Of a stretch of DNA of 61,870 nucleotides, positions 1 to 61,870 are shown in pieces. The DNA comes from Kiritimatiellia bacterium. Lineage in GTDB: Bacteria > Verrucomicrobiota > Kiritimatiellia > JAAZAB01. Under the pieces are notes generated by a model. It was not told the DNA's origin and did not search any database. It saw only the letters and a program-made list of their open reading frames with translations. A program made the translations under genes and the position numbers. The stretch lies in assembly GCA_028715905.1 (NCBI GenBank), contig JAQUQV010000005.1:1-61870 (forward strand), given 5' to 3'. Within the stretch, counting starts at the first letter, position 1. The number at the start of each line of letters is the position of its first letter.

Positions 1-671
1 GGATAACGCCCTTGGTCCGGATATTTTTTTTGCCGCACGAGGGCGTTCCATGCCAGCGGGAGAATCATGGCCGCAACCAGCAGGGCATGGGTGTCCTTGG
101 CGAGCCCGCACCCGATCGCCGCGGCGGTCAGGCAGACCGCCTCCGGCAACGCGCCGTAACGCCAGAAAGCGATGAAAGCGGAGAGAAACAGGATCATCCA
201 GGACAGGGCAAGGGATTCGCTCAATACGTATTTATTCCAGCCGAAGACCGGCGGAAAAGCAAAGAGCGCGGCGTAAATACAAAACAAGATGATTTTAAGC
301 GGAAGAGAGCGCAAAGTTGAAGCCAGGATCAGGCCGAGCGTGATCCAGGCGATTGCGGAAAAAAAAGTCTGGAAAACGGGCGCAATTCCCAGCCTTTCCG
401 GGGTGGCGTCCAGCGCATGATACCAAACCGGCACGGCCGGCGGTTTGAGTCCGCGCCAGAGCGCCGTGTCAGTCCAGTCCGTCTGCGCCATGTATAAATA
501 CACGATGGAGTCGTTCACGGTCTTTGCCGTCCGGGCGTCCGGCGGAGGGCCGGGATAAAAACGGGAAACAAGCGCTCCGGCCGCAAATAACGCCAGGGCC
601 AGCGGCACCGCCAGTCTGACGGAACAAGCCCGGATAAAACCGGGGCCTCTTTGAATGGGCGCGTCAATCAT
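1..671 (-). CDS. Polytopic membrane protein, partial (3' end outside window)
   Basis: The reading frame starts at an ATG at 671, overlapping the stop codon of the preceding gene by 8 bp, and runs open through the window edge (about 223 codons visible). The protein begins with a cytoplasmic stretch and a first membrane span (VPLALALFAAGALVS), followed by a polar segment with MAQTDWTDTALWRGLKP, then several hydrophobic helices. This layout of an early span, a long first external loop and many following spans resembles GT39/RgtA-like lipid-linked sugar transferases or related glycan membrane proteins. No catalytic DE or DD motif could be confirmed in the visible part. The tight overlap places it as the last visible gene of the glycan operon. 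Function is inferred from context only. Confidence 0.6.
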   Translation of the reverse strand, partial: MIDAPIQRGPGFIRACSVRLAVPLALALFAAGALVSRFYPGPPPDARTAKTVNDSIVYLYMAQTDWTDTALWRGLKPPAVPVWYHALDATPERLGIAPVFQTFFSAIAWITLGLILASTLRSLPLKIILFCIYAALFAFPPVFGWNKYVLSESLALSWMILFLSAFIAFWRYGALPEAVCLTAAAIGCGLAKDTHALLVAAMILPLAWNALVRQKKYPDQGRY

Positions 672-2358
672 GGATTACCGGTTCCAGGGGCTGGTCGCGT
701 TTTATTTTTTCGGCGCAGTCAATTCTGAAATACATTTCTTCCTGCGGCCGGCCGGCGTCGTTCCATTCGCCTTCGGTCAGGCTGACAACATCCTCCATGC
801 CAAGCCATCGGAAATATCCGGCCCGGGACCAAATCTGGTCAATGTGCAGTCCCCAGACCGGGGAAGTCCATAAATTTGTCAGGATAAAATGCCGCTGTCC
901 GGTCGTGTTGCGGATTTGGAGCATCTCGGCGTATAATTGCTTGCGGAGGAGGTTCTGCGCCATGATCCGGCGGTGCCCGTCTGTTACGGCGGGCCAGAAG
1001 CGGGCGGTTACTTTCCCGAACAGGAGAAAGGCCGCCAGCGCCGCCAGGATAAACGGCCCGCAGTTCACGGCTTTTCCGGCCGCCCCGGCCAGGCGCGGTA
1101 ATCGCGCGGCCGGCACGGCCATTCTGAGAAGCGGGAAGATTACGCCCAGGACAAACCAGAATGACAAGGCCAGACCGATTGCGAGCAATAGGGAGGGGTA
1201 AGATACGGCGTAGGGCGGGAAATATGATGAAACAATCATGGTCGTCATACTTGCCAGGAAGGCGGTCAGGAAGGCGAAAGCCATCAGGCCGATGCCGAAT
1301 AATTTCTGCCGGTCAAAGTCCTCTGCCGTTGACGGGCCGGGAGATTTTCGCCTGATCCGTATTATTATCCAGGCCGTCATGATCAATCCCAGGCCGGCGT
1401 AAATGATAAGGTGCCATATCCAGGGCGAATCGGAAAGTTTTGGAAAAATGGTTCCGTAACCCACGTCCACGGCCCGGCGGAACCACGCTGCGGGAGAAAA
1501 ATCGCCGGGCGGAATGATCGGCACAAAAGTGTTTTTTGCCCACTGGCCCGGCGACATGAAAAAGACAAAAGCGGCCAGGGCGGCGAATGCGCCGTAATAA
1601 AAAGCCTGGCGGAGCCAGTCGCGCGCCATTTCCGGCTTGTTGACCAGCCCCAGCCCGGCGGCCGCGATCAGCAGAACCGGCGTGCTGAAAAGATACAAAT
1701 CCGCCGCCAGGAACAGGACGCCTGCGGCCATTATGCCCCATCTCCACGCCGATTTCGCCGGCCAGTTGCGAATCGCTCCGATTACCATCCACGATAGGGC
1801 ATAGGTGTGAATGTTGCGGTCTGTCAGCAAAATATCGTACATGGCCGAGAAAACATAAACCCCCGGACTGAGCGCCCAGATTGACCAGACCGCGGCCAGA
1901 AGGACAATGGTCATGCCCGGCCGGCGGGCCCATATCCAGCCGACGGCGTAAAGGAAATTAAGCGCGGCGGCAAGCAGGCAATACATGGATAACGAGCGCA
2001 TGAGCCACCAGGGGAAGGATTCCGGGGTGGGGCACCATTTTTTCGCCGCCAGAGCGATGAAACTGTCCATAATTGCCGTGGAAACCCGGCCGTTCATGCC
2101 CGCGTACCAGTCCCATACATAGACGAATGGATTGGAAGCGACGTGTCCGGAGCGCGGCTGGATTTGCGGATAGGGGTTGACCGGATAATGGGCGATATTA
2201 TCGGCGATGGTTACCTGGGGACAGGGATTGATGACGGCCAGCACGTCGCCTTGCCCGAACGCGCCGTCATACAGCCAGCGCCCGGCCGTAATGGCCGCGA
2301 TCAGCAGTCCGGCATGCGCCAGCAACAGGGAATATTTCCAGGGGGCCGCGGTTTTCAT
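664..2358 (-). CDS. Large polytopic membrane protein of the glycan cluster
   Basis: A 564-residue protein with roughly ten to twelve hydrophobic helices, a long first external loop (about residues 30-110) and a soluble C-terminal tail of about 95 residues. The loop holds YVWDWYAGMNGRVS, similar to the W-Y-x-x-x-N-G-R pattern in uncharacterised membrane proteins such as the DUF6056 group, often found beside polysaccharide genes. The start ATG at 2358 lies 37 bp after the stop of the upstream membrane protein, and the end overlaps the next gene by 8 bp, consistent with translational coupling. It may be a glycosyltransferase of the GT-C fold or a glycan-export component; the sequence does not decide which. 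Confidence 0.65.
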   Translation of the reverse strand: MKTAAPWKYSLLLAHAGLLIAAITAGRWLYDGAFGQGDVLAVINPCPQVTIADNIAHYPVNPYPQIQPRSGHVASNPFVYVWDWYAGMNGRVSTAIMDSFIALAAKKWCPTPESFPWWLMRSLSMYCLLAAALNFLYAVGWIWARRPGMTIVLLAAVWSIWALSPGVYVFSAMYDILLTDRNIHTYALSWMVIGAIRNWPAKSAWRWGIMAAGVLFLAADLYLFSTPVLLIAAAGLGLVNKPEMARDWLRQAFYYGAFAALAAFVFFMSPGQWAKNTFVPIIPPGDFSPAAWFRRAVDVGYGTIFPKLSDSPWIWHLIIYAGLGLIMTAWIIIRIRRKSPGPSTAEDFDRQKLFGIGLMAFAFLTAFLASMTTMIVSSYFPPYAVSYPSLLLAIGLALSFWFVLGVIFPLLRMAVPAARLPRLAGAAGKAVNCGPFILAALAAFLLFGKVTARFWPAVTDGHRRIMAQNLLRKQLYAEMLQIRNTTGQRHFILTNLWTSPVWGLHIDQIWSRAGYFRWLGMEDVVSLTEGEWNDAGRPQEEMYFRIDCAEKIKRDQPLEPVIHD

Positions 2359-2395
2359 TCTCGCCGTTTTTTCATCCTATGTGTGGCGGGTGGAG

Positions 2396-3874
2396 TCATT
2401 TGCATTGGCGCGGATGCGCCGCGCCGAACGCCTGGCAAAGACTTACCGCGGCCAAAACCGCCATGAGCACAACCGAGGCCAGCAGAAGTTTGGCGCTCCC
2501 CGGCAGCATTTTTGAAACAAACGCCGATATTGGCCCCGGCTCATTGGCCGGCGCCGCACAGGAAGGCAGAATGGCGCGGATGCGGGGATTGCGCAAAAAA
2601 GACGCCAGGGCCCGCGGATCGGGATAGGGAATGTCGTAAAACGGTTTGTTTTCAAGGTCGGCAATGTTGTCCGAGCGCAGAAAAGAACGCACGTTTTTTT
2701 CACTCTGATTAAGATGTTGCTTGAACTTCTCCGCTTCGGCGAAATTCGTTTTGTACGGTATTTTCCAAAGACCATGCCCGACAAATCCCATCCAGACGAA
2801 AAGAATCAGCAGCAGTGGTTTTCCGGTGATAAAAGAAAGCATTCTGTCGCGCCGCAATATCAGCAGGGCCAGGAAATTGAGGGGCAGAGAGAGCGAGAGG
2901 AAAACGGCGTGGCGCGAAGCCAGGGCGCCACAGCGCGCAAAGGCCAGCGCGGCGGCCTGGAGTGCGATCCAAAGGCCAAGACCGAGGATAAATTCATATT
3001 TATTCCGTTCATCATCGCGGTAAAGCACATAGCGGATGAAAACCAGGCAGGCCGGCAGCCAGATAACGGCCGCGGTCCAGGCGCAAGCATTGTCCGGCCA
3101 GGCCATATTCCGGCAAAAACCGGTTATCAGATTGACGATGGTTGCCGGCTTGTATGCTTCATGTCCCGGCACGCTCACGCGCAGGAAGAAACCGGCCGCG
3201 GTTATGCCCAGAAGAACGGCCATTCCGGCCAGGTTAAGCCGGAGCGGGGATTGGCGGGTAACGAGGCGCAAAAAAATGACGCCAGCGGCGGCCAGAACAA
3301 CAAAGAATCCGGACCCTGCTGTAACCAGGCTAAGGAGCGCAAAGAACACCCCCAGCCACCAGGCCGGGCGGAATGGAGCGGCCCTGATGAGAAACCATAC
3401 GGCCGGTAAAGACAAGGCGATCAGCAGGTAATATTCCCAGGCAAAGGGCAAGGAAAAAACAATCGCGTTAAACCAGCAGACAACCGCAATCTCGTTCCGG
3501 TTGAGCAGTTTCCATCCCGCGTAGCTGAGAGCGGCGCCGGCGCCGGCGGCCATGGCCGCGTTCAATACTATTCCGATTCTGGCATCCCATTGGCCGTTCA
3601 GCATAAGCGTAAGAAGCGCAAGAACGCGGTTGACAAAAAAGCGGTGCTCGCAGTGAACCGCAAAGAGATCCTTGAAAGCAAGTTTGTTTTCAAAAAATGC
3701 GATATAAAGCCGCCCTTCAATGTCCCATGCGTCCCACCAGGGCAGGGCCGACCCGTAGAGGGCGGTAAGCCACAGCTTTGAGCTGAAAACTGTTAAAAAT
3801 ACGCCGGCGAACCAGAAAAGCGCCATAATATTACGGCCAATCTCCCGGCCATCAATGACTTTGGCTGAACTCAT
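2396..3874 (-). CDS. Polytopic membrane protein, paralogue of the PA14 membrane protein at 25005-27029
   Basis: A 492-residue protein with about ten membrane spans. Its N-terminal block (LYGSALPWWDAWD, KDLFAVH, FFVNRVLAL, LNGQWDA) and its membrane-proximal block (SEKNVRSFLRSDNIADLENK, IRAILPSC) match the protein at 25005-27029 almost motif for motif, so the two are recent paralogues. This copy stops just after the final membrane span (SLCQAFGAAH) and lacks the PA14 module of its relative. It starts 4 bp inside the methyltransferase stop (3871-3874). The family resembles DUF6056-like or GT-C membrane proteins near polysaccharide genes. A role in transfer of lipid-linked sugars is plausible but unproven. 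Confidence 0.7.
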   Translation of the reverse strand: MSSAKVIDGREIGRNIMALFWFAGVFLTVFSSKLWLTALYGSALPWWDAWDIEGRLYIAFFENKLAFKDLFAVHCEHRFFVNRVLALLTLMLNGQWDARIGIVLNAAMAAGAGAALSYAGWKLLNRNEIAVVCWFNAIVFSLPFAWEYYLLIALSLPAVWFLIRAAPFRPAWWLGVFFALLSLVTAGSGFFVVLAAAGVIFLRLVTRQSPLRLNLAGMAVLLGITAAGFFLRVSVPGHEAYKPATIVNLITGFCRNMAWPDNACAWTAAVIWLPACLVFIRYVLYRDDERNKYEFILGLGLWIALQAAALAFARCGALASRHAVFLSLSLPLNFLALLILRRDRMLSFITGKPLLLILFVWMGFVGHGLWKIPYKTNFAEAEKFKQHLNQSEKNVRSFLRSDNIADLENKPFYDIPYPDPRALASFLRNPRIRAILPSCAAPANEPGPISAFVSKMLPGSAKLLLASVVLMAVLAAVSLCQAFGAAHPRQCK

Positions 3875-4560
3875 TTTATTGAAATATGCGCGATGTAAAA
3901 CAGGTTCAAATCCATGGAAGGCACGCGACCCGGCCGCCAGCGCTCGCGCACGTCCGGAAAATAATAACGGACAAAAGACACGATGTTATTGACCGGATTC
4001 ACGTGTTCCCGCGCCATCCAGTAATCGTATTCAAAGCCGGTTTTGATGAATTTGTTCCGGGCGACGGCGTAGCGCCCCAGACGCCAGAGCAGGCCGGGAT
4101 CGCAGGGCAGAACCAGCGAGATAATCCCGCCCGGTTTCAGGACGCGGACCCATTCGCGCAGGACGCGGTGCGGCTGGCAAAGGTGTTCAAGCACGTGGGC
4201 GGCGATTACCCGGTCAAAGGAGGCGTCGGGGAAAGTCAGTTGCGCGGCGTCTTCCTTCGCCAGACGAATTTTTCCGCGCGCGCCCGCCGCATCCGGGAGC
4301 TCAATTTTTTCCATGAGCGGCGGATTGCAATCCGTGAGCCAGTATTCGTCGTATTTGTGGCGGACAAACCGGACGTGCATGCCGGTTCCGGCGCCGACTT
4401 CCAGGACTTTTCCGAAGTACGCCTCCGGACCGAAATCGGCTTCGGACCAGGCATGGCTTTTTTTGAGAAAATAACCGGTCGGTCCCTTATCGTAGTTCTG
4501 GTCCTGGTAGAGGTTGGCCCATTGCTTGAGGTACTCGCCGTAATCCGGGTCCGGTTTCAT
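3871..4560 (-). CDS. Class I SAM-dependent methyltransferase
   Basis: A 229-residue enzyme with the Rossmann methyltransferase signature. Motif I reads VLEVGAGTGMHV (about residues 53-64), motif II contains the acidic DCNP, a DAAQLTFPDASFD stretch follows, and the post-motif AAHVLEHL is typical of Methyltransf_11/UbiE-like small-molecule methylases. No membrane span or zinc site is seen. It sits 10 bp after the upstream glycosyltransferase gene and overlaps the downstream membrane-protein gene by 4 bp. The likely role is methylation of a sugar, lipid or nucleotide-sugar in the glycan pathway; the substrate cannot be read from the sequence. Confidence 0.85.
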   Translation of the reverse strand: MKPDPDYGEYLKQWANLYQDQNYDKGPTGYFLKKSHAWSEADFGPEAYFGKVLEVGAGTGMHVRFVRHKYDEYWLTDCNPPLMEKIELPDAAGARGKIRLAKEDAAQLTFPDASFDRVIAAHVLEHLCQPHRVLREWVRVLKPGGIISLVLPCDPGLLWRLGRYAVARNKFIKTGFEYDYWMAREHVNPVNNIVSFVRYYFPDVRERWRPGRVPSMDLNLFYIAHISIK

Positions 4561-4570
4561 AATTGTTTAT

Positions 4571-5539
4571 TTAATGATGACTGTCCGGCAGGTCGTCATG
4601 AACGGGCCTTTTCGGCACATTCCCGATATCAAATCCGAGAAAGGCCAGTATCAACTGGAGGCCAACCAACAGGGACATGGCCGCGATCATGATGGTGCCC
4701 AGGGGCGTCGGCGTGTGGTTATGAATGCCCTTGATCCAGTGCGCGCCGCCAAAAACAAGGCCGAAAACGAACAAGCCGCCGCCGACGACCAGTTCCACCG
4801 AGGCGAGCGTCATGTCCCGGAGAAAATAATTGTAAAAAATGCGCTTGGCCAGGTTGTGCGCGTGCCGGGCCAAAAATTCCCAGAGAATGCTGGATATTTT
4901 CAAATGGCTCTGTTCGCCGCCGTACACGGCGTCCATGGGGATATCAACCACCACCGCCCGCATGGTGTTCAGGCGGAAAAGCATGTCGGTCTCAAAAAAA
5001 TAGCGCCGGCTGACGCGGTCCATCGGCAGAAAAGCCGCCACTCTGGCGTGAATGGCGGTATAGCCGTTGGTGGGGTCAAAAATGTTCCAATAGCCGGTGG
5101 AAAGTTTTGCCATGAAGGAAAGAATCGCGTTGCCGAAAAGCCGCGCCGTCGGCATGCGCGCGATGTGCGCCAGGTCGTAAAAACGGTTGCCCTTGGTGTA
5201 GTCCGCCCGCCCCTTGCGGATGGGCGCCGTAAATCTCGGGATCATCGCGGGGTCCATTTGCCCGTCGCCGTCAATTTTGACGATCACTTCGGCCCCTTCG
5301 GCGAGGGCCGCCCGGTACCCGGCCATCACCGCCCCGCCGACCCCGAGGTTTTTGCCGTTGAAGATAACCTGCACGCGCGGGTCGCTGATTGATGTTTTGA
5401 CATGCTGTCCGCTGTTTTCCGGGCAGGCGTCGTCCACTACGTAGATGCGCCAGACTTCGGGCCCGATTTTTTTTATTACGTCCAAAACGCTTGCGCGCGC
5501 TTTATAGCACGGGATGACAACGGCAATTTTTGGATTCAT
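4571..5539 (-). CDS. Family 2 glycosyltransferase, membrane-anchored (DPM/ArnC-like)
   Basis: Start set at the ATG at 5539 (MNPKIAVVIPCYKA), because the longer frame to 5680 adds 47 residues without family character. The N-terminal GT2 domain shows IAVVIPCYKA, VVDDACPE and the DxD-type VKIDGDGQMDP, and the mid-domain has the FDPTNGYTAI acceptor region. The C-terminus carries two hydrophobic helices. The family transfers a sugar from a nucleotide donor to a polyprenyl phosphate or to a growing glycan at the inner face of the membrane. Gene neighbours are the methyltransferase 10 bp downstream and the metallophosphoesterase-PHP gene 137 bp upstream. Confidence 0.88.
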   Translation of the reverse strand: MNPKIAVVIPCYKARASVLDVIKKIGPEVWRIYVVDDACPENSGQHVKTSISDPRVQVIFNGKNLGVGGAVMAGYRAALAEGAEVIVKIDGDGQMDPAMIPRFTAPIRKGRADYTKGNRFYDLAHIARMPTARLFGNAILSFMAKLSTGYWNIFDPTNGYTAIHARVAAFLPMDRVSRRYFFETDMLFRLNTMRAVVVDIPMDAVYGGEQSHLKISSILWEFLARHAHNLAKRIFYNYFLRDMTLASVELVVGGGLFVFGLVFGGAHWIKGIHNHTPTPLGTIMIAAMSLLVGLQLILAFLGFDIGNVPKRPVHDDLPDSHH

Positions 5540-5676
5540 AAACTCTGCACCGTGAAAAGCTGCCTCTGCCCGTCCCAAGCCGCCGGCCTTCTTGCCGCGC
5601 AGGAAGATTGATTGTTTGCAAGCACTATACGCCGAACAATTCGGGCTGTCAACACGGGGCGCGGCCGGCCAGGGAA

Positions 5677-7155
5677 TCACGGTTCCGGCCCGGTGTTCAG
5701 CAGAATTTCTTTCAGATCGCCGTTAAAGCCGCAGGCGCGCAGCAATGCCAGGTGCGGCGACAGTTCGCCGATTTCATAAAGGTTATGGGCGTCGCTGCCG
5801 AGCGCCAGTTTTACGCCGGCGGCCAGGCAGCGGCGGATGAATGTTTCGGGGGTGGTCTGGGTATGAAAGTTGATTTCGGCCGCCGCGTTGTTTTCTTTCA
5901 GCAGCCGGACGACCCGGTCGTAAAATTGCTCTGGAATTTCCGTTTTGGCCCTGGAAAACAGACGGAACGGATGCGCCAGAACGTCAATGCCGGAACGAAC
6001 GAGCCCCTCGGTCATGGCGAGAAATTCGTCGCAAACCTTCTGCATGTCCGGACGCGGATTTTTAAGGGAAGCGAGGGCGTGTACGGACCCCAGCAGGCGG
6101 CCGACGCGCCGGCGGTCCGCCGGCCGCACGAAAGGTTTTCCGCCAAAAGAACAATCCGCTTCCAGGCCGGTGTTCGGAAGAAGGCATCCGGCGCCGGCCA
6201 GGGCCGCAAGGTAGGCGTCCATCCGGTCGTTTTCTTTTTTGATCGCATCAAATCCCCCCGCCAGGAAGGAGTAATTCCAGTAAGTATCATTGTCAAAATA
6301 GAGCTGTCCCGAGTGTTCGGTGAAAGTCAGGCCGGCCAGCCCGAAATCCCGCGCCAGCCGCATGGTTTTAGTTATCTCCATGTTTTCCGAGCAATAGGCG
6401 AATTGGGTATGGACGTGCGTATCCCATAATTTCAGTGTTTCCGGCAGACACAAATCGTGCCGCGCGACGCTGACTGCGTCGCCGGAAACATTGATTTCAA
6501 GGAAGGAAAAAGGAGCCTCGCACAGGGCCGGCGCCGCCAGGAAATTGACGCCGTCGTCCCTGATGAGGCCAACCCCCTTGTGGTAATGTCCGCCGAGCGC
6601 GAGCAAAATGCCGTTGCGGCGCATGGCCGCGATAATTTCATCGGCATTTATATAATTATACGGGCATTCGTCCCGGCCGGGCGGGAAGAGAGGCGTGTGC
6701 TGCAGCGCGATGATCTGTCCGCGCCATCCCGCGCGCGCCTGCGTCATGCGCGCCAAGTCCGGGCGTGTTCTCCGCGCATTAAAGCCGGGTTCTTCCGGGT
6801 CCAGGAATGTCACAAAACGCGTATTTTTGATGTCGGTTGTTTCCGCCGGCCGCGGGAAAACCGAATAAAAATTTTCATGGGTAACATCGTGATTGCCCGG
6901 AATGGCGATCCAGGGCGATTTGAGCAGGGCGGCCGTTGCGCGTATCCGTTCCAGACCCGCGGCCGCTTCCGACGTATTTCCGGCGTCAAGGATATCGCCG
7001 AGAATGACGGTCAGGTCGGGCCGGATAAAGCGGTTGATGCGGTGAACCGCGCGCAGGAAGAGAATATCGGCAATCTCGCCGCGGCGGGCTGGAGATAAAA
7101 TATTTCCGCGCGGATTGTAATGGAAATCGGCTATGGCCGCGATTTTCATGGTCAT
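5677..7155 (-). CDS. Metallophosphoesterase-PHP domain fusion protein
   Basis: 492 residues with two metal-dependent hydrolase domains. Residues 1-230 are a calcineurin-like phosphoesterase: DFHYN (10-14), LGD (52-54), GNHD (87-90), QHTP and GGHYH (188-192), i.e. the complete metal-binding set. Residues 240-492 are a PHP domain: DTHVHTQF (from 245), TFTEHS (277-282), LAHPFR and GSDAHN near the C-terminus. The start overlaps the upstream membrane-protein stop by 4 bp. Each domain alone is common, but the order in one chain is not one I recognise as a named protein. Possible jobs include hydrolysis of a phosphorylated glycan intermediate or of nucleotides; no substrate can be assigned. Confidence 0.88.
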   Translation of the reverse strand: MTMKIAAIADFHYNPRGNILSPARRGEIADILFLRAVHRINRFIRPDLTVILGDILDAGNTSEAAAGLERIRATAALLKSPWIAIPGNHDVTHENFYSVFPRPAETTDIKNTRFVTFLDPEEPGFNARRTRPDLARMTQARAGWRGQIIALQHTPLFPPGRDECPYNYINADEIIAAMRRNGILLALGGHYHKGVGLIRDDGVNFLAAPALCEAPFSFLEINVSGDAVSVARHDLCLPETLKLWDTHVHTQFAYCSENMEITKTMRLARDFGLAGLTFTEHSGQLYFDNDTYWNYSFLAGGFDAIKKENDRMDAYLAALAGAGCLLPNTGLEADCSFGGKPFVRPADRRRVGRLLGSVHALASLKNPRPDMQKVCDEFLAMTEGLVRSGIDVLAHPFRLFSRAKTEIPEQFYDRVVRLLKENNAAAEINFHTQTTPETFIRRCLAAGVKLALGSDAHNLYEIGELSPHLALLRACGFNGDLKEILLNTGPEP

Positions 7156-8843
7156 AAGTCCGGATCGTAAAGCCGGCGGTTTTCAATCCGGCAGGTGATT
7201 TTAATGCTCCGGACCGCCGCGTCCGTTGCCCTCAAGAACAGGCTGAAACCGGCGTTTCCGCCGCGGGTTTCAAAGGCGTTGAGCCGGCCGTCGTAAATCA
7301 GGCCGGTTATTTCCCGCGGCGGCGCTGCGTTCCAGTCGCTGATAATCTCCAATCCGTTATCCGTTTCAAGCTCAATTTTCAAATCGCGGTAACGCGCGAG
7401 AAATTTTTTTGAAAATTCGATCCGTATTCCGCCGCCGGCCTTGTTCCAGGCAAGCGCGGGCGTGGCGTAATAATTTTTTTCAACGCGTTTGGCGGATGTC
7501 GCAACCTTCTCCGTCCGTTCCGCGCCGCCGGTCCGGTCCGTTTGCGAAATAAAAAAACGGACCGGGGGAGCGTAGGTGCGGGCGATGAGAACATTTGCGC
7601 CGATAAACAGTCCGGCCGTCATTATCAGGAAAATAAAGACATATTTTTTCAGGGAGGGAACGCGCGTTGTTGCCCAGGCCGCAAAAAGCGTGGCCGGCGC
7701 GATTAACGTGAAATTATAGCGGCCCTGGGCCTGATAATCAAAGGTCAGGCAGGCCCAGACATGCATGCCGATCACGGCGCCCGCCATGAGGCACAAGGCG
7801 ATCAGCGCCCGGATGGCCCCCCGGTCTTTTTTGCGGAGCAGGTCAATTGCAAACAACGCCGCCAGCGCCGGGACCGCCAATTCCAGGATCAGGTAAACCC
7901 AGCGGCGGAAGCCGACGTTCAAATACCCGAAGACGGCGAAAAACGAATCAAAAGTAGACCTGATAAAACCCTGCTTGACCAGCCATCCCAGCGAGGCGAT
8001 GCTCAGGCCGCGGTTGACCGGATGGACTTCCCGCGCCAGGGCCGCCCCGCTAGAAATTTCTTCGCTTAAAAAGAGGGGCAGGGGGCTGTTGTACAGGAAA
8101 TAATTGCGGATAAACCAGAAGCCGGAAATAAGCAGGCTTAAAACAACCGCGGAAATCGCCAGTCGGACGATGGTTTTCGGGGAAACCGCGCCGCGCCAGG
8201 CCGTCCAGGCAAGCAGTACCGCCAGGCAGGGAAAATAAATGTAATAATTGTATTTGGCCGAAAATAACAAACCGATTGCCGCGCCCGCAAAAATAATGCC
8301 GGTCGTGTCCGGCCGGCGGAAAAAACGCGCCAGGGCGAACGTGAACACGGCCGCGATGGCGAGCGAATGGGCGTCGCCGTTGACGTAGCAGAATGAGAAA
8401 AAAACCTGCGGAATCAGGACGAAAGCCGCGGCGGCGATCAGGGCGTTTTTTTCGCCGGCGCACAATTCCCGCGCCGCCAGGAAGAGAAAATTCAAAAAGA
8501 CAAGCCCCCAGAGCAGTGAAACCAGCCGCGCGCCGAGATAAGGTTCCAGTCCGAAAAGTTTCCGGCCCGTTTCCGCGCCGATGGCGTAAAGGACGTAATT
8601 CAGCGCCGGCAACTGGTTATAACTGGAAAGGGCGTGGCGGAAACGCTCAATATCATCAACGCCCCAGACCGGCAGGCGGTGGTGCTGTAGAATGAATTCA
8701 ACGCTGTAATGAAAATGGGTGTTTTCGTCCGGCGCGTTGTTGTAGGGTATGAGAATTATCCAGGCCAGCCCCGCGGCAAGGTAGACGGCGTTCAGAAAAA
8801 TCAGGGCTTTCCGACGACTGATTATGGGAAAAACAAATTTCAT
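7152..8843 (-). CDS. DUF2142/GT39-like polytopic membrane protein
   Basis: 563 residues. A first membrane span is followed by a periplasmic loop with NNAPDENTHFHY, matching the PDE-x-x-HF motif of DUF2142 and related GT-C glycosyltransferases, then YCYVNGDA-like residues near 170 and about ten further spans. The last 150 residues form a soluble domain of beta character. These proteins are found in O-antigen and capsule loci and are thought to move sugars from polyprenyl carriers on the outer face of the membrane. The start codon overlaps the stop of the SLOG-like defence gene by 4 bp, so this glycan gene is translationally coupled to the last gene of the defence island. Confidence 0.75.
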   Translation of the reverse strand: MKFVFPIISRRKALIFLNAVYLAAGLAWIILIPYNNAPDENTHFHYSVEFILQHHRLPVWGVDDIERFRHALSSYNQLPALNYVLYAIGAETGRKLFGLEPYLGARLVSLLWGLVFLNFLFLAARELCAGEKNALIAAAAFVLIPQVFFSFCYVNGDAHSLAIAAVFTFALARFFRRPDTTGIIFAGAAIGLLFSAKYNYYIYFPCLAVLLAWTAWRGAVSPKTIVRLAISAVVLSLLISGFWFIRNYFLYNSPLPLFLSEEISSGAALAREVHPVNRGLSIASLGWLVKQGFIRSTFDSFFAVFGYLNVGFRRWVYLILELAVPALAALFAIDLLRKKDRGAIRALIALCLMAGAVIGMHVWACLTFDYQAQGRYNFTLIAPATLFAAWATTRVPSLKKYVFIFLIMTAGLFIGANVLIARTYAPPVRFFISQTDRTGGAERTEKVATSAKRVEKNYYATPALAWNKAGGGIRIEFSKKFLARYRDLKIELETDNGLEIISDWNAAPPREITGLIYDGRLNAFETRGGNAGFSLFLRATDAAVRSIKITCRIENRRLYDPDL

Positions 8844-9361
8844 TCAATTGCCTTGAATCCCATTGAAATCAGATTCTGGTTCGCTTCATGTTTGAACGTG
8901 AAACATGGTTTGTTCAGCCTGGCTATGGCGCGGCAGAATGTTTCGGTTTTACCGCCCGGGGCGGCATAGGCGACGAAGATTTTTTCGGCCAGGGAGGCAA
9001 CGGCAAAATTGCGCTCTTCGGCGGATTCTTTTGTGGCCCGTTTGACCTTTGCGTCGTGGAACGAAGCAAGGAGCAATCTTCCTTTCTCAAGATGCGGCTT
9101 ATATTCGGCGGGAATTCGTTTCGGCAATCCCCTGGCAAGGGCAATGCAGAGCGGCGCGGTTGAACGGAGCATGATTTTCAAGACCTCCTTTTCAACCGGC
9201 GAATGAAATCCGCCGATGACCGGCCGCTCCTCAGCGCGCCATTTCTGGGCCAAATCATAAGAGTCCAGAATGATTTTCCCCGGACAACGCACCGAGCAGA
9301 AAAACGCGGTCCAACTTACGCTATCAAGGGCGAGCTTGCCTATGGTATTCAGTTCCGGCAT
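8840..9361 (-). CDS. SLOG/DprA-like Rossmann-fold protein attached to DarTG
   Basis: 173 residues with the hallmarks of the DprA/SLOG nucleotide- or DNA-binding fold: a Cys-containing FFCSVRCPG strand, VIGGFHSPVEKE (about 48-59) matching the GxxSxxE pattern, the ARGLPKRIP region, GRLLLASF, an RN pair (ERNFAVASLAEK) and a glycine-rich PGGKTE. In DprA this fold holds single-stranded DNA; in other SLOG proteins it binds nucleotide signals. It lies 2 bp after darG and overlaps the following glycan gene by 4 bp. Its constant spacing with darTG suggests a third component, either a sensor or an accessory to the DNA ADP-ribosylation system. The functional role is inferred from fold and context. Confidence 0.72.
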   Translation of the reverse strand: MPELNTIGKLALDSVSWTAFFCSVRCPGKIILDSYDLAQKWRAEERPVIGGFHSPVEKEVLKIMLRSTAPLCIALARGLPKRIPAEYKPHLEKGRLLLASFHDAKVKRATKESAEERNFAVASLAEKIFVAYAAPGGKTETFCRAIARLNKPCFTFKHEANQNLISMGFKAIE

Positions 9362-9363
9362 TG

Positions 9364-10488
9364 TCAGGCAAGAATGGCTTCTTCTTCCGGCACTGACAGA
9401 TTTGGATCAGGCCGCACATCCAGCCAATGGAGTATGCCCAAGTTGCGTATTGTTGAAGCCACTTCTTTCTTGTCTAATGGCGGCCGGCGTTTCTGTTTCC
9501 ACTCCATAACTGAGGCAAGAGCTTCTGTTTCAGTTGGAATCTTTCCATTGTTTTTCTTCAATGAATGTGTCGCAAATATAACCGTTGCGACTACCTCGGC
9601 CTGGTTGGTGTTCATCCGCATAAATAAGTCAGTCGTTTTGTCAATGATCGCCGACCATTGGTTGAGAGACGATTCATATCTCTTGCGAACAGTCTCAAAA
9701 TTCGGGCCGACCTGGATGAGGAACTTTTGCCCGACACGCTCTTCCTGAAGAAGATTGCTGTTGATCAGTTTGGATTGTGCGTTCTTCAGGTCCTTCGAGA
9801 ATGGCCCAAAGCTTGAGCGCTGATATGTAAAACCCGTCGGCAAACCTTCCTGTGTGGCCACATAAGCTATTTTTTGAAAGATGACTCTGCCAACGGGCCA
9901 GTGATAGGGCTGTTGCTCAATCCTGTGCAGAATATCCACGAGCGCCACCCAGGCTGGATTTATTCCGTATTGAAGCGGTGTGGCTGATTTTGCGCCGGGC
10001 GAACCGACATCCTGTTCCAGAAACTCTGCTGTAAGTTCTTTCGGATTCGTATTATAAGGAGCGAACATTTCCACCGGAATATCCATCTGCCTGATGTATT
10101 TGTAGATTAGCGGACCGACTATCCGCCATTCCAACTGTCCATTGCCGCAACCGAGCGGCGGAATAGCCAGCGAAGTGATTCCCCATTCCTTGTAATGCGC
10201 CAGCAGGAAATTCAAGCCTTTTTCGATATCAGTAATTTTCGAAGCCGACTTCCAGTGATCCTTTGTCGGGAAATTGACGATTTGTGGCGGGAAAAGCGTT
10301 TTGAAGATATACGGAACACCGGGTTTGACCTCCCCATGCTCGCACTTTTTCAGATAATCGTCGAACATCTCGGGGAATTTCTTTTTGAACTCCAAGGCGA
10401 TCCCCTTGCCCATAACTCCAATACAGTTAACCGTATTAACCAGAGTTTGAGCTTTTGATTGCAGGATGTTGCCGACAATAATTTTCAT
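9364..10488 (-). CDS. darG: DarG: DNA ADP-ribosyl glycohydrolase antitoxin
   Basis: 374 residues. The N-terminal macro domain (about 1-155) begins MKIIVGNIL and holds NTVNCIGVMGKGIALEFK (18-35), the ADP-ribose loop of DarG/TARG1-type macro domains, and IPPLGCGNGQLEW later. The C-terminal 200 residues contain helical segments (NPAWVALVDILHRIEQ, SFGPFSKDLKNAQSKL) matching the extra DarT-binding domain of full-length DarG. The enzyme removes ADP-ribose from thymidine bases in DNA and also sequesters the toxin. The gene follows darT by 9 bp, the usual toxin-first order, and is 2 bp before the SLOG-like gene. Confidence 0.92.
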   Translation of the reverse strand: MKIIVGNILQSKAQTLVNTVNCIGVMGKGIALEFKKKFPEMFDDYLKKCEHGEVKPGVPYIFKTLFPPQIVNFPTKDHWKSASKITDIEKGLNFLLAHYKEWGITSLAIPPLGCGNGQLEWRIVGPLIYKYIRQMDIPVEMFAPYNTNPKELTAEFLEQDVGSPGAKSATPLQYGINPAWVALVDILHRIEQQPYHWPVGRVIFQKIAYVATQEGLPTGFTYQRSSFGPFSKDLKNAQSKLINSNLLQEERVGQKFLIQVGPNFETVRKRYESSLNQWSAIIDKTTDLFMRMNTNQAEVVATVIFATHSLKKNNGKIPTETEALASVMEWKQKRRPPLDKKEVASTIRNLGILHWLDVRPDPNLSVPEEEAILA

Positions 10489-10497
10489 GTTTGCCTC

Positions 10498-11115
10498 TTA
10501 AAAAAATATATCCGATTTAACCGCTGCAGGCAAGTTCAGATTAAGCGCCTGCAGGGCAGTCAATGCCGTCTGATTGGCCACATAGACCCCGATAATGAAT
10601 TTTGGGTCAACTGTGTCCGGCACAAGCACCTCTGCGCATTTTACGGCCTTTTGTTCCCACTCCTGGAATTCGTTTCGGCTCGTCCAGTATTTGGTAAACA
10701 CCATATCTTTGTTTAATAGAGTCAGGCCAGCGGGGGATGGATTAAAACGGGCCCACTTGCTGGCAGCATTCCGGTCGGCAATTATTGCGCCGGCAATATC
10801 AAGAACAGCGGTGTTGATCCGCAATATGCAAATGGAATCGTTATGCGCTCTTAGCTTGCTGAGCATGGGATTATGGGCATCAAAATACAAATTTGCGTAT
10901 TCATGGAGCAGCCGGGCGCCTGGAATCTGTTTGTTTTGCCGCTTTTCCTGAATTTCCGGCATGGCGACGGAATCATGTTGAACCAGTTTTGCTTGGCTGT
11001 GCGACAATATACCGTGTTTCATTATTGACGGCACATTGGCTATTGGCGCGATGAAATGCAGTTCCGTTATGTCAGAACGATTCACTGTTTTTTTTCTTGT
11101 CTTCTCCGTCGCCAA
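10498..11115 (-). CDS. darT: DarT: DNA ADP-ribosyltransferase toxin
   Basis: 205 residues, formerly DUF4433. LHFIAPIANVPSIMKHGIL (from about 19) is the N-terminal ADP-ribosyltransferase strand, LLHEYANLYFDAHNPML (from 69) is the very characteristic NAD-loop block, and CAEVLVPD (E162) supplies the catalytic glutamate. Known DarT enzymes attach ADP-ribose to thymidine in single-stranded DNA and block replication. The frame opens with TTG at 11115; a GTG at 11085 (giving MNRSDITELHF) is an alternative start, and neither has a convincing Shine-Dalgarno site. The next 130 bp upstream carry a good promoter of its own. The surrounding DNA is visibly more AT-rich than the flanking glycan genes. Confidence 0.9.
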   Translation of the reverse strand: MATEKTRKKTVNRSDITELHFIAPIANVPSIMKHGILSHSQAKLVQHDSVAMPEIQEKRQNKQIPGARLLHEYANLYFDAHNPMLSKLRAHNDSICILRINTAVLDIAGAIIADRNAASKWARFNPSPAGLTLLNKDMVFTKYWTSRNEFQEWEQKAVKCAEVLVPDTVDPKFIIGVYVANQTALTALQALNLNLPAAVKSDIFF

Positions 11116-11164
11116 GCAAGATCAAGGTTTCGCATAGAGATGAGCATTTTAAATCTCATGGCTG

Positions 11165-11193
11165 ATTATTAAATCCAGTTTTTCGTCTGTAAA
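11165..11193 (-). promoter_or_regulatory. Candidate sigma-70 promoter for darT-darG-SLOG
   Basis: On the minus strand TTTACA (11193-11188) and AATAAT (11170-11165) are separated by 17 bp, each one mismatch from consensus. The predicted start near 11158 leaves a leader of about 40 nt before darT. It sits in the only sizeable gap (132 bp) between the DUF3800-like gene and darT, so DarTG can be expressed apart from the upstream methylase operon. Confidence 0.55.
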
Positions 11194-11247
11194 GTCATAA
11201 TGTTTCACCAATCTATCGCCAAATCCAAAAATTATATTAAATGGACA

Positions 11248-12198
11248 TCATGAAAAGGGAAGGCTTAGTTGATCATCGTTTCCTTTGGCTGGCAACGTGG
11301 TGAATTGCCAGCGGCTATCTTGCAAATGGCATTGGCTGATGCAAAAACTTCGATGCCAGCGGCTGTTTTTCATTCGTTTGCGTCCGCATTTCCATTTTTT
11401 GACAAGTTCTGCTACGGGGGCGGCCACAGCCGCTTGCGCTTCGTTTTTCTTATCCGCAAGAACCGTACGAAAGCTGCCGATAAGCAAATCGGTGATTTGC
11501 AGGAACTGGCAATCATCGTAAGATTGGGCATGCCCTGATTGCCGATGGTCGCTGGACTGATCGTCTATAATTAACGAAGTGGAAATTTGGCAGTAATGTC
11601 GCAAGCTCTGTTTGAGTCTGCCAACGATACGTTCTTCGTCCATGTGTCGTTTATGATGAAGGCACCCGTCAAAATGAATGGATGAAATTATAGAAGGGGT
11701 ATCATCGCTAAATAAAAAATGCAAGCCGCCTTTAAATCCCATGCGGAACGTGGTTTCAACTTTTGCGCCGTAATCCAAGAAATCACCTCGCGGGTCAAGA
11801 AATTTAAAACAGTCACGTTCACGGAAGACGATAAATTTCATGCCCAATGGCTCTGCAATGCTTATGATTTCACGGAATTCGGTCGCTGGTCTTTCGCCAT
11901 GTGGATCATAATTACGAGTGCTGATATAAACTTCTTCAATCGTTCCTTTGTTATCTTGTATCATGGCATTTATAGCAAGCTGGACTGCGGCCCGACTACA
12001 CTGAAATCTATCTTTGTACCCCTTCACGTCTTTGAGCGACAGAGGAAGGTCGAAGCCAGTTTTCTGACGGATGGTCGCAAGATGTTTGAGAATTGTCGAG
12101 CGGGTGTGACAAGGAACCAGCAGGATGCCATGCCAATAACCAGCTTCTTTTGATTCGTCATGGTAAACGTCATAATTAATAGCGGCAGGCGTAGTCAT
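11248..12198 (-). CDS. DUF3800-like protein (RNase H-fold, putative nuclease)
   Basis: 316 residues. The N-terminus reads YDVYHDESK, the acidic D-E-S motif found at the first strand of DUF3800 proteins, and the C-terminal third has CQFLQITDLLIGSF, the LQ-x-x-D-L-x-x-G motif that closes the same fold. Such proteins are considered RNase H-like nucleases and are common in phage and defence loci. The last 60 residues are basic and rich in Arg, Lys and Trp. The start overlaps the methylase stop by 4 bp. Composition is more AT-rich than the methylase region. Nuclease activity is inferred from fold; it could supply the cutting function that the methylase lacks. Confidence 0.65.
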   Translation of the reverse strand: MTTPAAINYDVYHDESKEAGYWHGILLVPCHTRSTILKHLATIRQKTGFDLPLSLKDVKGYKDRFQCSRAAVQLAINAMIQDNKGTIEEVYISTRNYDPHGERPATEFREIISIAEPLGMKFIVFRERDCFKFLDPRGDFLDYGAKVETTFRMGFKGGLHFLFSDDTPSIISSIHFDGCLHHKRHMDEERIVGRLKQSLRHYCQISTSLIIDDQSSDHRQSGHAQSYDDCQFLQITDLLIGSFRTVLADKKNEAQAAVAAPVAELVKKWKCGRKRMKNSRWHRSFCISQCHLQDSRWQFTTLPAKGNDDQLSLPFS

Positions 12199-15100
12199 TT
12201 GATCAGCCCTTCCTGCGCATCGCGGTAGGCCTGCGAAGCGGCTTGTTTAATTTCATCTTTAACAAGCGGAAAAGTCGTCAGAATATAGGCAAATTCATCC
12301 TCGGTCAGGCCGTAGAGATGGGCGATCAGGCCGTCAAGTTCGGCGCGGAGTTTGGCGCGTTCCGCCGGACTGGCTGCGCCGTCCTTGTGGTTTTTCAGTC
12401 CGACTTCTTTTGCCAGGTTGTCAAATTCCGGAGTGGTACAGATCAACCGCGACGCCCGTTTCACAATCGGCCAGAACGCCGCGTCATTCTCGGTCAGACG
12501 CGGGACAGGGAGTTGATACACAAAGAACATCGTGAGGTTGGATGAGATGCTGGACCGCAAAGTGTAGTCAAAAACATAGCTGTTGAGCAATGATACAACC
12601 AGTAACATGTCGGCCCCTGTCATTACTGCACGACTTGCGTTGATCGAATGCCCGAAAAAAAACCTTTGAGGCAAGATGGCGGCAATCATTGTTCTCTCGT
12701 TTGTGCTGGAGGCGATCGAACGATGTCCCAGTCTGTATCCTTGGTAGCCGAGTTTCTGGCCTTTATCTGGTTCACGCACAAGAATTGCCTTCCGTCCCTC
12801 TTTTTCTTCAATCCAGTAACGCGCTTTTGACAAGTGATTATCGAACTGCCAGATCATTTTGCCTTCATACAACGATAAGCGCCCTTTGCCTGGTTCAGTT
12901 TTGAAAAGATGGCTGTCATTGGTCATGTGAAATTCATTTCCAAGAACAAGATTCCAGCGATTAGACAACTTCTCGCCCAGTCTCGGGAACTGACTGATTT
13001 TTTTAGCGATTTGGACATCTCTCTCATTTTTAAATTCCCTTATCGAGAGCGAATCCGGCGAAAGGCGGCGGATAAGTTCCACTGAAATATTGATGGCGTC
13101 TTCCTGCGGGAAACGTTCAAGCTCGCCCACGTCGTGGCGCATGAAGGCGGCCGGGAAAGTCTTAGTAACATTGCCTTTCTCAAACGATAAGACGAGGAAT
13201 TTATAACTCCTGTGTACGCCTTCAAATATCTCTTTCCGGTTCTCAAAGCAGAACAATCCTGTAATCCTGGTCTGCCCGAACAACATTTCACGCAGTTGTT
13301 TGGTCCCCAGATCGGTGTAAATTCCGCTTGGAATGACAATGCCGCAATAGCCGCCTTTGCGAAGCAGATTGAAACATTGTTCCACAAAAAGCTTGTAGAG
13401 ATTGATGTCAGTGCCGGCTTTTTTGCCGTTTATGATACTGATCTGGTTTTTAAACTGCGGGGCGGAGCGAAAAAACGCGCTGACGTGCGGATATTCGCCC
13501 TGGTATTTCATCCACGCTTCACGGATATCCACGTCCTTGAGGAGTTTGGCCTGTTCTTTTTCAAAGTCCTTGATGGTCATCTTCTTCTTGCTGACCAGGG
13601 CGGAAAATTCTTCGAAGAACTCCTTTGCATTAGGCTTGAAGATTTCCCACGGCGGATTAGTAATGATGGCGTCAAACCCTCCTTCGTCAAGGCTGCGGAG
13701 GGCAGACCCCCCTTCACTCTGACAAACTGCGGAGGACAAGCCCGTTTTGCGGTTGATGATCTCATCAAACTCGTAACCCCAGTGGAACGGTTTGAGGGCT
13801 TTGATATCTTCTTCGTTGAGAGAACGTTTTTTTGCCTTGCCTTCGCAGTTCTTCTTCTCGTCCCAGGTTGCTTCCTCGTACTTGATCCCTTGAAACTGAT
13901 CCAACAAAAGACGATTGAGAGTGCCGATGGCCTTCTGCTTCTTCTCCTCGATTCCGTCGCGCAAGGATTGCAGGTCCTCGGCATAAGCGGTGGCCCGGCG
14001 GTAGAGACCGACCAGGTGATTTTTCTCCTCCAACACCTGCCGATAATCCTTGAAGAAAGCCTTGCTGGCCAGATCATGCGCAAACTTGTCAAAATCTTTC
14101 TCATCCACCCGGAGCAGTCCGATCAGCGAATTGCCGGCCATGATGTTGAACTCAATATTCGGGAGCGGTTCAAGATCATCCGCGGAATTGGCGGAGGCCA
14201 CAAGGGCAAGGAACAGGCGGAGCTTGGCGATTTCAATGGCCTCTTCCATAATGTCCACGCCGAAGAGATTATTGGTGATTATACTACGTTTGATGAAATA
14301 GGAAACGCTCTTATGCTCCTTCTGGATTTTCTTCAGCCAGTCATGCAGACCACGGTCGTTCAGAAATTCAATCTTGCCGATGACGGCGGCATAGACGTTG
14401 ATAAGCGTCTTCATGGCCGACACAAGGAAGGCGGCTGAACCGCAGGCCGGGTCCAGCAACCGCAGATTCGGCAGGATTTCGCGCAGAAGTTTCTTGCAGA
14501 GCGGCGGGTTCAAGGCAAGCAGGAGGTCGCCCATGCTCTGGAACGTAGAAACGGCCTCCCTGCCGCTTTTCTTAACGCGGTTGGAAGCCGCGTCTGCTTT
14601 ATTGACGGTATCGAGGATCAGGCGGTGGATTGTGCGCTCGCAGAGGTATTCGGTGATTTCCGGGCGGGTGTAGTAGGCGCCGAAGGCTTTCTGGTTGATA
14701 TATTTCTCAAAGATATAGCCGAGCACGTCCGGATTGATTTCGTTATCCTCGCCGCCGGGCGTATCATTCAGGTTCCAAGAATAGCGCCCAAAGAGGGCAA
14801 ACAGGTTTTCAAACGCTTTGTCCGGAATGGATATTTCCGGCCAGTCTATCTCAATGCGATGTTTGAGGAAGAGTCCTCCGTTCAGGTATTTGATCTTTCC
14901 AAGAAGCTCGTTGGTTTGATCGGCGCGCTTGGCTTCCGGTTTGGCGAATCCTTCAAAGAACAAGACTTTCAGAAACTTTTCGTAATAAAGATCACGGTCT
15001 TTTTTGCGGCTTTGCTCCAGCTTGTTTTGCAAATAGCGCTCATCACCGCTATCAAGAAAGAATTTTCGCTGCAGGAAGTAAACGAACATCAGGCGATTGA

Positions 15101-15704
15101 GCAGGACGGAGGCATACCATTCTTGATCACGCCTGACATCAATGCCTTTGATAAGTTCCGTGAACTCCAGGCGCTCGGCGTCAAACTTGACGAAAAAGTC
15201 CTTGGTAACGCGCTCAACGTCCAGGGCTTCTTTCAGGCTTTCCGTGACCTGCAATAAAGGCACGTTGCCGGAGTCATCGAAGTCGCTCAAGTCAAACACC
15301 ATGGCATTGAGTTTGCTTAAGAAGAGATCGCCCGGCTGACCGCGGACATAGATATGATTCCGGGCGGAGATTCTGCCATCCTGCCGTTTTGTCCAATACC
15401 AGAGGCTTTGCGTGCGGCGTTCGCCCACGAAGATCAAAAGGTTTTCATGATATAGCGCGGATATTTCCCTGTGCAAGGCTAGACGGGTTTTAGCGTCAGG
15501 TATTTGGCCGTCTTTGGATACAATCTCAAGAACAACAACTCCGGCCAATTGCGCAATCTGCTGGCGCGTGAAGACCGCGTCCTTGATTTTCATGGGTAAG
15601 GCTTGATTAGAAACCGGGTGCGACCAGCCCAATTCGTCAATGAAAAGGCTTTGGAAATCAAAATTCGCCAGGCATTTTCGCGCTTTGTTAAGATTCAACG
15701 GCAT
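12195..15704 (-). CDS. Eco57I-type N6-adenine DNA methylase of a restriction-like system
   Basis: 1169 residues. An N-terminal region (to about 110) resembles the start of type IIG/ISP enzymes (VVVLEIVSKDG, NLLIFVGERR). FGAYYTRPEITEYL (342-355) is the substrate-loop motif seen before gamma-class methylase domains, motif I is LLDPACGSAAFL (from 416) and motif IV is ITNPPWEIF (from 681), the adenine-N6 catalytic NPPW. The C-terminal third (from about 900) resembles a target-recognition domain of TaqI-like type. A PD-(D/E)xK site was not identified. The gene starts 2 bp after the small antitoxin-like gene and overlaps the DUF3800-like gene. It would methylate host DNA and, with the PLD-SNF2 helicase at 17376-20840, make a restriction or DISARM-like system. 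Confidence 0.88.
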   Translation of the reverse strand: MPLNLNKARKCLANFDFQSLFIDELGWSHPVSNQALPMKIKDAVFTRQQIAQLAGVVVLEIVSKDGQIPDAKTRLALHREISALYHENLLIFVGERRTQSLWYWTKRQDGRISARNHIYVRGQPGDLFLSKLNAMVFDLSDFDDSGNVPLLQVTESLKEALDVERVTKDFFVKFDAERLEFTELIKGIDVRRDQEWYASVLLNRLMFVYFLQRKFFLDSGDERYLQNKLEQSRKKDRDLYYEKFLKVLFFEGFAKPEAKRADQTNELLGKIKYLNGGLFLKHRIEIDWPEISIPDKAFENLFALFGRYSWNLNDTPGGEDNEINPDVLGYIFEKYINQKAFGAYYTRPEITEYLCERTIHRLILDTVNKADAASNRVKKSGREAVSTFQSMGDLLLALNPPLCKKLLREILPNLRLLDPACGSAAFLVSAMKTLINVYAAVIGKIEFLNDRGLHDWLKKIQKEHKSVSYFIKRSIITNNLFGVDIMEEAIEIAKLRLFLALVASANSADDLEPLPNIEFNIMAGNSLIGLLRVDEKDFDKFAHDLASKAFFKDYRQVLEEKNHLVGLYRRATAYAEDLQSLRDGIEEKKQKAIGTLNRLLLDQFQGIKYEEATWDEKKNCEGKAKKRSLNEEDIKALKPFHWGYEFDEIINRKTGLSSAVCQSEGGSALRSLDEGGFDAIITNPPWEIFKPNAKEFFEEFSALVSKKKMTIKDFEKEQAKLLKDVDIREAWMKYQGEYPHVSAFFRSAPQFKNQISIINGKKAGTDINLYKLFVEQCFNLLRKGGYCGIVIPSGIYTDLGTKQLREMLFGQTRITGLFCFENRKEIFEGVHRSYKFLVLSFEKGNVTKTFPAAFMRHDVGELERFPQEDAINISVELIRRLSPDSLSIREFKNERDVQIAKKISQFPRLGEKLSNRWNLVLGNEFHMTNDSHLFKTEPGKGRLSLYEGKMIWQFDNHLSKARYWIEEKEGRKAILVREPDKGQKLGYQGYRLGHRSIASSTNERTMIAAILPQRFFFGHSINASRAVMTGADMLLVVSLLNSYVFDYTLRSSISSNLTMFFVYQLPVPRLTENDAAFWPIVKRASRLICTTPEFDNLAKEVGLKNHKDGAASPAERAKLRAELDGLIAHLYGLTEDEFAYILTTFPLVKDEIKQAASQAYRDAQEGLIK

Positions 15705-15706
15705 AA

Positions 15707-15931
15707 TCAGGTTTGCTTTCGTTTTGTGTCGTAAACTGCCCGGCTTTCCCGAACGGCGGACACCGCTTTGTCCGGATCCATCAAGACGGCTTTACCATTA
15801 TACCAGACCGCCAATGGTTTCCTGGCTTTTTTATGTTCAGCCACGACTTCCGCCACGGCGGCTTTAAGGGCTTTCTCGCCCTCCAAGGCTATGGCGGGAA
15901 TGTCTGAATTTCTGTTATTTTTTGTTTTCAT
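15707..15931 (-). CDS. Small antitoxin-like protein paired with the zeta-like toxin
   Basis: Start set at the ATG at 15931 (MKTKNNRNSD), giving 74 residues; a start at 15940 adds three. The protein is helical and basic, with EKALKAAVAEVVAEHKKA followed by PLAVWYNGKAVLMDPDKA. Short proteins with this P-x-A-V-W-x-x-G-K pattern commonly sit next to zeta-type kinases and are presumed antitoxins. The frame overlaps the 3' end of the zeta-like gene by 17 bp and ends 2 bp before the methylase start. Toxin-before-antitoxin order differs from classic epsilon-zeta. Antitoxin function is inferred from neighbourhood and pattern. Confidence 0.65.
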   Translation of the reverse strand: MKTKNNRNSDIPAIALEGEKALKAAVAEVVAEHKKARKPLAVWYNGKAVLMDPDKAVSAVRESRAVYDTKRKQT

Positions 15932-16532
15932 ATTGCGCATCGCATTCGATAGTTAAAATGGTTTGAAACAAATCTTGTCTTATAATGGTCGTTTTAGATC
16001 CAATGATCGTGGCAACCAGGCGCGGGTTTGCCGTTGAGTTGTCATAGATCACAATCATGTCGCACAGTCCGCGATAGAGATTAAAGAGATTGTGAAAGCC
16101 CCGTTTGAACCGGCGGCCGACGGTTTCAGCCGGAATGTTGTGCCCGCCTTTCCTTACACGATCGGCAATGCGTTTAAGGGCCAGGTCCAGCGAGGGCAAC
16201 CACAAGAAAAAAAGATGTATCCGGTAACCGGCATCCCTCAATTCGGCCAGCAGGTTTATATAACTCCGGCCGGATAGCGTCGTCTCGAACGCGAAGTCCG
16301 TTTTCCGGGACGTCAACTCGCGTATGCGGGCAAGAAATATGCGCCCAGCCTCAACCGCGACAGACCTGGGGTTCAACGGCGACACGCCGGCGGCAATCAG
16401 GTCGGCGTTGATGAAATTCACCTCGGCAATGCGCGGCAGAAACTTCATCGCAAAGGTGGTCTTTCCCGCGCCGTTCGGACCGGCGATGATATAAACGACG
16501 GGCTTTCTATTTTTTTTGTCTTTGCTCGTCAT
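15915..16532 (-). CDS. Zeta-toxin-like P-loop kinase
   Basis: 205 residues. The Walker A motif GPNGAGKTT (18-26) is followed by FINADLIAAGVSP, SVAVEAGRIFLARI, DFAFETTLSGRSY and RIADRVRKGGHNIP, the string of motifs of zeta/PezT-like kinases of the COG4185 group. Zeta toxins phosphorylate UDP-N-acetylglucosamine and so poison wall synthesis; COG4185 members are less well studied. The ATG at 16532 overlaps the PIN-domain stop by 4 bp, and the small partner gene overlaps its 3' end. No epsilon antitoxin is present. Confidence 0.85.
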   Translation of the reverse strand: MTSKDKKNRKPVVYIIAGPNGAGKTTFAMKFLPRIAEVNFINADLIAAGVSPLNPRSVAVEAGRIFLARIRELTSRKTDFAFETTLSGRSYINLLAELRDAGYRIHLFFLWLPSLDLALKRIADRVRKGGHNIPAETVGRRFKRGFHNLFNLYRGLCDMIVIYDNSTANPRLVATIIGSKTTIIRQDLFQTILTIECDAQYENKK

Positions 16533-17002
16533 CCTTTTACCTTGCGCTTTCGGGAACCGTAGGCCGTTTTTGGTTCCCGAACGACATTGCCTTCGGAAGC
16601 CTGTTCAAGGAAATCTTCCAACGATATGGCAATATCGGCACATGACTTCTGTAGCGGAACATCCTCGGTGACGCAGCGGACACCAAGGTATCCGGCAAGG
16701 GAGACATACTGGGCGTCATATACCGTTATACCACGCTTGAGCGCATCTCTCAGAACCATATCCGGCGGCGGCGCCACCTCGTTGAGCGAAAGCATGGTCA
16801 TGGCCTGGCCGAGCAATTCCAGCGCCGTTTCAGCCGGCATCCCGCCGAAACGCACATATTTCCAGAGAATGCTTTGGAACTCTACGCGCCAAAACGGCGG
16901 GACAATCCATTCCGCATCCACCTTTTTTAAAGCATGCGTTTCCGGAGTGCGCTTGCCGTCAATTAAGTGAAATGACAGCACGTTCACGTCCATAACAATC
17001 AT
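16529..17002 (-). CDS. PIN-domain ribonuclease toxin (VapC-like)
   Basis: 157 residues of PIN-domain type. MIVMDVNVLSFHL supplies the first acidic residue (D5), RVEFQSILWK the second, and GITVYDAQYVSLA with VTEDVPLQ the last acidic pair, giving the four-carboxylate metal site of VapC RNases. A second ATG at 16996 (MDVNVL) is possible. The gene overlaps the ribbon-helix-helix antitoxin by 4 bp upstream and the zeta-like toxin by 4 bp downstream. The C-terminal 20 residues are basic and beyond the usual PIN length. VapC-type enzymes cut tRNA or rRNA; the target here is unknown. Confidence 0.87.
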   Translation of the reverse strand: MIVMDVNVLSFHLIDGKRTPETHALKKVDAEWIVPPFWRVEFQSILWKYVRFGGMPAETALELLGQAMTMLSLNEVAPPPDMVLRDALKRGITVYDAQYVSLAGYLGVRCVTEDVPLQKSCADIAISLEDFLEQASEGNVVREPKTAYGSRKRKVKG

Positions 17003-17217
17003 GCCCGTCCCTCACGTTTGGCTGCGTTGATGAATTCATTCGTCAATGGAAATTTGCCTTTATATGCCTTAAAGTCAGGGACAGGCCTCACTCGATGCAA
17101 GGCCTGTTCCAGAATAAAGATGGCTTCTTGTGTCATGGAACGATGGTGCTGGACAGCATCATCTTTCAGGCGTTTATGAATTTCAGCCGGCAAATCTTTG
17201 ATAACCAAGGCAGGCAT
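16999..17217 (-). CDS. Ribbon-helix-helix antitoxin (VapB/FitA-like)
   Basis: 72 residues. LVIKDLPAEIHKRLKDDAVQ followed by HHRSMTQEAIFILEQAL is the FitA/Arc-type ribbon-helix-helix DNA-binding domain, and the C-terminal tail (DFKAYKGKFPLTNEF) is the toxin-binding arm. A strong Shine-Dalgarno (GGAGG) lies 7 nt before the ATG, and the upstream promoter carries a palindrome that probably is its own operator. The stop overlaps the PIN-toxin start by 4 bp. It should neutralise the PIN toxin and repress the whole downstream operon, including the methylase. Confidence 0.87.
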   Translation of the reverse strand: MPALVIKDLPAEIHKRLKDDAVQHHRSMTQEAIFILEQALHRVRPVPDFKAYKGKFPLTNEFINAAKREGRA

Positions 17218-17239
17218 AAGTTCCTCCGCTTCCTTTTTG

Positions 17240-17273
17240 CTAGCATAATACTAGTTGCGGAAAATATTGTCAA
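17240..17273 (-). promoter_or_regulatory. Strong promoter with RHH-type operator
   Basis: On the minus strand TTGACA (17273-17268, full consensus) and TATTAT (17250-17245) are 17 bp apart. The 15-bp near-perfect palindrome CTAGCATAATACTAG (17240-17254, one mismatched pair) covers the -10 element, where a bound ribbon-helix-helix antitoxin would block polymerase. The leader is about 20 nt and the ribosome site GGAGG follows. All genes from 17217 to 11248 overlap or abut, so this promoter may drive the antitoxin, both toxins, the methylase and the DUF3800-like gene. Confidence 0.75.
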
Positions 17274-17285
17274 CGCCTTTCCGCC

Positions 17286-17347
17286 GGTTCGGACGGCTCG
17301 CCCTGCCAGTTTTCGCCATATTCCGGATGGGTGGGGCGAACCGTCCC
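17286..17347. repeat. Inverted repeat between helicase and TA operon
   Basis: Arms GGACGGCTCGCC (about 17289-17300) and GGCGAACCGTCC (about 17334-17345) are complementary over 12 bp with one mismatch and enclose about 33 bp. It sits between the end of the helicase gene (17376) and the TA promoter. There is no run of T after either arm, so a classic intrinsic terminator is not supported. It may attenuate read-through or be a protein site. Confidence 0.4.
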
Positions 17348-17375
17348 GGTGAGCCGCGAGTGTGACTCAGCCATG

Positions 17376-20300
17376 TCAGTGATTGCCATCCCGCGCCTCG
17401 CGTATTGTCCGCACAATCCATTGAGGATCAACGGGCTTCTTGCCTTTGACGGGCGGCGGAATGTCCGAATCATTTTTCAATCCCAGTGAGCAGATGATTT
17501 TCGGTTCCCGGCTCTCGCCTGCCTCCTGAACGATGCAGAGCCGGTCTTCCTCATGGAGCGCAACGACCAGTTCGGCCAGCGCCTCATTGCCGATTCCGCT
17601 CTTGAGCTGCCGGTTAAGGGTGTCGGTCGCGGTTTGCCGGAGCGGGTGGCGGTAAATCTGTTCCACGGCTTTCCTGAGCGCCGTGGTATCAAACAGTTCG
17701 CCCTTGATATCTTCAACATAATGTTTCAAACGCTCATAAGCGCGGAAGCGCGCGCCGGTCGGACGGCCAAGCTGGCCGCCGACGGTCCGTTCCTCTTCCA
17801 CAATCAGTTTTACGCCTTTTTCAACCAGATCGTGATGGTTTGATTGTTTTGGAAGCGCCGGCGTATTGGGGTTGCACTCCGCAGCTTGGAGAATGGCATA
17901 TTGCGACTCGGTGACGCTGTTGCCATCCTTGTCAAGCCAGGCCAGGGCGTCGTTGCCTTCGGCGGTTTTCAGATAGACAAGAACGCCTTCGGGTTTATCC
18001 GGCGATGCTTCCCACGGCCGGGTGGAATAAACGACCGGCGGCAGTTCGGAAACAATTTTTTCAAGTTCGGGATTCTTGTCCACGGCGTTCTTCCATATCT
18101 GATAGGCATAAGACGAAAGGTCAACTTCATTGTCGGCCTCGCCGTCCAAAATGCCGGCTTTCTCGTTGTAAAGATTGAGAATGGTCTGTTCGTCCATCTG
18201 ATCCTCAAAGAAGGATTCATCGGCCCCCACCACCTCGGCATTCTCCCGGAGGCGCTGGCGGACGCGGGATCGGAGTTGGATGATCTTTTCAACGCCTTCA
18301 GCGGGCAGAAATGAATAGCAGAGAATACTATCCGCTTTCTGGCCGATCCGGTCCACGCGGCCGGCGCGCTGAATCAGGCGGATAATTGCCCAGGGGAGGT
18401 CGTAGTTGACGACGATGTGGGCGTCCTGAAGGTTTTGGCCTTCGCTTAAAACGTCGGTTGCAATGAGCACCCTTAGCTCATCAGACGGCGACACCCGGGC
18501 GCGTTTGTCATTGCTGACCGGGCTGAAGCGCCATGCCAGCAGTGTCGGGTCTGAGGAATTGCCGGTTGCGCTTGCCACGACCGGAATATTCATGGCGCGC
18601 AAACGCTCCTCAAGATAAACAGCCGTATCAGCAAACTGGGTGAAAATCAGGACCTTGTCAGCGGGGTGTTTTTTCTGAAGCATCTGCGCCAGGGCGATCA
18701 GTTTGGCGTCCCCGGAAGGGTCCCAGTCTCCGGCGTTCCTTAATATTTTCATGAGGTTTTTGGCGTCGCTCAGGAGATCTTTCGGCAGATCAGCGCCAAA
18801 AAGGCCGGCGCGGAGCCATTTAAACCGGCGTTCGCAATGTTTCCGGTAGAAATCGTAAATCTCCCCTGCGCGCGCCTTGAACTCATCTGATGTTCGCAGC
18901 CGGTTGTTCCGGCCGGAGTCGTTCTCTTCCTTTTCGTCGTCAAAATTGATGCTGGCATTGGGATCATCGGCGTCTTCATCGGAAAAACGGCTATCAAGCA
19001 TCTCAATGTCCTGGGCGCCGATCGGAACAGGCAGGTTGTTTTCAATTGCATGGAGATAGACATAATTGCGGAGGATATGCCGTTCCAGGGATTGCAGGAA
19101 AACATATCCGCCGCTTTCCAATCGCTTGAACAGGCCGGTCCGGCAGAATCCCTTGAGGCGTTTACCGCCCCGCGAAAGATCGGCAATCTGTTTCGCTTCC
19201 TGCGGCGTCGGCGGGCTATGCGGGATAGGCGCGATATAATTGCCGAGGCCGTAGCGCGGCAACTCAAGCCGGTTGATGATTTTGACAACGTCTTCCGAAT
19301 AGAGGCGGCCATATTGATCGTCCGGGTTGTTCCCGTTCGTGGCGAATTTCAGCGTTTTGGGAATCCGGGTTGGAAAATAGGAGCGGTTTCCATCCGCGAA
19401 TACCAGATATTTCTGTTTTCTCATCGGGTCCCGTTCCGCGTAGTTTTCCTGAATGAAGCTCCGCGTGCGCCGCACCAGATAAAGGCGCATCAATTCCCGC
19501 CAGTCGTCCGGATATTCGCTTTTCTCAAAGGCGGCCAGGGAACGCGCGGGACACTGGTGCCTGCGGATAAACTCCGTTTCGCCGATGTCTTTCAGGAGGC
19601 GTTCCGGCCTTATGCCGATATCCTCCTCCTCGGAAACAAAAAGGCGAAGCTGATTGGCCAGATCAAGATATGTCTTGTTGTAAGGCGTGGCGGTGAGAAG
19701 AATAACTTTGCTTTCGTTTTCCTTCAGATAGTTTTGAATGGCTTTGTATCTTTTGCCTTCCCGATTGCGCAGATTGTGGCTTTCGTCAATAATCACCAGA
19801 CGATAGCGTTTGGTATCCGGCAACTCAGCGACTGCCTGGCTTAAAGACATGACCCGAGCCCGCAGTCCGTATTGATGGCGGTAGTCTTCCCACATTCTGA
19901 CCAGGTTTTTGGGGCAAATTACGAGGGTTTCAAGGCCGTGGTCTTCCTCGAAAATCCTTGCCAGGACGGTCGCCATCAGCGTTTTTCCCAGCCCGACCAC
20001 GTCGCCTATGAGCACTCCGCCGCGTTTATTCAAATGATGCGCCGCGATTTTGACGGCGGCCTTTTGAAACTCAAAGAGCATGTCTCCGAATTCTTTGGGA
20101 ATTTTGAATTCAGCCAGACCGGCGCGCGCTTCCTGGGCGAGAGAATAGGCGATTTTGAGGTAGATGTGATAGGGCGGAATTGTTTTCTCCCGCGCCCAAC
20201 TGGTTTCAATGATTTCAATTAATTCACGGGAAATATCCAGGCACCATTGATCGTTCCATCTCTCATTGAACCAGTCCGCCAGTTTCGCGCATGCGTCATG

Positions 20301-20840
20301 GTCCAATACGTCAATATTCAATTCGCCCTGCCTTGATAGGCCGGCGAGAGTCAGATTACTGCTGCCCAGATAACCGACGGCGGGATTAACCGGGTCGGAA
20401 CGGAACAGAAGGTAAAGCTTTGCGTGAAGGGGATATTGCAAGAACAGTTTCACGATCACCTTCTTCGCTTTTATCTGCCGCGCCAGGCGGCGCAGCCCTT
20501 CCTCATCTTCATTGGTCGGCGCGCCTATGCAGAGTTGGTTGCGGAATTCCTCGGCAAGTCTTTTCTTAAGCCGGATGGCAGTGGCGTTGTCAATCCGGAC
20601 GGCGCCGCCTGTCAGACCGAGACAGGAACGGAGTTCATCCTCAGGGAACGTTTGCATGCCGATAAGCAGGCGGCAGCAGTTGCCATCGCCCCCGGACCAT
20701 TTTTCAATGCAGGCATCAAGCTGTTTCCATCCCCTGAGATTTAAATAACCCACACAAAAGTCGGCGCGGCTGCAGAGCCGCATGGTTTCCTGCAATGCCG
20801 GGAGCAGGCTCTGTTCTATATTGTCAAATATCCTTGGCAT
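17376..20840 (-). CDS. PLD-SNF2 helicase of a restriction-like defence system
   Basis: 1154 residues. The N-terminal phospholipase D-like domain has HAKLYLLF (H139, K141) and GSSNLT (159-164), a single HKD half-site. The SNF2/HepA motor follows: FEFQKAAV, Walker A GDVVGLGKT (279-287), DESH (352-355), LTATP (about 383-387), then the C-terminal RecA lobe with IFTQFADTA, ATDVLSEGQNLQ and QRAGRVDRIGQ. An acidic insertion rich in D and E lies between the lobes. Such PLD-helicases pair with large adenine methylases in defence loci. The start is only 18 bp after the wecE stop, with no clear promoter between, so it may be read with the glycan operon. Confidence 0.9.
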   Translation of the reverse strand: MPRIFDNIEQSLLPALQETMRLCSRADFCVGYLNLRGWKQLDACIEKWSGGDGNCCRLLIGMQTFPEDELRSCLGLTGGAVRIDNATAIRLKKRLAEEFRNQLCIGAPTNEDEEGLRRLARQIKAKKVIVKLFLQYPLHAKLYLLFRSDPVNPAVGYLGSSNLTLAGLSRQGELNIDVLDHDACAKLADWFNERWNDQWCLDISRELIEIIETSWAREKTIPPYHIYLKIAYSLAQEARAGLAEFKIPKEFGDMLFEFQKAAVKIAAHHLNKRGGVLIGDVVGLGKTLMATVLARIFEEDHGLETLVICPKNLVRMWEDYRHQYGLRARVMSLSQAVAELPDTKRYRLVIIDESHNLRNREGKRYKAIQNYLKENESKVILLTATPYNKTYLDLANQLRLFVSEEEDIGIRPERLLKDIGETEFIRRHQCPARSLAAFEKSEYPDDWRELMRLYLVRRTRSFIQENYAERDPMRKQKYLVFADGNRSYFPTRIPKTLKFATNGNNPDDQYGRLYSEDVVKIINRLELPRYGLGNYIAPIPHSPPTPQEAKQIADLSRGGKRLKGFCRTGLFKRLESGGYVFLQSLERHILRNYVYLHAIENNLPVPIGAQDIEMLDSRFSDEDADDPNASINFDDEKEENDSGRNNRLRTSDEFKARAGEIYDFYRKHCERRFKWLRAGLFGADLPKDLLSDAKNLMKILRNAGDWDPSGDAKLIALAQMLQKKHPADKVLIFTQFADTAVYLEERLRAMNIPVVASATGNSSDPTLLAWRFSPVSNDKRARVSPSDELRVLIATDVLSEGQNLQDAHIVVNYDLPWAIIRLIQRAGRVDRIGQKADSILCYSFLPAEGVEKIIQLRSRVRQRLRENAEVVGADESFFEDQMDEQTILNLYNEKAGILDGEADNEVDLSSYAYQIWKNAVDKNPELEKIVSELPPVVYSTRPWEASPDKPEGVLVYLKTAEGNDALAWLDKDGNSVTESQYAILQAAECNPNTPALPKQSNHHDLVEKGVKLIVEEERTVGGQLGRPTGARFRAYERLKHYVEDIKGELFDTTALRKAVEQIYRHPLRQTATDTLNRQLKSGIGNEALAELVVALHEEDRLCIVQEAGESREPKIICSLGLKNDSDIPPPVKGKKPVDPQWIVRTIREARDGNH

Positions 20841-20858
20841 TTTGCGAGTTGGAAAAAC

Positions 20859-21998
20859 TTATCCGTTTTTGAATCCGATAATTGTCTCAATCACCTTGTC
20901 CTGATCGGCGCGGCTTAAACCCGTGTAAAACGGCAGGCGCAGGATGCGGCCGCTGATCTGCTCCGTAACCGGGCAATCGCCGGTTTTTCCGCCGAATTTC
21001 CGGCCCATGGGCGAGAGGTGCAGGGGCAGATAATGGAAGACGGCCAGGATTGATTTGGCCTTGAGGCGGTCAATCAAAGCCTGGCGGGCGCGCCCGGAAG
21101 GCATGATGATGTAAAACATGTGGTAAGGCTGGCGGCAATGCGGCGGAACAACGGGCAGGCGGACGTTTGCGCCGGAAGCCCATTCCTTCAGGCTGGCGTA
21201 ATAATAATCCCATATTTTCTGCCGTGCTTTCCGGATTTTGGCGCGCGCCTCCAACTGCGCCCAGAGACAGGCCGCGAGGATTTCGGAGGGCAGATAACTT
21301 GAACCGATGTCGGTCCAGGTGTATTTATCCGCCAGTCCGCGGAAAACCCGGCTGCGGTTTGTCCCCTTTTCCCTGATTATTTCAGCCCGTTCGATGTATT
21401 TTTCGTCGTTGACCAGGAGCGCGCCCCCCTCGCCGCAGGTGATGTTTTTTGTCTCGTGAAAACTCTGCGCGGCCAGGCATCCGAAACTGCCGAGCGGCTT
21501 GTTTTGATAGTATCCGAAGAGACCATGGGCGTTATCCTCCACCAGGGCCAGGTTGTGTTTTCCGGCGATGCGCGCGATAACTTCCATTTCACAGCCGACG
21601 CCGGCGTAATGGACGACGCAGACGGCGCGGGTTTTCGGGGAAATTAAACGCTCAATCTTGCGCTCGTCAATGTTGAGCGTATCCGGCCGGATGTCGGCGA
21701 AAACCGGTTTTGCGCCGCGGAGCACAAAGGCGTTGGCGGTGGAAACAAAAGTGAAGCTCGGCAGGATGACTTCGTCGCCCGGTCGGACGTTCAGCAGCAT
21801 GGCGGCCATTTCAAGGGCATGGGTGCAGGAGGTTGTCAGGAAGGACCTTTTGACTCCCAGCCGGCGCTCAAGGAGGGCGTTGCATTTGCGGGTGAATTTT
21901 CCGTCGCCGGAAATATGGCCGGCCGCAAAAGCCGCGGCGATATATTTCTGCTCGTTGCCGGCGAAACAAGGGCGGTTGAAGGGAATGCGATATTTCAT
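20859..21998 (-). CDS. wecE: dTDP-4-amino-4,6-dideoxygalactose transaminase (WecE)
   Basis: 379 residues, the same length and motif order as E. coli WecE/RffA: PFNRPCFAGNE at the N-terminus, LTTSCTHALEMAA, PSFTFVSTANAFVLRGAKPV, VHYAGVGCEM, the PLP-lysine block SFHETKN (K184), REKGTNRS, and DIGSSYLPSE. The fold-type I aminotransferase converts dTDP-4-keto-6-deoxyglucose to dTDP-4-amino-4,6-dideoxygalactose with glutamate as donor. VEDNAHG replaces the more usual V-E-D-A-A-Q. The WecD-like acetyltransferase two genes upstream would acetylate the product. The dTDP-sugar precursor genes rmlA and rmlB are not in the window. It is the last glycan gene before the defence island. Confidence 0.93.
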   Translation of the reverse strand: MKYRIPFNRPCFAGNEQKYIAAAFAAGHISGDGKFTRKCNALLERRLGVKRSFLTTSCTHALEMAAMLLNVRPGDEVILPSFTFVSTANAFVLRGAKPVFADIRPDTLNIDERKIERLISPKTRAVCVVHYAGVGCEMEVIARIAGKHNLALVEDNAHGLFGYYQNKPLGSFGCLAAQSFHETKNITCGEGGALLVNDEKYIERAEIIREKGTNRSRVFRGLADKYTWTDIGSSYLPSEILAACLWAQLEARAKIRKARQKIWDYYYASLKEWASGANVRLPVVPPHCRQPYHMFYIIMPSGRARQALIDRLKAKSILAVFHYLPLHLSPMGRKFGGKTGDCPVTEQISGRILRLPFYTGLSRADQDKVIETIIGFKNG

Positions 21999-22076
21999 AA
22001 AGCCATGCCTTTCCTGCGGTCGCGGGATGAATATACCAGACGGCGCCGGATATCAAAAACAAAAATATATCCGCTT

Positions 22077-23024
22077 TCAATCCCGGCCGGCGCGGCGGAT
22101 CCAGACTTCCCATCCGCCCACCAGCGGCCAGAGTCCGCCCATGATGCGCCGGGGCTGTTTCAGGCACCAAGCCATGATTGTCCGGGCGGGGTAATCCCGC
22201 AGGCTGGTTTCAATAATGGAAGGCTGGGAACGGACGAGCGCATGGGTGGCTTCCAGCCCCAGGATTGCAAGGCACCGGCGCCAGAAGGCCGGCCCCAGGT
22301 CGTGCAGGTGCGCCGGAAAACCGAACGGGATGCGGAGCCCTAAAATGCCGGCCGGGGCGATCAGCGGAACCATATAGGGCGTGCGGGCGTAGAGCCAGCC
22401 GCCGGGCTCCAGCGCCGCGAGCAAAGTTTTCATGACCGGCCGCGGATGCGGGATGTGTTCAAAGACGGCGCTGGCAATTATGCCGTGATAGAGCCGGCCG
22501 GCAAAATCTTCGGGCCGGGCGCAGGCCCGGATGCTTATTTCCGCCTGCGGAGAAGGCGCCGGGGGGGTGCCGCTCAAGTCAAAACAATCCACCTCGGCTT
22601 TTCTGCCCGCCGCGCGTTCCAGCAGACAACGGGCGGTTTCCAGCGCGATGCGGCCGTCTCCGCCGCCGTAATCCAGCAGGCGAATGGTGTCTTGCGGCTT
22701 GCCCGGCGCGGCTCCGGATGCGATATGAACGGCAAAACGGCGGATATCGCGGAACGCGACGCGGGGCGCATTCTGGAACTCGTTGTAATATGAGGCATAA
22801 TATGTCTGCAGGTAAGCGGCGGACGGCAGGCGGGAAGCCGAAACCGCCCTGCAACGGGAACATTTAACAAGGATTACCACCGGATTTTCCTGGAGCACAA
22901 TCGGTTTGCGCGCCGGTTTCCCGGAGACCGGCGCTCCGCACAATGGACATTGCGCCGAGGGAGGCATCAGGTGTTCCTCGGCCAGGTACCGGACCGGATT
23001 CAGGGAGGATTGGACTGTGGCCAT
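22077..23024 (-). CDS. Zinc-ribbon class I methyltransferase
   Basis: Start set at the ATG at 23024, preceded by GAGAG at a fitting distance; the frame open to 23171 would overlap the previous gene. The 315-residue protein starts with a four-cysteine zinc ribbon (CPLCGAPV and CSRCRAV), then a linker with YYASYYNEFQ and a methyltransferase domain with LLDYGGGDGRIAL as motif I, DCFDLSG as motif II and AVFEHIPHP. Zn-ribbon methyltransferases of this kind act on sugars in O-antigen and nucleotide-sugar pathways. A C-terminal hydrophobic, Arg-rich stretch may touch the membrane. The gene lies 11 bp after the WecD-like gene and 78 bp before wecE. Confidence 0.83.
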   Translation of the reverse strand: MATVQSSLNPVRYLAEEHLMPPSAQCPLCGAPVSGKPARKPIVLQENPVVILVKCSRCRAVSASRLPSAAYLQTYYASYYNEFQNAPRVAFRDIRRFAVHIASGAAPGKPQDTIRLLDYGGGDGRIALETARCLLERAAGRKAEVDCFDLSGTPPAPSPQAEISIRACARPEDFAGRLYHGIIASAVFEHIPHPRPVMKTLLAALEPGGWLYARTPYMVPLIAPAGILGLRIPFGFPAHLHDLGPAFWRRCLAILGLEATHALVRSQPSIIETSLRDYPARTIMAWCLKQPRRIMGGLWPLVGGWEVWIRRAGRD

Positions 23025-23035
23025 GGGTGTCTCTC

Positions 23036-23830
23036 TTATGCCGGCCGGTACCAGTGGTACGTCATGCGGGCGTTTTCCAGCATGTAGCCGAGCCGCAGGA
23101 GCAGTTTTAAAATGTTCATGTTGTTGATGGAGGCCACGGTTTCCACGGTCTTGAACCCGAGCGTCTTGCACTCGGCCAGCATGAACTGGTAGGTGGCGAC
23201 GCCGATGCCGGAATTCTGCGAATCGCGCACCACGGCCCCGAGGCTCATCTCCAGCGCCGCGGACGAAAGGGCGCGGCCGTGGATGAAGGTCATGATCCGT
23301 CCGTTGCGCTCGTCCTGCATCAGATAAACCAATTCGCCGGCCCGGAAGCCGCGCTCCACCCAGCGCGCATAACGTTCGTCGGCCGGGCCGGGGGGCAGGT
23401 TGGAGTCAAGGTGAAACCGGTCGGCCGCGAAGGCATGGCGGGCGATATCCACCACGAAGGGCAGGTCGGCTTCCTCCGCCCGGCGGAACACCATGTTGGC
23501 AACCGCGGCGCGGCGCATGACCGGCGTGAACCGGCGGAAAGGCATTTTGAACGAGAGGGTCGTTTCCACCGGGTAAAAACCGGCGTTTGTCAAAACCCGG
23601 CCGAGCGCAACATCCTGCGGGGAAAGGCGGGCGAACGCCAGGCAGGGGCCGCCGGGCGGCAGGGCCGCCAGCCATGTCCGCAAATGGTTTTGAATTTTTT
23701 CCGGCGGCGTTTCGCCGCAGAGCAGTTCATAAAACGGAAAACCGAACAACTCGCTGTCCCAGGGAATACGGGCGTAAAGCAAAGCGCCGTCCGGCGGCGG
23801 AAAATGCTCTTGTTTAAGTTCAAAGCGCAT
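23036..23830 (-). CDS. WecD-like GNAT acetyltransferase
   Basis: Start taken at the ATG at 23830 (MRFELKQEHF); the 14 codons upstream translate a low-complexity repeat and lack family character. The 264-residue protein has an N-terminal half with WDSELFGFPF and a C-terminal GNAT domain with FRRAEEADLPFVVDIA, AFAADRFHLD, RYARWVERGF, the acetyl-CoA strand ALEMSLGAVV and NSGIGVATYQFML. The order matches E. coli WecD, which acetylates dTDP-4-amino-4,6-dideoxygalactose. With wecE nearby, the same product, an N-acetylated Fuc4N-type sugar, is likely. A related enzyme for another amino sugar is possible. Confidence 0.78.
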   Translation of the reverse strand: MRFELKQEHFPPPDGALLYARIPWDSELFGFPFYELLCGETPPEKIQNHLRTWLAALPPGGPCLAFARLSPQDVALGRVLTNAGFYPVETTLSFKMPFRRFTPVMRRAAVANMVFRRAEEADLPFVVDIARHAFAADRFHLDSNLPPGPADERYARWVERGFRAGELVYLMQDERNGRIMTFIHGRALSSAALEMSLGAVVRDSQNSGIGVATYQFMLAECKTLGFKTVETVASINNMNILKLLLRLGYMLENARMTYHWYRPA

Positions 23831-23902
23831 AAAAAAGAATAGGCGCAGAGCGGCATAGACACAAAGGCGCAAAGTTGTTGGATATTCCGAGTTCTATGTT
23901 TT

Positions 23903-24877
23903 TCATTCTTGCCGTGTGTCTATGTGTTTGCTGTCTTTTTTGCTTTCTTCTCCGGTCGTTTCCCGGACAACATAGGTCGGCCGGTCCATGATGCGGAAGT
24001 GCATGCGGGCCAGGTACTCGCCGAAAATACCCAGGGCGAAGAGCTGGGCGCCTGAAAATATGGCGATGATGGAGGCCAGGAACGGAAACCCCGGAAAACT
24101 GTACCCGTGAATCAAATAGCGCCCGACCACGTAAACAAGCACGCCCGCGCCGAAAACGGTCAGAAAAAAACCGATCAAGCTTACCAGGCGCAGGGGAATC
24201 GCCGAAAACCCGGTCAGGATGTTAAAGACGTGGATGACCAGTTTTCCCCATGAATATCCCGACTGTCCGTCCGCGCGCGCGTCGTGCCGCACGACCACCG
24301 AGCCGAACCGCCCGCCGCCCCAGGCCAGCAGGGCATCCACCGAGACAAACGGTCCCTGGAAGCGCGCAAAGGCGCCGCGCAGCGGCGCGCGGAAGGCCCG
24401 GAAAGCGCCGCCGTCCGCGGCGTTGGATATTCCCATAACCCGCCGGAAAATCCATTTTGAAATTCGGGAGGAAAGATTGCGCGCGATGCCGTGCTTCATT
24501 TTTTCCGGCACGCCGTAGACCGCGTCGTAACCCTCGGAAAGTTTGGCGAGCAGTTTCGGGATTTCTTCCGGCGGGTTCTGCAAATCGGCGTCCATCGTGA
24601 TGATAATGTCCTTTGCGGCGGCGCGGATGCCGCAGAGCAGGGCGTTGTGCTGGCCGAAATTGCGCGTCAGGTTGATTCCGCGGACAAAGGAATATTCTTT
24701 TGCCAGATCGCAAATCATCTCCCAAGAGCGGTCGGGGCTGCCGTCGTTGATCAAAATCACCTCGTAATCATCCGTCCGGGCGGCGAAGACGGCCGCCAGT
24801 CTTTTCAGCAAAGGCAAAAGAGTGGTTTCCGAGCGATAAACCGGAATTAAAATTGAAACGGAATTGTTTTTTTTCAT
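23903..24877 (-). CDS. GT2 polyprenyl-phosphate glycosyltransferase (GtrB/ArnC-like)
   Basis: Start at the ATG at 24877 (MKKNNSVSILIPVYR); an upstream TTG at 24886 is the alternative. The catalytic domain shows ILIPVYRSE, LINDGSPDRSW, NFGQHNALL and the MDADLQNPPEE metal motif, all typical of GtrB, ArnC and DPM-like enzymes. Two C-terminal helices (IPLRLVSLIGFFLTVFGAGV and a FLASIIAIFSGAQLFALG span) anchor it. The conserved GEYLARM before the tail is a family mark. It would load a sugar onto undecaprenyl phosphate for use by the GT-C type membrane proteins of this cluster. Confidence 0.9.
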   Translation of the reverse strand: MKKNNSVSILIPVYRSETTLLPLLKRLAAVFAARTDDYEVILINDGSPDRSWEMICDLAKEYSFVRGINLTRNFGQHNALLCGIRAAAKDIIITMDADLQNPPEEIPKLLAKLSEGYDAVYGVPEKMKHGIARNLSSRISKWIFRRVMGISNAADGGAFRAFRAPLRGAFARFQGPFVSVDALLAWGGGRFGSVVVRHDARADGQSGYSWGKLVIHVFNILTGFSAIPLRLVSLIGFFLTVFGAGVLVYVVGRYLIHGYSFPGFPFLASIIAIFSGAQLFALGIFGEYLARMHFRIMDRPTYVVRETTGEESKKDSKHIDTRQE

Positions 24878-25004
24878 GATGCGCAACTATTGCCGGTCAT
24901 TGGCGGCGCGCTTTTTCCGGCCGCGCCCGCGTTGGTCATGCCGGCCGTTGATCCATTGCCCGCCCGCATAAGCATACTTTATGCCGCGCGCGCGGCAAGC
25001 AAAA

Positions 25005-27029
25005 TCATTCGCGCTTGCGCAGGTAAGGCGCGGATAGAACGGTGTTCGGCGGAACCGGGCCGCCGCACCACTTGACGCGCAAGGCCGCCTCGTCATCCCG
25101 GTTGTAGTGTTCCACGGCTATGCGGTGGTCGCCGGCGGAAAGATGCGTCTTGGCCCCGGCGCCGCTGGCGCCCCAGCTCTGGTCGCGCCAGTTGTCAATG
25201 ATTTTCCGGCCGTCAATGATCAGGCGCAAACCATCGTCACTCTGGCTGAAAAAGAAATATTCGCCCGTTTCCGGCACCCTTAAAATCCCCTCCCATATGG
25301 CCGAAAAATTTTCGCTCGGAACGCGCAGGTCCGGCGGTTTTGTCCCGTAATCGCGGCAGACGGCCTGTTCCGTCCGGCTGATGATTTTCTCCTCAAAATT
25401 TATACCGCGGAAATAAGTTACTGTCAGGCCGTATGGCGACTGGAAAATATACAGCTGGCCGGCGGCAAAAGCCAGAGCCGCGGCGGCCAGGACAACGCCG
25501 GTTTGTATTAAAAACAGCCTGAAATCTTTCCAGCGCAGGGATAAAACGCGTTTTTCCAGGGCGCCCAGCGATTGGTAAAAGCGGATGCCGGCCAAAACCG
25601 CCAGCAGGGCCAGGGCGGCGAGCAAAAGCCTGCGGCCCTGCGGCAGGAGTTCTGCGGCAAACACGGATAACGGTCCCGGCTTATTGTTTTTGGCAACACA
25701 GGAAGGCAGGATGGCGCGGATATGGGGATTGCGCAGGACGACGGCCAGCGCCTGCGGGTCGTGGTAGGGGATGTCGCAGAATGGTTTGTTTTCCAGATCG
25801 GCGATGTTGTTTGACCGCAGGAATGCCCCCACATTTTTTTCGCTCCGGAAGAGATGGTTTTTGAATTTGGCTGCCTCGGCAAAGTGATGCCGGTAGGGTA
25901 TTTTCCACAAGCCGCAGGCCGCGTTGCCAAGCCAGACCAGGAAAATTACGGCCAGGCATCTGGACAGGAACGGCATCCATGACCGCCGGCGCGCAAGGAG
26001 CAATAATGCCAGGAAATTAACCGGCAGGGACAAGCATGAAAAAACCGCAGGATATGCCGCCAATGTGCCGCGGGCCAGGAAGGCCCGGTCGGCGTCCTGA
26101 AAAACAACCCATAACCCGAAGCAGATGATAAATTCAGCTGAACGGCGCTCCTCAATGCGGCCGGAAATATACAGGCCAAACAACAGTAAAGACGGCAGCC
26201 AGACAAGGATCGTTTTCCAGGGCTGGTCGGTATTCGGCCAGGCAAGATTGTTGAAAAATTCCGCGGTTTGCGCGCGCATATCGTCCGGTTTGAAAGGCAG
26301 GTGGCCCTGGATTTTCAGCATGAGCCAAATACCCGCGGCAACCACCGCCAGCATTACGATCACAGCCATCAACCCTTCTGCCGGGCGGCCAGGGCGCTGA
26401 ATGAGCCGCAGAATGAAAATTGTCAATACGGCCGCGGGGGCGTAAAGCCCCGGTTCCATGGCGGCGAGACCCAGCAGGGCGCAGAAAAGCCCGAAAAACC
26501 ATTTTCCGGAAAAAAACCTGTTCTCAAGCAGCAGCCAGACGGCCGGCAGAGCTAAAAAGACCAGGAAATAATCGGTTGCAAAAGCCGGCCGAACGCATTG
26601 CCAGCAAAACGGCAGGGAAAAGATTAATGAATTGAACAGACATATCACCGCCAGATGTTTTTTCCCGAGCAGTTCCCATGCAAAAAAGCTTAAAAGAACG
26701 CCGCTGCCGGCCGCCAGCAATGCGTTCAAGACCATCTGCACGGAGGCATCCCATTGGCCGTTCAAAACAAGCAGGCCGAGCGACAAAGCACGGTTAAAGA
26801 ATATGGAGCGCCCTTCGTGTGCCGCGAACAGGTCTTTCAGGGACAGGCTTTTTTCAAAAAAAGGAATATAAAGCCCCCATGCTTCCGTTTCCCATTGTTC
26901 CCACCAGGGCAAAGCCGATCCGTAGAGGTTTGACAGCCAGAGCTTGGCGATGAAAACAGTCAGGAAAACGGCGGCCAGCCAGAAGAAAACCATTGCTTTG
27001 CCGCCGGTTGTTGTTGCGCCGGAATTCAT
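25005..27029 (-). CDS. Polytopic membrane protein with C-terminal PA14 domain
   Basis: Start at the ATG at 27029; upstream codons lack family character. About eleven membrane spans occupy residues 10-520 and share motifs with the paralogue at 2396-3874 (LYGSALPWWEQWE, KDLFAAH, LNGQWDA, SEKNVGAFLRSNNIADLENK). The last 140 residues are a PA14 domain: GLTVTYFRGINFE, FSAIWEGILRVPETGEYFF, SQSDDGLRLIIDGRKIIDNW, LSAGDHRIAVEHYNRDDEA. PA14 is a beta-barrel carbohydrate-binding module, here placed on the outer face. The likely role is in building or sensing a surface glycan. The gene follows thiG by 38 bp. Confidence 0.82.
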   Translation of the reverse strand: MNSGATTTGGKAMVFFWLAAVFLTVFIAKLWLSNLYGSALPWWEQWETEAWGLYIPFFEKSLSLKDLFAAHEGRSIFFNRALSLGLLVLNGQWDASVQMVLNALLAAGSGVLLSFFAWELLGKKHLAVICLFNSLIFSLPFCWQCVRPAFATDYFLVFLALPAVWLLLENRFFSGKWFFGLFCALLGLAAMEPGLYAPAAVLTIFILRLIQRPGRPAEGLMAVIVMLAVVAAGIWLMLKIQGHLPFKPDDMRAQTAEFFNNLAWPNTDQPWKTILVWLPSLLLFGLYISGRIEERRSAEFIICFGLWVVFQDADRAFLARGTLAAYPAVFSCLSLPVNFLALLLLARRRSWMPFLSRCLAVIFLVWLGNAACGLWKIPYRHHFAEAAKFKNHLFRSEKNVGAFLRSNNIADLENKPFCDIPYHDPQALAVVLRNPHIRAILPSCVAKNNKPGPLSVFAAELLPQGRRLLLAALALLAVLAGIRFYQSLGALEKRVLSLRWKDFRLFLIQTGVVLAAAALAFAAGQLYIFQSPYGLTVTYFRGINFEEKIISRTEQAVCRDYGTKPPDLRVPSENFSAIWEGILRVPETGEYFFFSQSDDGLRLIIDGRKIIDNWRDQSWGASGAGAKTHLSAGDHRIAVEHYNRDDEAALRVKWCGGPVPPNTVLSAPYLRKRE

Positions 27030-27067
27030 AAGAGGTCGTTGCGGTAAAATAGAAGCGCCGCGGTGTT

Positions 27068-27865
27068 TCAATTGTTTTTTGACAGAAATGAAGTAAGCGG
27101 GCTGGTCGGCGCGGCCAGACCGTTCTGCGGCATCAGGCCCGCCAGGCACGCGGCGCGGCCGGCTTCCACCGCGCGGGCAAAGGCGGCCGCCATGGCGGCG
27201 GGATCGCCGGCCGCGGCAATGGCGCTGTTGACCAGCACGGCGGCGCAGCCCATTTCCATGGCCGCGGCCGCCTCGGAGGGCGACCGCAGGCCGGCGTCAA
27301 TAATAACCGGCACCCGGCTTTCGCGGATAATCAGTTTGAGCAGTTCCGCCGCGGCGATGCCGCGTCCGCTGCCGATGGCGGAGCCCAAGGGCATAACGGA
27401 CACACAACCGGCATCCTCCAGCCGTTTTGCCAGCACCGGGTCGGCGCCCATGTAAGGCATTACCAGGAACCCCTCCGCCGCGAGAATCCTGGCGGCCTCA
27501 AGCGTTTCAATTGGGTCGGGCATCAGGTGCATGGGATTCGGGTGAATTTCAACCTTGATGAACCTGCTCCCGCTCAGCTCGCGGGCGATATGCGCGGCTT
27601 TTACCGCCTCCCGGGCGTCGCGCGCGCCGGAAGTGTTCGGCATGATGGTCAGGTTTTTCATTTTGCGCAGGGGGGCGAGCAGGTCATCGGCGGGCATTTT
27701 GGGATTGATGCGGCGCAGGGCGACGGTAACCAGCCGCGCGCCGGAGATTCTGACGGCGGCGGCCATTGTTTTTGAATCGGAAAATTTACCGGTTCCCATT
27801 ATAAGCCGGGAACTGAATTTATAGCCGCCGAGGACGAACGGGTCGCTGGTGTGTTTATTTTTCAT
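27068..27865 (-). CDS. thiG: Thiazole synthase
   Basis: 265 residues with the ThiG sequence throughout: [20 protein letters not shown] at the N-terminus, [73 protein letters not shown] and [10 protein letters not shown]. The enzyme forms the thiazole phosphate of thiamine from deoxyxylulose phosphate, dehydroglycine or iminoglycine, and ThiS thiocarboxylate, through a Schiff-base lysine (V-E-I-H block). No other thi gene is in the window, so its partners must lie elsewhere. The downstream glycan genes start 38 bp later and could be read through from here. Confidence 0.96.
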
Positions 27866-27970
27866 GTCGGCCGTGCCTAAATTACTTCTTCTGCGTGGTC
27901 GTATGCTGATGGCCGCGTTTTTTCGCGGCCAACCGGGCGGCCGGCGGTTCTGCGCCGGGAAAGCGCCGTT

Positions 27971-28993
27971 TTACGTAATGCGTTTTTCGCGGTGCGCGGC
28001 GATAAAATTCATGCCGAACTCATCCTCGCCGTTCAGAAGCGCTTTGGCAAGCTGAAATGACTCGCCGGCCGGGTCAAGTTTCTTGAGAATATCGGCGTTA
28101 ATCTGGAGGGGGTCAACGATGCCGCCGTCGCCGCCGGCTTCAACCGCGAGCCGGGCGAAAACCTGGTTGATCAATTTGCGGCAGGGCATGCCGAAGGAAA
28201 CGTTGCTCAAGCCCCCTGTAATGTGAATGGCGGGATCGTATTTTTTGCGGGCGGCCGCGATTGTGTCCAGAAACATTTTGCCGTTCAAAGGATTGGTGGA
28301 AATGGTGTAAACCAGCGGATCCAGGTGCATGGCCGGATAACCGACTCCGGCCGCGAGAAGCTTCGGGATAAGTTTGTCAAAGTTTGCCATGCGTTCTTCC
28401 GCCGTGCCGGGCAGTCCTTTTTCGCCCGCGGCGGAGGCGACGACCGCGGCTTTGTATTCGGCAATCGGCTCCAGAAGCGCCAAGCGCTCCAGCGAAACGG
28501 AATTAACCACCGGCCGGCCGCGTTGCGGGTCGCAGGCTTTCAGACCGACGCGCAGAATCTCCACGTTGGAAGAATCAATGCTGAGCGGCAGGGAAGAGGC
28601 TTTCTGCACCGTGTCCGCCGTCCATTGCATGGCGCGGACGCGTTCTTCCAGGTCAAGGCTGTATTCATCCACGTTGACGTCAAGATAGGTTGCGCCCGCT
28701 TTTTCCTGTTTCAGGGCCATGGCGCGCAGATAGTCAAGTCCGGCTTCGCGGTCGGCGCCCTTGCCTTCCATGCCCTGGCGGATGGCCGCGGCGCAATGCT
28801 TGACTTTGCCGTTTTCCCATTCGCCGCCGGCCAGGATAATTTCCGGGAGCGGCATAAATTTCTTTTGGCCGGCTTCGTTATAAATGACCGCCGGCCGTCC
28901 GTCCGGGTCCGGGCCGATGAAATTGCCGTCCCGTTTTAAAACACGGGTGCAGTGAATGTTTTCCCCGATGATGATGAATTGCTTGATTTGCAT
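27971..28993 (-). CDS. Pterin-binding (dihydropteroate synthase-like) enzyme, MeTr type
   Basis: 340 residues of the pterin-binding TIM-barrel family. FIIIGENIHCTRVL at the start, GATYLDVNVDEYS, SIDSSNVEILRVGLKAC, VVNSVSLER, MHLDPLVYTIS, HITGGLSNVSFGMPCR and DGGIVDPLQIN are the strands that bind methyltetrahydrofolate in corrinoid-protein methyltransferases (AcsE and the MetH pterin domain). True FolP has a different opening and a shorter C-terminus. I read it as a methyl-THF-dependent methyltransferase or a related enzyme. No corrinoid protein gene is beside it. It lies 105 bp upstream of thiG; the B12-type radical SAM gene lies upstream of it. Confidence 0.8.
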   Translation of the reverse strand: MQIKQFIIIGENIHCTRVLKRDGNFIGPDPDGRPAVIYNEAGQKKFMPLPEIILAGGEWENGKVKHCAAAIRQGMEGKGADREAGLDYLRAMALKQEKAGATYLDVNVDEYSLDLEERVRAMQWTADTVQKASSLPLSIDSSNVEILRVGLKACDPQRGRPVVNSVSLERLALLEPIAEYKAAVVASAAGEKGLPGTAEERMANFDKLIPKLLAAGVGYPAMHLDPLVYTISTNPLNGKMFLDTIAAARKKYDPAIHITGGLSNVSFGMPCRKLINQVFARLAVEAGGDGGIVDPLQINADILKKLDPAGESFQLAKALLNGEDEFGMNFIAAHREKRIT

Positions 28994-29030
28994 GTTTGTA
29001 TCCTTTTTTTTTAAGCCTGAAACAGGCGGG

Positions 29031-30446
29031 CTAATGCTTCTTCGGCCTGGTTATTTTTTTTATCTCCCTTTTTGCGGCGTCCAGCATGATCCCGGGGAGC
29101 GCCATGAAAACGCGCCGCCACTCCGCATTTGAGATAATATGCAGCCGATGCATTTTTCGGAACATCCGGACGACCTGCGCCGGGGTATAGAACCTGGTTC
29201 TTATCCGGTTGCGGATGCGTTTTAAGTCCTTGATGGTGTGTTTGTCCGAATAAACGGAGCCGTGCGTGGCGGTGTAGTGATAACCGGGGGTGCTCTCAAT
29301 TACTTCTTTCAGCGGCGAATATTTGTCAACGCGCAGCTTCTGGAAACTGATTGAATCAAGCTTTAATTCCTGCGCGAACCGGGCGATGTAGACCATTTCT
29401 TCTTCCGTCTCGCCGATATTGCCGTAAATGAAATAACCGTGGATGAAGAAGTTATATTTGTTTAAAACTTTAAAGGCCGCCCTGATCTGTTCCTGGTTAA
29501 AGCCCTTGTTGAAGTTTTTTAAAACCTTGTCATGGGGCGATTCAATGCCGATAAGGAAAATTTTGAACCCGGCCTTTTCCGCTTTTTCCAGCAGTTCTTC
29601 ATCCCGGGCGATTTCTATTCTGGTCTGCACGATGAACGACTTCCGGATTCCGCCGGCCGCGATTTGATCGCACAGCAGTTTGCTTCTGACGGGATTCGTG
29701 AAGAAGTTGTCGTCGCTGAACATGATGACGTCGGCCGTAATTCCCTTGATTTCCTCCATCACCGACTCAAGCGGTCTTTCAACATATTTCCTTTTCTGTC
29801 CGAGGGGATTCAGGCTAAAGGTGCAGAAGCGGCAGTTGAAAGGGCATCCCCTGGAAGCGAGCACCGTGTCAAAGGTCAGGTTTGTTATCGGAACGCCGTT
29901 CTGTATCCAGCGATAAGGATGTCTCCGCAGTGACCTGTCCGGGAAAGGGATGTGCAGGACGTCGGGCAAGGGGCGGTTCGTGTTATGAACAATCTTTCCA
30001 TTCTCCCGATAAGAGAGTCCCGCGATATCCGGCAGGAGCCGGCCGCCGACAATTTCCCTGATGGTTTCTTCCCCTTCGCCGCGCACGATGATGTCAATAT
30101 TTGGGCACCGTTCAAAAAGCGATTCAACCTCCGCCGTCGCTTTGTTTCCTCCGACGACGGTGGTTACTTCGTCCGGCAATTTGGAGATAAAGTCGCAAAC
30201 GGCGTTAAATTGTGAGTTCCAGGTAATACTGATGCATAAAAGATCAATTTCCTTTTTAATGAAAGCCGACAATGTTTCCGGGTCCTGATAGTCCGGTTCG
30301 TATCTTAAATCAAGAAGGGTGATTTTGCCGACCAGGTCCTTCATGTTGGTGGCAATGTATTCCAGGCCGGTGGGGGGGAATATTCCCATCGTAGCGGTTG
30401 AATCCCTGGGATAAGGGTTCAGGGCAAGCGCATGTTGATATTTCAT
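29031..30446 (-). CDS. B12-binding-type radical SAM enzyme
   Basis: Start at the ATG at 30446 (MKYQHALALNP); a TTG at 30476 is an alternative with weak ribosome site. The N-terminal half resembles a cobalamin-binding Rossmann domain (FPPTGLEYIATNM, LLDLRYEPD, VVGGNKATAEVES, GEGEETIREIV) and the radical SAM core has CPFNCRFCTF, the CxxxCxxC cluster motif, then MFSDDNFF, QTRIEIA and GIESPHDKVLKNFNKG. It belongs to the BchE/YgiQ-like B12-binding superfamily. The substrate is not clear; methylation or rearrangement of a lipid or cofactor is possible. It follows tmRNA on the same strand. Confidence 0.88.
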   Translation of the reverse strand: MKYQHALALNPYPRDSTATMGIFPPTGLEYIATNMKDLVGKITLLDLRYEPDYQDPETLSAFIKKEIDLLCISITWNSQFNAVCDFISKLPDEVTTVVGGNKATAEVESLFERCPNIDIIVRGEGEETIREIVGGRLLPDIAGLSYRENGKIVHNTNRPLPDVLHIPFPDRSLRRHPYRWIQNGVPITNLTFDTVLASRGCPFNCRFCTFSLNPLGQKRKYVERPLESVMEEIKGITADVIMFSDDNFFTNPVRSKLLCDQIAAGGIRKSFIVQTRIEIARDEELLEKAEKAGFKIFLIGIESPHDKVLKNFNKGFNQEQIRAAFKVLNKYNFFIHGYFIYGNIGETEEEMVYIARFAQELKLDSISFQKLRVDKYSPLKEVIESTPGYHYTATHGSVYSDKHTIKDLKRIRNRIRTRFYTPAQVVRMFRKMHRLHIISNAEWRRVFMALPGIMLDAAKREIKKITRPKKH

Positions 30447-30567
30447 TTTTTTAGGAAACGAACGTTTATTGTTCAATAACTCTTATATGATGATACCGGC
30501 GTTTTTTGATGGACGCAATGTCAAACCTGAATATTGCACGAAATTCGTGCAATATTCGGGTCAAACA

Positions 30568-30919
30568 TGGAGGCGGGGGGATTTGAACCCCCGTCCGCAC
30601 AAGCATCGCACCGGCTTCTACGCGCGTGTTCTGTCTTTGAAAGTTCGCGGAAGCGCTGGCCGGCAGACAGGCTTCGCTTCAACTAGCGTCCGCGTGAATT
30701 TCATTCCGCCGCCCGGTCGCTCAACGGTGGAACTAACCCGCAATCGTCGCCTTGTCCGTTCCGCGGGTGGTCAACGGCAAGACGTCGTGGCTTTATTAAG
30801 CCGCGAGAGCTAATTCTGTATTAGCGTTTATCTTGATTTCCCGGGTGTTTAACGAGGCCGACCGGGGTCCTCGGCGCGCGACCGATGTTTCAACTTCCGC
30901 GTCGAAACCTGTCGCCCCC
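30568..30919 (-). ncRNA. ssrA: tmRNA (transfer-messenger RNA)
   Basis: The minus strand gives a 352-nt RNA. The 5' end GGGGGCG pairs with the 3' CGCCTCC as a 7-bp acceptor stem (one G-U), followed by a discriminator A; CCA is not encoded. The T arm is GGGGG-TTCAAAT-CCCCC, and the 5' side has CGACAGGTTTCGACGCGG, the conserved tmRNA D-like start. The tag frame is GCT AAT ACA GAA TTA GCT CTC GCG GCT TAA TAA (30825-30793), encoding ANTELALAA. It rescues stalled ribosomes with SmpB. A strong hairpin lies just before its 5' end. Confidence 0.96.
30796..30825 (-). other. tmRNA tag reading frame (ANTELALAA)
   Basis: Nine codons from GCT at 30825 to GCT at 30799 encode A-N-T-E-L-A-L-A-A, followed by two stop codons. 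The L-A-A ending is the usual ClpXP/ClpAP degron. The preceding codon would be AAC; the resume codon is taken as GCT because GCN is the rule at this position. Confidence 0.85.
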
Positions 30920-30924
30920 TTTTT

Positions 30925-30964
30925 AAAACGGAAACCGGCGGCCGGCGGCGTCCGCCGCCGGCCG
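30925..30964 (-). terminator. GC-rich hairpin before tmRNA
   Basis: A perfect 12-bp inverted repeat with arms CGGCCGGCGGCG (30939-30950) and CGCCGCCGGCCG (30953-30964) and a 2-nt gap is followed on the minus strand by CCGGTTTCCGTTTTAAAA. It fits an intrinsic terminator for the zinc-ribbon gene that ends at 30981, although its short T-run is not ideal. It ends about 20 nt before the mature tmRNA 5' end, so no usual -35/-10 pair fits between them; tmRNA is probably processed from a longer transcript or uses a promoter inside the upstream region. Confidence 0.6.
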
Positions 30965-30980
30965 GAGCTATACCTTCCGG

Positions 30981-31403
30981 CTATTTTTTTTCTTTCTCAA
31001 TGGACTTCATCAATTCCTTGGTGCATTCCGGACAAAGGCCGTGCGTAAAATTGAGGAGGGAACGCTCGCCGATATATTCTTCCAGCTTTTGCCATACCTC
31101 CTGGTTTACCCGCACGCGGTGGCAGTTTGAGCAGACGGAAATCATGGATTTCAGCACGCGCCGCTGCTGAAGATACGTGTTGCCGACCGCGATGATTGCC
31201 GCCAGCAAAACGAGGGCGGTAAGCAGGCAGGCCCTGAAAATACTGAAGCCTTGCGGCGGCTCGCTGAAAAAAATGGCAACGCCGTCCCGCAATTCATTGA
31301 TCCATACCAAAAGGATAAGGATCAGAAAAGTCATTAACTGCCAAAAGGCGATATAGGCGAAAGGATCCCGCGGCAGTCTGACCGACTCGTTTTTGTTGCT
31401 CAT
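30981..31403 (-). CDS. Two-span membrane protein with sensor-type zinc ribbon
   Basis: Start at the ATG at 31403, preceded by AGGAGC at 7 nt. The 140-residue protein has two membrane spans (LMTFLILILLVWI and ACLLTALVLLAAIIAVGN) and a cytoplasmic C-terminal domain with VCSNCHRVRVNQ, WQKLEEYIGE, FTHGLCPECTKEL. This C-x2-C...HG-x-C-P-x-C domain is normally the tail of PAS-type sensor kinases, response regulators or diguanylate cyclases. Here it stands alone on a membrane anchor. It may sense redox state or metal, but no partner signalling gene is adjacent. It could also be a truncated sensor that lost its output domain. Confidence 0.78.
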   Translation of the reverse strand: MSNKNESVRLPRDPFAYIAFWQLMTFLILILLVWINELRDGVAIFFSEPPQGFSIFRACLLTALVLLAAIIAVGNTYLQQRRVLKSMISVCSNCHRVRVNQEVWQKLEEYIGERSLLNFTHGLCPECTKELMKSIEKEKK

Positions 31404-31718
31404 TTTTTTGCTCCTGCGTTGCCCAGTAATTGCGTCCACCGGCTTGTTTTAACCCTTTATAATACAACCTGTGCCCGTTGTCAATAACCGATCCGGGACC
31501 CCGCAAACAATGCCGCCGTTGCGGCTATTGCCGGAAGGTTTTAAAGAGGGTCATGTTGAAAGTGGACTGAGCGCGGAAATCTTATCGCGTTCCGGTTCTC
31601 GTTCAACAGAGCGCCGGCGGCTGGTTGGTCGCCGCCAGCGGATTCAGCGAAACAACCGTGCCTGTTCCCGGAGGAGGTTTCACCAAGATGAAATTGGCGT
31701 CCAAGGAAACCTCCCTTG
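31404..31718. other. Gene-free stretch before the transposase remnant
   Basis: I see no gene with a plausible start, no tRNA and no clear promoter here. Reading frames in 31553-31718 give broken arginine- and proline-rich peptides that may be further decayed parts of the adjacent transposase remnant. Confidence 0.5.
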
Positions 31719-32077
31719 CTTCAGTTGAAGGCCGAACGCGTCCAGGATATTCAGGCGTTGCAAGCCGATACAAATGCATTGCGCGCAGAGCGCCGGAACA
31801 TTGCTCGCAAGGTGAAAATCAAATCGCTACCGGAGAATGAGCGCCCCAGACAACTGGCGCCGTTGGGAAAAATGAAGCGCGGGCTCTGATCCGGGAACTC
31901 TTCGTGTCATCTGCCGACATCATTCCGAACAACAAGGACGACACGCTCGCCATTAAAATTCATCGCATGGCTTGCCCCGCTCACGACAGGGCGATAGCCG
32001 CGCTCCTGGCGGAATTAACTCAAAGCAATTTCCGCCACCCGGAAACAAATGCGCGGATGATTTATGAACTGGTCTAA
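31719..32077 (+). pseudogene. Decayed transposase C-terminus, frameshifted
   Basis: Two overlapping frames carry one family signal. The first (31719-31889) reads LQLKAERVQDIQALQAD then ERRNIARKVKIKSLPENERP; the second (31883-32077) reads ALIRELFVSSADIIPNNKDD, TLAIKIHRMA and ETNARMIYELV. Together they match the C-terminal part of a transposase family with the order erk-ip-ri-LP-R, K-M-iaYRAEtal, LlreLf-saaDl-pd, TLtVrlH and lvYel. The segment expected between the two (K-M-i-AYRAE) is missing, so there has been a deletion and frame change. No terminal inverted repeats were found. No start codon or intact DDE part remains. The rest of the gap to phoH holds no gene I can see. Confidence 0.6.
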
Positions 32078-32230
32078 ATCGCCAAAATGTGCGATCTTAT
32101 TTTCTGCCCGGATCAAGAAATCTGAAGCTATACGACGCGCCTTCGCGACAGAATATCACTGCAAAACGATGCAACAACGGATCGGCGGTCGGATGATGCC
32201 AAAACCGGTTGGGTAAGCGAACGTTTTAAA

Positions 32231-33553
32231 TCACAGCAATTCGGCGGCGGCGGCGGCGAGCGAACTGCGTTCGCTCTTGGTGAGCGTAACGTGGCCGTGC
32301 AGGGACAGGGGCTTCAGCCGTTCCACGGCGTAGGAGAGCCCGTTGCTGTTTGAATCCAGGTAAGGGTTGTCAATCTGCGAAGGGTCGCCGGTCAGGACCA
32401 TTTTCGTGTCCTCGCCCGAGCGGCTGATAATGGTCTTGATTTCATGCGGGGTGAGGTTCTGGGCCTCGTCAATGATGACATATTGTTTGGGAATGGACCG
32501 CCCGCGGATGTAAGTCAGGGCTTCCAGTTCAACCACGTGGTCGCGCTGGAGTTTTTCAATTCTTTCGCGAACCGACTGCCGCGGGTTGGAGCCGTCGCGC
32601 ATCAGGTAGGCGAGGTTGTCAAAAATCGGCTGCATCCAGTTCATAAGCTTGCTCTCCTTGTCGCCCGGCAGATAGCCGATATCCTTGCCGAGCGGCATGA
32701 TCGGGCGCGACACCAGCATTTTGTCGTATTTTTTCTGCTTGATGGTCTGTTCCAGGCCGGCGGCCAGGGCCAGCAGGGTTTTGCCGGTGCCGGCCGTGCC
32801 CACCAATGTTACCAGTTGAACCTTGTCATCCATGAGAAGCTCCAGCGACATTTGCTGTTCAATGCTGCGCGGCTTGATATTCCAGGCGCCTTCCGACTGC
32901 GGCGAAAGTTTTACCAGCGTATCCTGGTCGGATGCCCGGGCCATTACGGGTGTTTTTTTATCCGGCTCGGCCTGCTGGTTGTTTTCAGCGGAAAGCATCA
33001 CGAATTCGTTCGGGAAAATGGTCGGAATTTTTATTTTCAGGATGCCGGTTTGCTCAAATTCGGCGATTCTCTGCGGGGAAAGGCGCACGGTCCGGTAGCC
33101 GGCGTAAAGCTCGTCAAAATTGACCTTCTGCTTTTCAAAATCCATGGTCTGGATGCCGAGCGCATCCGATTTGAGGCGGGCGTTGATGTCCTTGGAAACA
33201 AAAATTACTTTTTCCCCGCTTTTCTGCAAGTGATAGGCCACGCGGATGATTTTGTTGTCGGGGATGTCCTCTTCCAGTACCGTTCCGGCGGCGAGTTGTT
33301 TTTCAACCATTATTTTCAGGACACCGCCGTTTTCCATGGGCACGCCTTCGCCCAGCCGTCCGCGTTTGCGCAGGCGGTCCAGGCGCCTGATTACCTGCCG
33401 CGCGTTTCTTCCCAACTCGTCATTGTTGGATTTGAACTTGTCAAGCTCCTCAATGACCGCCATGGGGATGACGACGGTGTTATCGGCGAACGATTCAATG
33501 CAGTTGGAATTATGCAGGAGGACGTTGGTATCCAGCACAAAAGTTTTTTTCAT
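32231..33553 (-). CDS. PhoH family protein with N-terminal PIN domain (PhoH2)
   Basis: 440 residues. Residues 1-135 are a PIN RNase domain: FVLDTNVLLHN, VVIPMAVIEELDKFK, VIFVSKDINARLKS. Residues 225-440 are the PhoH ATPase: VGTAGTGKTLLAL Walker A (251-263), PLGKDIGYLPGDKESKL, YVIIDEAQNLTPHEIKT, KMVLTGDPSQIDNPYLD. Such PhoH2 proteins couple an RNA helicase-like ATPase with a ribonuclease. It is monocistronic, transcribed divergently from nfnA, with a candidate promoter at 33600-33628. The same phylum often keeps it apart from vapB-like partners, as here. Confidence 0.92.
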   Translation of the reverse strand: MKKTFVLDTNVLLHNSNCIESFADNTVVIPMAVIEELDKFKSNNDELGRNARQVIRRLDRLRKRGRLGEGVPMENGGVLKIMVEKQLAAGTVLEEDIPDNKIIRVAYHLQKSGEKVIFVSKDINARLKSDALGIQTMDFEKQKVNFDELYAGYRTVRLSPQRIAEFEQTGILKIKIPTIFPNEFVMLSAENNQQAEPDKKTPVMARASDQDTLVKLSPQSEGAWNIKPRSIEQQMSLELLMDDKVQLVTLVGTAGTGKTLLALAAGLEQTIKQKKYDKMLVSRPIMPLGKDIGYLPGDKESKLMNWMQPIFDNLAYLMRDGSNPRQSVRERIEKLQRDHVVELEALTYIRGRSIPKQYVIIDEAQNLTPHEIKTIISRSGEDTKMVLTGDPSQIDNPYLDSNSNGLSYAVERLKPLSLHGHVTLTKSERSSLAAAAAELL

Positions 33554-33599
33554 GGTCTTATTCCGCGTTCACGGGCGTTTTTTTCGGCGACTTGCGGAA

Positions 33600-33628
33600 A
33601 TTATTGCAAAAAGAATGTTTGACGTAAA
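33600..33628 (-). promoter_or_regulatory. Candidate promoter of phoH
   Basis: TTTACG (33628-33623) and AATAAT (33605-33600) on the minus strand are 17 bp apart; both are partial matches. Predicted start about 33593, 40 nt before the ATG at 33553. Confidence 0.4.
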
Positions 33629-33710
33629 GCCATATATCCGCATCATTTTTCTTGACGTCCTTCCGTTATTTTAATTTGATCTTATCTGTTTTTATCACGG
33701 GGAGCGCAAG

Positions 33711-34577
33711 TTGCACAGAATTATTTCAAAAAAACAGCTGTCGGCCGATGTCTTCATGATGCGCATAGAAGCGCCGCTCATTGCCTCCGAGCGGCGGCCG
33801 GGGCAGTTTATCATCCTTCAGCTTGACACCGACTACGGCGAGCGCATTCCGCTGACCATCGCCGACGCCGACCCGCGGGAAGGCTCCATTTCCATAATTT
33901 TCCAGGTGGTGGGCGGCACAACCCGCCGTCTGGCCGCGCTCAAGGAAGGCGCATCCATTGAAAACATGGCCGGACCGCTCGGCCGGCCGACCCATATTGA
34001 AAAATTCGGGACCGTGGTCTGCGTCGGCGGCGGCATCGGCGCGGCGCCGCTTTACCCGATCGTGCAGGGCATGAAGCGCGCCGGCAACCGGCTGGTCGTC
34101 ATCCTGGGCGCCCGCAATAAATCCCTGCTTATTCTGGAAGATGAAATGCGCGCCCTCTCCGATGAATTGATCGTTTGCACCGACGACGGTTCCTATGGCC
34201 GCAAGGCGCTGGTAACCGAGCCGCTCAAGGAAATCTGTGCTGCGGAAAAAAAGCCGGATCTGGCCGTGGCTATCGGCCCGCCGATCATGATGAAATTCTG
34301 CGCGGAAACCACCCGGCCTTTCGCCGTGCCGACGGTTGTTTCGCTGAACACGATCATGGTGGATGGCACCGGGATGTGCGGCGGATGCCGTGTAACGGTC
34401 GGCGGTAAAACAAAATTTGTCTGCGTGGACGGCCCTGAATTTGACGGGCATCAGGTTGATTTTGATAACATGATGAAAAGGCTGAAAGCTTATAAGGGCC
34501 AGGAAGACCATGCCCGCGAGCAGTGCCGGCTGGAGGGGGAAATTGCAAAGCAGGCACAAAGGGAGAAAGGCACATAG
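33711..34577 (+). CDS. nfnA: NfnA: ferredoxin-NADP oxidoreductase FAD/2Fe-2S subunit
   Basis: 288 residues, starting at TTG 33711 behind a good Shine-Dalgarno (GGGGAG, 6 nt). It has the flavin domain RPGQFIILQ, RIPLTIAD, the NAD domain VVCVGGGIGAAPLYPI and ILGARNKSLLI, TDDGSYGRKALVTEPL, and the C-terminal iron-sulfur cysteines in GTGMCGGCRVTVGGKTKFVC. It is the small subunit of Nfn, which couples NADH and reduced ferredoxin to NADP reduction by flavin-based bifurcation, in the cytoplasm of anaerobes. It resembles SudB and PyrK-like reductases too, but the adjacent GltD-like gene makes Nfn the best reading. The last codons (KQAQREKGT) run into an intergenic repeat. Confidence 0.9.
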   Translation: MHRIISKKQLSADVFMMRIEAPLIASERRPGQFIILQLDTDYGERIPLTIADADPREGSISIIFQVVGGTTRRLAALKEGASIENMAGPLGRPTHIEKFGTVVCVGGGIGAAPLYPIVQGMKRAGNRLVVILGARNKSLLILEDEMRALSDELIVCTDDGSYGRKALVTEPLKEICAAEKKPDLAVAIGPPIMMKFCAETTRPFAVPTVVSLNTIMVDGTGMCGGCRVTVGGKTKFVCVDGPEFDGHQVDFDNMMKRLKAYKGQEDHAREQCRLEGEIAKQAQREKGT

Positions 34578-34586
34578 GCACAAAGT
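34552..34586 (+). repeat. GGCACAAAG-type short tandem repeat
   Basis: GGCACAAAGGGAGAAAGGCA is followed by CATAGGCACAAAGT, i.e. imperfect units of about 7 to 14 bp. Similar strings occur at 23841-23875 (with the same CATAG and ACAAAGGCGCAAAGT parts) and, inverted, at 46153-46166. The copy at nfnA covers the last codons and the stop. Confidence 0.5.
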
Positions 34587-34625
34587 CAGAATTCAGAATA
34601 AACCGACATAGATGGAGTATAACGT

Positions 34626-36116
34626 TTGAATTTACATGCCACCAAAGAAGAACTGGCCGAAGAGGCGCGAAAAAAACTTGAGGAAATTGCGGGGCTTCCC
34701 CAGCCGCTCAAGGCAAAAGACCGCCTGCAGATTCCGGCGCAGGAAATGCCCAGCCAGCCCCCCGTTGAGCGCCGGGCTAATGTGCGCGAGGTGGCGCTCG
34801 GCTATTCGCCCGAGCAGGCAAAGCTTGAGGCCATGCGCTGTCTGCAGTGTAAGAACGCGCCTTGCGTTGCGGGTTGCCCGGTGGGCATAAATATTCCCGG
34901 CTTTATCAACGCCATTGCCCGGGAAGATTTTCGGCAGGCGATTAGCATCATAAAGCAGAACAGCCTGCTCCCCGCCGTCTGCGGCCGGGTTTGCCCCCAG
35001 GAAACGCAATGTCAATTGCCGTGCACCGTCGGCAAATCCCTGAAGGACGTCAACAAGGCCGTGGCCATCGGCCGGCTGGAAAGGTTTGCGGCCGACTGGG
35101 AACGCGAACAGGGTAAAACCGCGCCGCCGCGGGTGAAACCCGCCACCGGACGGAAAGCGGCCGTGATCGGGAGCGGCCCGGCCGGCATCACGGTCGCCGC
35201 CGATGTCCGCCGCGCGGGCCATGCCGTCACCATGTTTGAAGCTTTCCACAAGACCGGCGGCGTGCTCGTTTACGGCATCCCCGAGTTCCGTCTGCCGAAA
35301 CAGATCGTCCAGCTTGAAATTGATACCTTGAAAGCCATGGGGGTGGAAATCAAAACCAATTTCGTCGTCGGCCGGACGCGCCACCTGCTTGACCTCATGA
35401 AAAAGGACGGTTTTGAGGCGGTCTTTATCGGCACGGGCGCCGGCCTGCCGAAATTCATGAATATTGACGGCGAAAACCTGGTGGGCGTTTTTTCGGCCAA
35501 CGAATATCTGACCCGCGCCAATCTGATGAAGGCCTACGACCGCGAACACGCGCAGACGCCGATTTATCGCTCGCGCAAGGTGGCGGTCCTGGGCGGAGGG
35601 AACGTCGCCATGGATTCGGCCAGAATGGCCGTGCGCCTCGGCGCGGAGGAAGTGCATCTCGTCTACCGCCGCACCGAAGTTGAAATGCCGGCCCGGGTGG
35701 AGGAGGTGGCGCACGCCAAGGAGGAGGGCGTGATATTTCATATTCTGCAGAACGCCAAGCGCATTATCGGAGATGAAGACGGCCGGGTAAAGGCGATGGA
35801 ATGCCTTAAATATCAGCTTGGCGAGCCGGATGAATCCGGCCGCCGCCGGCCGGTTGAAATAAAAGGCAGCGAGTTCATCATGGATGTTGACACGGTCATC
35901 TGCGCCATCGGCAATGAATCAAATCCGCTCATTAAACAGACCACGGAAGGGCTTTCCACCACCAAGCGGGGCAATATCATCGTGGATGAAAACGGGAAAA
36001 CGTCGCTGGAGGGCGTGTATGCCGGCGGCGATATTGTCCTGGGCTCGGCGACCGTGATCCTGGCCATGGGCGAAGGCCGGCGCGCCGCGGCGGCGATTAA
36101 CAAATTGCTTGCATAA
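34626..36116 (+). CDS. nfnB: NfnB: glutamate-synthase-beta-like oxidoreductase subunit
   Basis: 496 residues, starting at TTG 34626 with GGAG 8 nt upstream. The N-terminus has two Cys groups for 4Fe-4S clusters (CLQCKNAPCVAGCPVGINIP and CGRVCPQETQC), then VIGSGPAGITVAADVRRAGH (FAD), KTGGVLVYGIPEFRLPKQIV, AVLGGGNVAMDSARMA (NADP), and a C-terminal GVYAGGDIVLGSATVILAMG. This is the GltD-like large subunit of Nfn. The gene is 48 bp after nfnA. A homologous GltD would pair with a GltB, which is absent here. Confidence 0.92.
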   Translation: MNLHATKEELAEEARKKLEEIAGLPQPLKAKDRLQIPAQEMPSQPPVERRANVREVALGYSPEQAKLEAMRCLQCKNAPCVAGCPVGINIPGFINAIAREDFRQAISIIKQNSLLPAVCGRVCPQETQCQLPCTVGKSLKDVNKAVAIGRLERFAADWEREQGKTAPPRVKPATGRKAAVIGSGPAGITVAADVRRAGHAVTMFEAFHKTGGVLVYGIPEFRLPKQIVQLEIDTLKAMGVEIKTNFVVGRTRHLLDLMKKDGFEAVFIGTGAGLPKFMNIDGENLVGVFSANEYLTRANLMKAYDREHAQTPIYRSRKVAVLGGGNVAMDSARMAVRLGAEEVHLVYRRTEVEMPARVEEVAHAKEEGVIFHILQNAKRIIGDEDGRVKAMECLKYQLGEPDESGRRRPVEIKGSEFIMDVDTVICAIGNESNPLIKQTTEGLSTTKRGNIIVDENGKTSLEGVYAGGDIVLGSATVILAMGEGRRAAAAINKLLA

Positions 36117-36183
36117 TGGCCGTATCCATCCCTGCGATCACGGCAGAAACACACATCGGTTATTCCTTGTCGGATATTGGTTT

Positions 36184-37125
36184 CTATTGGACCGGAATCA
36201 TGCCCACGGCCCTGAACCTGCGCGGGGGCAAATGCATCACCCGCCTGAAGGCGCGCGTGAAATGCGCCGGCACGTTGTAGCCCATTTTGAAGGCAATTTC
36301 TTTCTGCGTCAGCCGCGTTTCCTTGAGCAGGCGGCAGGCGGCGAGCATTTTCTGCCGTTGGATATACCGGTAAGGCGCCTGCCCGGTTTCTTTCCTGAAC
36401 ACCCGGCTTAAATGTTCGCGCGATACTCCCAGCCGGGCTGACAGCAGTTTCACGTTGCAGAATTGCTGGAGATTTTTTTGAATCAAACGCTGCGCCTCCC
36501 GCGCTAGGACAAAACCGGCCTCATCTTTCTTGTCCGCGCCGGCACGGCCCTGCGCGAGAACCGCGAAAAGACCGGCAACAATTCTGGCGCCCTCGGCCGG
36601 CATAATCCGCACGGCCCGCCGGTCGTATCTTTGCCAGGCCATGATTTCCGGAATATAACCGGTTTCCGGCGGCAGTTGAAAAACATGTCCGTATTTGCGC
36701 GCGAATTCGCGGGTCATGGAAATCCCGGCCGGCCCGGCAAAACAGAGATACACAAACTCCCACGGCTCCCGCCCGTCTTCAGGATAATAATAGGCCGTGG
36801 CCGGGTCGTTGACTTCGCAAAGGAATCCGCGCCCGGCCGGCAGGCGATATGTTTTTTTGCCGGAACGGAACCGCCCCTCACCCGCCAGCGTGAATTTGAA
36901 GAGACAATGCCCTTCCGATTTCCGGAAGCGGCCTTCATACCGGTAGCTTGGATCGGCAATGCGTTCCGCGCAGATGTAGAGCAGCTGCGGGAAAGCCGCC
37001 ATGGGCTGCGCCGTCTGGAATTGCGTCATCCATAATTTGGATGAAGCGGGTTTTTTGCGGTCTATCAGACAGCCGTCGCAGGGCTGAGCGCCGCCAGTGA
37101 AGGGGGGTTGCTTTTTGTTTGTCAC
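36184..37125 (-). CDS. AraC-family transcriptional regulator
   Basis: 313 residues. The N-terminal half is a sugar-sensing cupin-like domain (YRLPAGRGFLCEVNDPATAY, WEFVYLCFAG), preceded by a Cys pair (PCDGC). The C-terminal HTH pair reads VKLLSARLGVSREHLSRVFR, ETGQAPYRYIQRQKM and LTQKEIAFKMGYNVPAHFTR. It faces a GH4 glycosidase gene across a 154-bp divergent region and is likely its activator. Members with this domain layout respond to a mono- or disaccharide. The terminal RFRAVG follows the second HTH as usual. Confidence 0.92.
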   Translation of the reverse strand: MTNKKQPPFTGGAQPCDGCLIDRKKPASSKLWMTQFQTAQPMAAFPQLLYICAERIADPSYRYEGRFRKSEGHCLFKFTLAGEGRFRSGKKTYRLPAGRGFLCEVNDPATAYYYPEDGREPWEFVYLCFAGPAGISMTREFARKYGHVFQLPPETGYIPEIMAWQRYDRRAVRIMPAEGARIVAGLFAVLAQGRAGADKKDEAGFVLAREAQRLIQKNLQQFCNVKLLSARLGVSREHLSRVFRKETGQAPYRYIQRQKMLAACRLLKETRLTQKEIAFKMGYNVPAHFTRAFRRVMHLPPRRFRAVGMIPVQ

Positions 37126-37147
37126 AATTTGGTAATTAATATCAATA

Positions 37148-37183
37148 ATTGGACATTGTTGCCAATAAAAAAAGTGTTATATT
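37148..37183 (+). promoter_or_regulatory. GH4 promoter with ATTGG/CCAAT inverted repeat
   Basis: TTGTTG (37156-37161) and TATATT (37178-37183) are 16 bp apart, reading toward the GH4 gene. The inverted repeat ATTGG (37148-37152) and CCAAT (37162-37166), 9 bp apart, straddles the -35 element. This is where the divergent AraC regulator could bind. The region 37126-37200 is the most AT-rich of the neighbourhood. Confidence 0.5.
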
Positions 37184-37279
37184 GGGTCAACGATTAAAAA
37201 ACACCCTGTGCTAATCGGGTAATTATGGAAGAATTTCCGCCGAACTTGCTCAAAGAAAATTCAATGAAAGGGTAAAAAA

Positions 37280-38611
37280 ATGGCCAAAATAACGTTTATC
37301 GGAGCGGGCAGTTTCGGGTTCACGCGCAATCTGGTGAAGGATATCCTGACCTTTCCCCTCCTGCGCGGTTCAACCCTGGTTTTAATGGATATTGACCGGG
37401 AACGGCTTGCCTTCATAAAAAAGGCCGTGGAAAGAATTGTCATGGAAGGCAAATACCCGGCCAAAGTTGTTACGACCACGAACCGGCGCGCGGCGCTGGA
37501 GGGGGCGGACGCGGTTATCTGCACGATTCTGGCCGGGGGCGTGGACGTCTGGCAGCATGACATTCTTATTCCGAAAAAATTCGGCGTTGATATGAATGTC
37601 GGCGATACGCGCAGCGTGGCGGGTGTTTTCCGCGCCCTGCGCACGATTCCGGTCATGCTCGGTATCGGCCGCGACATGGAAGAGCTTTGTCCCGACGCGA
37701 TCCTGCTGAATTACACCAATCCCATGGCCATGCTCTGCCGCGCTTTGCAGAGGGAGACCAAAATAAAGGTTACCGGTCTGTGCCACAGCGTGCAGGGCAC
37801 GGCCCGCGACCTTGCGGGCTGGATCAAGGCGCCCATGGACGAAATCACCTATCTCTGCGCGGGGATCAATCATCAATCCTGGTTCCTTAAATTTGAACGG
37901 AACCGCCGGGACGCCTATCCCCTCTTGCGCCGGGCAATGAAGGATAAAAAAATCCGCAACGCGGAACAGGTGCGCAATGAAATGTTTTTACAGCTCGGTT
38001 ATTATGTTACCGAGTCAAGCGGGCACAACTCGGAATACAACTGGTGGTTCCGCAAGCGGCCCGACCTGATTAAAAAATACTGCACCCGCGGAACGGCCTG
38101 GAATCCTGGTCATTACGCCTTCATTCTGCGTCATTACCGCCGGCAGGGGAAAAACTGGAAACAGGAAATAATAAAAAAATGGCTGAACAATTCCAAGCCG
38201 TTGGATCTGAAGAGGGGATTGGAATACGCCGCCAGCATCATCAACGCTTATATGGGCGGGGAAACCTTTGAGTTTAACGGCAATGTTCCGAATACCGGAA
38301 TTATTCCGAATCTTCCCCAAAACGTTTGTGTGGAAGTGCCGGTTTTTGCCAACCGGCGCGGGTTTAATCCGGCTTATGTCGGTCCGCTGCCGCCGCAATG
38401 CGCGGCCCTCAACAACGCCAGCATCGCGGTGGAGGAAATGGCCGTGGAAGCGGCCATCACCGGAGACCCCCGCCTTGTGTTTCATGCCGTTGCCTATGAC
38501 CCGCTTTCGGCCGCCGTGCTTTCCCTGGAGGAAATCAGGGAAATGACGCAGGCCATGCTGATACGCAACCGGCCCTATTTGCCGCAGTTCAGGAATATCA
38601 GGATCAAATGA
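37280..38611 (+). CDS. GH4 family glycosidase (alpha-galactosidase/alpha-glucosidase type)
   Basis: 443 residues of the NAD- and Mn-dependent GH4 family. [16 protein letters not shown] (4-19) is the NAD loop, [10 protein letters not shown] the dinucleotide acidic end, [14 protein letters not shown] (from 143) the NP motif, LCHSVQGT (167-174) the metal-binding Cys and His, and GINHQSWFL (195-203) the second metal His. These enzymes hydrolyse glycosides through oxidation at C3. The exact sugar (galactose, glucose, galacturonate) cannot be fixed by these motifs, although the MelA/COG1486 branch fits best. It ends convergent with recJ, overlapping its stop by 8 bp. Confidence 0.9.
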
Positions 38612-40355
38612 GGCCGGGATCGCCGTCCGGCGGCGTCCGGCGCCAGTCCAGCACGTTCAATTCCAGGTTTTCGGATCCGTTAAAGGAGTTTTTCCTGATC
38701 TGAAAGGCAACATCTAGCAAGCTTTCCGTGATATTCCGCGCCGCCGTTTCGGCCGCGCCTTCCGCGCGGTTAAAGGCAATGGCGCCCGCTGTTGACCGGC
38801 CGTCGGAAATATTGAAACGCAAATGTTTCCGGCCCACAATGCGCGGCTTGCCGGCGATTTTCACGCCGCGCGCGGCGAAAACCGGCCTGGGATTATCCTG
38901 GCCGAAAGGCGCCAGCAGTTCCAGCGCTTTGAAATTTTCATTGGAAATGTCATTGAGTTTAATCCAGGCGTTGATCGTCTGGATTGGCCTCAAATCCTTG
39001 TGTTTCAGTGTTTTTTCGGCCGCCCGGTTGAAATCTTCGCGGAACTTCTGATAATTTTTTTCCTCTATTTCCAATCCGGCCGCCATGGCGTGTCCGCCGC
39101 AGGCCTTCAGCAATCCCCGGCAGGCGTTTAGTCCGTCCAGAATATTGTAGGCCGCGATGCTTCTTCCGGAGCCGCGTCCGGAGCCGTGTTCGTCAAATCC
39201 GATCGCAACCACCGGCCGGTGATAACGTTTGGACAGCCGCGAGGCCACGATGCCGATGACGCCGACGTGCCATCCGCGCCGTCCGACGGCAAGTCCGTAA
39301 TGGACATCCGGCTTGAAATAACCGTCAATTTCCGCGGTGGCGGCCTCCAGGATTTCCGCCTCAATCTTTTGCCGCGCGCGGTTGGCCTCGTCAAGGCTTC
39401 TGGCGATTGCGCGGGCGCGGTTTTCGTCCCCGGTCAGGAAAAGCTCCAGGGCCGTTTCGGCCGTGTCCAGCCTTCCGGCGGCATTCAAGCGCGGCGCGAT
39501 GCAGAAGGCGAGGTGATAAGCATCCAGACGGTTTTTCAGCGCGGCGACTTCTTTCAGCGCGCGCCAGCCGGGCGCATTGGATGCGTTCAGTTGCTCAAGG
39601 CCGCGGCGGACAAAGATGCGGTTTTCGTTGAGCAGGGGCACGATATCGGCCACCGTGCCGAGCGCCACCAGGTCCAGGTGCTCTCTCAGGTCAATTTCCG
39701 CCGCCGGGAGTTTGTTCTTTTTTCCGTGTTTCAGCATGGCATGGCAGAGCTTGAAAACCACCCCGACTCCGGCCAGCATTTTTAAATGTTCCGGTCCGCC
39801 CAGTTTGGGATTGACGATTGCCGCGGCCGCGGGCATAACATTCCCGGGCTCGTGATGGTCGGTAATGACAAGCTCAATGCCGGCGGCCCTGATGAATTCG
39901 GCCGGTTCCGCCGCCGTTATGCCGCAGTCAACGGTGATGATCAGGTCCGGTTTGCCCCGTTTGAACCCCCTTTGCAGGGCCGCCGGGCTTAAACCGTAGC
40001 CTTCTTCAAGCCGGTCCGGCAAACAGACGGTAAGGGCCCCGGCTCCCAGCCGGCGCAGGACCTGCGCGAGCAGCGCCGCGCCGGCGATGCCGTCCACGTC
40101 GTAATCGCCGTAGACCAGGATGCTTTCCTTGTTTTCAACGGCCCGCCAGATTCTGGCGGAGGCGGCTTCCATGCCGGGGATAAGGAAGGGATCGGAAACT
40201 TCTCTCAGTTGGGGCGCCAGAAAACGGGCGACTTCCCCGACGTTGCTGAAACCGTAACCGCCCAGGACGCGCGCCAGGAGCGCGGGGAGATGCAGGTCGT
40301 CCGCCAGGCGGCGCGCAAAATTTTCATCGGATGGTTTGGTCTGCCATATTTTCAA
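38604..40355 (-). CDS. recJ: Single-stranded-DNA-specific exonuclease RecJ
   Basis: 583 residues. The DHH phosphoesterase core shows [48 protein letters not shown], and the DHHA1 domain has [20 protein letters not shown] and GSGRSI with [12 protein letters not shown]. The length matches RecJ. The N-terminus [19 protein letters not shown] is the usual RecJ start. It removes 5'-ended single strands in recombination and mismatch repair. The gene lies 6 bp after gcvPB. Confidence 0.96.
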
Positions 40356-40361
40356 TGCCGT

Positions 40362-41807
40362 TCAACCCTGAAAAACCAAGTCCATATTGCGCGCGGCGGC
40401 GACCTCGTCCAACCGTCCGATCGGGGCGTTGCCGGGAGCGGTTTTGAGTTCGGCCGGTTTTTTGCGGGCGGTCTCGGCCAGGGCGCGCATGGCGGCGATG
40501 AATTCATCCAGTGTTTCGCGCGTTTCGGTCTCGGTGGGCTCAATCATCATCGCCTCGGGGACGATGAGCGGAAAATAAACGGTGGGCGGATGGATGCCGA
40601 GGTCAATGAGGCCCTTGGCGATATCCAGGGCGCGGATTCCGTTTTCGGCGAAGCGCCGGGCGCTGAGCACGCACTCGTGCAGGCAGGGGCCGTCATAATC
40701 CGGCGGGAAGCAATCGCGCAGTTTGGCGAGCACATAATTGGCGTTGAGCACGGCGTGATTGCTTGCCGCGCGCAGTCCTTCGCGCCCCAGCATCAGGCAA
40801 TAGGCGTAAGCGCGGACCAGCACGCCGAAGTTGCCGTAAAAAGGCGCCACGTATCCGATGCTTTTCGGGTAGTCATAGTCAAGGCTGAACATTCCGTCCC
40901 GGTTTTTGACAACGCGCGAAATCGGCAGGTATTGGCGCAGTTTTTCAACCACGCCCACCGGGCCGGCGCCGGGGCCGCCGCCGCCGTGCGGCGTGGAAAA
41001 AGTTTTGTGCAGATTCAGATGGCAGATGTCAAATCCCATTTCGGCGGGCTTGCAGCGGCCGATGACCGCGTTGAAATTGGCACCGTCGTAGTACATGAGG
41101 CCGTCCACGCTGTGGATAATGGCGGCGATTTCGCGCACGTCGGGTTCAAAGAGGCCGAGCGTATTCGGATTGGTCAGCATCATGCCGGCGGTCTGGTCAT
41201 TGACCGCCTTTCTGAGTTCGCCCGGGTCAACGGTTCCGCGGCGGTTGGAGGGGATCGTAACCACCGAAAAGCCCGCGAGGGCGGCGCTGGCCGGGTTGGT
41301 GCCGTGGGCCGAATCCGGAATGATGATTCGCGTTTTTTTGTTGCCGCGGTCGCGGTGGTAGGCGGCGATCAGCATGCTGCCGGTCAGTTCGCCATGCGCG
41401 CCGGCCAGGGGTTGCAGGGTGAACTCCGCCATGCCGGTGATTTCGGAAAGGAGCCGTTCGGTTTCATAGAGCAGGCGCAGGGCGCCCTGGGTAAGCAGGC
41501 CGCCGTGCCGCAATTGCGGCCAGAGCGGATGAATATGGGCAAAACCCGGCAGGGCGGCCGCCAGTTCGCAGGCTTTCGGGTTATGCTTCATGGTGCAGGA
41601 GCCCAGCGGGTAAAAATTAGTGTCAACCGAAAAATTCATCCGCGAAAGGTTGGTGAAGTGCCGCACCACTTCGCTTTCCGGCAATTCCGGCAATTCCGCC
41701 GGGCGGGCGCGCAGTAATTTTGCGTTGATCAGTTTTTCGCCGCCCGCCGGCCGCGGAAACCGGACGGCGCGCCGCCCTTTGACGCTTTTTTCAAATATAA
41801 GTTTCAT
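40362..41807 (-). CDS. gcvPB: Glycine decarboxylase subunit 2 (P-protein beta)
   Basis: 481 residues with the PLP-bearing half of glycine decarboxylase: NFYPLGSCTMKHNPK, LQPLAGAHGELTG, DSAHGTNPASAALAG, HLNLHKTFSTPHGGGGPG (the PLP lysine in HKT) and VGYVAPFYGN-like residues. With GcvPA it releases CO2 from glycine and passes the aminomethyl group to lipoyl-GcvH. The start overlaps the gcvPA stop by 4 bp. An alternate frame on the opposite strand is long only because of codon bias. Confidence 0.96.
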   Translation of the reverse strand: MKLIFEKSVKGRRAVRFPRPAGGEKLINAKLLRARPAELPELPESEVVRHFTNLSRMNFSVDTNFYPLGSCTMKHNPKACELAAALPGFAHIHPLWPQLRHGGLLTQGALRLLYETERLLSEITGMAEFTLQPLAGAHGELTGSMLIAAYHRDRGNKKTRIIIPDSAHGTNPASAALAGFSVVTIPSNRRGTVDPGELRKAVNDQTAGMMLTNPNTLGLFEPDVREIAAIIHSVDGLMYYDGANFNAVIGRCKPAEMGFDICHLNLHKTFSTPHGGGGPGAGPVGVVEKLRQYLPISRVVKNRDGMFSLDYDYPKSIGYVAPFYGNFGVLVRAYAYCLMLGREGLRAASNHAVLNANYVLAKLRDCFPPDYDGPCLHECVLSARRFAENGIRALDIAKGLIDLGIHPPTVYFPLIVPEAMMIEPTETETRETLDEFIAAMRALAETARKKPAELKTAPGNAPIGRLDEVAAARNMDLVFQG

Positions 41808-43147
41808 AACGCCGCCTCCAGCGCGGCGGCAAACGTGTCAATTTCCTCTTTTGTCCGTTTTTCGGTAAAAGCCATCAGCAATTCATTTTCCATGTCCGGA
41901 TAATACCGCGCGAGCGGGAAGCCGGCGGCGAACCCGCGGTCAATCAGGGCGCTGACGGCGTCGGCGGCGTTGCCGGGGAGCGAGAGCGTAAATTCGTTGA
42001 AGAAATAATGGCGGTCAAAAGCCGGTTTTACGCCGGGGATGGCGGTGAGTTTTTGCCAGGCATAGGCGGCGTTCGCCGCGCACGATTCGGCCAGTTCCGC
42101 CAGGCCGCCCTTGCCGAGGAGCGTAAGATAAATCAGCGCCCGCAGAGCGCAAAGCGCTTCGTTGCTGCAGATATTGGAAGTGGCTTTTTCACGCCGGATG
42201 TGCTGTTCGCGCGCCTGCAGCGTAAGCGCGAATCCGCGCCGGCCTTGTGCATCCCGGGCGGCCCCGACCAGGCGTCCCGGCATTTTGTGAACGTGTTTTT
42301 TAAGGGTTGTCATGAAGCCGAGGTAAGGGCCGCCGAAGGAAAGCGGCAGGCCGAGGCATTGGGCTTCACCCGTTACGATATCCGCGCCCATCGCGCCCGG
42401 CGTCTTGATAATTCCGAGCGCCACGGGATAAACCGACACGATGCCGAGCGCTCCGGCGGCGTGCGCCTCCGCGATAAGGTCGGAATAATCGTCCAGGCCT
42501 CCGAAAAAATTGGGGTTTTGCAGGATGAGGGCGGCCGTTTCCGCGGTCAGCAGTTTTTTGATGGCCGGCCGGTCCGCCCGGCCGCCGCGCGCCGGCGTTT
42601 CAATGAATTCAAAGTCAAGGTTGGCGGAATAGCATTTGAGCATGGCGCGGTAAATCGGGTTGACGCCGCCGTCAATGAGCACCCGTCTGCGGCGGGTGAT
42701 GCGGAAGGCCATCATGATGGCTTCAAAAAGCGCCGTGCCGCCGTCGTAGAGGGAGGCGTTGGAAACTTCCATTTCCGTCAGGCGGGTCATACAGGTCTGG
42801 TATTCATAAATGGCCTGCAGGGTTCCCTGGGAAACCTCCGGCTGGTAGGGCGTATAGGCGGTGTAAAACTCGGCGCGGCCGGCGAGCGCGTCCACGGCGG
42901 CCGGGATAAAGTGGTCATAAAATCCTCCCCCGCAAAAATTTACAAGGTGGGTTGAGTTCATCCCGGCCAGAGAAGCCAGGCGCCGGGTCATTTCCATCTC
43001 GGGGAGGCCTGGCGACAGATTAAAATTATCGGTCTGGAGGCCGGATGGGATTCCGGCAAACAGGCCGTCAAAGGATTTCAGTTTTAACTCGGCCAGCATG
43101 GCCCGATCGTCATCCGGACTGCCGGCATGATAGGTCATTCCGCTCAT
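41804..43147 (-). CDS. gcvPA: Glycine decarboxylase subunit 1 (P-protein alpha)
   Basis: 447 residues, the N-terminal half of a split P-protein: SLAGMNSTHLVNFCGGGFYD, YTPYQPEVSQGTLQAIYEYQ (19 residues of the family signature TPYQPE), MTRLTEMEVSNASLYDGGTA, NPIYRAMLKCY, and LGLPLSFGGPYLGF. It forms the active heterodimer with GcvPB. The split form is usual in anaerobes and Gram-positives. The region between its start and gcvT has 77 bp of AT-rich repeats and no gcvH. Confidence 0.95.
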   Translation of the reverse strand: MSGMTYHAGSPDDDRAMLAELKLKSFDGLFAGIPSGLQTDNFNLSPGLPEMEMTRRLASLAGMNSTHLVNFCGGGFYDHFIPAAVDALAGRAEFYTAYTPYQPEVSQGTLQAIYEYQTCMTRLTEMEVSNASLYDGGTALFEAIMMAFRITRRRRVLIDGGVNPIYRAMLKCYSANLDFEFIETPARGGRADRPAIKKLLTAETAALILQNPNFFGGLDDYSDLIAEAHAAGALGIVSVYPVALGIIKTPGAMGADIVTGEAQCLGLPLSFGGPYLGFMTTLKKHVHKMPGRLVGAARDAQGRRGFALTLQAREQHIRREKATSNICSNEALCALRALIYLTLLGKGGLAELAESCAANAAYAWQKLTAIPGVKPAFDRHYFFNEFTLSLPGNAADAVSALIDRGFAAGFPLARYYPDMENELLMAFTEKRTKEEIDTFAAALEAAL

Positions 43148-43149
43148 AT

Positions 43150-43222
43150 TCGTATCTCACTATTTTTGATTTGCGATTTCCGATTTTAAATCCCAAATCC
43201 AAATTCCAAAATCTAAAATTAT
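43150..43222. repeat. AT-rich imperfect repeat between gcvT and gcvPA
   Basis: A string of near-identical 8-12 bp units (GATTTGCGATTTCCGATTTT, AAATCCCAAATCCAAATTCC and AAAATCTAAAATTATC) fills the gap. It is simple-sequence-like, without coding potential, and is sharply more AT-rich than its flanks. Confidence 0.55.
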
Positions 43223-43224
43223 CT

Positions 43225-44316
43225 CTACCGCCGCGCCGTGCCCTCTTTGTAAAAAGGAAGCTTGACGATTTCCGCCTGCAGTTTCCGGCCGCGCGCGATT
43301 ATGTCCAGTTTCCGGCCGATGACGGCGGCCGGCCGCCGGACATAACCGAGCGCGACGGCCACGTTAAGGCTTGGGGAAAACAACCCGCTGGTGACTTTGC
43401 CCGCCTCGCGGCCGTCTTCCAGGATAAGGTCGTCCGCCCGCGCCGCCATTCTGCCCTCCAGCCGCAGGCCCACAAGTTTCCCGGCGGCTGGGTTTTCAAG
43501 ATCGCGCAGGACGGCTTCTTTGCCGGTGAAGTTCTTGTTCAGGTCAATGAACCTGCCGCGCGCGGCGCCGGCCGGAGTGGTTTTACGGCTCAGTTCATGG
43601 CCGTAGAGCGAAAAGCCCATCTCAACGCGCAGGGTGTCGCGCGCGCCGAGTCCGGCCGGCAGGATAACGCCGGGCGCAATCAGCTTTTTCCAAAAAGCCG
43701 CCGCCCGGTCTGCGGGGAAATACAGTTCGTAGCCGAACTCGCCCGTGTAACCCGTGCGGCTGAGCAGTCCGGCGGCGCCGGCGATTTCAATCGCGCAGAA
43801 ATGAAAATATTCAAGGTCCGGCAGTTTGCGCCCCAGAGCGCTTTCCACGGCCTCCCGCGCTCCCGGCCCCTGGATGTCCAGTTTGGCGGTCGCGGCGGAC
43901 AAGTCGCTGAAAACGGTCGTCGGGGAAAGACGGCTTTTTATCCAGACCGCGTCGGCCGCGGCGGTGGCGGCATTGACCACCAGCCAGAATTTTCCGCCGC
44001 CGAACCGGTAGCAGATCAGATCATCCAGCGTTCCGCCGTCTTCGGCCAGAAGGTACCCGTAAGCGCAGGCGCCCTCCGCGATTGCCGCGACGGACTGGGT
44101 CAGGAGTTTTTCAAGGTCAGCTTCGGCGGAAGGGCCGCTGACCTCAAATTCGCCCATATGGCAGATGTCAAAGATGGAAACTTTTTCGCGGGTATGAAGA
44201 TGTTCGGGGATTATGCCGCGGTAGAGCAGGGGCATTTCCCAGCCGGCAAACGGCACCATGCGCGCGGCCAGGCGGAGATGTTCTTCGTATAATGGAGTTC
44301 GTAGCTTTTCCGGCAT
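43225..44316 (-). CDS. gcvT: Aminomethyltransferase (T-protein)
   Basis: Start at the ATG at 44316 (MPEKLRTPLYEEH); a start at 44343 lacks support. The 363-residue protein has the GcvT order: PLYEEHLRLAARMVPFAGWEMPLLY, ICHMGEFEVSG, GACAYGYLLAEDGGTLDDLI, SRTGYTGEFGYELYFP, GARDTLRVEMGFSLYGHE, and the C-terminal barrel GKVTSGLFSPSLNVAVALGYV. It transfers the one-carbon unit from GcvH to tetrahydrofolate. It has its own promoter (TTGACA...TATCAT). Confidence 0.96.
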   Translation of the reverse strand: MPEKLRTPLYEEHLRLAARMVPFAGWEMPLLYRGIIPEHLHTREKVSIFDICHMGEFEVSGPSAEADLEKLLTQSVAAIAEGACAYGYLLAEDGGTLDDLICYRFGGGKFWLVVNAATAAADAVWIKSRLSPTTVFSDLSAATAKLDIQGPGAREAVESALGRKLPDLEYFHFCAIEIAGAAGLLSRTGYTGEFGYELYFPADRAAAFWKKLIAPGVILPAGLGARDTLRVEMGFSLYGHELSRKTTPAGAARGRFIDLNKNFTGKEAVLRDLENPAAGKLVGLRLEGRMAARADDLILEDGREAGKVTSGLFSPSLNVAVALGYVRRPAAVIGRKLDIIARGRKLQAEIVKLPFYKEGTARR

Positions 44317-44343
44317 AAAAATAAGATGTCGTGTAATGCCCAA

Positions 44344-44371
44344 ATGATAAAAAATAACCGGGCCATGTCAA
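44344..44371 (-). promoter_or_regulatory. Promoter of the gcvT-gcvPA-gcvPB-recJ run
   Basis: TTGACA (44371-44366) and TATCAT (44349-44344) are 16 bp apart on the minus strand; the second has one mismatch. The start site falls near 44337 and the leader is about 20 nt. No glycine-riboswitch folding was seen between the promoter and the gene. Confidence 0.6.
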
Positions 44372-44394
44372 ATACTATTCTTGCCGCTCCGCTA

Positions 44395-44658
44395 TCAGTT
44401 ATCAGTTCCCGACTCCTTTCCTGCCTCCGCGGTAAACGGCTCGGCCTCTATTTTATCGCCTTTTTTGACCATGATCTCAATCTTTTTCTCAACCTCGTTC
44501 AACCTGGCGGAGCAGAATGAAATCAGGCGCATGCCTTTTTCGTATTGCTCCATCATTTTTTCAAGGGAGAGCGACCCGCTTTCCATGTTCTGCACGATTT
44601 CCTCCAACTGCGCGAGGGACTTGTCAAAACTCAATTCTTTTTCGGTTTTTTTGCTCAT
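44395..44658 (-). CDS. xseB: Exodeoxyribonuclease VII small subunit
   Basis: 87 residues with the XseB pattern: LSFDKSLAQLEEIVQNMESG, SLSLEKMMEQYEKGMRLISF, CSARLNEVEKKIEIM. It lies 38 bp after xseA. Six copies bind one XseA catalytic chain in the known complex, which degrades single-stranded DNA to acid-insoluble oligonucleotides. The C-terminal 20 residues are acidic and non-conserved. Confidence 0.95.
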   Translation of the reverse strand: MSKKTEKELSFDKSLAQLEEIVQNMESGSLSLEKMMEQYEKGMRLISFCSARLNEVEKKIEIMVKKGDKIEAEPFTAEAGKESGTDN

Positions 44659-44696
44659 TATTTTACCTCTCTACCTCTCATTGTTTGCGCGCAATG

Positions 44697-45989
44697 TCAA
44701 TCATCCGGGTTGGATCCATCCAAACGGCAGGCGGCGACGTCGGATTCCACGATTCCCCCGGCCAGACGCGTGGTGAGCCTTTCGCCGGGGCGCGTTTGCG
44801 CGGCCGATTTCAGGATGCGTCCGTTTGGCAGGCAGGTTATGCTGTAGCCCCGCTCAAGCACGGCGAGCGGGTTCATGCTTTTCATCAGGGTTTCTAGGCG
44901 CTGCAAGCCGGCTTTGCGCGCCCGGGCCAGGTCAACGGCGGCATGGCCGAGGCGCAGATTGAATTCATCCACGGTCTGCAGTTTTTCCCGCAAAGTGTTC
45001 CGCAGGGCGTGCTCAAGCCGGCTGGCGATATGGGCCAGCCGTTCATGCATTTGCCGGGCGATATTGCCTGGTTCGCGGAACACGTAACTGTTTCCGGCGG
45101 CGGAGAGCCTGGCCCTGAGAATCTGCGCGTGTTCGCGCGCGGTTCGCTGAAGGCGGCGGGAAAGGTTGTCCAGGGCGGCCTCAAAATCCGCCTTGCGTCC
45201 GATCACCAGTTCGGCCGCGGCCGACGGGGTGGGCGCCCGCAAATCGGCGGCAAAATCGCAAATGGTGAAATCGGTTTCGTGTCCGACCGCCGAAATGACC
45301 GGGATGGATGAACGCGCCACAGCCCGCGCCGTCATTTCCTCGTTGAATGCCCGGAGGTCCTCCAGGCTTCCCCCGCCGCGTCCGACTATGAGGACGTCCA
45401 TCTCGCCCTGCGCGTTGAAAAAGTCAATCGCCGCCGCGATTTCGGCGGCGGCCCCTTCGCCCTGCACCCGGACCGGGAAAAGCGCGACATGCAGGTTGGA
45501 AAACCGGCGCGCGATGATGTTCAGAATGTCATGAATGGCCGCCCCGGAGGGGGAGGTTACGACGCCGATATGCCGGGGCAGGAGCGGAATTGGTTTTTTG
45601 CGGCTTTGGTCAAAAAGTCCCTCGCCGGCGAGTTTTTTCTTCAGCGCTTCAAACGCGGCCTGGAGCGCGCCGTCCCCGGCCGGTTCCGCGCGGCGGGCAA
45701 TGATCTGGTATTGCCCGCTTTTTTCATAAACGCTGATCCGGCCGAAAAGCCGGGCCTGTATGCCGTCCTTCAATTCGCACCTGGCCTCCGCCTGGCTGCC
45801 GCGGAACATGACGGCGGCGACTTGCGAATTTTCGTCCTTGAGCGTGAAATACCAGTGGCCGGAGGCCGGCCGGCGCAGGTTGGAAATCTCGCCTTCCACC
45901 CACAATTCGCCGACTTCGTTTTCAAGGATGATTTTAATGAGGCGCGTCAGTTCGGCCACCCGGTATATTTTGCGTTTATCGGCGTTCAT
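44697..45989 (-). CDS. xseA: Exodeoxyribonuclease VII large subunit
   Basis: Start at the ATG at 45989 (MNADKRKIYRVAEL); upstream codons are not conserved. The 430-residue enzyme has an N-terminal OB fold (VWEVEGEISN-like LWVEGEISNLRR, GHWYFTLKDENSQVAAVMF), the catalytic core with VVTSPSGAAIHDILNII, FPVRVQGEGAAAEI, LIVGRGGGSLEDLRAFNEE, PVISAVGHETDFTICDFAAD and a helical tail that ends in LERGYSI. With xseB it forms the complete complex. Confidence 0.95.
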   Translation of the reverse strand: MNADKRKIYRVAELTRLIKIILENEVGELWVEGEISNLRRPASGHWYFTLKDENSQVAAVMFRGSQAEARCELKDGIQARLFGRISVYEKSGQYQIIARRAEPAGDGALQAAFEALKKKLAGEGLFDQSRKKPIPLLPRHIGVVTSPSGAAIHDILNIIARRFSNLHVALFPVRVQGEGAAAEIAAAIDFFNAQGEMDVLIVGRGGGSLEDLRAFNEEMTARAVARSSIPVISAVGHETDFTICDFAADLRAPTPSAAAELVIGRKADFEAALDNLSRRLQRTAREHAQILRARLSAAGNSYVFREPGNIARQMHERLAHIASRLEHALRNTLREKLQTVDEFNLRLGHAAVDLARARKAGLQRLETLMKSMNPLAVLERGYSITCLPNGRILKSAAQTRPGERLTTRLAGGIVESDVAACRLDGSNPDD

Positions 45990-46020
45990 ATTTCCATTCA
46001 GGCGCAAAACCAGGTGAGTC

Positions 46021-46130
46021 AGTTGCAAAACTCCAGGAAAAATCGGCTCGTCGGGGCGAGCCTCCTACATTTCTCAGGAAAATCAAGATTGTAGGAGCGC
46101 CACACCGCTGGCGCGATGATTTTTGCAATT
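46021..46130. repeat. REP/BIME-like element downstream of rny
   Basis: Two hairpins face each other: GGCTCG-TCGGGG-CGAGCC (46045-46062) followed by CTCCTACA, and TGTAGGAG then GCGCCA-CACCGC-TGGCGC (46097-46114). Both have the same TGTAGGAG head on opposite strands, as in bacterial interspersed mosaic elements. The flanks AGTTGCAAAA (46021-46030) and TTTTGCAATT (46121-46130) form an outer inverted repeat. It lies between rny and xseA, and could stabilise or separate their transcripts. Confidence 0.65.
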
Positions 46131-46170
46131 AACTCATGTATCAGATGTTTTCAGCCTTTGTGCCTTTCTT

Positions 46171-47727
46171 TCACCGCGCGTATTCAATGAATCGTTTTTC
46201 GCGGATAACGGTTACTTTTATTTGTCCCGGATATTGGAGGTCCTGTTCAATTTTTTTGCTGATATCGCGCGCCAGATGCATGGCGGCGGCATCATCAATC
46301 TTTTCCGGAATGACGAGCACGCGCACTTCGCGGCCGGCCTGGATGGCATAGCTTTTTTCAACGCCGTCAAACCCGGCGGCGACGGCCTCAAGCTGTTCCA
46401 GCCGTTTCACGTAGTTCAGAGTGGTCTCGGAGCGCGCGCCTGGCCGGGCCGCGGATATTGCGTCGGCGGCCGAGCAGAGGTGGGCATAGATGCTTTCCGG
46501 AGCGACGTCGTTGTGGTGCGCCGCCACCGCGTTTAAGAGGGTCTGCTGTTCGTTATGGCGGCGGAGGAAGTCGGCGCCGATGACGGCATGATTGCCTTCA
46601 ACCTCGCTGTCCAGCGCTTTGCCGATGTCATGGAGCAGTCCAATTCTTTTGGCGAGCGCAATATCCAGCCCGAGTTCGCCGGCCATGATGCCCATGATGT
46701 TGGCGACTTCAATGGAATGGATCAGGACGTTTTGAGAATAACTGCTGCGGAATTTAAGCCGTCCGATGGCGCGGACCAGTTCGGGGTTCAAGCCCTGCAG
46801 CCCCGCCGCGAAAACCGCCTCTTCGCCCGCGGAACGGATGGTTTCGTCCATTTCCTCCCTGACCTTGGCGACCACTTCCTCAATGCGGGCCGGGTGGATG
46901 CGGCCGTCGGCGATCAGTTTTTCAAGCGACTGCCTGGCTATTTCGCGCCGGAGGGGATCAAAGGCGGAAATCACGACGGTTTCCGGCGCGTCATCCACGA
47001 GCAGGTCAACTCCGGTGGTTGATTCCAGCGCGCGGATATTGCGTCCTTCGCGGCCGATGATTCTGCCCTTCATATCCTCGCTCGGCAGGTTGACGGTGCT
47101 GGTCATAATCTCGCTGGCATGTCCCGATCCGTAGCGTTGAATGGCCATGGCGATGATTTTTTTGGACTCGCGTTCGGCGGATTCCTTGGCCTCCTCCTGC
47201 AGACGGCGGATCAGCATGCCGGTTTCGCTGCGGATTTCCTCCTCGGTGCGCGCGATCAACTTATGGCGCGCTTCTTCCTGGGTCATGCCCGCGATTCGTT
47301 GAAGTTTTTCGCGCTCGTTTTTGACCAGGGCGGCATATTCCTCGCGTTGCTTGCCGATTTCCGTTTCTTTTTTTTCTATTTCCGCCTGTTTTTCCTCAAT
47401 GTTCTGGTATTTCTTGTCAATCATGGCCACTTTCCGGTCCAGATTGAGCTCGCGCTGCGCCACCCGTTCTTCAACGGCGGCCATTTCCTGGCGGCGGAGT
47501 TTTATTTCGCTTTCAAATTCATCCCGGACTTTCAGCATAACCGCCTTCGCCTGCAGGTCGGCCTGCTGGCGAATGGAATCGGCATCGCGCCGGGCGTTTT
47601 CCAGTAAATGTTTTGCCTCGTGTTCCGCCGCTTTGGCCGTATAACGGCCGATAATAAAACGCAGGTAATAACCCAGGGTTGCCGCCAGCAACACCACTAA
47701 TGCGCCCATCCACCATTCTGTCATCAT
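46171..47727 (-). CDS. rny: Ribonuclease Y
   Basis: 518 residues in the RNase Y order: an N-terminal membrane span (WMGALVVLLAATLGYYLRFI), a long coiled coil (about 30-200, rich in E, K, A, R), a KH domain with GRIIGREGRNIRALESTTGV, and the HD domain with LLHDIGKALDSEVEGNHAVIG. It starts mRNA decay at the inner membrane. The end carries the family HIKVTVIREKR-like KVTVIREKRFIEYAR. The start lies about 150 bp downstream of the 5-formyl-THF cyclo-ligase stop. Confidence 0.96.
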   Translation of the reverse strand: MMTEWWMGALVVLLAATLGYYLRFIIGRYTAKAAEHEAKHLLENARRDADSIRQQADLQAKAVMLKVRDEFESEIKLRRQEMAAVEERVAQRELNLDRKVAMIDKKYQNIEEKQAEIEKKETEIGKQREEYAALVKNEREKLQRIAGMTQEEARHKLIARTEEEIRSETGMLIRRLQEEAKESAERESKKIIAMAIQRYGSGHASEIMTSTVNLPSEDMKGRIIGREGRNIRALESTTGVDLLVDDAPETVVISAFDPLRREIARQSLEKLIADGRIHPARIEEVVAKVREEMDETIRSAGEEAVFAAGLQGLNPELVRAIGRLKFRSSYSQNVLIHSIEVANIMGIMAGELGLDIALAKRIGLLHDIGKALDSEVEGNHAVIGADFLRRHNEQQTLLNAVAAHHNDVAPESIYAHLCSAADAISAARPGARSETTLNYVKRLEQLEAVAAGFDGVEKSYAIQAGREVRVLVIPEKIDDAAAMHLARDISKKIEQDLQYPGQIKVTVIREKRFIEYAR

Positions 47728-47874
47728 GTTTACCTCTGTTCTATAGTTTTGTGTTTACTCATGTAAATGGTCCTGGCCCGCATTCATGCCATTCAATCCG
47801 GCCCCGGCGGGGGCGGGCTTCCTTTTTTTGCGCGCGTGTTTCCGGAAAAGACGATGATTTTCCGTCTTTATTCT

Positions 47875-48471
47875 TCACTCGCCGGCCGCTTGGCCGCCGC
47901 GGCCGCAACAACGATATATTTTAGATTCCGTGACGACCATATCCATCCGCACATCCCCGGGGCGCAGGGACAGGCGGCCGTATATTTGAAAATCAAAGGC
48001 CAGGCCGATTTTACAGGCCGGGCGGAACTGGGGCTGGAGGAGGAGATTGTCGTAATATCCGCCGCCGTGCCCGAGGCGTCCGCCCCGGCAGTCAAAGGCC
48101 AGTCCCGGCACGAAAACCAGGTCTATTTGCGCATCCCCGATCCATTTCGGCTTCAGCGGTTCGTGGATTTTAAAACGGCCCGGGCGGGTCTTGTCATTGT
48201 CCTCCAGGAGGGCGGGGGCATATTGCCGCAGGGGTTTGGAAAAAGCGGGCACAAAAAGCGTTTTATTTTCCGCCCGGCATTTTTTTATGATGGCGCCGGT
48301 CTGGATTTCCGCCGGCGCGGCCAGGTAACAACAGGTGTTTTTTGCCCGGCGCCATTCGGGGAGGGCCAGGGCCAGTTTTTGCGCGGCCGCGCTGGCGGTT
48401 TCAATGAAGACTTCGTCCAGCTCCTGCCGCGCGGCGCGGATCTCCGCTCTGATTCTCTGTCTTTCGTCCAT
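47875..48471 (-). CDS. 5-formyltetrahydrofolate cyclo-ligase
   Basis: 198 residues, the MTHFS/YgfA family. MDERQRIRAEIRAARQ at the N-terminus, AENKTLFVPAF, DLVFVPGLAFDCRGGRLGHGGGYYD (the ATP- and folate-binding loop G-x-G-x-G-Y-Y-D) and AFDFQIYGRLSL with the DVRMDMVVTE closing strand. It returns 5-formyl-THF to 5,10-methenyl-THF. It follows rarA by 24 bp; rarA in turn follows the 6S-RNA candidate, an arrangement that recalls ssrS-ygfA in proteobacteria. The last ten codons are basic and non-conserved. Confidence 0.93.
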   Translation of the reverse strand: MDERQRIRAEIRAARQELDEVFIETASAAAQKLALALPEWRRAKNTCCYLAAPAEIQTGAIIKKCRAENKTLFVPAFSKPLRQYAPALLEDNDKTRPGRFKIHEPLKPKWIGDAQIDLVFVPGLAFDCRGGRLGHGGGYYDNLLLQPQFRPACKIGLAFDFQIYGRLSLRPGDVRMDMVVTESKIYRCCGRGGQAAGE

Positions 48472-48495
48472 ATGCGTTTGGGCCGGCCGCCGGTT

Positions 48496-49863
48496 TCAGT
48501 TTTCAGGTTTTTTTGCCTGCTGTCCGGCGGCGGCCTGATGTCCGTTGTCTTTTTTATCCGCTGATTTTTTTCGCCAGTAATCCAGCCGTTGCGCGATGGT
48601 GTCCTCGTATCCCTGCCGCGTCGGCTCGTAGTAGACGGCGGCGGAGGGCATATACTCCTGGTCAACAAAATGTCCGTCATAATCGTGGGCGTATTTATAG
48701 CCGGTGTGGCCGAGCCGTTTGGCGCCCTTGTAACCGGAGCCGCGCAGCGGCTTCGGCACGGCGAGGGTCCGGCCTTCCTTGACGTCGGCCAGGGCCTTTT
48801 CAACCGCCAGGTAGGAAGCGTTGCTTTTCGGGGCGCATGCCAGATAGGTTACGGCCTGCGCCAGGATAATGCGCGCTTCCGGCATGCCGATGAATTCCAC
48901 GGCTTCTTTCGCGGAGACGGCGATGTTTAAAGCCCGCGGGTCGGCGTTGCCGATATCTTCGGAAGCGAGTATGATGAGCCGGCGCGCGATGAAACGGGGG
49001 TCTTCGCCGGCATAGAGCATTTTGGCAAGCCAATAGACGGCGGCGTCGGGATCAGAACCGCGCACGCTTTTTATGAAGGCGGAAATGGTGTTGTAATGAC
49101 CGTCGTCGTCCCGGTCGTAAACGACCGCTTTTTTCTGGATGGAGTCTTCCGTGGTCCGGCGGGTGATATGGATGCGCTTGTTTTTTCCGGCGGGAGTGGT
49201 CAAGACCGCGATTTCCAGGGCGTTCAGCGCCCGGCGGGCGTCGCCCTCGCACGCTTTTGCCAGATGGTGCAGGGCGTCGTTATCCAGGTCAACGGGCATG
49301 TTTCCCAAGCCGCGCTCCTCCGTGAGCGCGCGCTGTAACAGCCGGGAGATCGCGCTTTCCGGGAGAGCTTCCAGCTCAAAAATCTGTGAACGGGACGTGA
49401 GCGGGCTGTTGATGAAAAAAAAGGGATTGTGAGTGGTCGCGCCGATCAGAATGATATTGCCTTCTTCCACGTAAGGCAGAAGGATATCCTGCTGGGACTT
49501 GTTGAAGTGATGGATTTCGTCAATGAAAAGAATGGTTTCCGCGCCGTCGCGTTTGCGGCGCTGAAAGGCCGTTTCCAGTATTTCGCGCAGGGCGGCGACG
49601 TTGGCCAGCACGCCGCTGGCTTTTTCAAAGCGCCGGCTGGTTTTCAGGGCAATTACCTCGGCCAGGGAGGTTTTTCCGCAGCCGGGGGGGCCGTAGAGGA
49701 TGATGCTGCCGATCCGGTCGGATTCAATCGCCCGGTGCAAAAGCTTTCCGGGCGCGATCAAGTGTTCCTGGCCGGCGATTTCTTCCAGGGAGCGCGGCCG
49801 CATGCGCGCCGCCAGGGGCGGGTTGGAAGCGGCTTCGTTTTTATTATCAGCGAACAATTCCAT
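48496..49863 (-). CDS. rarA: Replication-associated recombination protein A (RarA/MgsA)
   Basis: Start at the ATG at 49863 (MELFADNKNEAAS). The 455-residue AAA+ ATPase has PLAARMRPRSLEEIAGQEHL, ILYGPPGCGKTSLAE (Walker A), LFIDEIHHFNKSQQDIL (Walker B), LIGATTHNPFFFINSPL (sensor 1), LACEGDARRALNALE, the MgsA tetramer domain with SAFIKSVRGSDPDAAVYWLA and the C-terminal GTGYKYAHDYDGHFVDQEY. It acts at stalled replication forks. The 30 bp before it form the 3' end of a 6S-like RNA, and the first U-run ends 1 nt before its ATG. Confidence 0.95.
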   Translation of the reverse strand: MELFADNKNEAASNPPLAARMRPRSLEEIAGQEHLIAPGKLLHRAIESDRIGSIILYGPPGCGKTSLAEVIALKTSRRFEKASGVLANVAALREILETAFQRRKRDGAETILFIDEIHHFNKSQQDILLPYVEEGNIILIGATTHNPFFFINSPLTSRSQIFELEALPESAISRLLQRALTEERGLGNMPVDLDNDALHHLAKACEGDARRALNALEIAVLTTPAGKNKRIHITRRTTEDSIQKKAVVYDRDDDGHYNTISAFIKSVRGSDPDAAVYWLAKMLYAGEDPRFIARRLIILASEDIGNADPRALNIAVSAKEAVEFIGMPEARIILAQAVTYLACAPKSNASYLAVEKALADVKEGRTLAVPKPLRGSGYKGAKRLGHTGYKYAHDYDGHFVDQEYMPSAAVYYEPTRQGYEDTIAQRLDYWRKKSADKKDNGHQAAAGQQAKKPEN

Positions 49864-49868
49864 AAAAA

Positions 49869-50044
49869 ATACCCCGCCTAACCGTGTCGTAGCCACTCTC
49901 TGTTCCGAACAAACAAGGTGGGTGTTTTAGCAAATGGTTTCCAGTTCCCCGGAGAGGGGCGGCTGGGCGCCATTTGATTCAAACTCCCTTGACTCAATTA
50001 ATGGGTCAGATGGTAGGTCCGAAACCACGTATCAGGCAGGGCAT
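49869..50044 (-). ncRNA. Candidate 6S RNA upstream of rarA
   Basis: The minus strand can fold as a closed long hairpin of about 176 nt. The 5' ATGCCCTGCCTGA pairs with the 3' TTAGGCGGGGTAT over 13 bp (some G-U), then CGTG with CACG. A large internal bubble follows, with a small hairpin TGAC...GTCA on the 5' side. The apical stem is AAATGG / CCATTT, CCAG / CTGG and CCCC-TCTCC-GGGG. This is the 6S layout of closing stem, bubble and apical hairpin, with the known neighbour 5-formyl-THF cyclo-ligase two genes on. TTTTTT follows the 3' stem. It is a structural inference; a covariance search was not possible. Confidence 0.5.
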
Positions 50045-50118
50045 TTTTCAAACGGAGTCTTTTTATTTATCTGTGAAAGAACAGCCTGGAAAACGGCAGC
50101 AGGGCTTTCACAAAAGCT

Positions 50119-50150
50119 GGAAACATTTCTCGTGACGGGAGAATGTTTCC
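50119..50150 (-). terminator. Stem-loop downstream of pheT
   Basis: GGAAACATT and AATGTTTCC (9 bp, extended by CTC/GAG inside) enclose a short loop; on the minus strand it is followed by AGCTTTTG. It lies about 160 bp after pheT and 75 bp before the 6S candidate. The run of T is short, so it may be an intrinsic terminator of pheST or only a folding element. The rest of 50151-50309 shows no gene that I can see. Confidence 0.45.
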
Positions 50151-50309
50151 CGCATTGGTTTTGGCCGCAGATGCCGTTGATTGGCCCGCGGATTTTGCGC
50201 CGATCCAGCATTTCCGCAATCTAATAAAGCAGGTTGCCTGCGCAATCCCGCGCCATAATTCCATATTCTCAAGAAACCAGATGCAAGTGCTCCGTTCATA
50301 CTCTCTGAA

Positions 50310-52778
50310 TTACCCTTCCCGTATTTCCACCTTTAACTCATCTTTGAGCCGTTTTTTGACGGAATCGTGAAGCCGGTTGGCTTCCATATCCGTCAATGTC
50401 CGCTCCGCTGACTGATAGGTAAGGCTATAGGCCATGCTTTTAAAGCCGGCGCCTATTTCCTTACCCGTATATATATCAAACAGAACGATAGATGTCAATT
50501 CTTTTGGGGCATTTTTTCTGATTGTTTTTATGATGTCGGCGTGCCGCATAAAGAGAGGCGCCCGCAGGGCTATGTCCCTTTTCAGGGATGGATAAACCGG
50601 AAGGGTTTGAACGGCCGGGGTCCGGAAGGCATTTTTCAGGAATGGATTGAGCGCAAATTCCATCAGTCCGACCGGTTCCAGGATGCGCCATTCACGGCGG
50701 ATTTCGTCCTTTAATAGTCCCATGACGCCGCAGGGGACGCCGTCCATGCTGATCAGCATGCCGCGGTCCGGCTTGAGGCAGGCGGCGTAAAAGCCGTCCG
50801 TGATCCTGTTGTTGAATTCATGCAGCGCCAGCCCCGGCGGGGCGCCGTTATTTTCGGCATAAGCCGGACTGGCTTTGCCCAGGAGTTTGCCGCAAAAATT
50901 ATGCAAAATTCCCTTGAGCCATGCGAACACTTCCGCCTCGGTAAGGCCGGGGCGTTTGTGCAGGGCATGCCGTCCCGCGGCGCCCATGATGCCCACGGCG
51001 GTTCTGGTTTCTTCATGGAAACGGCCGGCATCTTTTTTCATAAAAACGCGGGCGATTTCAAAAAAGGCCGCCTCCTCAATCTGCCGCGATCTGTTCCGTC
51101 CGAGCGTTTCGGCCATCTGGGGCAACAACGAATCGCGCAGGAGCGTGTGTTCGGCGTTGACCGGCCGCGGAATGTTTATCCGGTTTGCGGCGGGCGAGGA
51201 ATCAAACATATTGAGCAGTTTTTCGGAGACAAAGCTGTAATTGGCGATTTCCCGCAGGCCGAGCGCGGCGAGCAGCTGGCGGCAGCGGAATTGCGCCCGG
51301 ATGGGCCGGTCATCGGCGCCGGCGGCCAGCTGGCAGCGCGGGGCCGCGCATGGGATTTTGTCCAGTCCGTGGATACGGGCGATTTCCTCAATCAGGTCCG
51401 CCTCGGATTCCAGGTCCGGGCGGAAAGCTTTCACCGCCACGGCGCACTGCGTTTTCTGTTCGTCAACAACCGGGATGTCCAGCGCGTTGAAAATCGCGGT
51501 AATGCGTTCCGGGGGTATCGGCGCGCCCAACAGTCCGGAAACGCGGCTATAACGGCAGATTATTTTTCTTTCGGCCGGCCGGCGGGGGAAACAATCCAGC
51601 ATGCCCTTTGCCGTTTTTGCGCCGGCGATTTGCGCTATGAGCGCGCAGGCCCGCCGGCTGGCAAAATCAGCCAGGCTGGCGTCCACGCCCCGTTCAAACC
51701 GGTAAGATGATTCAGTCGCAAGCCCGAGCCGTTTGGATGAATTCCGGATGAGCGGCGGCCGGAAGCAGGCGCTTTCCAGCAGGACGGCGGTGGTTTCCGG
51801 CCTGATGCCGCTTTTTTTCCCGCCCATGACGCCGGCAATTGCGACCGGGCCGTGTTCATCGGCAATGACCAGAATTTGCGGGTCAAGCTTATACTCAAGG
51901 CCGTCCAGGGCAATGATGGTTTCGCCTTCGCCGGCGCGGCGGACGATGATTTTTCCGCCGGAGAGCGTCTGGAAATCAAAGGCGTGCAGGGGTTGGCCGC
52001 ACTCCAGCAGGACATAGTTGGTAACGTCCACAATATTGTTGATGGCTTTGATTCCGGCCGCCGCCAGCCGGCGGCGCAGCCAGAAGGGGCTTGGGCCAAC
52101 CGCGGCGTTTAGCAGGAGGCGGGCGGTATAACGCGGGCAATCCGCGCTGTCTTTCACCGCAACCGCGATGCTGTTTTGAATCGGTGGGTTTTCCTCCCGC
52201 AAAGCGGCGTCCGGCCATTTTAGTTTCGTTCCGAAGATGGCCGCCACCTCGCGTGCGACGCCGATGAGCCCGAGCAAATCCGGGCGGTTGGGGGTGACTT
52301 CCACGGTCAGCACCTGGTCGGGCGGACCTGAAATTTCAGCCAGCGGTTGGCCGATTTGCGCCTCCGGCGGCAGAATCATGAGGCCGGAATGGTCGTCGGA
52401 AAGCCCCAGTTCGTCCTCGGCGCATAATACACCCTGCGATAATTCGCCCCGGATTTTTACGCTTTTGACGGTTGTGCCGTCGGAAAGGGTCGCGCCGATC
52501 CCGGCCAGGGGAACCTTGTCGCCGGCCTTGCAGTTGCCGGCGCCCGAAACAACGCGGAGAATTTCCGCGCCGTTGTTCACCAGGCAGACGCGCAGGTGGT
52601 TGGCGTGGATATGGGGATCAACGGCGGTGATTTCGCCGACGATGATATTTTCCGGCACACCGCCCCGGGTTTCAATGCCTTCCACCTCAAGACCGGCGGA
52701 AGTCAGGCGCGCGGCCAGAGTTTCGGCGTCGGCCTCAAAGTCAACATAATCTCTCAACCAACTCAGGGGGATTTTCAT
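50310..52778 (-). CDS. pheT: Phenylalanyl-tRNA synthetase beta subunit
   Basis: 822 residues, the full bacterial form. The N-terminus MKIPLSWLRDYVDF, the tRNA-binding OB domain with GEITAVDPHIHANHLRVC, VVSGAGNCKAGDKVPLAGIGA, CAEDELGLSDDHSG, then VTPNRPDLLGLIGVARE, INNIVDVTNYVLLECGQPLHAFD, ESACFRPPLIRNSSKRLGLAT, SSYRFERGVD and the C-terminal anticodon domain (YPSLKRDIALRAP, DIYTGKEIGAGFKSMAYSL). It forms an alpha2beta2 enzyme with PheS. The start overlaps the pheS stop by 4 bp. Confidence 0.97.
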   Translation of the reverse strand: MKIPLSWLRDYVDFEADAETLAARLTSAGLEVEGIETRGGVPENIIVGEITAVDPHIHANHLRVCLVNNGAEILRVVSGAGNCKAGDKVPLAGIGATLSDGTTVKSVKIRGELSQGVLCAEDELGLSDDHSGLMILPPEAQIGQPLAEISGPPDQVLTVEVTPNRPDLLGLIGVAREVAAIFGTKLKWPDAALREENPPIQNSIAVAVKDSADCPRYTARLLLNAAVGPSPFWLRRRLAAAGIKAINNIVDVTNYVLLECGQPLHAFDFQTLSGGKIIVRRAGEGETIIALDGLEYKLDPQILVIADEHGPVAIAGVMGGKKSGIRPETTAVLLESACFRPPLIRNSSKRLGLATESSYRFERGVDASLADFASRRACALIAQIAGAKTAKGMLDCFPRRPAERKIICRYSRVSGLLGAPIPPERITAIFNALDIPVVDEQKTQCAVAVKAFRPDLESEADLIEEIARIHGLDKIPCAAPRCQLAAGADDRPIRAQFRCRQLLAALGLREIANYSFVSEKLLNMFDSSPAANRINIPRPVNAEHTLLRDSLLPQMAETLGRNRSRQIEEAAFFEIARVFMKKDAGRFHEETRTAVGIMGAAGRHALHKRPGLTEAEVFAWLKGILHNFCGKLLGKASPAYAENNGAPPGLALHEFNNRITDGFYAACLKPDRGMLISMDGVPCGVMGLLKDEIRREWRILEPVGLMEFALNPFLKNAFRTPAVQTLPVYPSLKRDIALRAPLFMRHADIIKTIRKNAPKELTSIVLFDIYTGKEIGAGFKSMAYSLTYQSAERTLTDMEANRLHDSVKKRLKDELKVEIREG

Positions 52779-53797
52779 AGTTCCAATTGGCTCAGGAAGC
52801 GGATATCATTTTCATAGAGCATGCGTATATCGGGAATGCCGAATTTAATCATGGCGATCCGTTCCACGCCCATGCCGAAAGCGTAACCGGTTGTTGTTTC
52901 CGGGTCGTACCCGACCTTTTGAAAAACCTTGGGATTGACCATGCCGGCTCCTGAAATTTCAATCCAGCCGCTCTGTTTGCAGATGCGGCACCCCTTGCCG
53001 CCGCAGAGATGGCATGAGAAATCATATTCAACGCTCGGCTCGGTGAACGGGAAAAAATGCGGCCGGAATCTCACCTTCACGTTCGGTCCCATCATGCGCC
53101 TGGCGAAGTAGGCCAGGTCGCTTTTCAAATCCGCCAGGGAAACGTTCCGGTCAACGTAAAGACCTTCAATCTGGTGGAAATTGGCGCTGTGCGTGGCGTC
53201 GGTCGTGTCGCGGCGGTAACACCGCCCCGGGGCGATGATGCGCACGGGCGGCGGCTGGCGCTCCATCACGCGGATTTGGACCGGGGAAGTCTGGGTGCGG
53301 AGCAGGATTTTCTCGGCCAGCCAGAAGGTGTCCTGCGTGTCGCGCGAAGGATGGTCGGCGGGCATATTGAGCGCGTCAAAGTTATAATACTCGGTTTCAA
53401 TATCGGGGCCGTCGGCAATCGTGAACCCGAGCGATGAAAAAATGTCCGCCGCCTCCATGATGATGGCGGTGATGGGGTGGATGGATCCGACGTTCCGCCA
53501 CTGTCCGGGCAGGGTGGGGTCAAAGGCATCTTTCTGATCCGGGCCTTTTTCCGCCGCCAGTTCGCTCTGTCTGGAACTGAAAAGCGCTTCGCAGGCGCTT
53601 TTGAATTCGTTGGAATATCGGCCCGCGGCGGGGCGATATTCGGGCGGGAGGGTCTTAAGCTCCTTCATTATTTCCGGCAAAAGCCCGCGGCGCCCCAGAT
53701 ATTTTACGCGCGTTTTTTCAAGCTCTTCCGCGTTTTTTGCGTTTTTGAGCTCCTGTTCCGCCGCATTTTTTAATGCAAGTATGTCTTCCGGTTTCAT
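52775..53797 (-). CDS. pheS: Phenylalanyl-tRNA synthetase alpha subunit
   Basis: The ATG at 53797 (MKPEDILALK) is preferred over 53812. The 340-residue protein has an N-terminal coiled coil (ELEKTRVKYLGRRGLLPEIM), motif 1 (HPITAIIMEAADIFSSLGF), motif 2 (RCYRRDTTDATHSANFHQIE) and motif 3 (GMGVERIAMIKFGIPDIR). FFPFTEPSVEYDFSC and GCRICKQSGWIEISGAGMV hold a zinc-like CHLCGGKGCRIC group near the active site. It charges tRNA-Phe with phenylalanine. No T-box leader or leader peptide was recognised. Confidence 0.96.
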   Translation of the reverse strand: MKPEDILALKNAAEQELKNAKNAEELEKTRVKYLGRRGLLPEIMKELKTLPPEYRPAAGRYSNEFKSACEALFSSRQSELAAEKGPDQKDAFDPTLPGQWRNVGSIHPITAIIMEAADIFSSLGFTIADGPDIETEYYNFDALNMPADHPSRDTQDTFWLAEKILLRTQTSPVQIRVMERQPPPVRIIAPGRCYRRDTTDATHSANFHQIEGLYVDRNVSLADLKSDLAYFARRMMGPNVKVRFRPHFFPFTEPSVEYDFSCHLCGGKGCRICKQSGWIEISGAGMVNPKVFQKVGYDPETTTGYAFGMGVERIAMIKFGIPDIRMLYENDIRFLSQLEL

Positions 53798-53987
53798 GGC
53801 AAGTGCAAGCATCGTATACCAAAAAGCCGGCGGGAGGCAACAAAAAATGCCGCGGGTTAAGCGGGCGCGTTCAGGACGCTGTTTGTCCGGCCCGGCGTTT
53901 CACCGGACGGCATGGCGCAAGGCCGGCGGAAGGCGTTTGAAAAACAGAATTATCTCTGCCGGCCCGTCAAAACGGAATCCGGCCGGA

Positions 53988-55412
53988 TTAAATATCGTAG
54001 TAGAGCACGAATTCCCAGGGATGCGGGCGCTGGTCCATGGCCTTGACTTCCTTTTCCATCTTGTAGTTGATCCAGGTTTCAATCACGTCCCGGGTGAACA
54101 CGTCGTTTTGGAGAAGGAAAGAGTTATCCTCTTCCAGCGCCATCAGGGCTTCCCGCAGCGAGCCGGGCGCCTGCGGCACTTTTGACAATTCTTCGGGCGG
54201 CAGGTCGTAAATATCCTTGTCCAGCGGCTCGCCCGGGTCAATTTTATTGATGATGCCGTCAATGGCCGCCATCAGAATCGCGGAAAAGGCGAGATAGGGG
54301 TTGCAGCTCGGGTCCGGACAGCGGAACTCAACCCGCTTTGTTCTGGAGGAGGGCGAATACATCGGGAGGCGGATGGCCGCGCTGCGGTTGCGCCGCGAAT
54401 ACGCCAGATTGACCGGCGCCTCAAAACCCGGGACAAGCCGCTTGTAACTGTTGGTGGTCGGGCTGGTGAAGGCCAGCAGGGCCGGGGCGTGTTTCAGGAT
54501 GCCGCCGATGGCGAACATGGCCATTTCCGACATGCCGGCATAACCTTCTCCGGCAAATAGATTTTTGTCGTTTTTCCACAGCGACAGATGAACGTGCATT
54601 CCGCTGCCGTTGTCGCTGAAGAGCGGTTTCGGCATGAAGGTGGCGGTTTTATTATGTTTCCTGGCCACGTTCTTGATGACGTATTTGTGTTTGAGGGTGT
54701 TGTCGGCCATTTTGACAAGGGGGGCGAAACGCATGTCAATTTCGCACTGGCCGCCGGTGGCCACTTCGTGGTGCTGGGCTTCAATCGGCACGCCGATGTT
54801 TTCCAGGGTGAGCATGATCTCGCTCCTGATATTCTGAAGGCTGTCGGTGGGCGGCACGGGGAAGTAGCCTTCCTTGTAGCGGATTTTGTAGGCCAGGTTG
54901 GGGTTTTCGTCGCGTCCGCTTGTCCATTGTCCTTCGCGCGAATCTATATGGTAATAGCCCTCGTGTTCATTCTGGTCAAAACGCGCGCCGTCAAAAATGA
55001 AGAACTCCGCTTCCGGTCCGAAATAGGCGGTGTCGGCCAGGCCGGTGCGTTTGAGATAATGCTCTGTTTTGCGGGCGATATTGCGCGGGTCGCGGGTATA
55101 ATCCTCGCCGGTTACCGGGTCGCAGATATTGCAGATCATGACCAGTGTTTTGGCGGAGAAAAAGGGGTCAATAAAGGCGGTCTCCGGGTCGGGTTTTACG
55201 AGCATGTCCGATTCGTTAATGGCCCGCCAGCCGCGGATGCTGGAGCCGTCAAAACCGAGGCCTTTTTCAAATGTGTCTTCTTTTATTTCCCTGGCCGGCA
55301 CCGAAAAATGCTGCCAGAGTCCCGGAAAATCCATGAAGCGCAGGTCAACCGCCTCTATTTTTTCCTTTTGGATAAAGTTTACCAGTTCGCGCGGCGTTTT
55401 GATCTCATGCAT
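53988..55412 (-). CDS. glnA: Glutamine synthetase type I
   Basis: 474 residues. [90 protein letters not shown] and the C-terminal [11 protein letters not shown] with [20 protein letters not shown] are the catalytic set. [10 protein letters not shown] (Y402) is the adenylylation site, so the enzyme is of the beta type under GlnE control. It makes glutamine from glutamate, ammonia and ATP. The gene lies 27 bp after serA with a good AAGGAG ribosome site. Confidence 0.97.
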
Positions 55413-55439
55413 TTTTTTTATGATCTCCTTTCCACATCC

Positions 55440-57026
55440 TTACCCGCCGAAATCATAATAATACGAAGCCAGCGCTTTTATGTTTCCGGCAATTTCGCCC
55501 ATCAGTTGTTCCGGCACCGGCTGGTTGACGCGCATGATGACCAGCGATTGGTTGGCCTTCTGGTGGTGCGGGTTGCGCACGTCTTCAATGTTGATGTTGG
55601 CGGCGGCCAGCATGGAGCCGATCTGGCCGAGCACGCCGGGGCGGTCCTCGTAGATGAAGAAAACCGTAGGCCCCTTCGGCTCAAAATAAAGTTTGTCAAA
55701 GTCATTGATCCTGGCGATCATCAGGATGCCCTCGGTTACAGTGCCGCGCACGCTGACCCGGCGCAGGTGGCCGGAATCAAGGCTGGCGGTAAGGTCAATG
55801 GTGATTGAATTTTCAAATCCCTTGCTGGGGTCGGTTTTGCGGTTGTTGACCGCGATCCCCATTTCCTTCAGGTGCTGCAGGGCTTCTTTATAATCGTTCG
55901 GGCGCTCGTCAATCGCGTTGCCGAGCGCGGAAACGATCGGGATCATGAGCCAGTCGCCGAAAGGCTGCAACGAACCGTAAAAGGAAGTCTCAATGGTTTT
56001 CAGCTTGGTATCGGCCCCGACCAGGCGGCGGCAGAGCTTGGTGAGGGTATAGGCCAGTTTGCCGTAAGCCTCGTCCAGGCCCTCGGGCACCTCGCGGTTG
56101 ACGACAAAAGTCGTGATGCCTTCCTCGTCCAGCTCAATCAGTTCTTCGGCGGCCCGGCGGGCGGCGTTGGTGTTGGCTTCAACCGTGCTTGCCCCCAGGT
56201 GCGGCAGCATGATGTCGGCGATGTCCGCCGCGCTTTTCGGGCCTTCCTCGTCCTTTTTGTAGACGTCGTTCAGAAATCTCACTTTCTTTTCGGTTTTGAT
56301 CTTGCGCAGGGCGTCCTCGTCAATGATGCCGGCGCGGGCGCAGTTAACCAGGGTGGCGCCCTCCTTCATCCCGGCCAGGAGGTTGCGGTTGATCATTCCT
56401 TTTGTTTCCTTGTTTTCCGGTATATGCAGGGTGATATAGTCCGCGGCGGAAAACAGACCAGGCAGGTCAACCAGTTCCACCCCGATGGCATCGGCCTTTT
56501 CCTGCGAGATCATGGGGTCAAAACCGAGCAGTCTGACTTCAAAGCCGGCCAGGCGTTTGGCGACCAGTTGGCCGATGTTGCCGAGGCCCACGATGCCGAT
56601 GGTCTTGCCGGTCAGCTCCCGGCCCATGAATTTTTTCTTTTCCCATTTGCCGGCGCGGGCGCTGATGTCGGCGGGAATGATGTGGCGCGCGTCGGCCAGC
56701 ATGAGCGCGATCACTTCTTCGGCCACGGCGTTGGCGTTGGCGCCGGGGGTGTTGAGCACGTCAATTTTTTTCTTGCGCGCATATTTGATGTCAATCGTGT
56801 CGTAACCGCTCCCGGCGCGCACGATCGCTTTCAGGGCCGGCAGTTGATTTATCAGGGCCGGGGTTATTTTCTCGCTGCGCACGATGAGGGCATGGCAGTC
56901 CGGATGCTTACCGGCCAGTTCCGCGATGCCGGTTTTGTCATCCTGAACGACCTGATAACCGCCGTGCTTTTCCAGTATTTCCCGGGCGATGCCTTCCAGT
57001 TTGGTGGGAATTAACACTTTTTTCAT
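55440..57026 (-). CDS. serA: D-3-phosphoglycerate dehydrogenase
   Basis: 528 residues of the long (three-domain) type. LKAIVRAGSGYDTIDIKYAR, NTPGANANAVAEEVIALMLA, GKTIGIVGLGNIGQLVAKRLAG (NAD loop), ADYITLHIPENKETKGMIN, LVNCARAGIIDEDAL and MLPHLGASTVEANTNAA are the catalytic core; an intervening ASB domain follows, then an ACT domain (PTVFFIYEDRPGVLGQIGSM) that in relatives senses serine. It commits 3-phosphoglycerate to serine. AAGGAG lies 11 nt before the ATG, behind a promoter with a perfect -10. Confidence 0.97.
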   Translation of the reverse strand: MKKVLIPTKLEGIAREILEKHGGYQVVQDDKTGIAELAGKHPDCHALIVRSEKITPALINQLPALKAIVRAGSGYDTIDIKYARKKKIDVLNTPGANANAVAEEVIALMLADARHIIPADISARAGKWEKKKFMGRELTGKTIGIVGLGNIGQLVAKRLAGFEVRLLGFDPMISQEKADAIGVELVDLPGLFSAADYITLHIPENKETKGMINRNLLAGMKEGATLVNCARAGIIDEDALRKIKTEKKVRFLNDVYKKDEEGPKSAADIADIMLPHLGASTVEANTNAARRAAEELIELDEEGITTFVVNREVPEGLDEAYGKLAYTLTKLCRRLVGADTKLKTIETSFYGSLQPFGDWLMIPIVSALGNAIDERPNDYKEALQHLKEMGIAVNNRKTDPSKGFENSITIDLTASLDSGHLRRVSVRGTVTEGILMIARINDFDKLYFEPKGPTVFFIYEDRPGVLGQIGSMLAAANINIEDVRNPHHQKANQSLVIMRVNQPVPEQLMGEIAGNIKALASYYYDFGG

Positions 57027-57067
57027 GCAAGCCGGTTCTCCTTATAAGTTGGATGAATAAACCGGAC

Positions 57068-57094
57068 ATTATACAAAGCCGGCGCGGCAAACAA
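57068..57094 (-). promoter_or_regulatory. Promoter of serA-glnA
   Basis: TATAAT (57073-57068, consensus) on the minus strand with TTGTTT (57094-57089) at 15 bp. The leader is about 35 nt and ends in AAGGAG. The -35 spacing is short, so a slightly different -35 could be used. Confidence 0.55.
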
Positions 57095-57128
57095 GTTTTT
57101 TTTAATGCGGCCAAAACGGACGGATTTC

Positions 57129-57157
57129 TTGACATTTATCCGGAAATTATTAAGAAT
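57129..57157 (+). promoter_or_regulatory. Candidate promoter of the larA-like gene
   Basis: TTGACA (57129-57134) and AAGAAT (57152-57157) are 17 bp apart. The -35 is consensus, the -10 has four matches. The start site would be about 15-20 nt before the ATG at 57180. Confidence 0.5.
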
Positions 57158-57179
57158 TGCATTTATTGAGCCAAATATA

Positions 57180-58439
57180 ATGACAACTGTTCTCAAACAT
57201 GGCGGGGCCCGGGATAAAATCACGTCTGCGGAGATAGAGGAATTCCTTAAAAATTTTGCAGAGATTCTTCCCGCCGGAGCCGGTAAAATCCTGCTGATCC
57301 CGCCCGATTTTTCCCGTTTTCACTCGGGCGCCGGGGAAATATCCGTTTCCCTTTACAAATTGCTTTCGGAAAGCGCGGCCATTGACGTCCTGCCCGCGCT
57401 CGGCACGCATCGGCCGATGACCAAGGTTGAAATGGACCGGATGTTTCCGGGCATTCCCCACAAGCAATTCCATGTCCACGACTGGCGCGGGGGGACCCGG
57501 CAGCTCGGTGAAATCCCCGGTGAATTCATTGCCGGTCTGAGCGGCGGAAAAGCGGATTATCCCGTCCGGATTGAGCTGGCGCGGCGGATTACGGACGGCA
57601 AATATGACGCCATTATTTCCATCGGCCAGGTAGTGCCGCACGAGGTCGCGGGCATGGCCGGCGGCAACAAAAATCTGCTGGTCGGTTGCGCCGGGCCGGA
57701 CACGATTAACAAAAGCCATTTCCTGGGCGCGGTCTGCAATATGGAAAAACTCATGGGGCACATTGACAACCCGGTGCGGAAATTCCTGAATGAAGCCGAG
57801 GACCGTTTTTTGGCGGGGCTTCCGCTTTGGTATATTCTTACGGTGCGGGCGAATGACGAGGATGGCGGCATGGCAACCCGGGGAATTTTTGCCTCCGAAG
57901 GCCGCGGATGCTATCTGCCGGCGGCGCAGCTCAGCCGGCAGGTTAATATTTTCAAGGTCAAGCCGTTCAAAAAAGTCGTTGTCTATCTTGATCCCTCGGA
58001 ATTTAAAAGCACCTGGCTGGGCAACAAGGCCATTTACCGGACGCGCATGGCCATTGCCGACGGCGGGGAATTGCTGATTATCGCGCCGGGCTTGGTGGAA
58101 TTCGGCGAGGCGGCGGTGAACGACCGCTTGATCCGCAAGTACGGTTACCGCGGCACCCCGGCTGTCTTGAAGGCGGTGAATGAGAACGAGGATTTGCGCC
58201 GTAATCTGGGCGCCGCCGCCCATTTAATCCACGGTTCAAGCGAAGGACGTTTCAAGATTGTTTACGCCTCGGGTGGCCTTTCCCGGCAGGAAATAGAATC
58301 CGTCGGTTTCCATTACGCCGATTTGCGGGAATGTTTGGAGAAATACAAGCCGGAAAAACTCCGCGACGGCCATTATAAATCGGCGGCCGGCGAATTTTAT
58401 TTCATTTCCAATCCCGCGCTGGGTCTCTGGCAGAAGTAG
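57180..58439 (+). CDS. LarA-like nickel-pincer racemase/epimerase family protein
   Basis: Start at the ATG at 57180 (MTTVLKHGG), since 57105 would begin inside the divergent promoter. The 419-residue protein has ILLIPPDFSRFHSG, LPALGTHRPMTKVEMDRMF, IPHKQFHVHDW, IISIGQVVPHEVAGMAGGNK, NLLVGCAGPDTINKSH, and the C-terminal VVYLDPSEFKSTWLGNKA. The ALGTHRP, PHEVAG and GGNK blocks correspond to LarA sites that bind the nickel-pincer nucleotide (His and Lys). In LarA proper the last block is G-x-K with Arg or Pro. The substrate is likely a 2-hydroxy acid or sugar acid. The cofactor genes larB, larC and larE are not here. Confidence 0.82.
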   Translation: MTTVLKHGGARDKITSAEIEEFLKNFAEILPAGAGKILLIPPDFSRFHSGAGEISVSLYKLLSESAAIDVLPALGTHRPMTKVEMDRMFPGIPHKQFHVHDWRGGTRQLGEIPGEFIAGLSGGKADYPVRIELARRITDGKYDAIISIGQVVPHEVAGMAGGNKNLLVGCAGPDTINKSHFLGAVCNMEKLMGHIDNPVRKFLNEAEDRFLAGLPLWYILTVRANDEDGGMATRGIFASEGRGCYLPAAQLSRQVNIFKVKPFKKVVVYLDPSEFKSTWLGNKAIYRTRMAIADGGELLIIAPGLVEFGEAAVNDRLIRKYGYRGTPAVLKAVNENEDLRRNLGAAAHLIHGSSEGRFKIVYASGGLSRQEIESVGFHYADLRECLEKYKPEKLRDGHYKSAAGEFYFISNPALGLWQK

Positions 58440-58604
58440 CCAATGCGGGAAAACGGCGCGGGAAAGGCCGGATAGTCTCGGCGGACGGCCTGTCTTTACC
58501 GCCGTTTGCGGGGGCTATTTTATTTATTTTTCTTTTTTGTTGCAAAAAGTTGTTTTTTGTGTATAGTTTTGTTAATTAAACGTATAGGAATTTCAATGTT
58601 GTCT

Positions 58605-58680
58605 ATTTTTTGTAGGGGCTTCGCTCGTCGAAGCCCTCTGAAGGGGCGCGACAAGCACGCCCCCTACATGCGAAAAATAA
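58605..58680. repeat. REP-like element with TGTAGGGGC heads
   Basis: Two adjacent hairpins, GGGCTTCG-CTCGT-CGAAGCCC (58616-58636) and GGGGCG...CGCCCC (58643-58663), are closed by outer arms TGTAGGGG (58611-58618) and CCCCTACA (58661-58668). The head sequence matches the element at 46021-46130 except for one base. It fills the space between the larA-like gene and the secreted protein. The rest of 58440-58746 shows no gene; 58550-58600 is AT-rich and could hold the promoter of the secreted-protein gene. Confidence 0.65.
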
Positions 58681-58746
58681 CAGTTGCCGCCTTTTGGCGG
58701 CTTAATTTAATGTAAACGGCAGACTCTGTTGGGACGTTCAAGTGAT

Positions 58747-59589
58747 ATGAATAGGCACATATTTTTCTCAAGATTGGCGCAAACGTTCGGTTTAACGGGG
58801 TTGCCGCGGGCGTGTTTTCTGTTTTTGTTATTGCCGCTGGCAACAACGGTTTTTGCCGATCCCGCTCCGTCCAGCAACAGCCTCCCGTGGTCATGCGACT
58901 TTGAAGACCCGCCCTATGTTAATGGCACCTTTTTAATTGACGGCACAAATGGATGGTATTCCAGCCCCGGCGTTTATGACACTAATTTGCCTCCGCAGAC
59001 TTCGGTTGTTCAAAACGTTCATGTTAACAGCGGGTCCCAGGCGGCCGAGGTGGCCATCGGTGACACGCTGGAAAGCAGGTTTGTCAGCACGAGCGAGCGG
59101 GTTGTCAGGCTGGAAATGTTCGTGCAGCCCCAGTTGTGGACTTCAAGCGTTTATCCCTCTCTGACATCTCCCAACGTGGCTTATCCGGCGGCTCAGTTTC
59201 TGGTCAACAGCAACGGATATTTTGTCGTGGCCAATGGAACAAACTGGAGCGTGGTTACATCAAAAGGCGACGGCACCGCCATCCCGATCACCAACAATTA
59301 TTTCACCAAAATCCAGGTCAACTTGTGTTATCGGAATCATACCTGGAGTCTTAAGGCATGGACCAATGACACCGACCTTGTGGCCATTTCCCCTTACGTT
59401 AATTTTACGAGCAATCTGAATGCTTTTAGCGGTTTCTGCGTTTACGGAGGCACTACCAATTGTTATCTGGATGATCTAATCGTTACCAACATTGATTACA
59501 CCCTTCTGCCCAAAGTCAACGGTGTGCCGAGGGACGACATCAAAAGTATAAACGGCGCTCCGCCCTCCTTGGTCATTAACGGCATATGA
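58747..59589 (+). CDS. Secreted protein with NGV-D-ING C-terminal motif
   Basis: Start at the ATG at 58747 (MNRHIFFSRL). The 280-residue protein has a signal peptide (hydrophobic FLFLLLPLATTVFA, cleavage likely after FADP) and then a beta-rich domain with regular Asn, Gly, Ser and Thr residues and an LYDD-like CYLDDLIVTN close, like concanavalin/LamG-like binding folds. The end reads KVNGVPRDDIKSINGAPPS, a short unit seen at the end of many secreted or surface proteins of Verrucomicrobia-type bacteria. It is probably exported; the ligand is unknown. There is a single ING repeat. No autotransporter or PEP-CTERM signal was found. Confidence 0.72.
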   Translation: MNRHIFFSRLAQTFGLTGLPRACFLFLLLPLATTVFADPAPSSNSLPWSCDFEDPPYVNGTFLIDGTNGWYSSPGVYDTNLPPQTSVVQNVHVNSGSQAAEVAIGDTLESRFVSTSERVVRLEMFVQPQLWTSSVYPSLTSPNVAYPAAQFLVNSNGYFVVANGTNWSVVTSKGDGTAIPITNNYFTKIQVNLCYRNHTWSLKAWTNDTDLVAISPYVNFTSNLNAFSGFCVYGGTTNCYLDDLIVTNIDYTLLPKVNGVPRDDIKSINGAPPSLVINGI

Positions 59590-59676
59590 TCGGGACGCGG
59601 CGGCCCGGTCTTGATTGAGGACCAAATCCTTCCCCCCGCCGATCTGTCATTGCAACATATTCGGTTCCCAGCCCGA

Positions 59677-60020
59677 TTAATCGTCAGCATGGGCGCGTAA
59701 TTGTCTGGGAGAATAACCGGTCACGGAACGGATGAGGCGGGAAAAATATGCGGCATCCAGGTAGCCGCAGTGCGCCATTATTTCAGTTGTTGCCAGATGC
59801 GAATTTTGCAGCAGTGTCAAGGCGTTCTGGACGCGCAGCCGGGCCAGGTAATTGCAGGGAGATGTTCCTAAAGCCCTGCGGAACCGCCGCGACATCACCG
59901 AGCGATTGATGTATAAGGCCGATAGGAAAGGAAATATCGCATGAAGAGGAGAGATCGCGCGCCGGCGCCATCCGGCAATTTGTTCGCGGCCCGGCGGCCG
60001 CTAATAGCACGGAGATGTGT
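59677..60020 (-). pseudogene. AraC-family regulator fragment (C-terminal HTH only)
   Basis: The frame reads LSALYINRSVMSRRFRRALG, TSPCNYLARLRVQNALTLL and CGYLDAAYFSRLIRSVTGYS, the two helix-turn-helix units of AraC regulators ending in PRQL. It is open upstream only to a stop at 60021-60023 and has no ATG before the HTH, so the sensor domain is gone. The first 80 bp of it run antisense to the start of the GH20-like gene. It may still be expressed as a small DNA-binding peptide from an internal GTG (59898), but a remnant is more likely. Confidence 0.7.
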
Positions 60021-61350
60021 TCACCTGGACTTGAAGGGGGTTCCGCCGACTCCCGCCCGGCTGATAAAATTGCCCGGAATTTTTGCCGCCGCGCGATATA
60101 ACGCCATCCTGGTGGAGTGGGAGGATTCTTTTCCCTGGACGATAGACGCGCGCTTTCAAAGCGAAACCGCGTATTCTCCGGACATTGTTAAAAAATTTGT
60201 TAAAGCGGCGGAGGAGGCGGGGATGGAAATCATTCCGCTGGTGCAGTGTCTCGGGCATATGGAAACACCTCTGCATTTTCCGGAATACGCCGCTTTGCGC
60301 GAGACCCCCCGCGAAGATTCGGCTTTGAATCCGCTTGCGCCCGGCGCGCGCGATTTGGTTGAAAATATGATGGAAGACGTCTTGAAACTTATGCCGAACG
60401 TAAAACGTTTTCATCTGGGCGGAGATGAGGTCTGGGCGTTTGGGACGCATCCGGATACGAAGCGGTATATTGCGCGGCACGGCAAAGGAAAACTCTATTT
60501 GCGGCATGTTGAACCGCTGTTGGACAAGCTTAATAAACTTAAAATCAGGCCATTGCTTTGGCACGACATGATGCGCGATTGGGATTCCCGCGCTCTCAAG
60601 CGGTTGGCGCGGAAATCCGACCTGGTTGTCTGGGGGTATGGCGAGCATCCCGACACGACAAAACATCATTTCAGCCGTAAGATCATAGAGCGATTTGTCA
60701 GGAACAATATGAGCTTGTGGGGGGGGACGGCATACAAGGGCGCCGATGGCGTTGACGCCGATTTGCCAAATATCGCGCGGCGCGAGGCCAATGCCATGGC
60801 ATGGGCGGAAGTCGCCGTTCGTTATGGTTTTGCGGGTGTGATTGCCACGGCCTGGAGCCGCTATTGGACGGGGGCCTGTCAAAATGAGCCGATTGAAGGC
60901 GCGCTGGATTCAGCATTTAACGTTGGCGTGATTTTGCACGACGGGAAACCCCCGCGCGGCGGCATTGAATCCTGCCGGCGGGAATTACTCCGGCTGGCCG
61001 GCGGTCGGGCGGTTGTCCGGGCCAGAAATTTCTTAAAGACATTGAGCGAAGCCCGGAATAATGCCTGGCAGGGCATCCGGGTTTTGCGCCATGTAATCAT
61101 AACGCTCTCCGGGGACCGGCGCCGCTTTCCCTCCTCTTTTATGGCCAGATATATGGAAAATATCGGACGGCAAATGGCCGCCGCCGAAGCGGCCGCGGAG
61201 GATGTCCGCAGGGCGTTGGCCGGATTCATCGCGCCCGTGTGGATTGATCGTTACCTCGCGGAACGCATTGAATCTTTGCGGGAAGAATACGATCTGCTTG
61301 GCGAACGCATTCGGCAATTGAACCGGGATGCGAAAAAAACGGTTGTGTAG
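59941..61350 (+). CDS. GH20-like glycoside hydrolase
   Basis: 469 residues, start at the ATG at 59941 behind AGGAAAGGAAA. The catalytic barrel opens at RRCVHLDLKGVPPTPARLIK, ARYNAILVEWEDSFPWT, GMEIIPLVQCLGHMET and holds RFHLGGDEVWAFG (D162-E163), the Asp-Glu pair of GH20 hexosaminidases; LLWHDMMRDW and VVWGYG follow. No signal peptide is present. The tail from about 330 is helical. In GH20 the Asp and Glu polarise the N-acetyl group and donate the proton; the substrate is probably an N-acetylhexosaminide. An alternative start within RRC would shorten it by about 20 residues and free the AraC fragment. Confidence 0.82.
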   Translation: MKRRDRAPAPSGNLFAARRPLIARRCVHLDLKGVPPTPARLIKLPGIFAAARYNAILVEWEDSFPWTIDARFQSETAYSPDIVKKFVKAAEEAGMEIIPLVQCLGHMETPLHFPEYAALRETPREDSALNPLAPGARDLVENMMEDVLKLMPNVKRFHLGGDEVWAFGTHPDTKRYIARHGKGKLYLRHVEPLLDKLNKLKIRPLLWHDMMRDWDSRALKRLARKSDLVVWGYGEHPDTTKHHFSRKIIERFVRNNMSLWGGTAYKGADGVDADLPNIARREANAMAWAEVAVRYGFAGVIATAWSRYWTGACQNEPIEGALDSAFNVGVILHDGKPPRGGIESCRRELLRLAGGRAVVRARNFLKTLSEARNNAWQGIRVLRHVIITLSGDRRRFPSSFMARYMENIGRQMAAAEAAAEDVRRALAGFIAPVWIDRYLAERIESLREEYDLLGERIRQLNRDAKKTVV

Positions 61351-61518
61351 CGGAGGTGCAACCAGAAAAGGCGCGGCGGCGTCCATCCCGTGACGAAATA
61401 AAATCCGCCGTTCAAGGAAGGGCAATTCCTGCCGGAAAGGCGGAAAAAAAACACTACACTTGCCAGGAAAATAATGACGCGCATGGAAAAATGACGTCGC
61501 GCGGCCTGGAGAAATAAG

Positions 61519-61870
61519 ATGCATCATGATTTAAACAAAGTTCTTGCGGCGCTTGGATTGAATGATGAAGCGGGCGCGGCTTGGCGGCAAAACTGGGCTC
61601 TCTCGGAAAAATCATTTGTTCCGGACGGAGTCTTTTTTCTCAACGCAGATTTTGCGGCGAAAGCCTGCCAAACCCTGAAAATGACCGATGAGATAAAAGC
61701 GGCGTTTCTGGAAGCCCTCTCCATGTTTAAAGACAATTACCCCCTGCAACGATTGGCCTGGCATTGCCATTTTCTGGCATTTCACGGCACGGAGGAACAA
61801 ACGGGAAATATCGGATTATGGCCCATGCTGCCCGGGCAGAAGGGAAAAGCCGCGGATATGTTTTATGCCG
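61519..61870 (+). CDS. Protein of unknown function, partial at window end
   Basis: An open frame of 117 codons from the ATG at 61519, with GGAG 7 nt upstream, runs out of the window. It has GC-rich, typical codon use. The visible part (LNKVLAALGLNDEAGAAW, FVPDGVFFLNADFA, YPLQRLAWHCHFLAFH, MLPGQKGKAADMFYA) is helical and acidic to neutral, with no membrane span. It could be the helical N-terminal domain of an acyltransferase-domain protein (DUF5596-like), based on a loose resemblance; I cannot confirm this. It follows the GH20-like gene by 168 bp. Confidence 0.6.
   Translation, partial: MHHDLNKVLAALGLNDEAGAAWRQNWALSEKSFVPDGVFFLNADFAAKACQTLKMTDEIKAAFLEALSMFKDNYPLQRLAWHCHFLAFHGTEEQTGNIGLWPMLPGQKGKAADMFYA

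Follow-up and report, generated by a model that had tools for sequence, protein, structure and literature searches.

A 6S RNA gene abutting rarA in Kiritimatiellae: the closing stem as predicted cover of the only SD-like tract of rarA

Introduction

6S RNA, a widespread RNA that regulates RNA polymerase, is viewed as acting in trans, and its neighbouring genes have no assigned significance. RarA plays a role in replication-fork repair. RNA leaders hiding an SD sequence are known from riboswitches and RNA thermometers, and some small RNAs are the products of transcription that terminates early within a 5' UTR. The 6S gene adjoins rarA in lactic acid bacteria, where rarA lies upstream, and in B. 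subtilis, where rarA is oriented in the opposite direction (PMC8414754). For E. coli, co-transcription of 6S RNA with ygfA is established (PMC2848244, PMC7641849).

Here we describe a 6S locus from a genome of the class Kiritimatiellae, analysed within a stretch of 61,870 nucleotides (the window). The adjacency of 6S and rarA is shared with lactic acid bacteria and B. subtilis, but here 6S is located upstream and forms the leader of rarA. The original prediction had regarded the link between 6S RNA and rarA as new. This does not hold, because the neighbourhood has been published for the organisms mentioned above (PMC8414754). A 6S RNA serving as rarA leader or hiding the ribosome site of rarA was not reported in the open-licence literature we searched, which lacks much of the subscription literature. 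A 6S helix holding the predicted ribosome site of its neighbour would constitute a direct physical link between 6S folding and the expression of a replication-repair gene.

Results and Discussion

Identity and fold of the 6S RNA

The Rfam covariance model RF00013 matched the minus strand of the window at 49867-50045 over the full model (positions 1-187) with 65.1 bits (E 1.3e-10), exceeding the gathering score of 46.4 bits. No other 6S match occurred in the assembly of 2.67 Mb. The predicted fold was more stable than all 200 shuffled sequences (z -4.3). In an alignment with 37 relatives 92.7% of the cells were paired and both-sided changes occurred at 22 pairs; none of 500 shuffles gave a covariation as high, and every slid version of the fold scored lower. 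What had been proposed as a 6S-like RNA is therefore confirmed, on the grounds of sequence and predicted fold, as a genuine full-length 6S RNA gene (ssrS). It shares with RF00013/SsrS the length, the closing stem, the central bulge, the internal stem and the conserved motifs.

The closing stem is formed by a 5' strand CCCUGCC (CCCTGCC in the DNA, 50035-50041) and a 3' strand GGCGGGG (49872-49878). Co-variation of this stem had been suggested as a check of the prediction, and it turned out to be uninformative, since the helix is nearly invariant (98.3% of the cells paired, five of eight pairs never varying in the 37 relatives), whereas the rest of the fold covaries strongly. In one respect the RNA differs from known SsrS: the 3' strand of its closing stem is at the same time the sole SD-like tract of the next gene.

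Downstream of GGCGGGG (49878-49872) the minus strand continues with UA, UUUUUU (49869-49864) and the ATG of rarA (49863). The stem had originally been assigned an end at 49869, which deviates by one or two bases; the TTTTTT followed by ATG 49863 was described correctly. An A-run in front of the closing stem (50048-50044) can pair with the U-run and extend the helix up to the rarA AUG, as seen in folds including 5-11 nt of 5' extension. The respective positions are rich in A (or T) across the class.

Neighbouring genes and start of rarA

The rarA gene (48496-49863, minus strand) encodes a recombination factor of 455 aa, an AAA+ ATPase, matching the NCBIfam PRK13341/RarA models with E values down to 7e-162. 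The predicted start at ATG 49863, directly at the U-run, is borne out by the MxLF motif at the start codon, which most of the 101 homologous loci have preserved. A longer rarA reading frame beginning with GTG 49896 inside the 6S gene was discarded; its N-terminus is not conserved, unlike MxLF at 49863.

Further downstream on the same strand follow fau/ygfA, encoding 5-formyltetrahydrofolate cyclo-ligase (47875-48471, TIGR02727, E 3.8e-40), and rny, encoding ribonuclease Y (46171-47727, TIGR03319, E 3.8e-208), which is the last conserved member of the cluster and is found at the same place in relatives. The upstream neighbour pheT (50310-52778, minus strand, TIGR00472, E 1.8e-211) is conserved across the class. 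Including pheS, which was assigned by its sequence and place, the gene order in the window is pheS-pheT-6S-rarA-fau/ygfA-rny.

A survey of 346 genomes from the class, mostly MAGs, gave 6S matches in 206, and 145 loci were examined. In 101 of these rarA is located directly downstream of 6S on the same strand, the conserved order expected of an operon of 6S with a protein gene. The complete order pheT-6S-rarA-fau-rny occurs in relatives of many families, and pheT lies upstream of 6S in most relatives. The gene fau/ygfA is probably co-transcribed with rarA. In common with the E. coli ssrS-ygfA locus, 6S lies upstream of a probably co-transcribed protein gene and ygfA belongs to the cluster; in contrast to it, rarA separates 6S from ygfA here, and its start abuts the U-run that closes 6S.

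Two genomes carry additional 6S matches. One of them (G061) has two 6S genes (L139, L197), each followed by rarA, at 25 and 18 nt, reflecting either duplication or contamination. The other (G007) exhibits a second, shorter 6S-like match away from rarA (L049:1501-1625, 35.4 bits), which ends in GGTGGGGTATTC.

The U-run as probable terminator of 6S

A U-run 3' of the stem was present in 98 of the 101 class loci with rarA and in 43 of the 44 without it (141 of 145 overall). As it occurs irrespective of rarA, it looks like the own terminator of 6S, which is the simplest reading of the sequence. At loci with a distant rarA or none at all, the stem sequence and the U-run are equally well conserved; neither is therefore kept for the sake of rarA. 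A GC-rich stem followed by a conserved U-run are features of intrinsic terminators, but the "loop" would comprise the entire 6S body, and a scan for short hairpin terminators found none at this locus. Most transcripts would accordingly be expected to end in the U-run as 6S RNA, and RarA would be made from the minority reading through.

These data bear on another possibility, namely that 6S is processed from a long 6S-rarA-fau transcript in the manner of the dicistronic E. coli 6S-ygfA precursor, with the cleavage destroying one product or the other. Although fau (ygfA) is part of the same cluster, and a dicistronic ssrS-ygfA transcript and its processing have been reported for E. coli according to work cited in PMC7641849, the U-run directly 3' of the stem in nearly every locus of the class fits termination and not 3' trimming. 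Moreover, the title of a study cited in PMC7641849 refers to Rho-dependent termination in E. coli. We regard such a precursor as improbable.

A predicted buried ribosome site

The 3' end of the 16S rRNA of this genome is the usual CACCTCCTTT. The GGGG of the closing stem, 8 nt in front of the AUG, is the only SD-like candidate for rarA, and no SD-like sequence was detected between the stem and the rarA AUG at the window locus. The U-run would thus double as the spacer separating this tract from the start codon. The duplex with the 16S 3' end was calculated at -7.5 kcal/mol with the stem and at +3.8 kcal/mol without it. In the predicted fold of the intact 6S RNA the GGGG has an unpaired probability of 0.00. 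Opening the rarA site would cost 18.5-25.3 kcal/mol in the intact RNA and 10.0 kcal/mol after loss of its first 15 nt, these values being predictions for naked RNA. Thus, GGCGGGG, already suspected to be the only ribosome site of rarA, remains the sole candidate and is predicted to be sequestered. In the analysis, neither a second fold for the intact RNA nor a signal acting on it was identified.

A sole SD-like tract in sequestered form implies that the intact fold and efficient initiation of rarA should exclude each other, as had also been predicted. This mutual exclusion is well supported as physics, i.e. by the predicted pairing and the opening cost, and unproven as regulation. A single copy of the RNA probably either acts as 6S or is read into RarA, not both. 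A terminator and an SD-sequestering helix before a start codon are shared with SD-hiding leaders such as riboswitches and RNA thermometers and with small RNAs from early termination in 5' UTRs. What sets the present case apart is that the helix is part of an RNA regulating polymerase in trans, and the comparison does not extend to ligand or temperature sensing.

On balance, we favour the following reading of the locus: a genuine 6S RNA with a terminator-like 3' end lies directly upstream of rarA-fau(-rny), and rarA, which has no separate ribosome site, is made from read-through RNA in which the closing stem is not formed. The intact folded 6S, or a folded 6S-rarA read-through RNA, would be almost silent for RarA. 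Translation may start from molecules whose 5' end has been cut off, or from those on which the ribosome binds before the stem closes.

The lower opening cost of about 10 kcal/mol for any transcript without the 15 nt at the 5' end of 6S, which is an ordinary value, would also suit a rarA promoter located in the 3' half of 6S or a 3' processing of 6S that leaves a near-leaderless rarA mRNA. In either case 6S folding would never meet rarA translation, and many bacteria are known to initiate on leaderless mRNAs. However, a consensus search of 49600-50500 gave no sigma-70-type promoter, and the U-run kept as likely terminator argues for read-through over processing. We therefore give little credence to this origin of the mRNA. 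A conserved box upstream of 6S was not apparent in 111 aligned upstream regions, either, and both negative results also count against the reading favoured above.

Start-to-stem distance and recurrence in the class

The distance between the last G of the stem and the start of rarA showed two peaks, with 11 loci at 6-11 nt, two at 12-17 nt and 63 at 18-29 nt, plus a tail. The gap at 12-17 nt would be expected if ribosomes rely either on the GGGG or on a new site, because there the GGGG of the stem is too far away to serve as SD and no room is left for a new site. The difference between 11 and two loci has a binomial p of 0.011, which ignores relatedness; counted by family it is 8 versus 1 (p about 0.02).

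In the 11 loci of the first peak, the window included, the GGGG is predicted never to be free and lies 6-11 nt from the start, within normal SD spacing. In these buried loci SD strength after the stem was nil (median +3.6 kcal/mol), and including the stem brought it to -7.5 kcal/mol. In contrast, the region after the stem reached -6.4 kcal/mol in the 71 loci with a start at 18-40 nt (Mann-Whitney p 1.5e-7 versus buried loci). Their SD after the stem was better than in shuffled sequences in 56 of 71 cases (p 5e-9), and some of these loci have little SD-like sequence. Opening of the rarA start region was calculated to require a median of 20.6 kcal/mol in the buried loci compared to 8.5 kcal/mol in the other group of loci (p 1.5e-6). 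Without the 5' half of 6S the cost in the buried loci fell to 9.2 kcal/mol.

The SD-hiding arrangement is not conserved among the relatives. It was found at 11 of 101 rarA loci, distributed over 8 families and scattered on the RarA tree with about 10 changes, at least 5 of them forced by well-supported branches; there was no clustering compared to shuffles (159 of 500 as low). Since the 71 relatives with a start 18-40 nt away have on average an SD-like sequence of their own, the coupling is not conserved in the class, though it recurs in 8 families.

Part of this pattern would also be explained by compaction without regulatory meaning. 6S would then be a stand-alone RNA and rarA would merely abut its terminator; little RarA would be needed, and its weak translation would either use the U-rich leader without an SD or take place on the few molecules that have opened. 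Such an origin agrees with the scattered occurrence of the buried form, which is not retained as a block, with the more distant start and own SD-like sequence of rarA in most relatives and with the maintenance of stem and U-run regardless of rarA. In addition, SD use is mixed in the window: about one third of its own long ORFs, from which these statistics were drawn, lack an SD-like tract, and several genes start after U-rich leaders without SD, so rarA might not need the GGGG. The two-peaked spacing with its gap at 12-17 nt (2 versus 11 loci) suggests instead that the GGGG matters, as does its position at normal SD spacing in all 11 buried cases. We consider compaction of this kind rather unlikely.

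Returning to read-through from 6S into rarA, in about ten other scattered species, as in the window genome, the U-run leads straight into the rarA AUG and the GGGG of the stem is the only SD-like tract. A further-reaching and tentative proposal, which we put forward as a possibility only, is that the closing stem has become an either/or device, gained repeatedly within Kiritimatiellae. It would direct each transcript to the polymerase-inhibiting 6S or to the RarA mRNA, and the output of RarA would depend on how 6S terminates, folds or is cleaved at its 5' end.

6S neighbourhoods outside the class

Only one of 28 6S loci examined in the phylum outside the class adjoins rarA, and a few adjoin pheT. 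In other Verrucomicrobiota (L230, L233, L235) 6S is located downstream of pheT and rarA is absent. Hence, the pairing of pheT and 6S may predate that of 6S and rarA. The pattern of stem, U-run and ATGGANYTNTTY was also hit in Planctomycetota, Ignavibacteria and further groups beyond the class; these hits contained neither a 6S nor a rarA match and were therefore dismissed as chance.

The cluster 6S-rarA-fau(ygfA)-rny (46171-49863 in the window; relatives L086, L093, L098-L126) unites the neighbours of 6S in distant phyla, rarA from Firmicutes and ygfA from Proteobacteria. It may be a pointer to an old arrangement, and it bears on the question why 6S is located next to these genes. Besides 6S, the window carries a tmRNA gene on the minus strand (30565-30919, Rfam RF00023, 167.5 bits).
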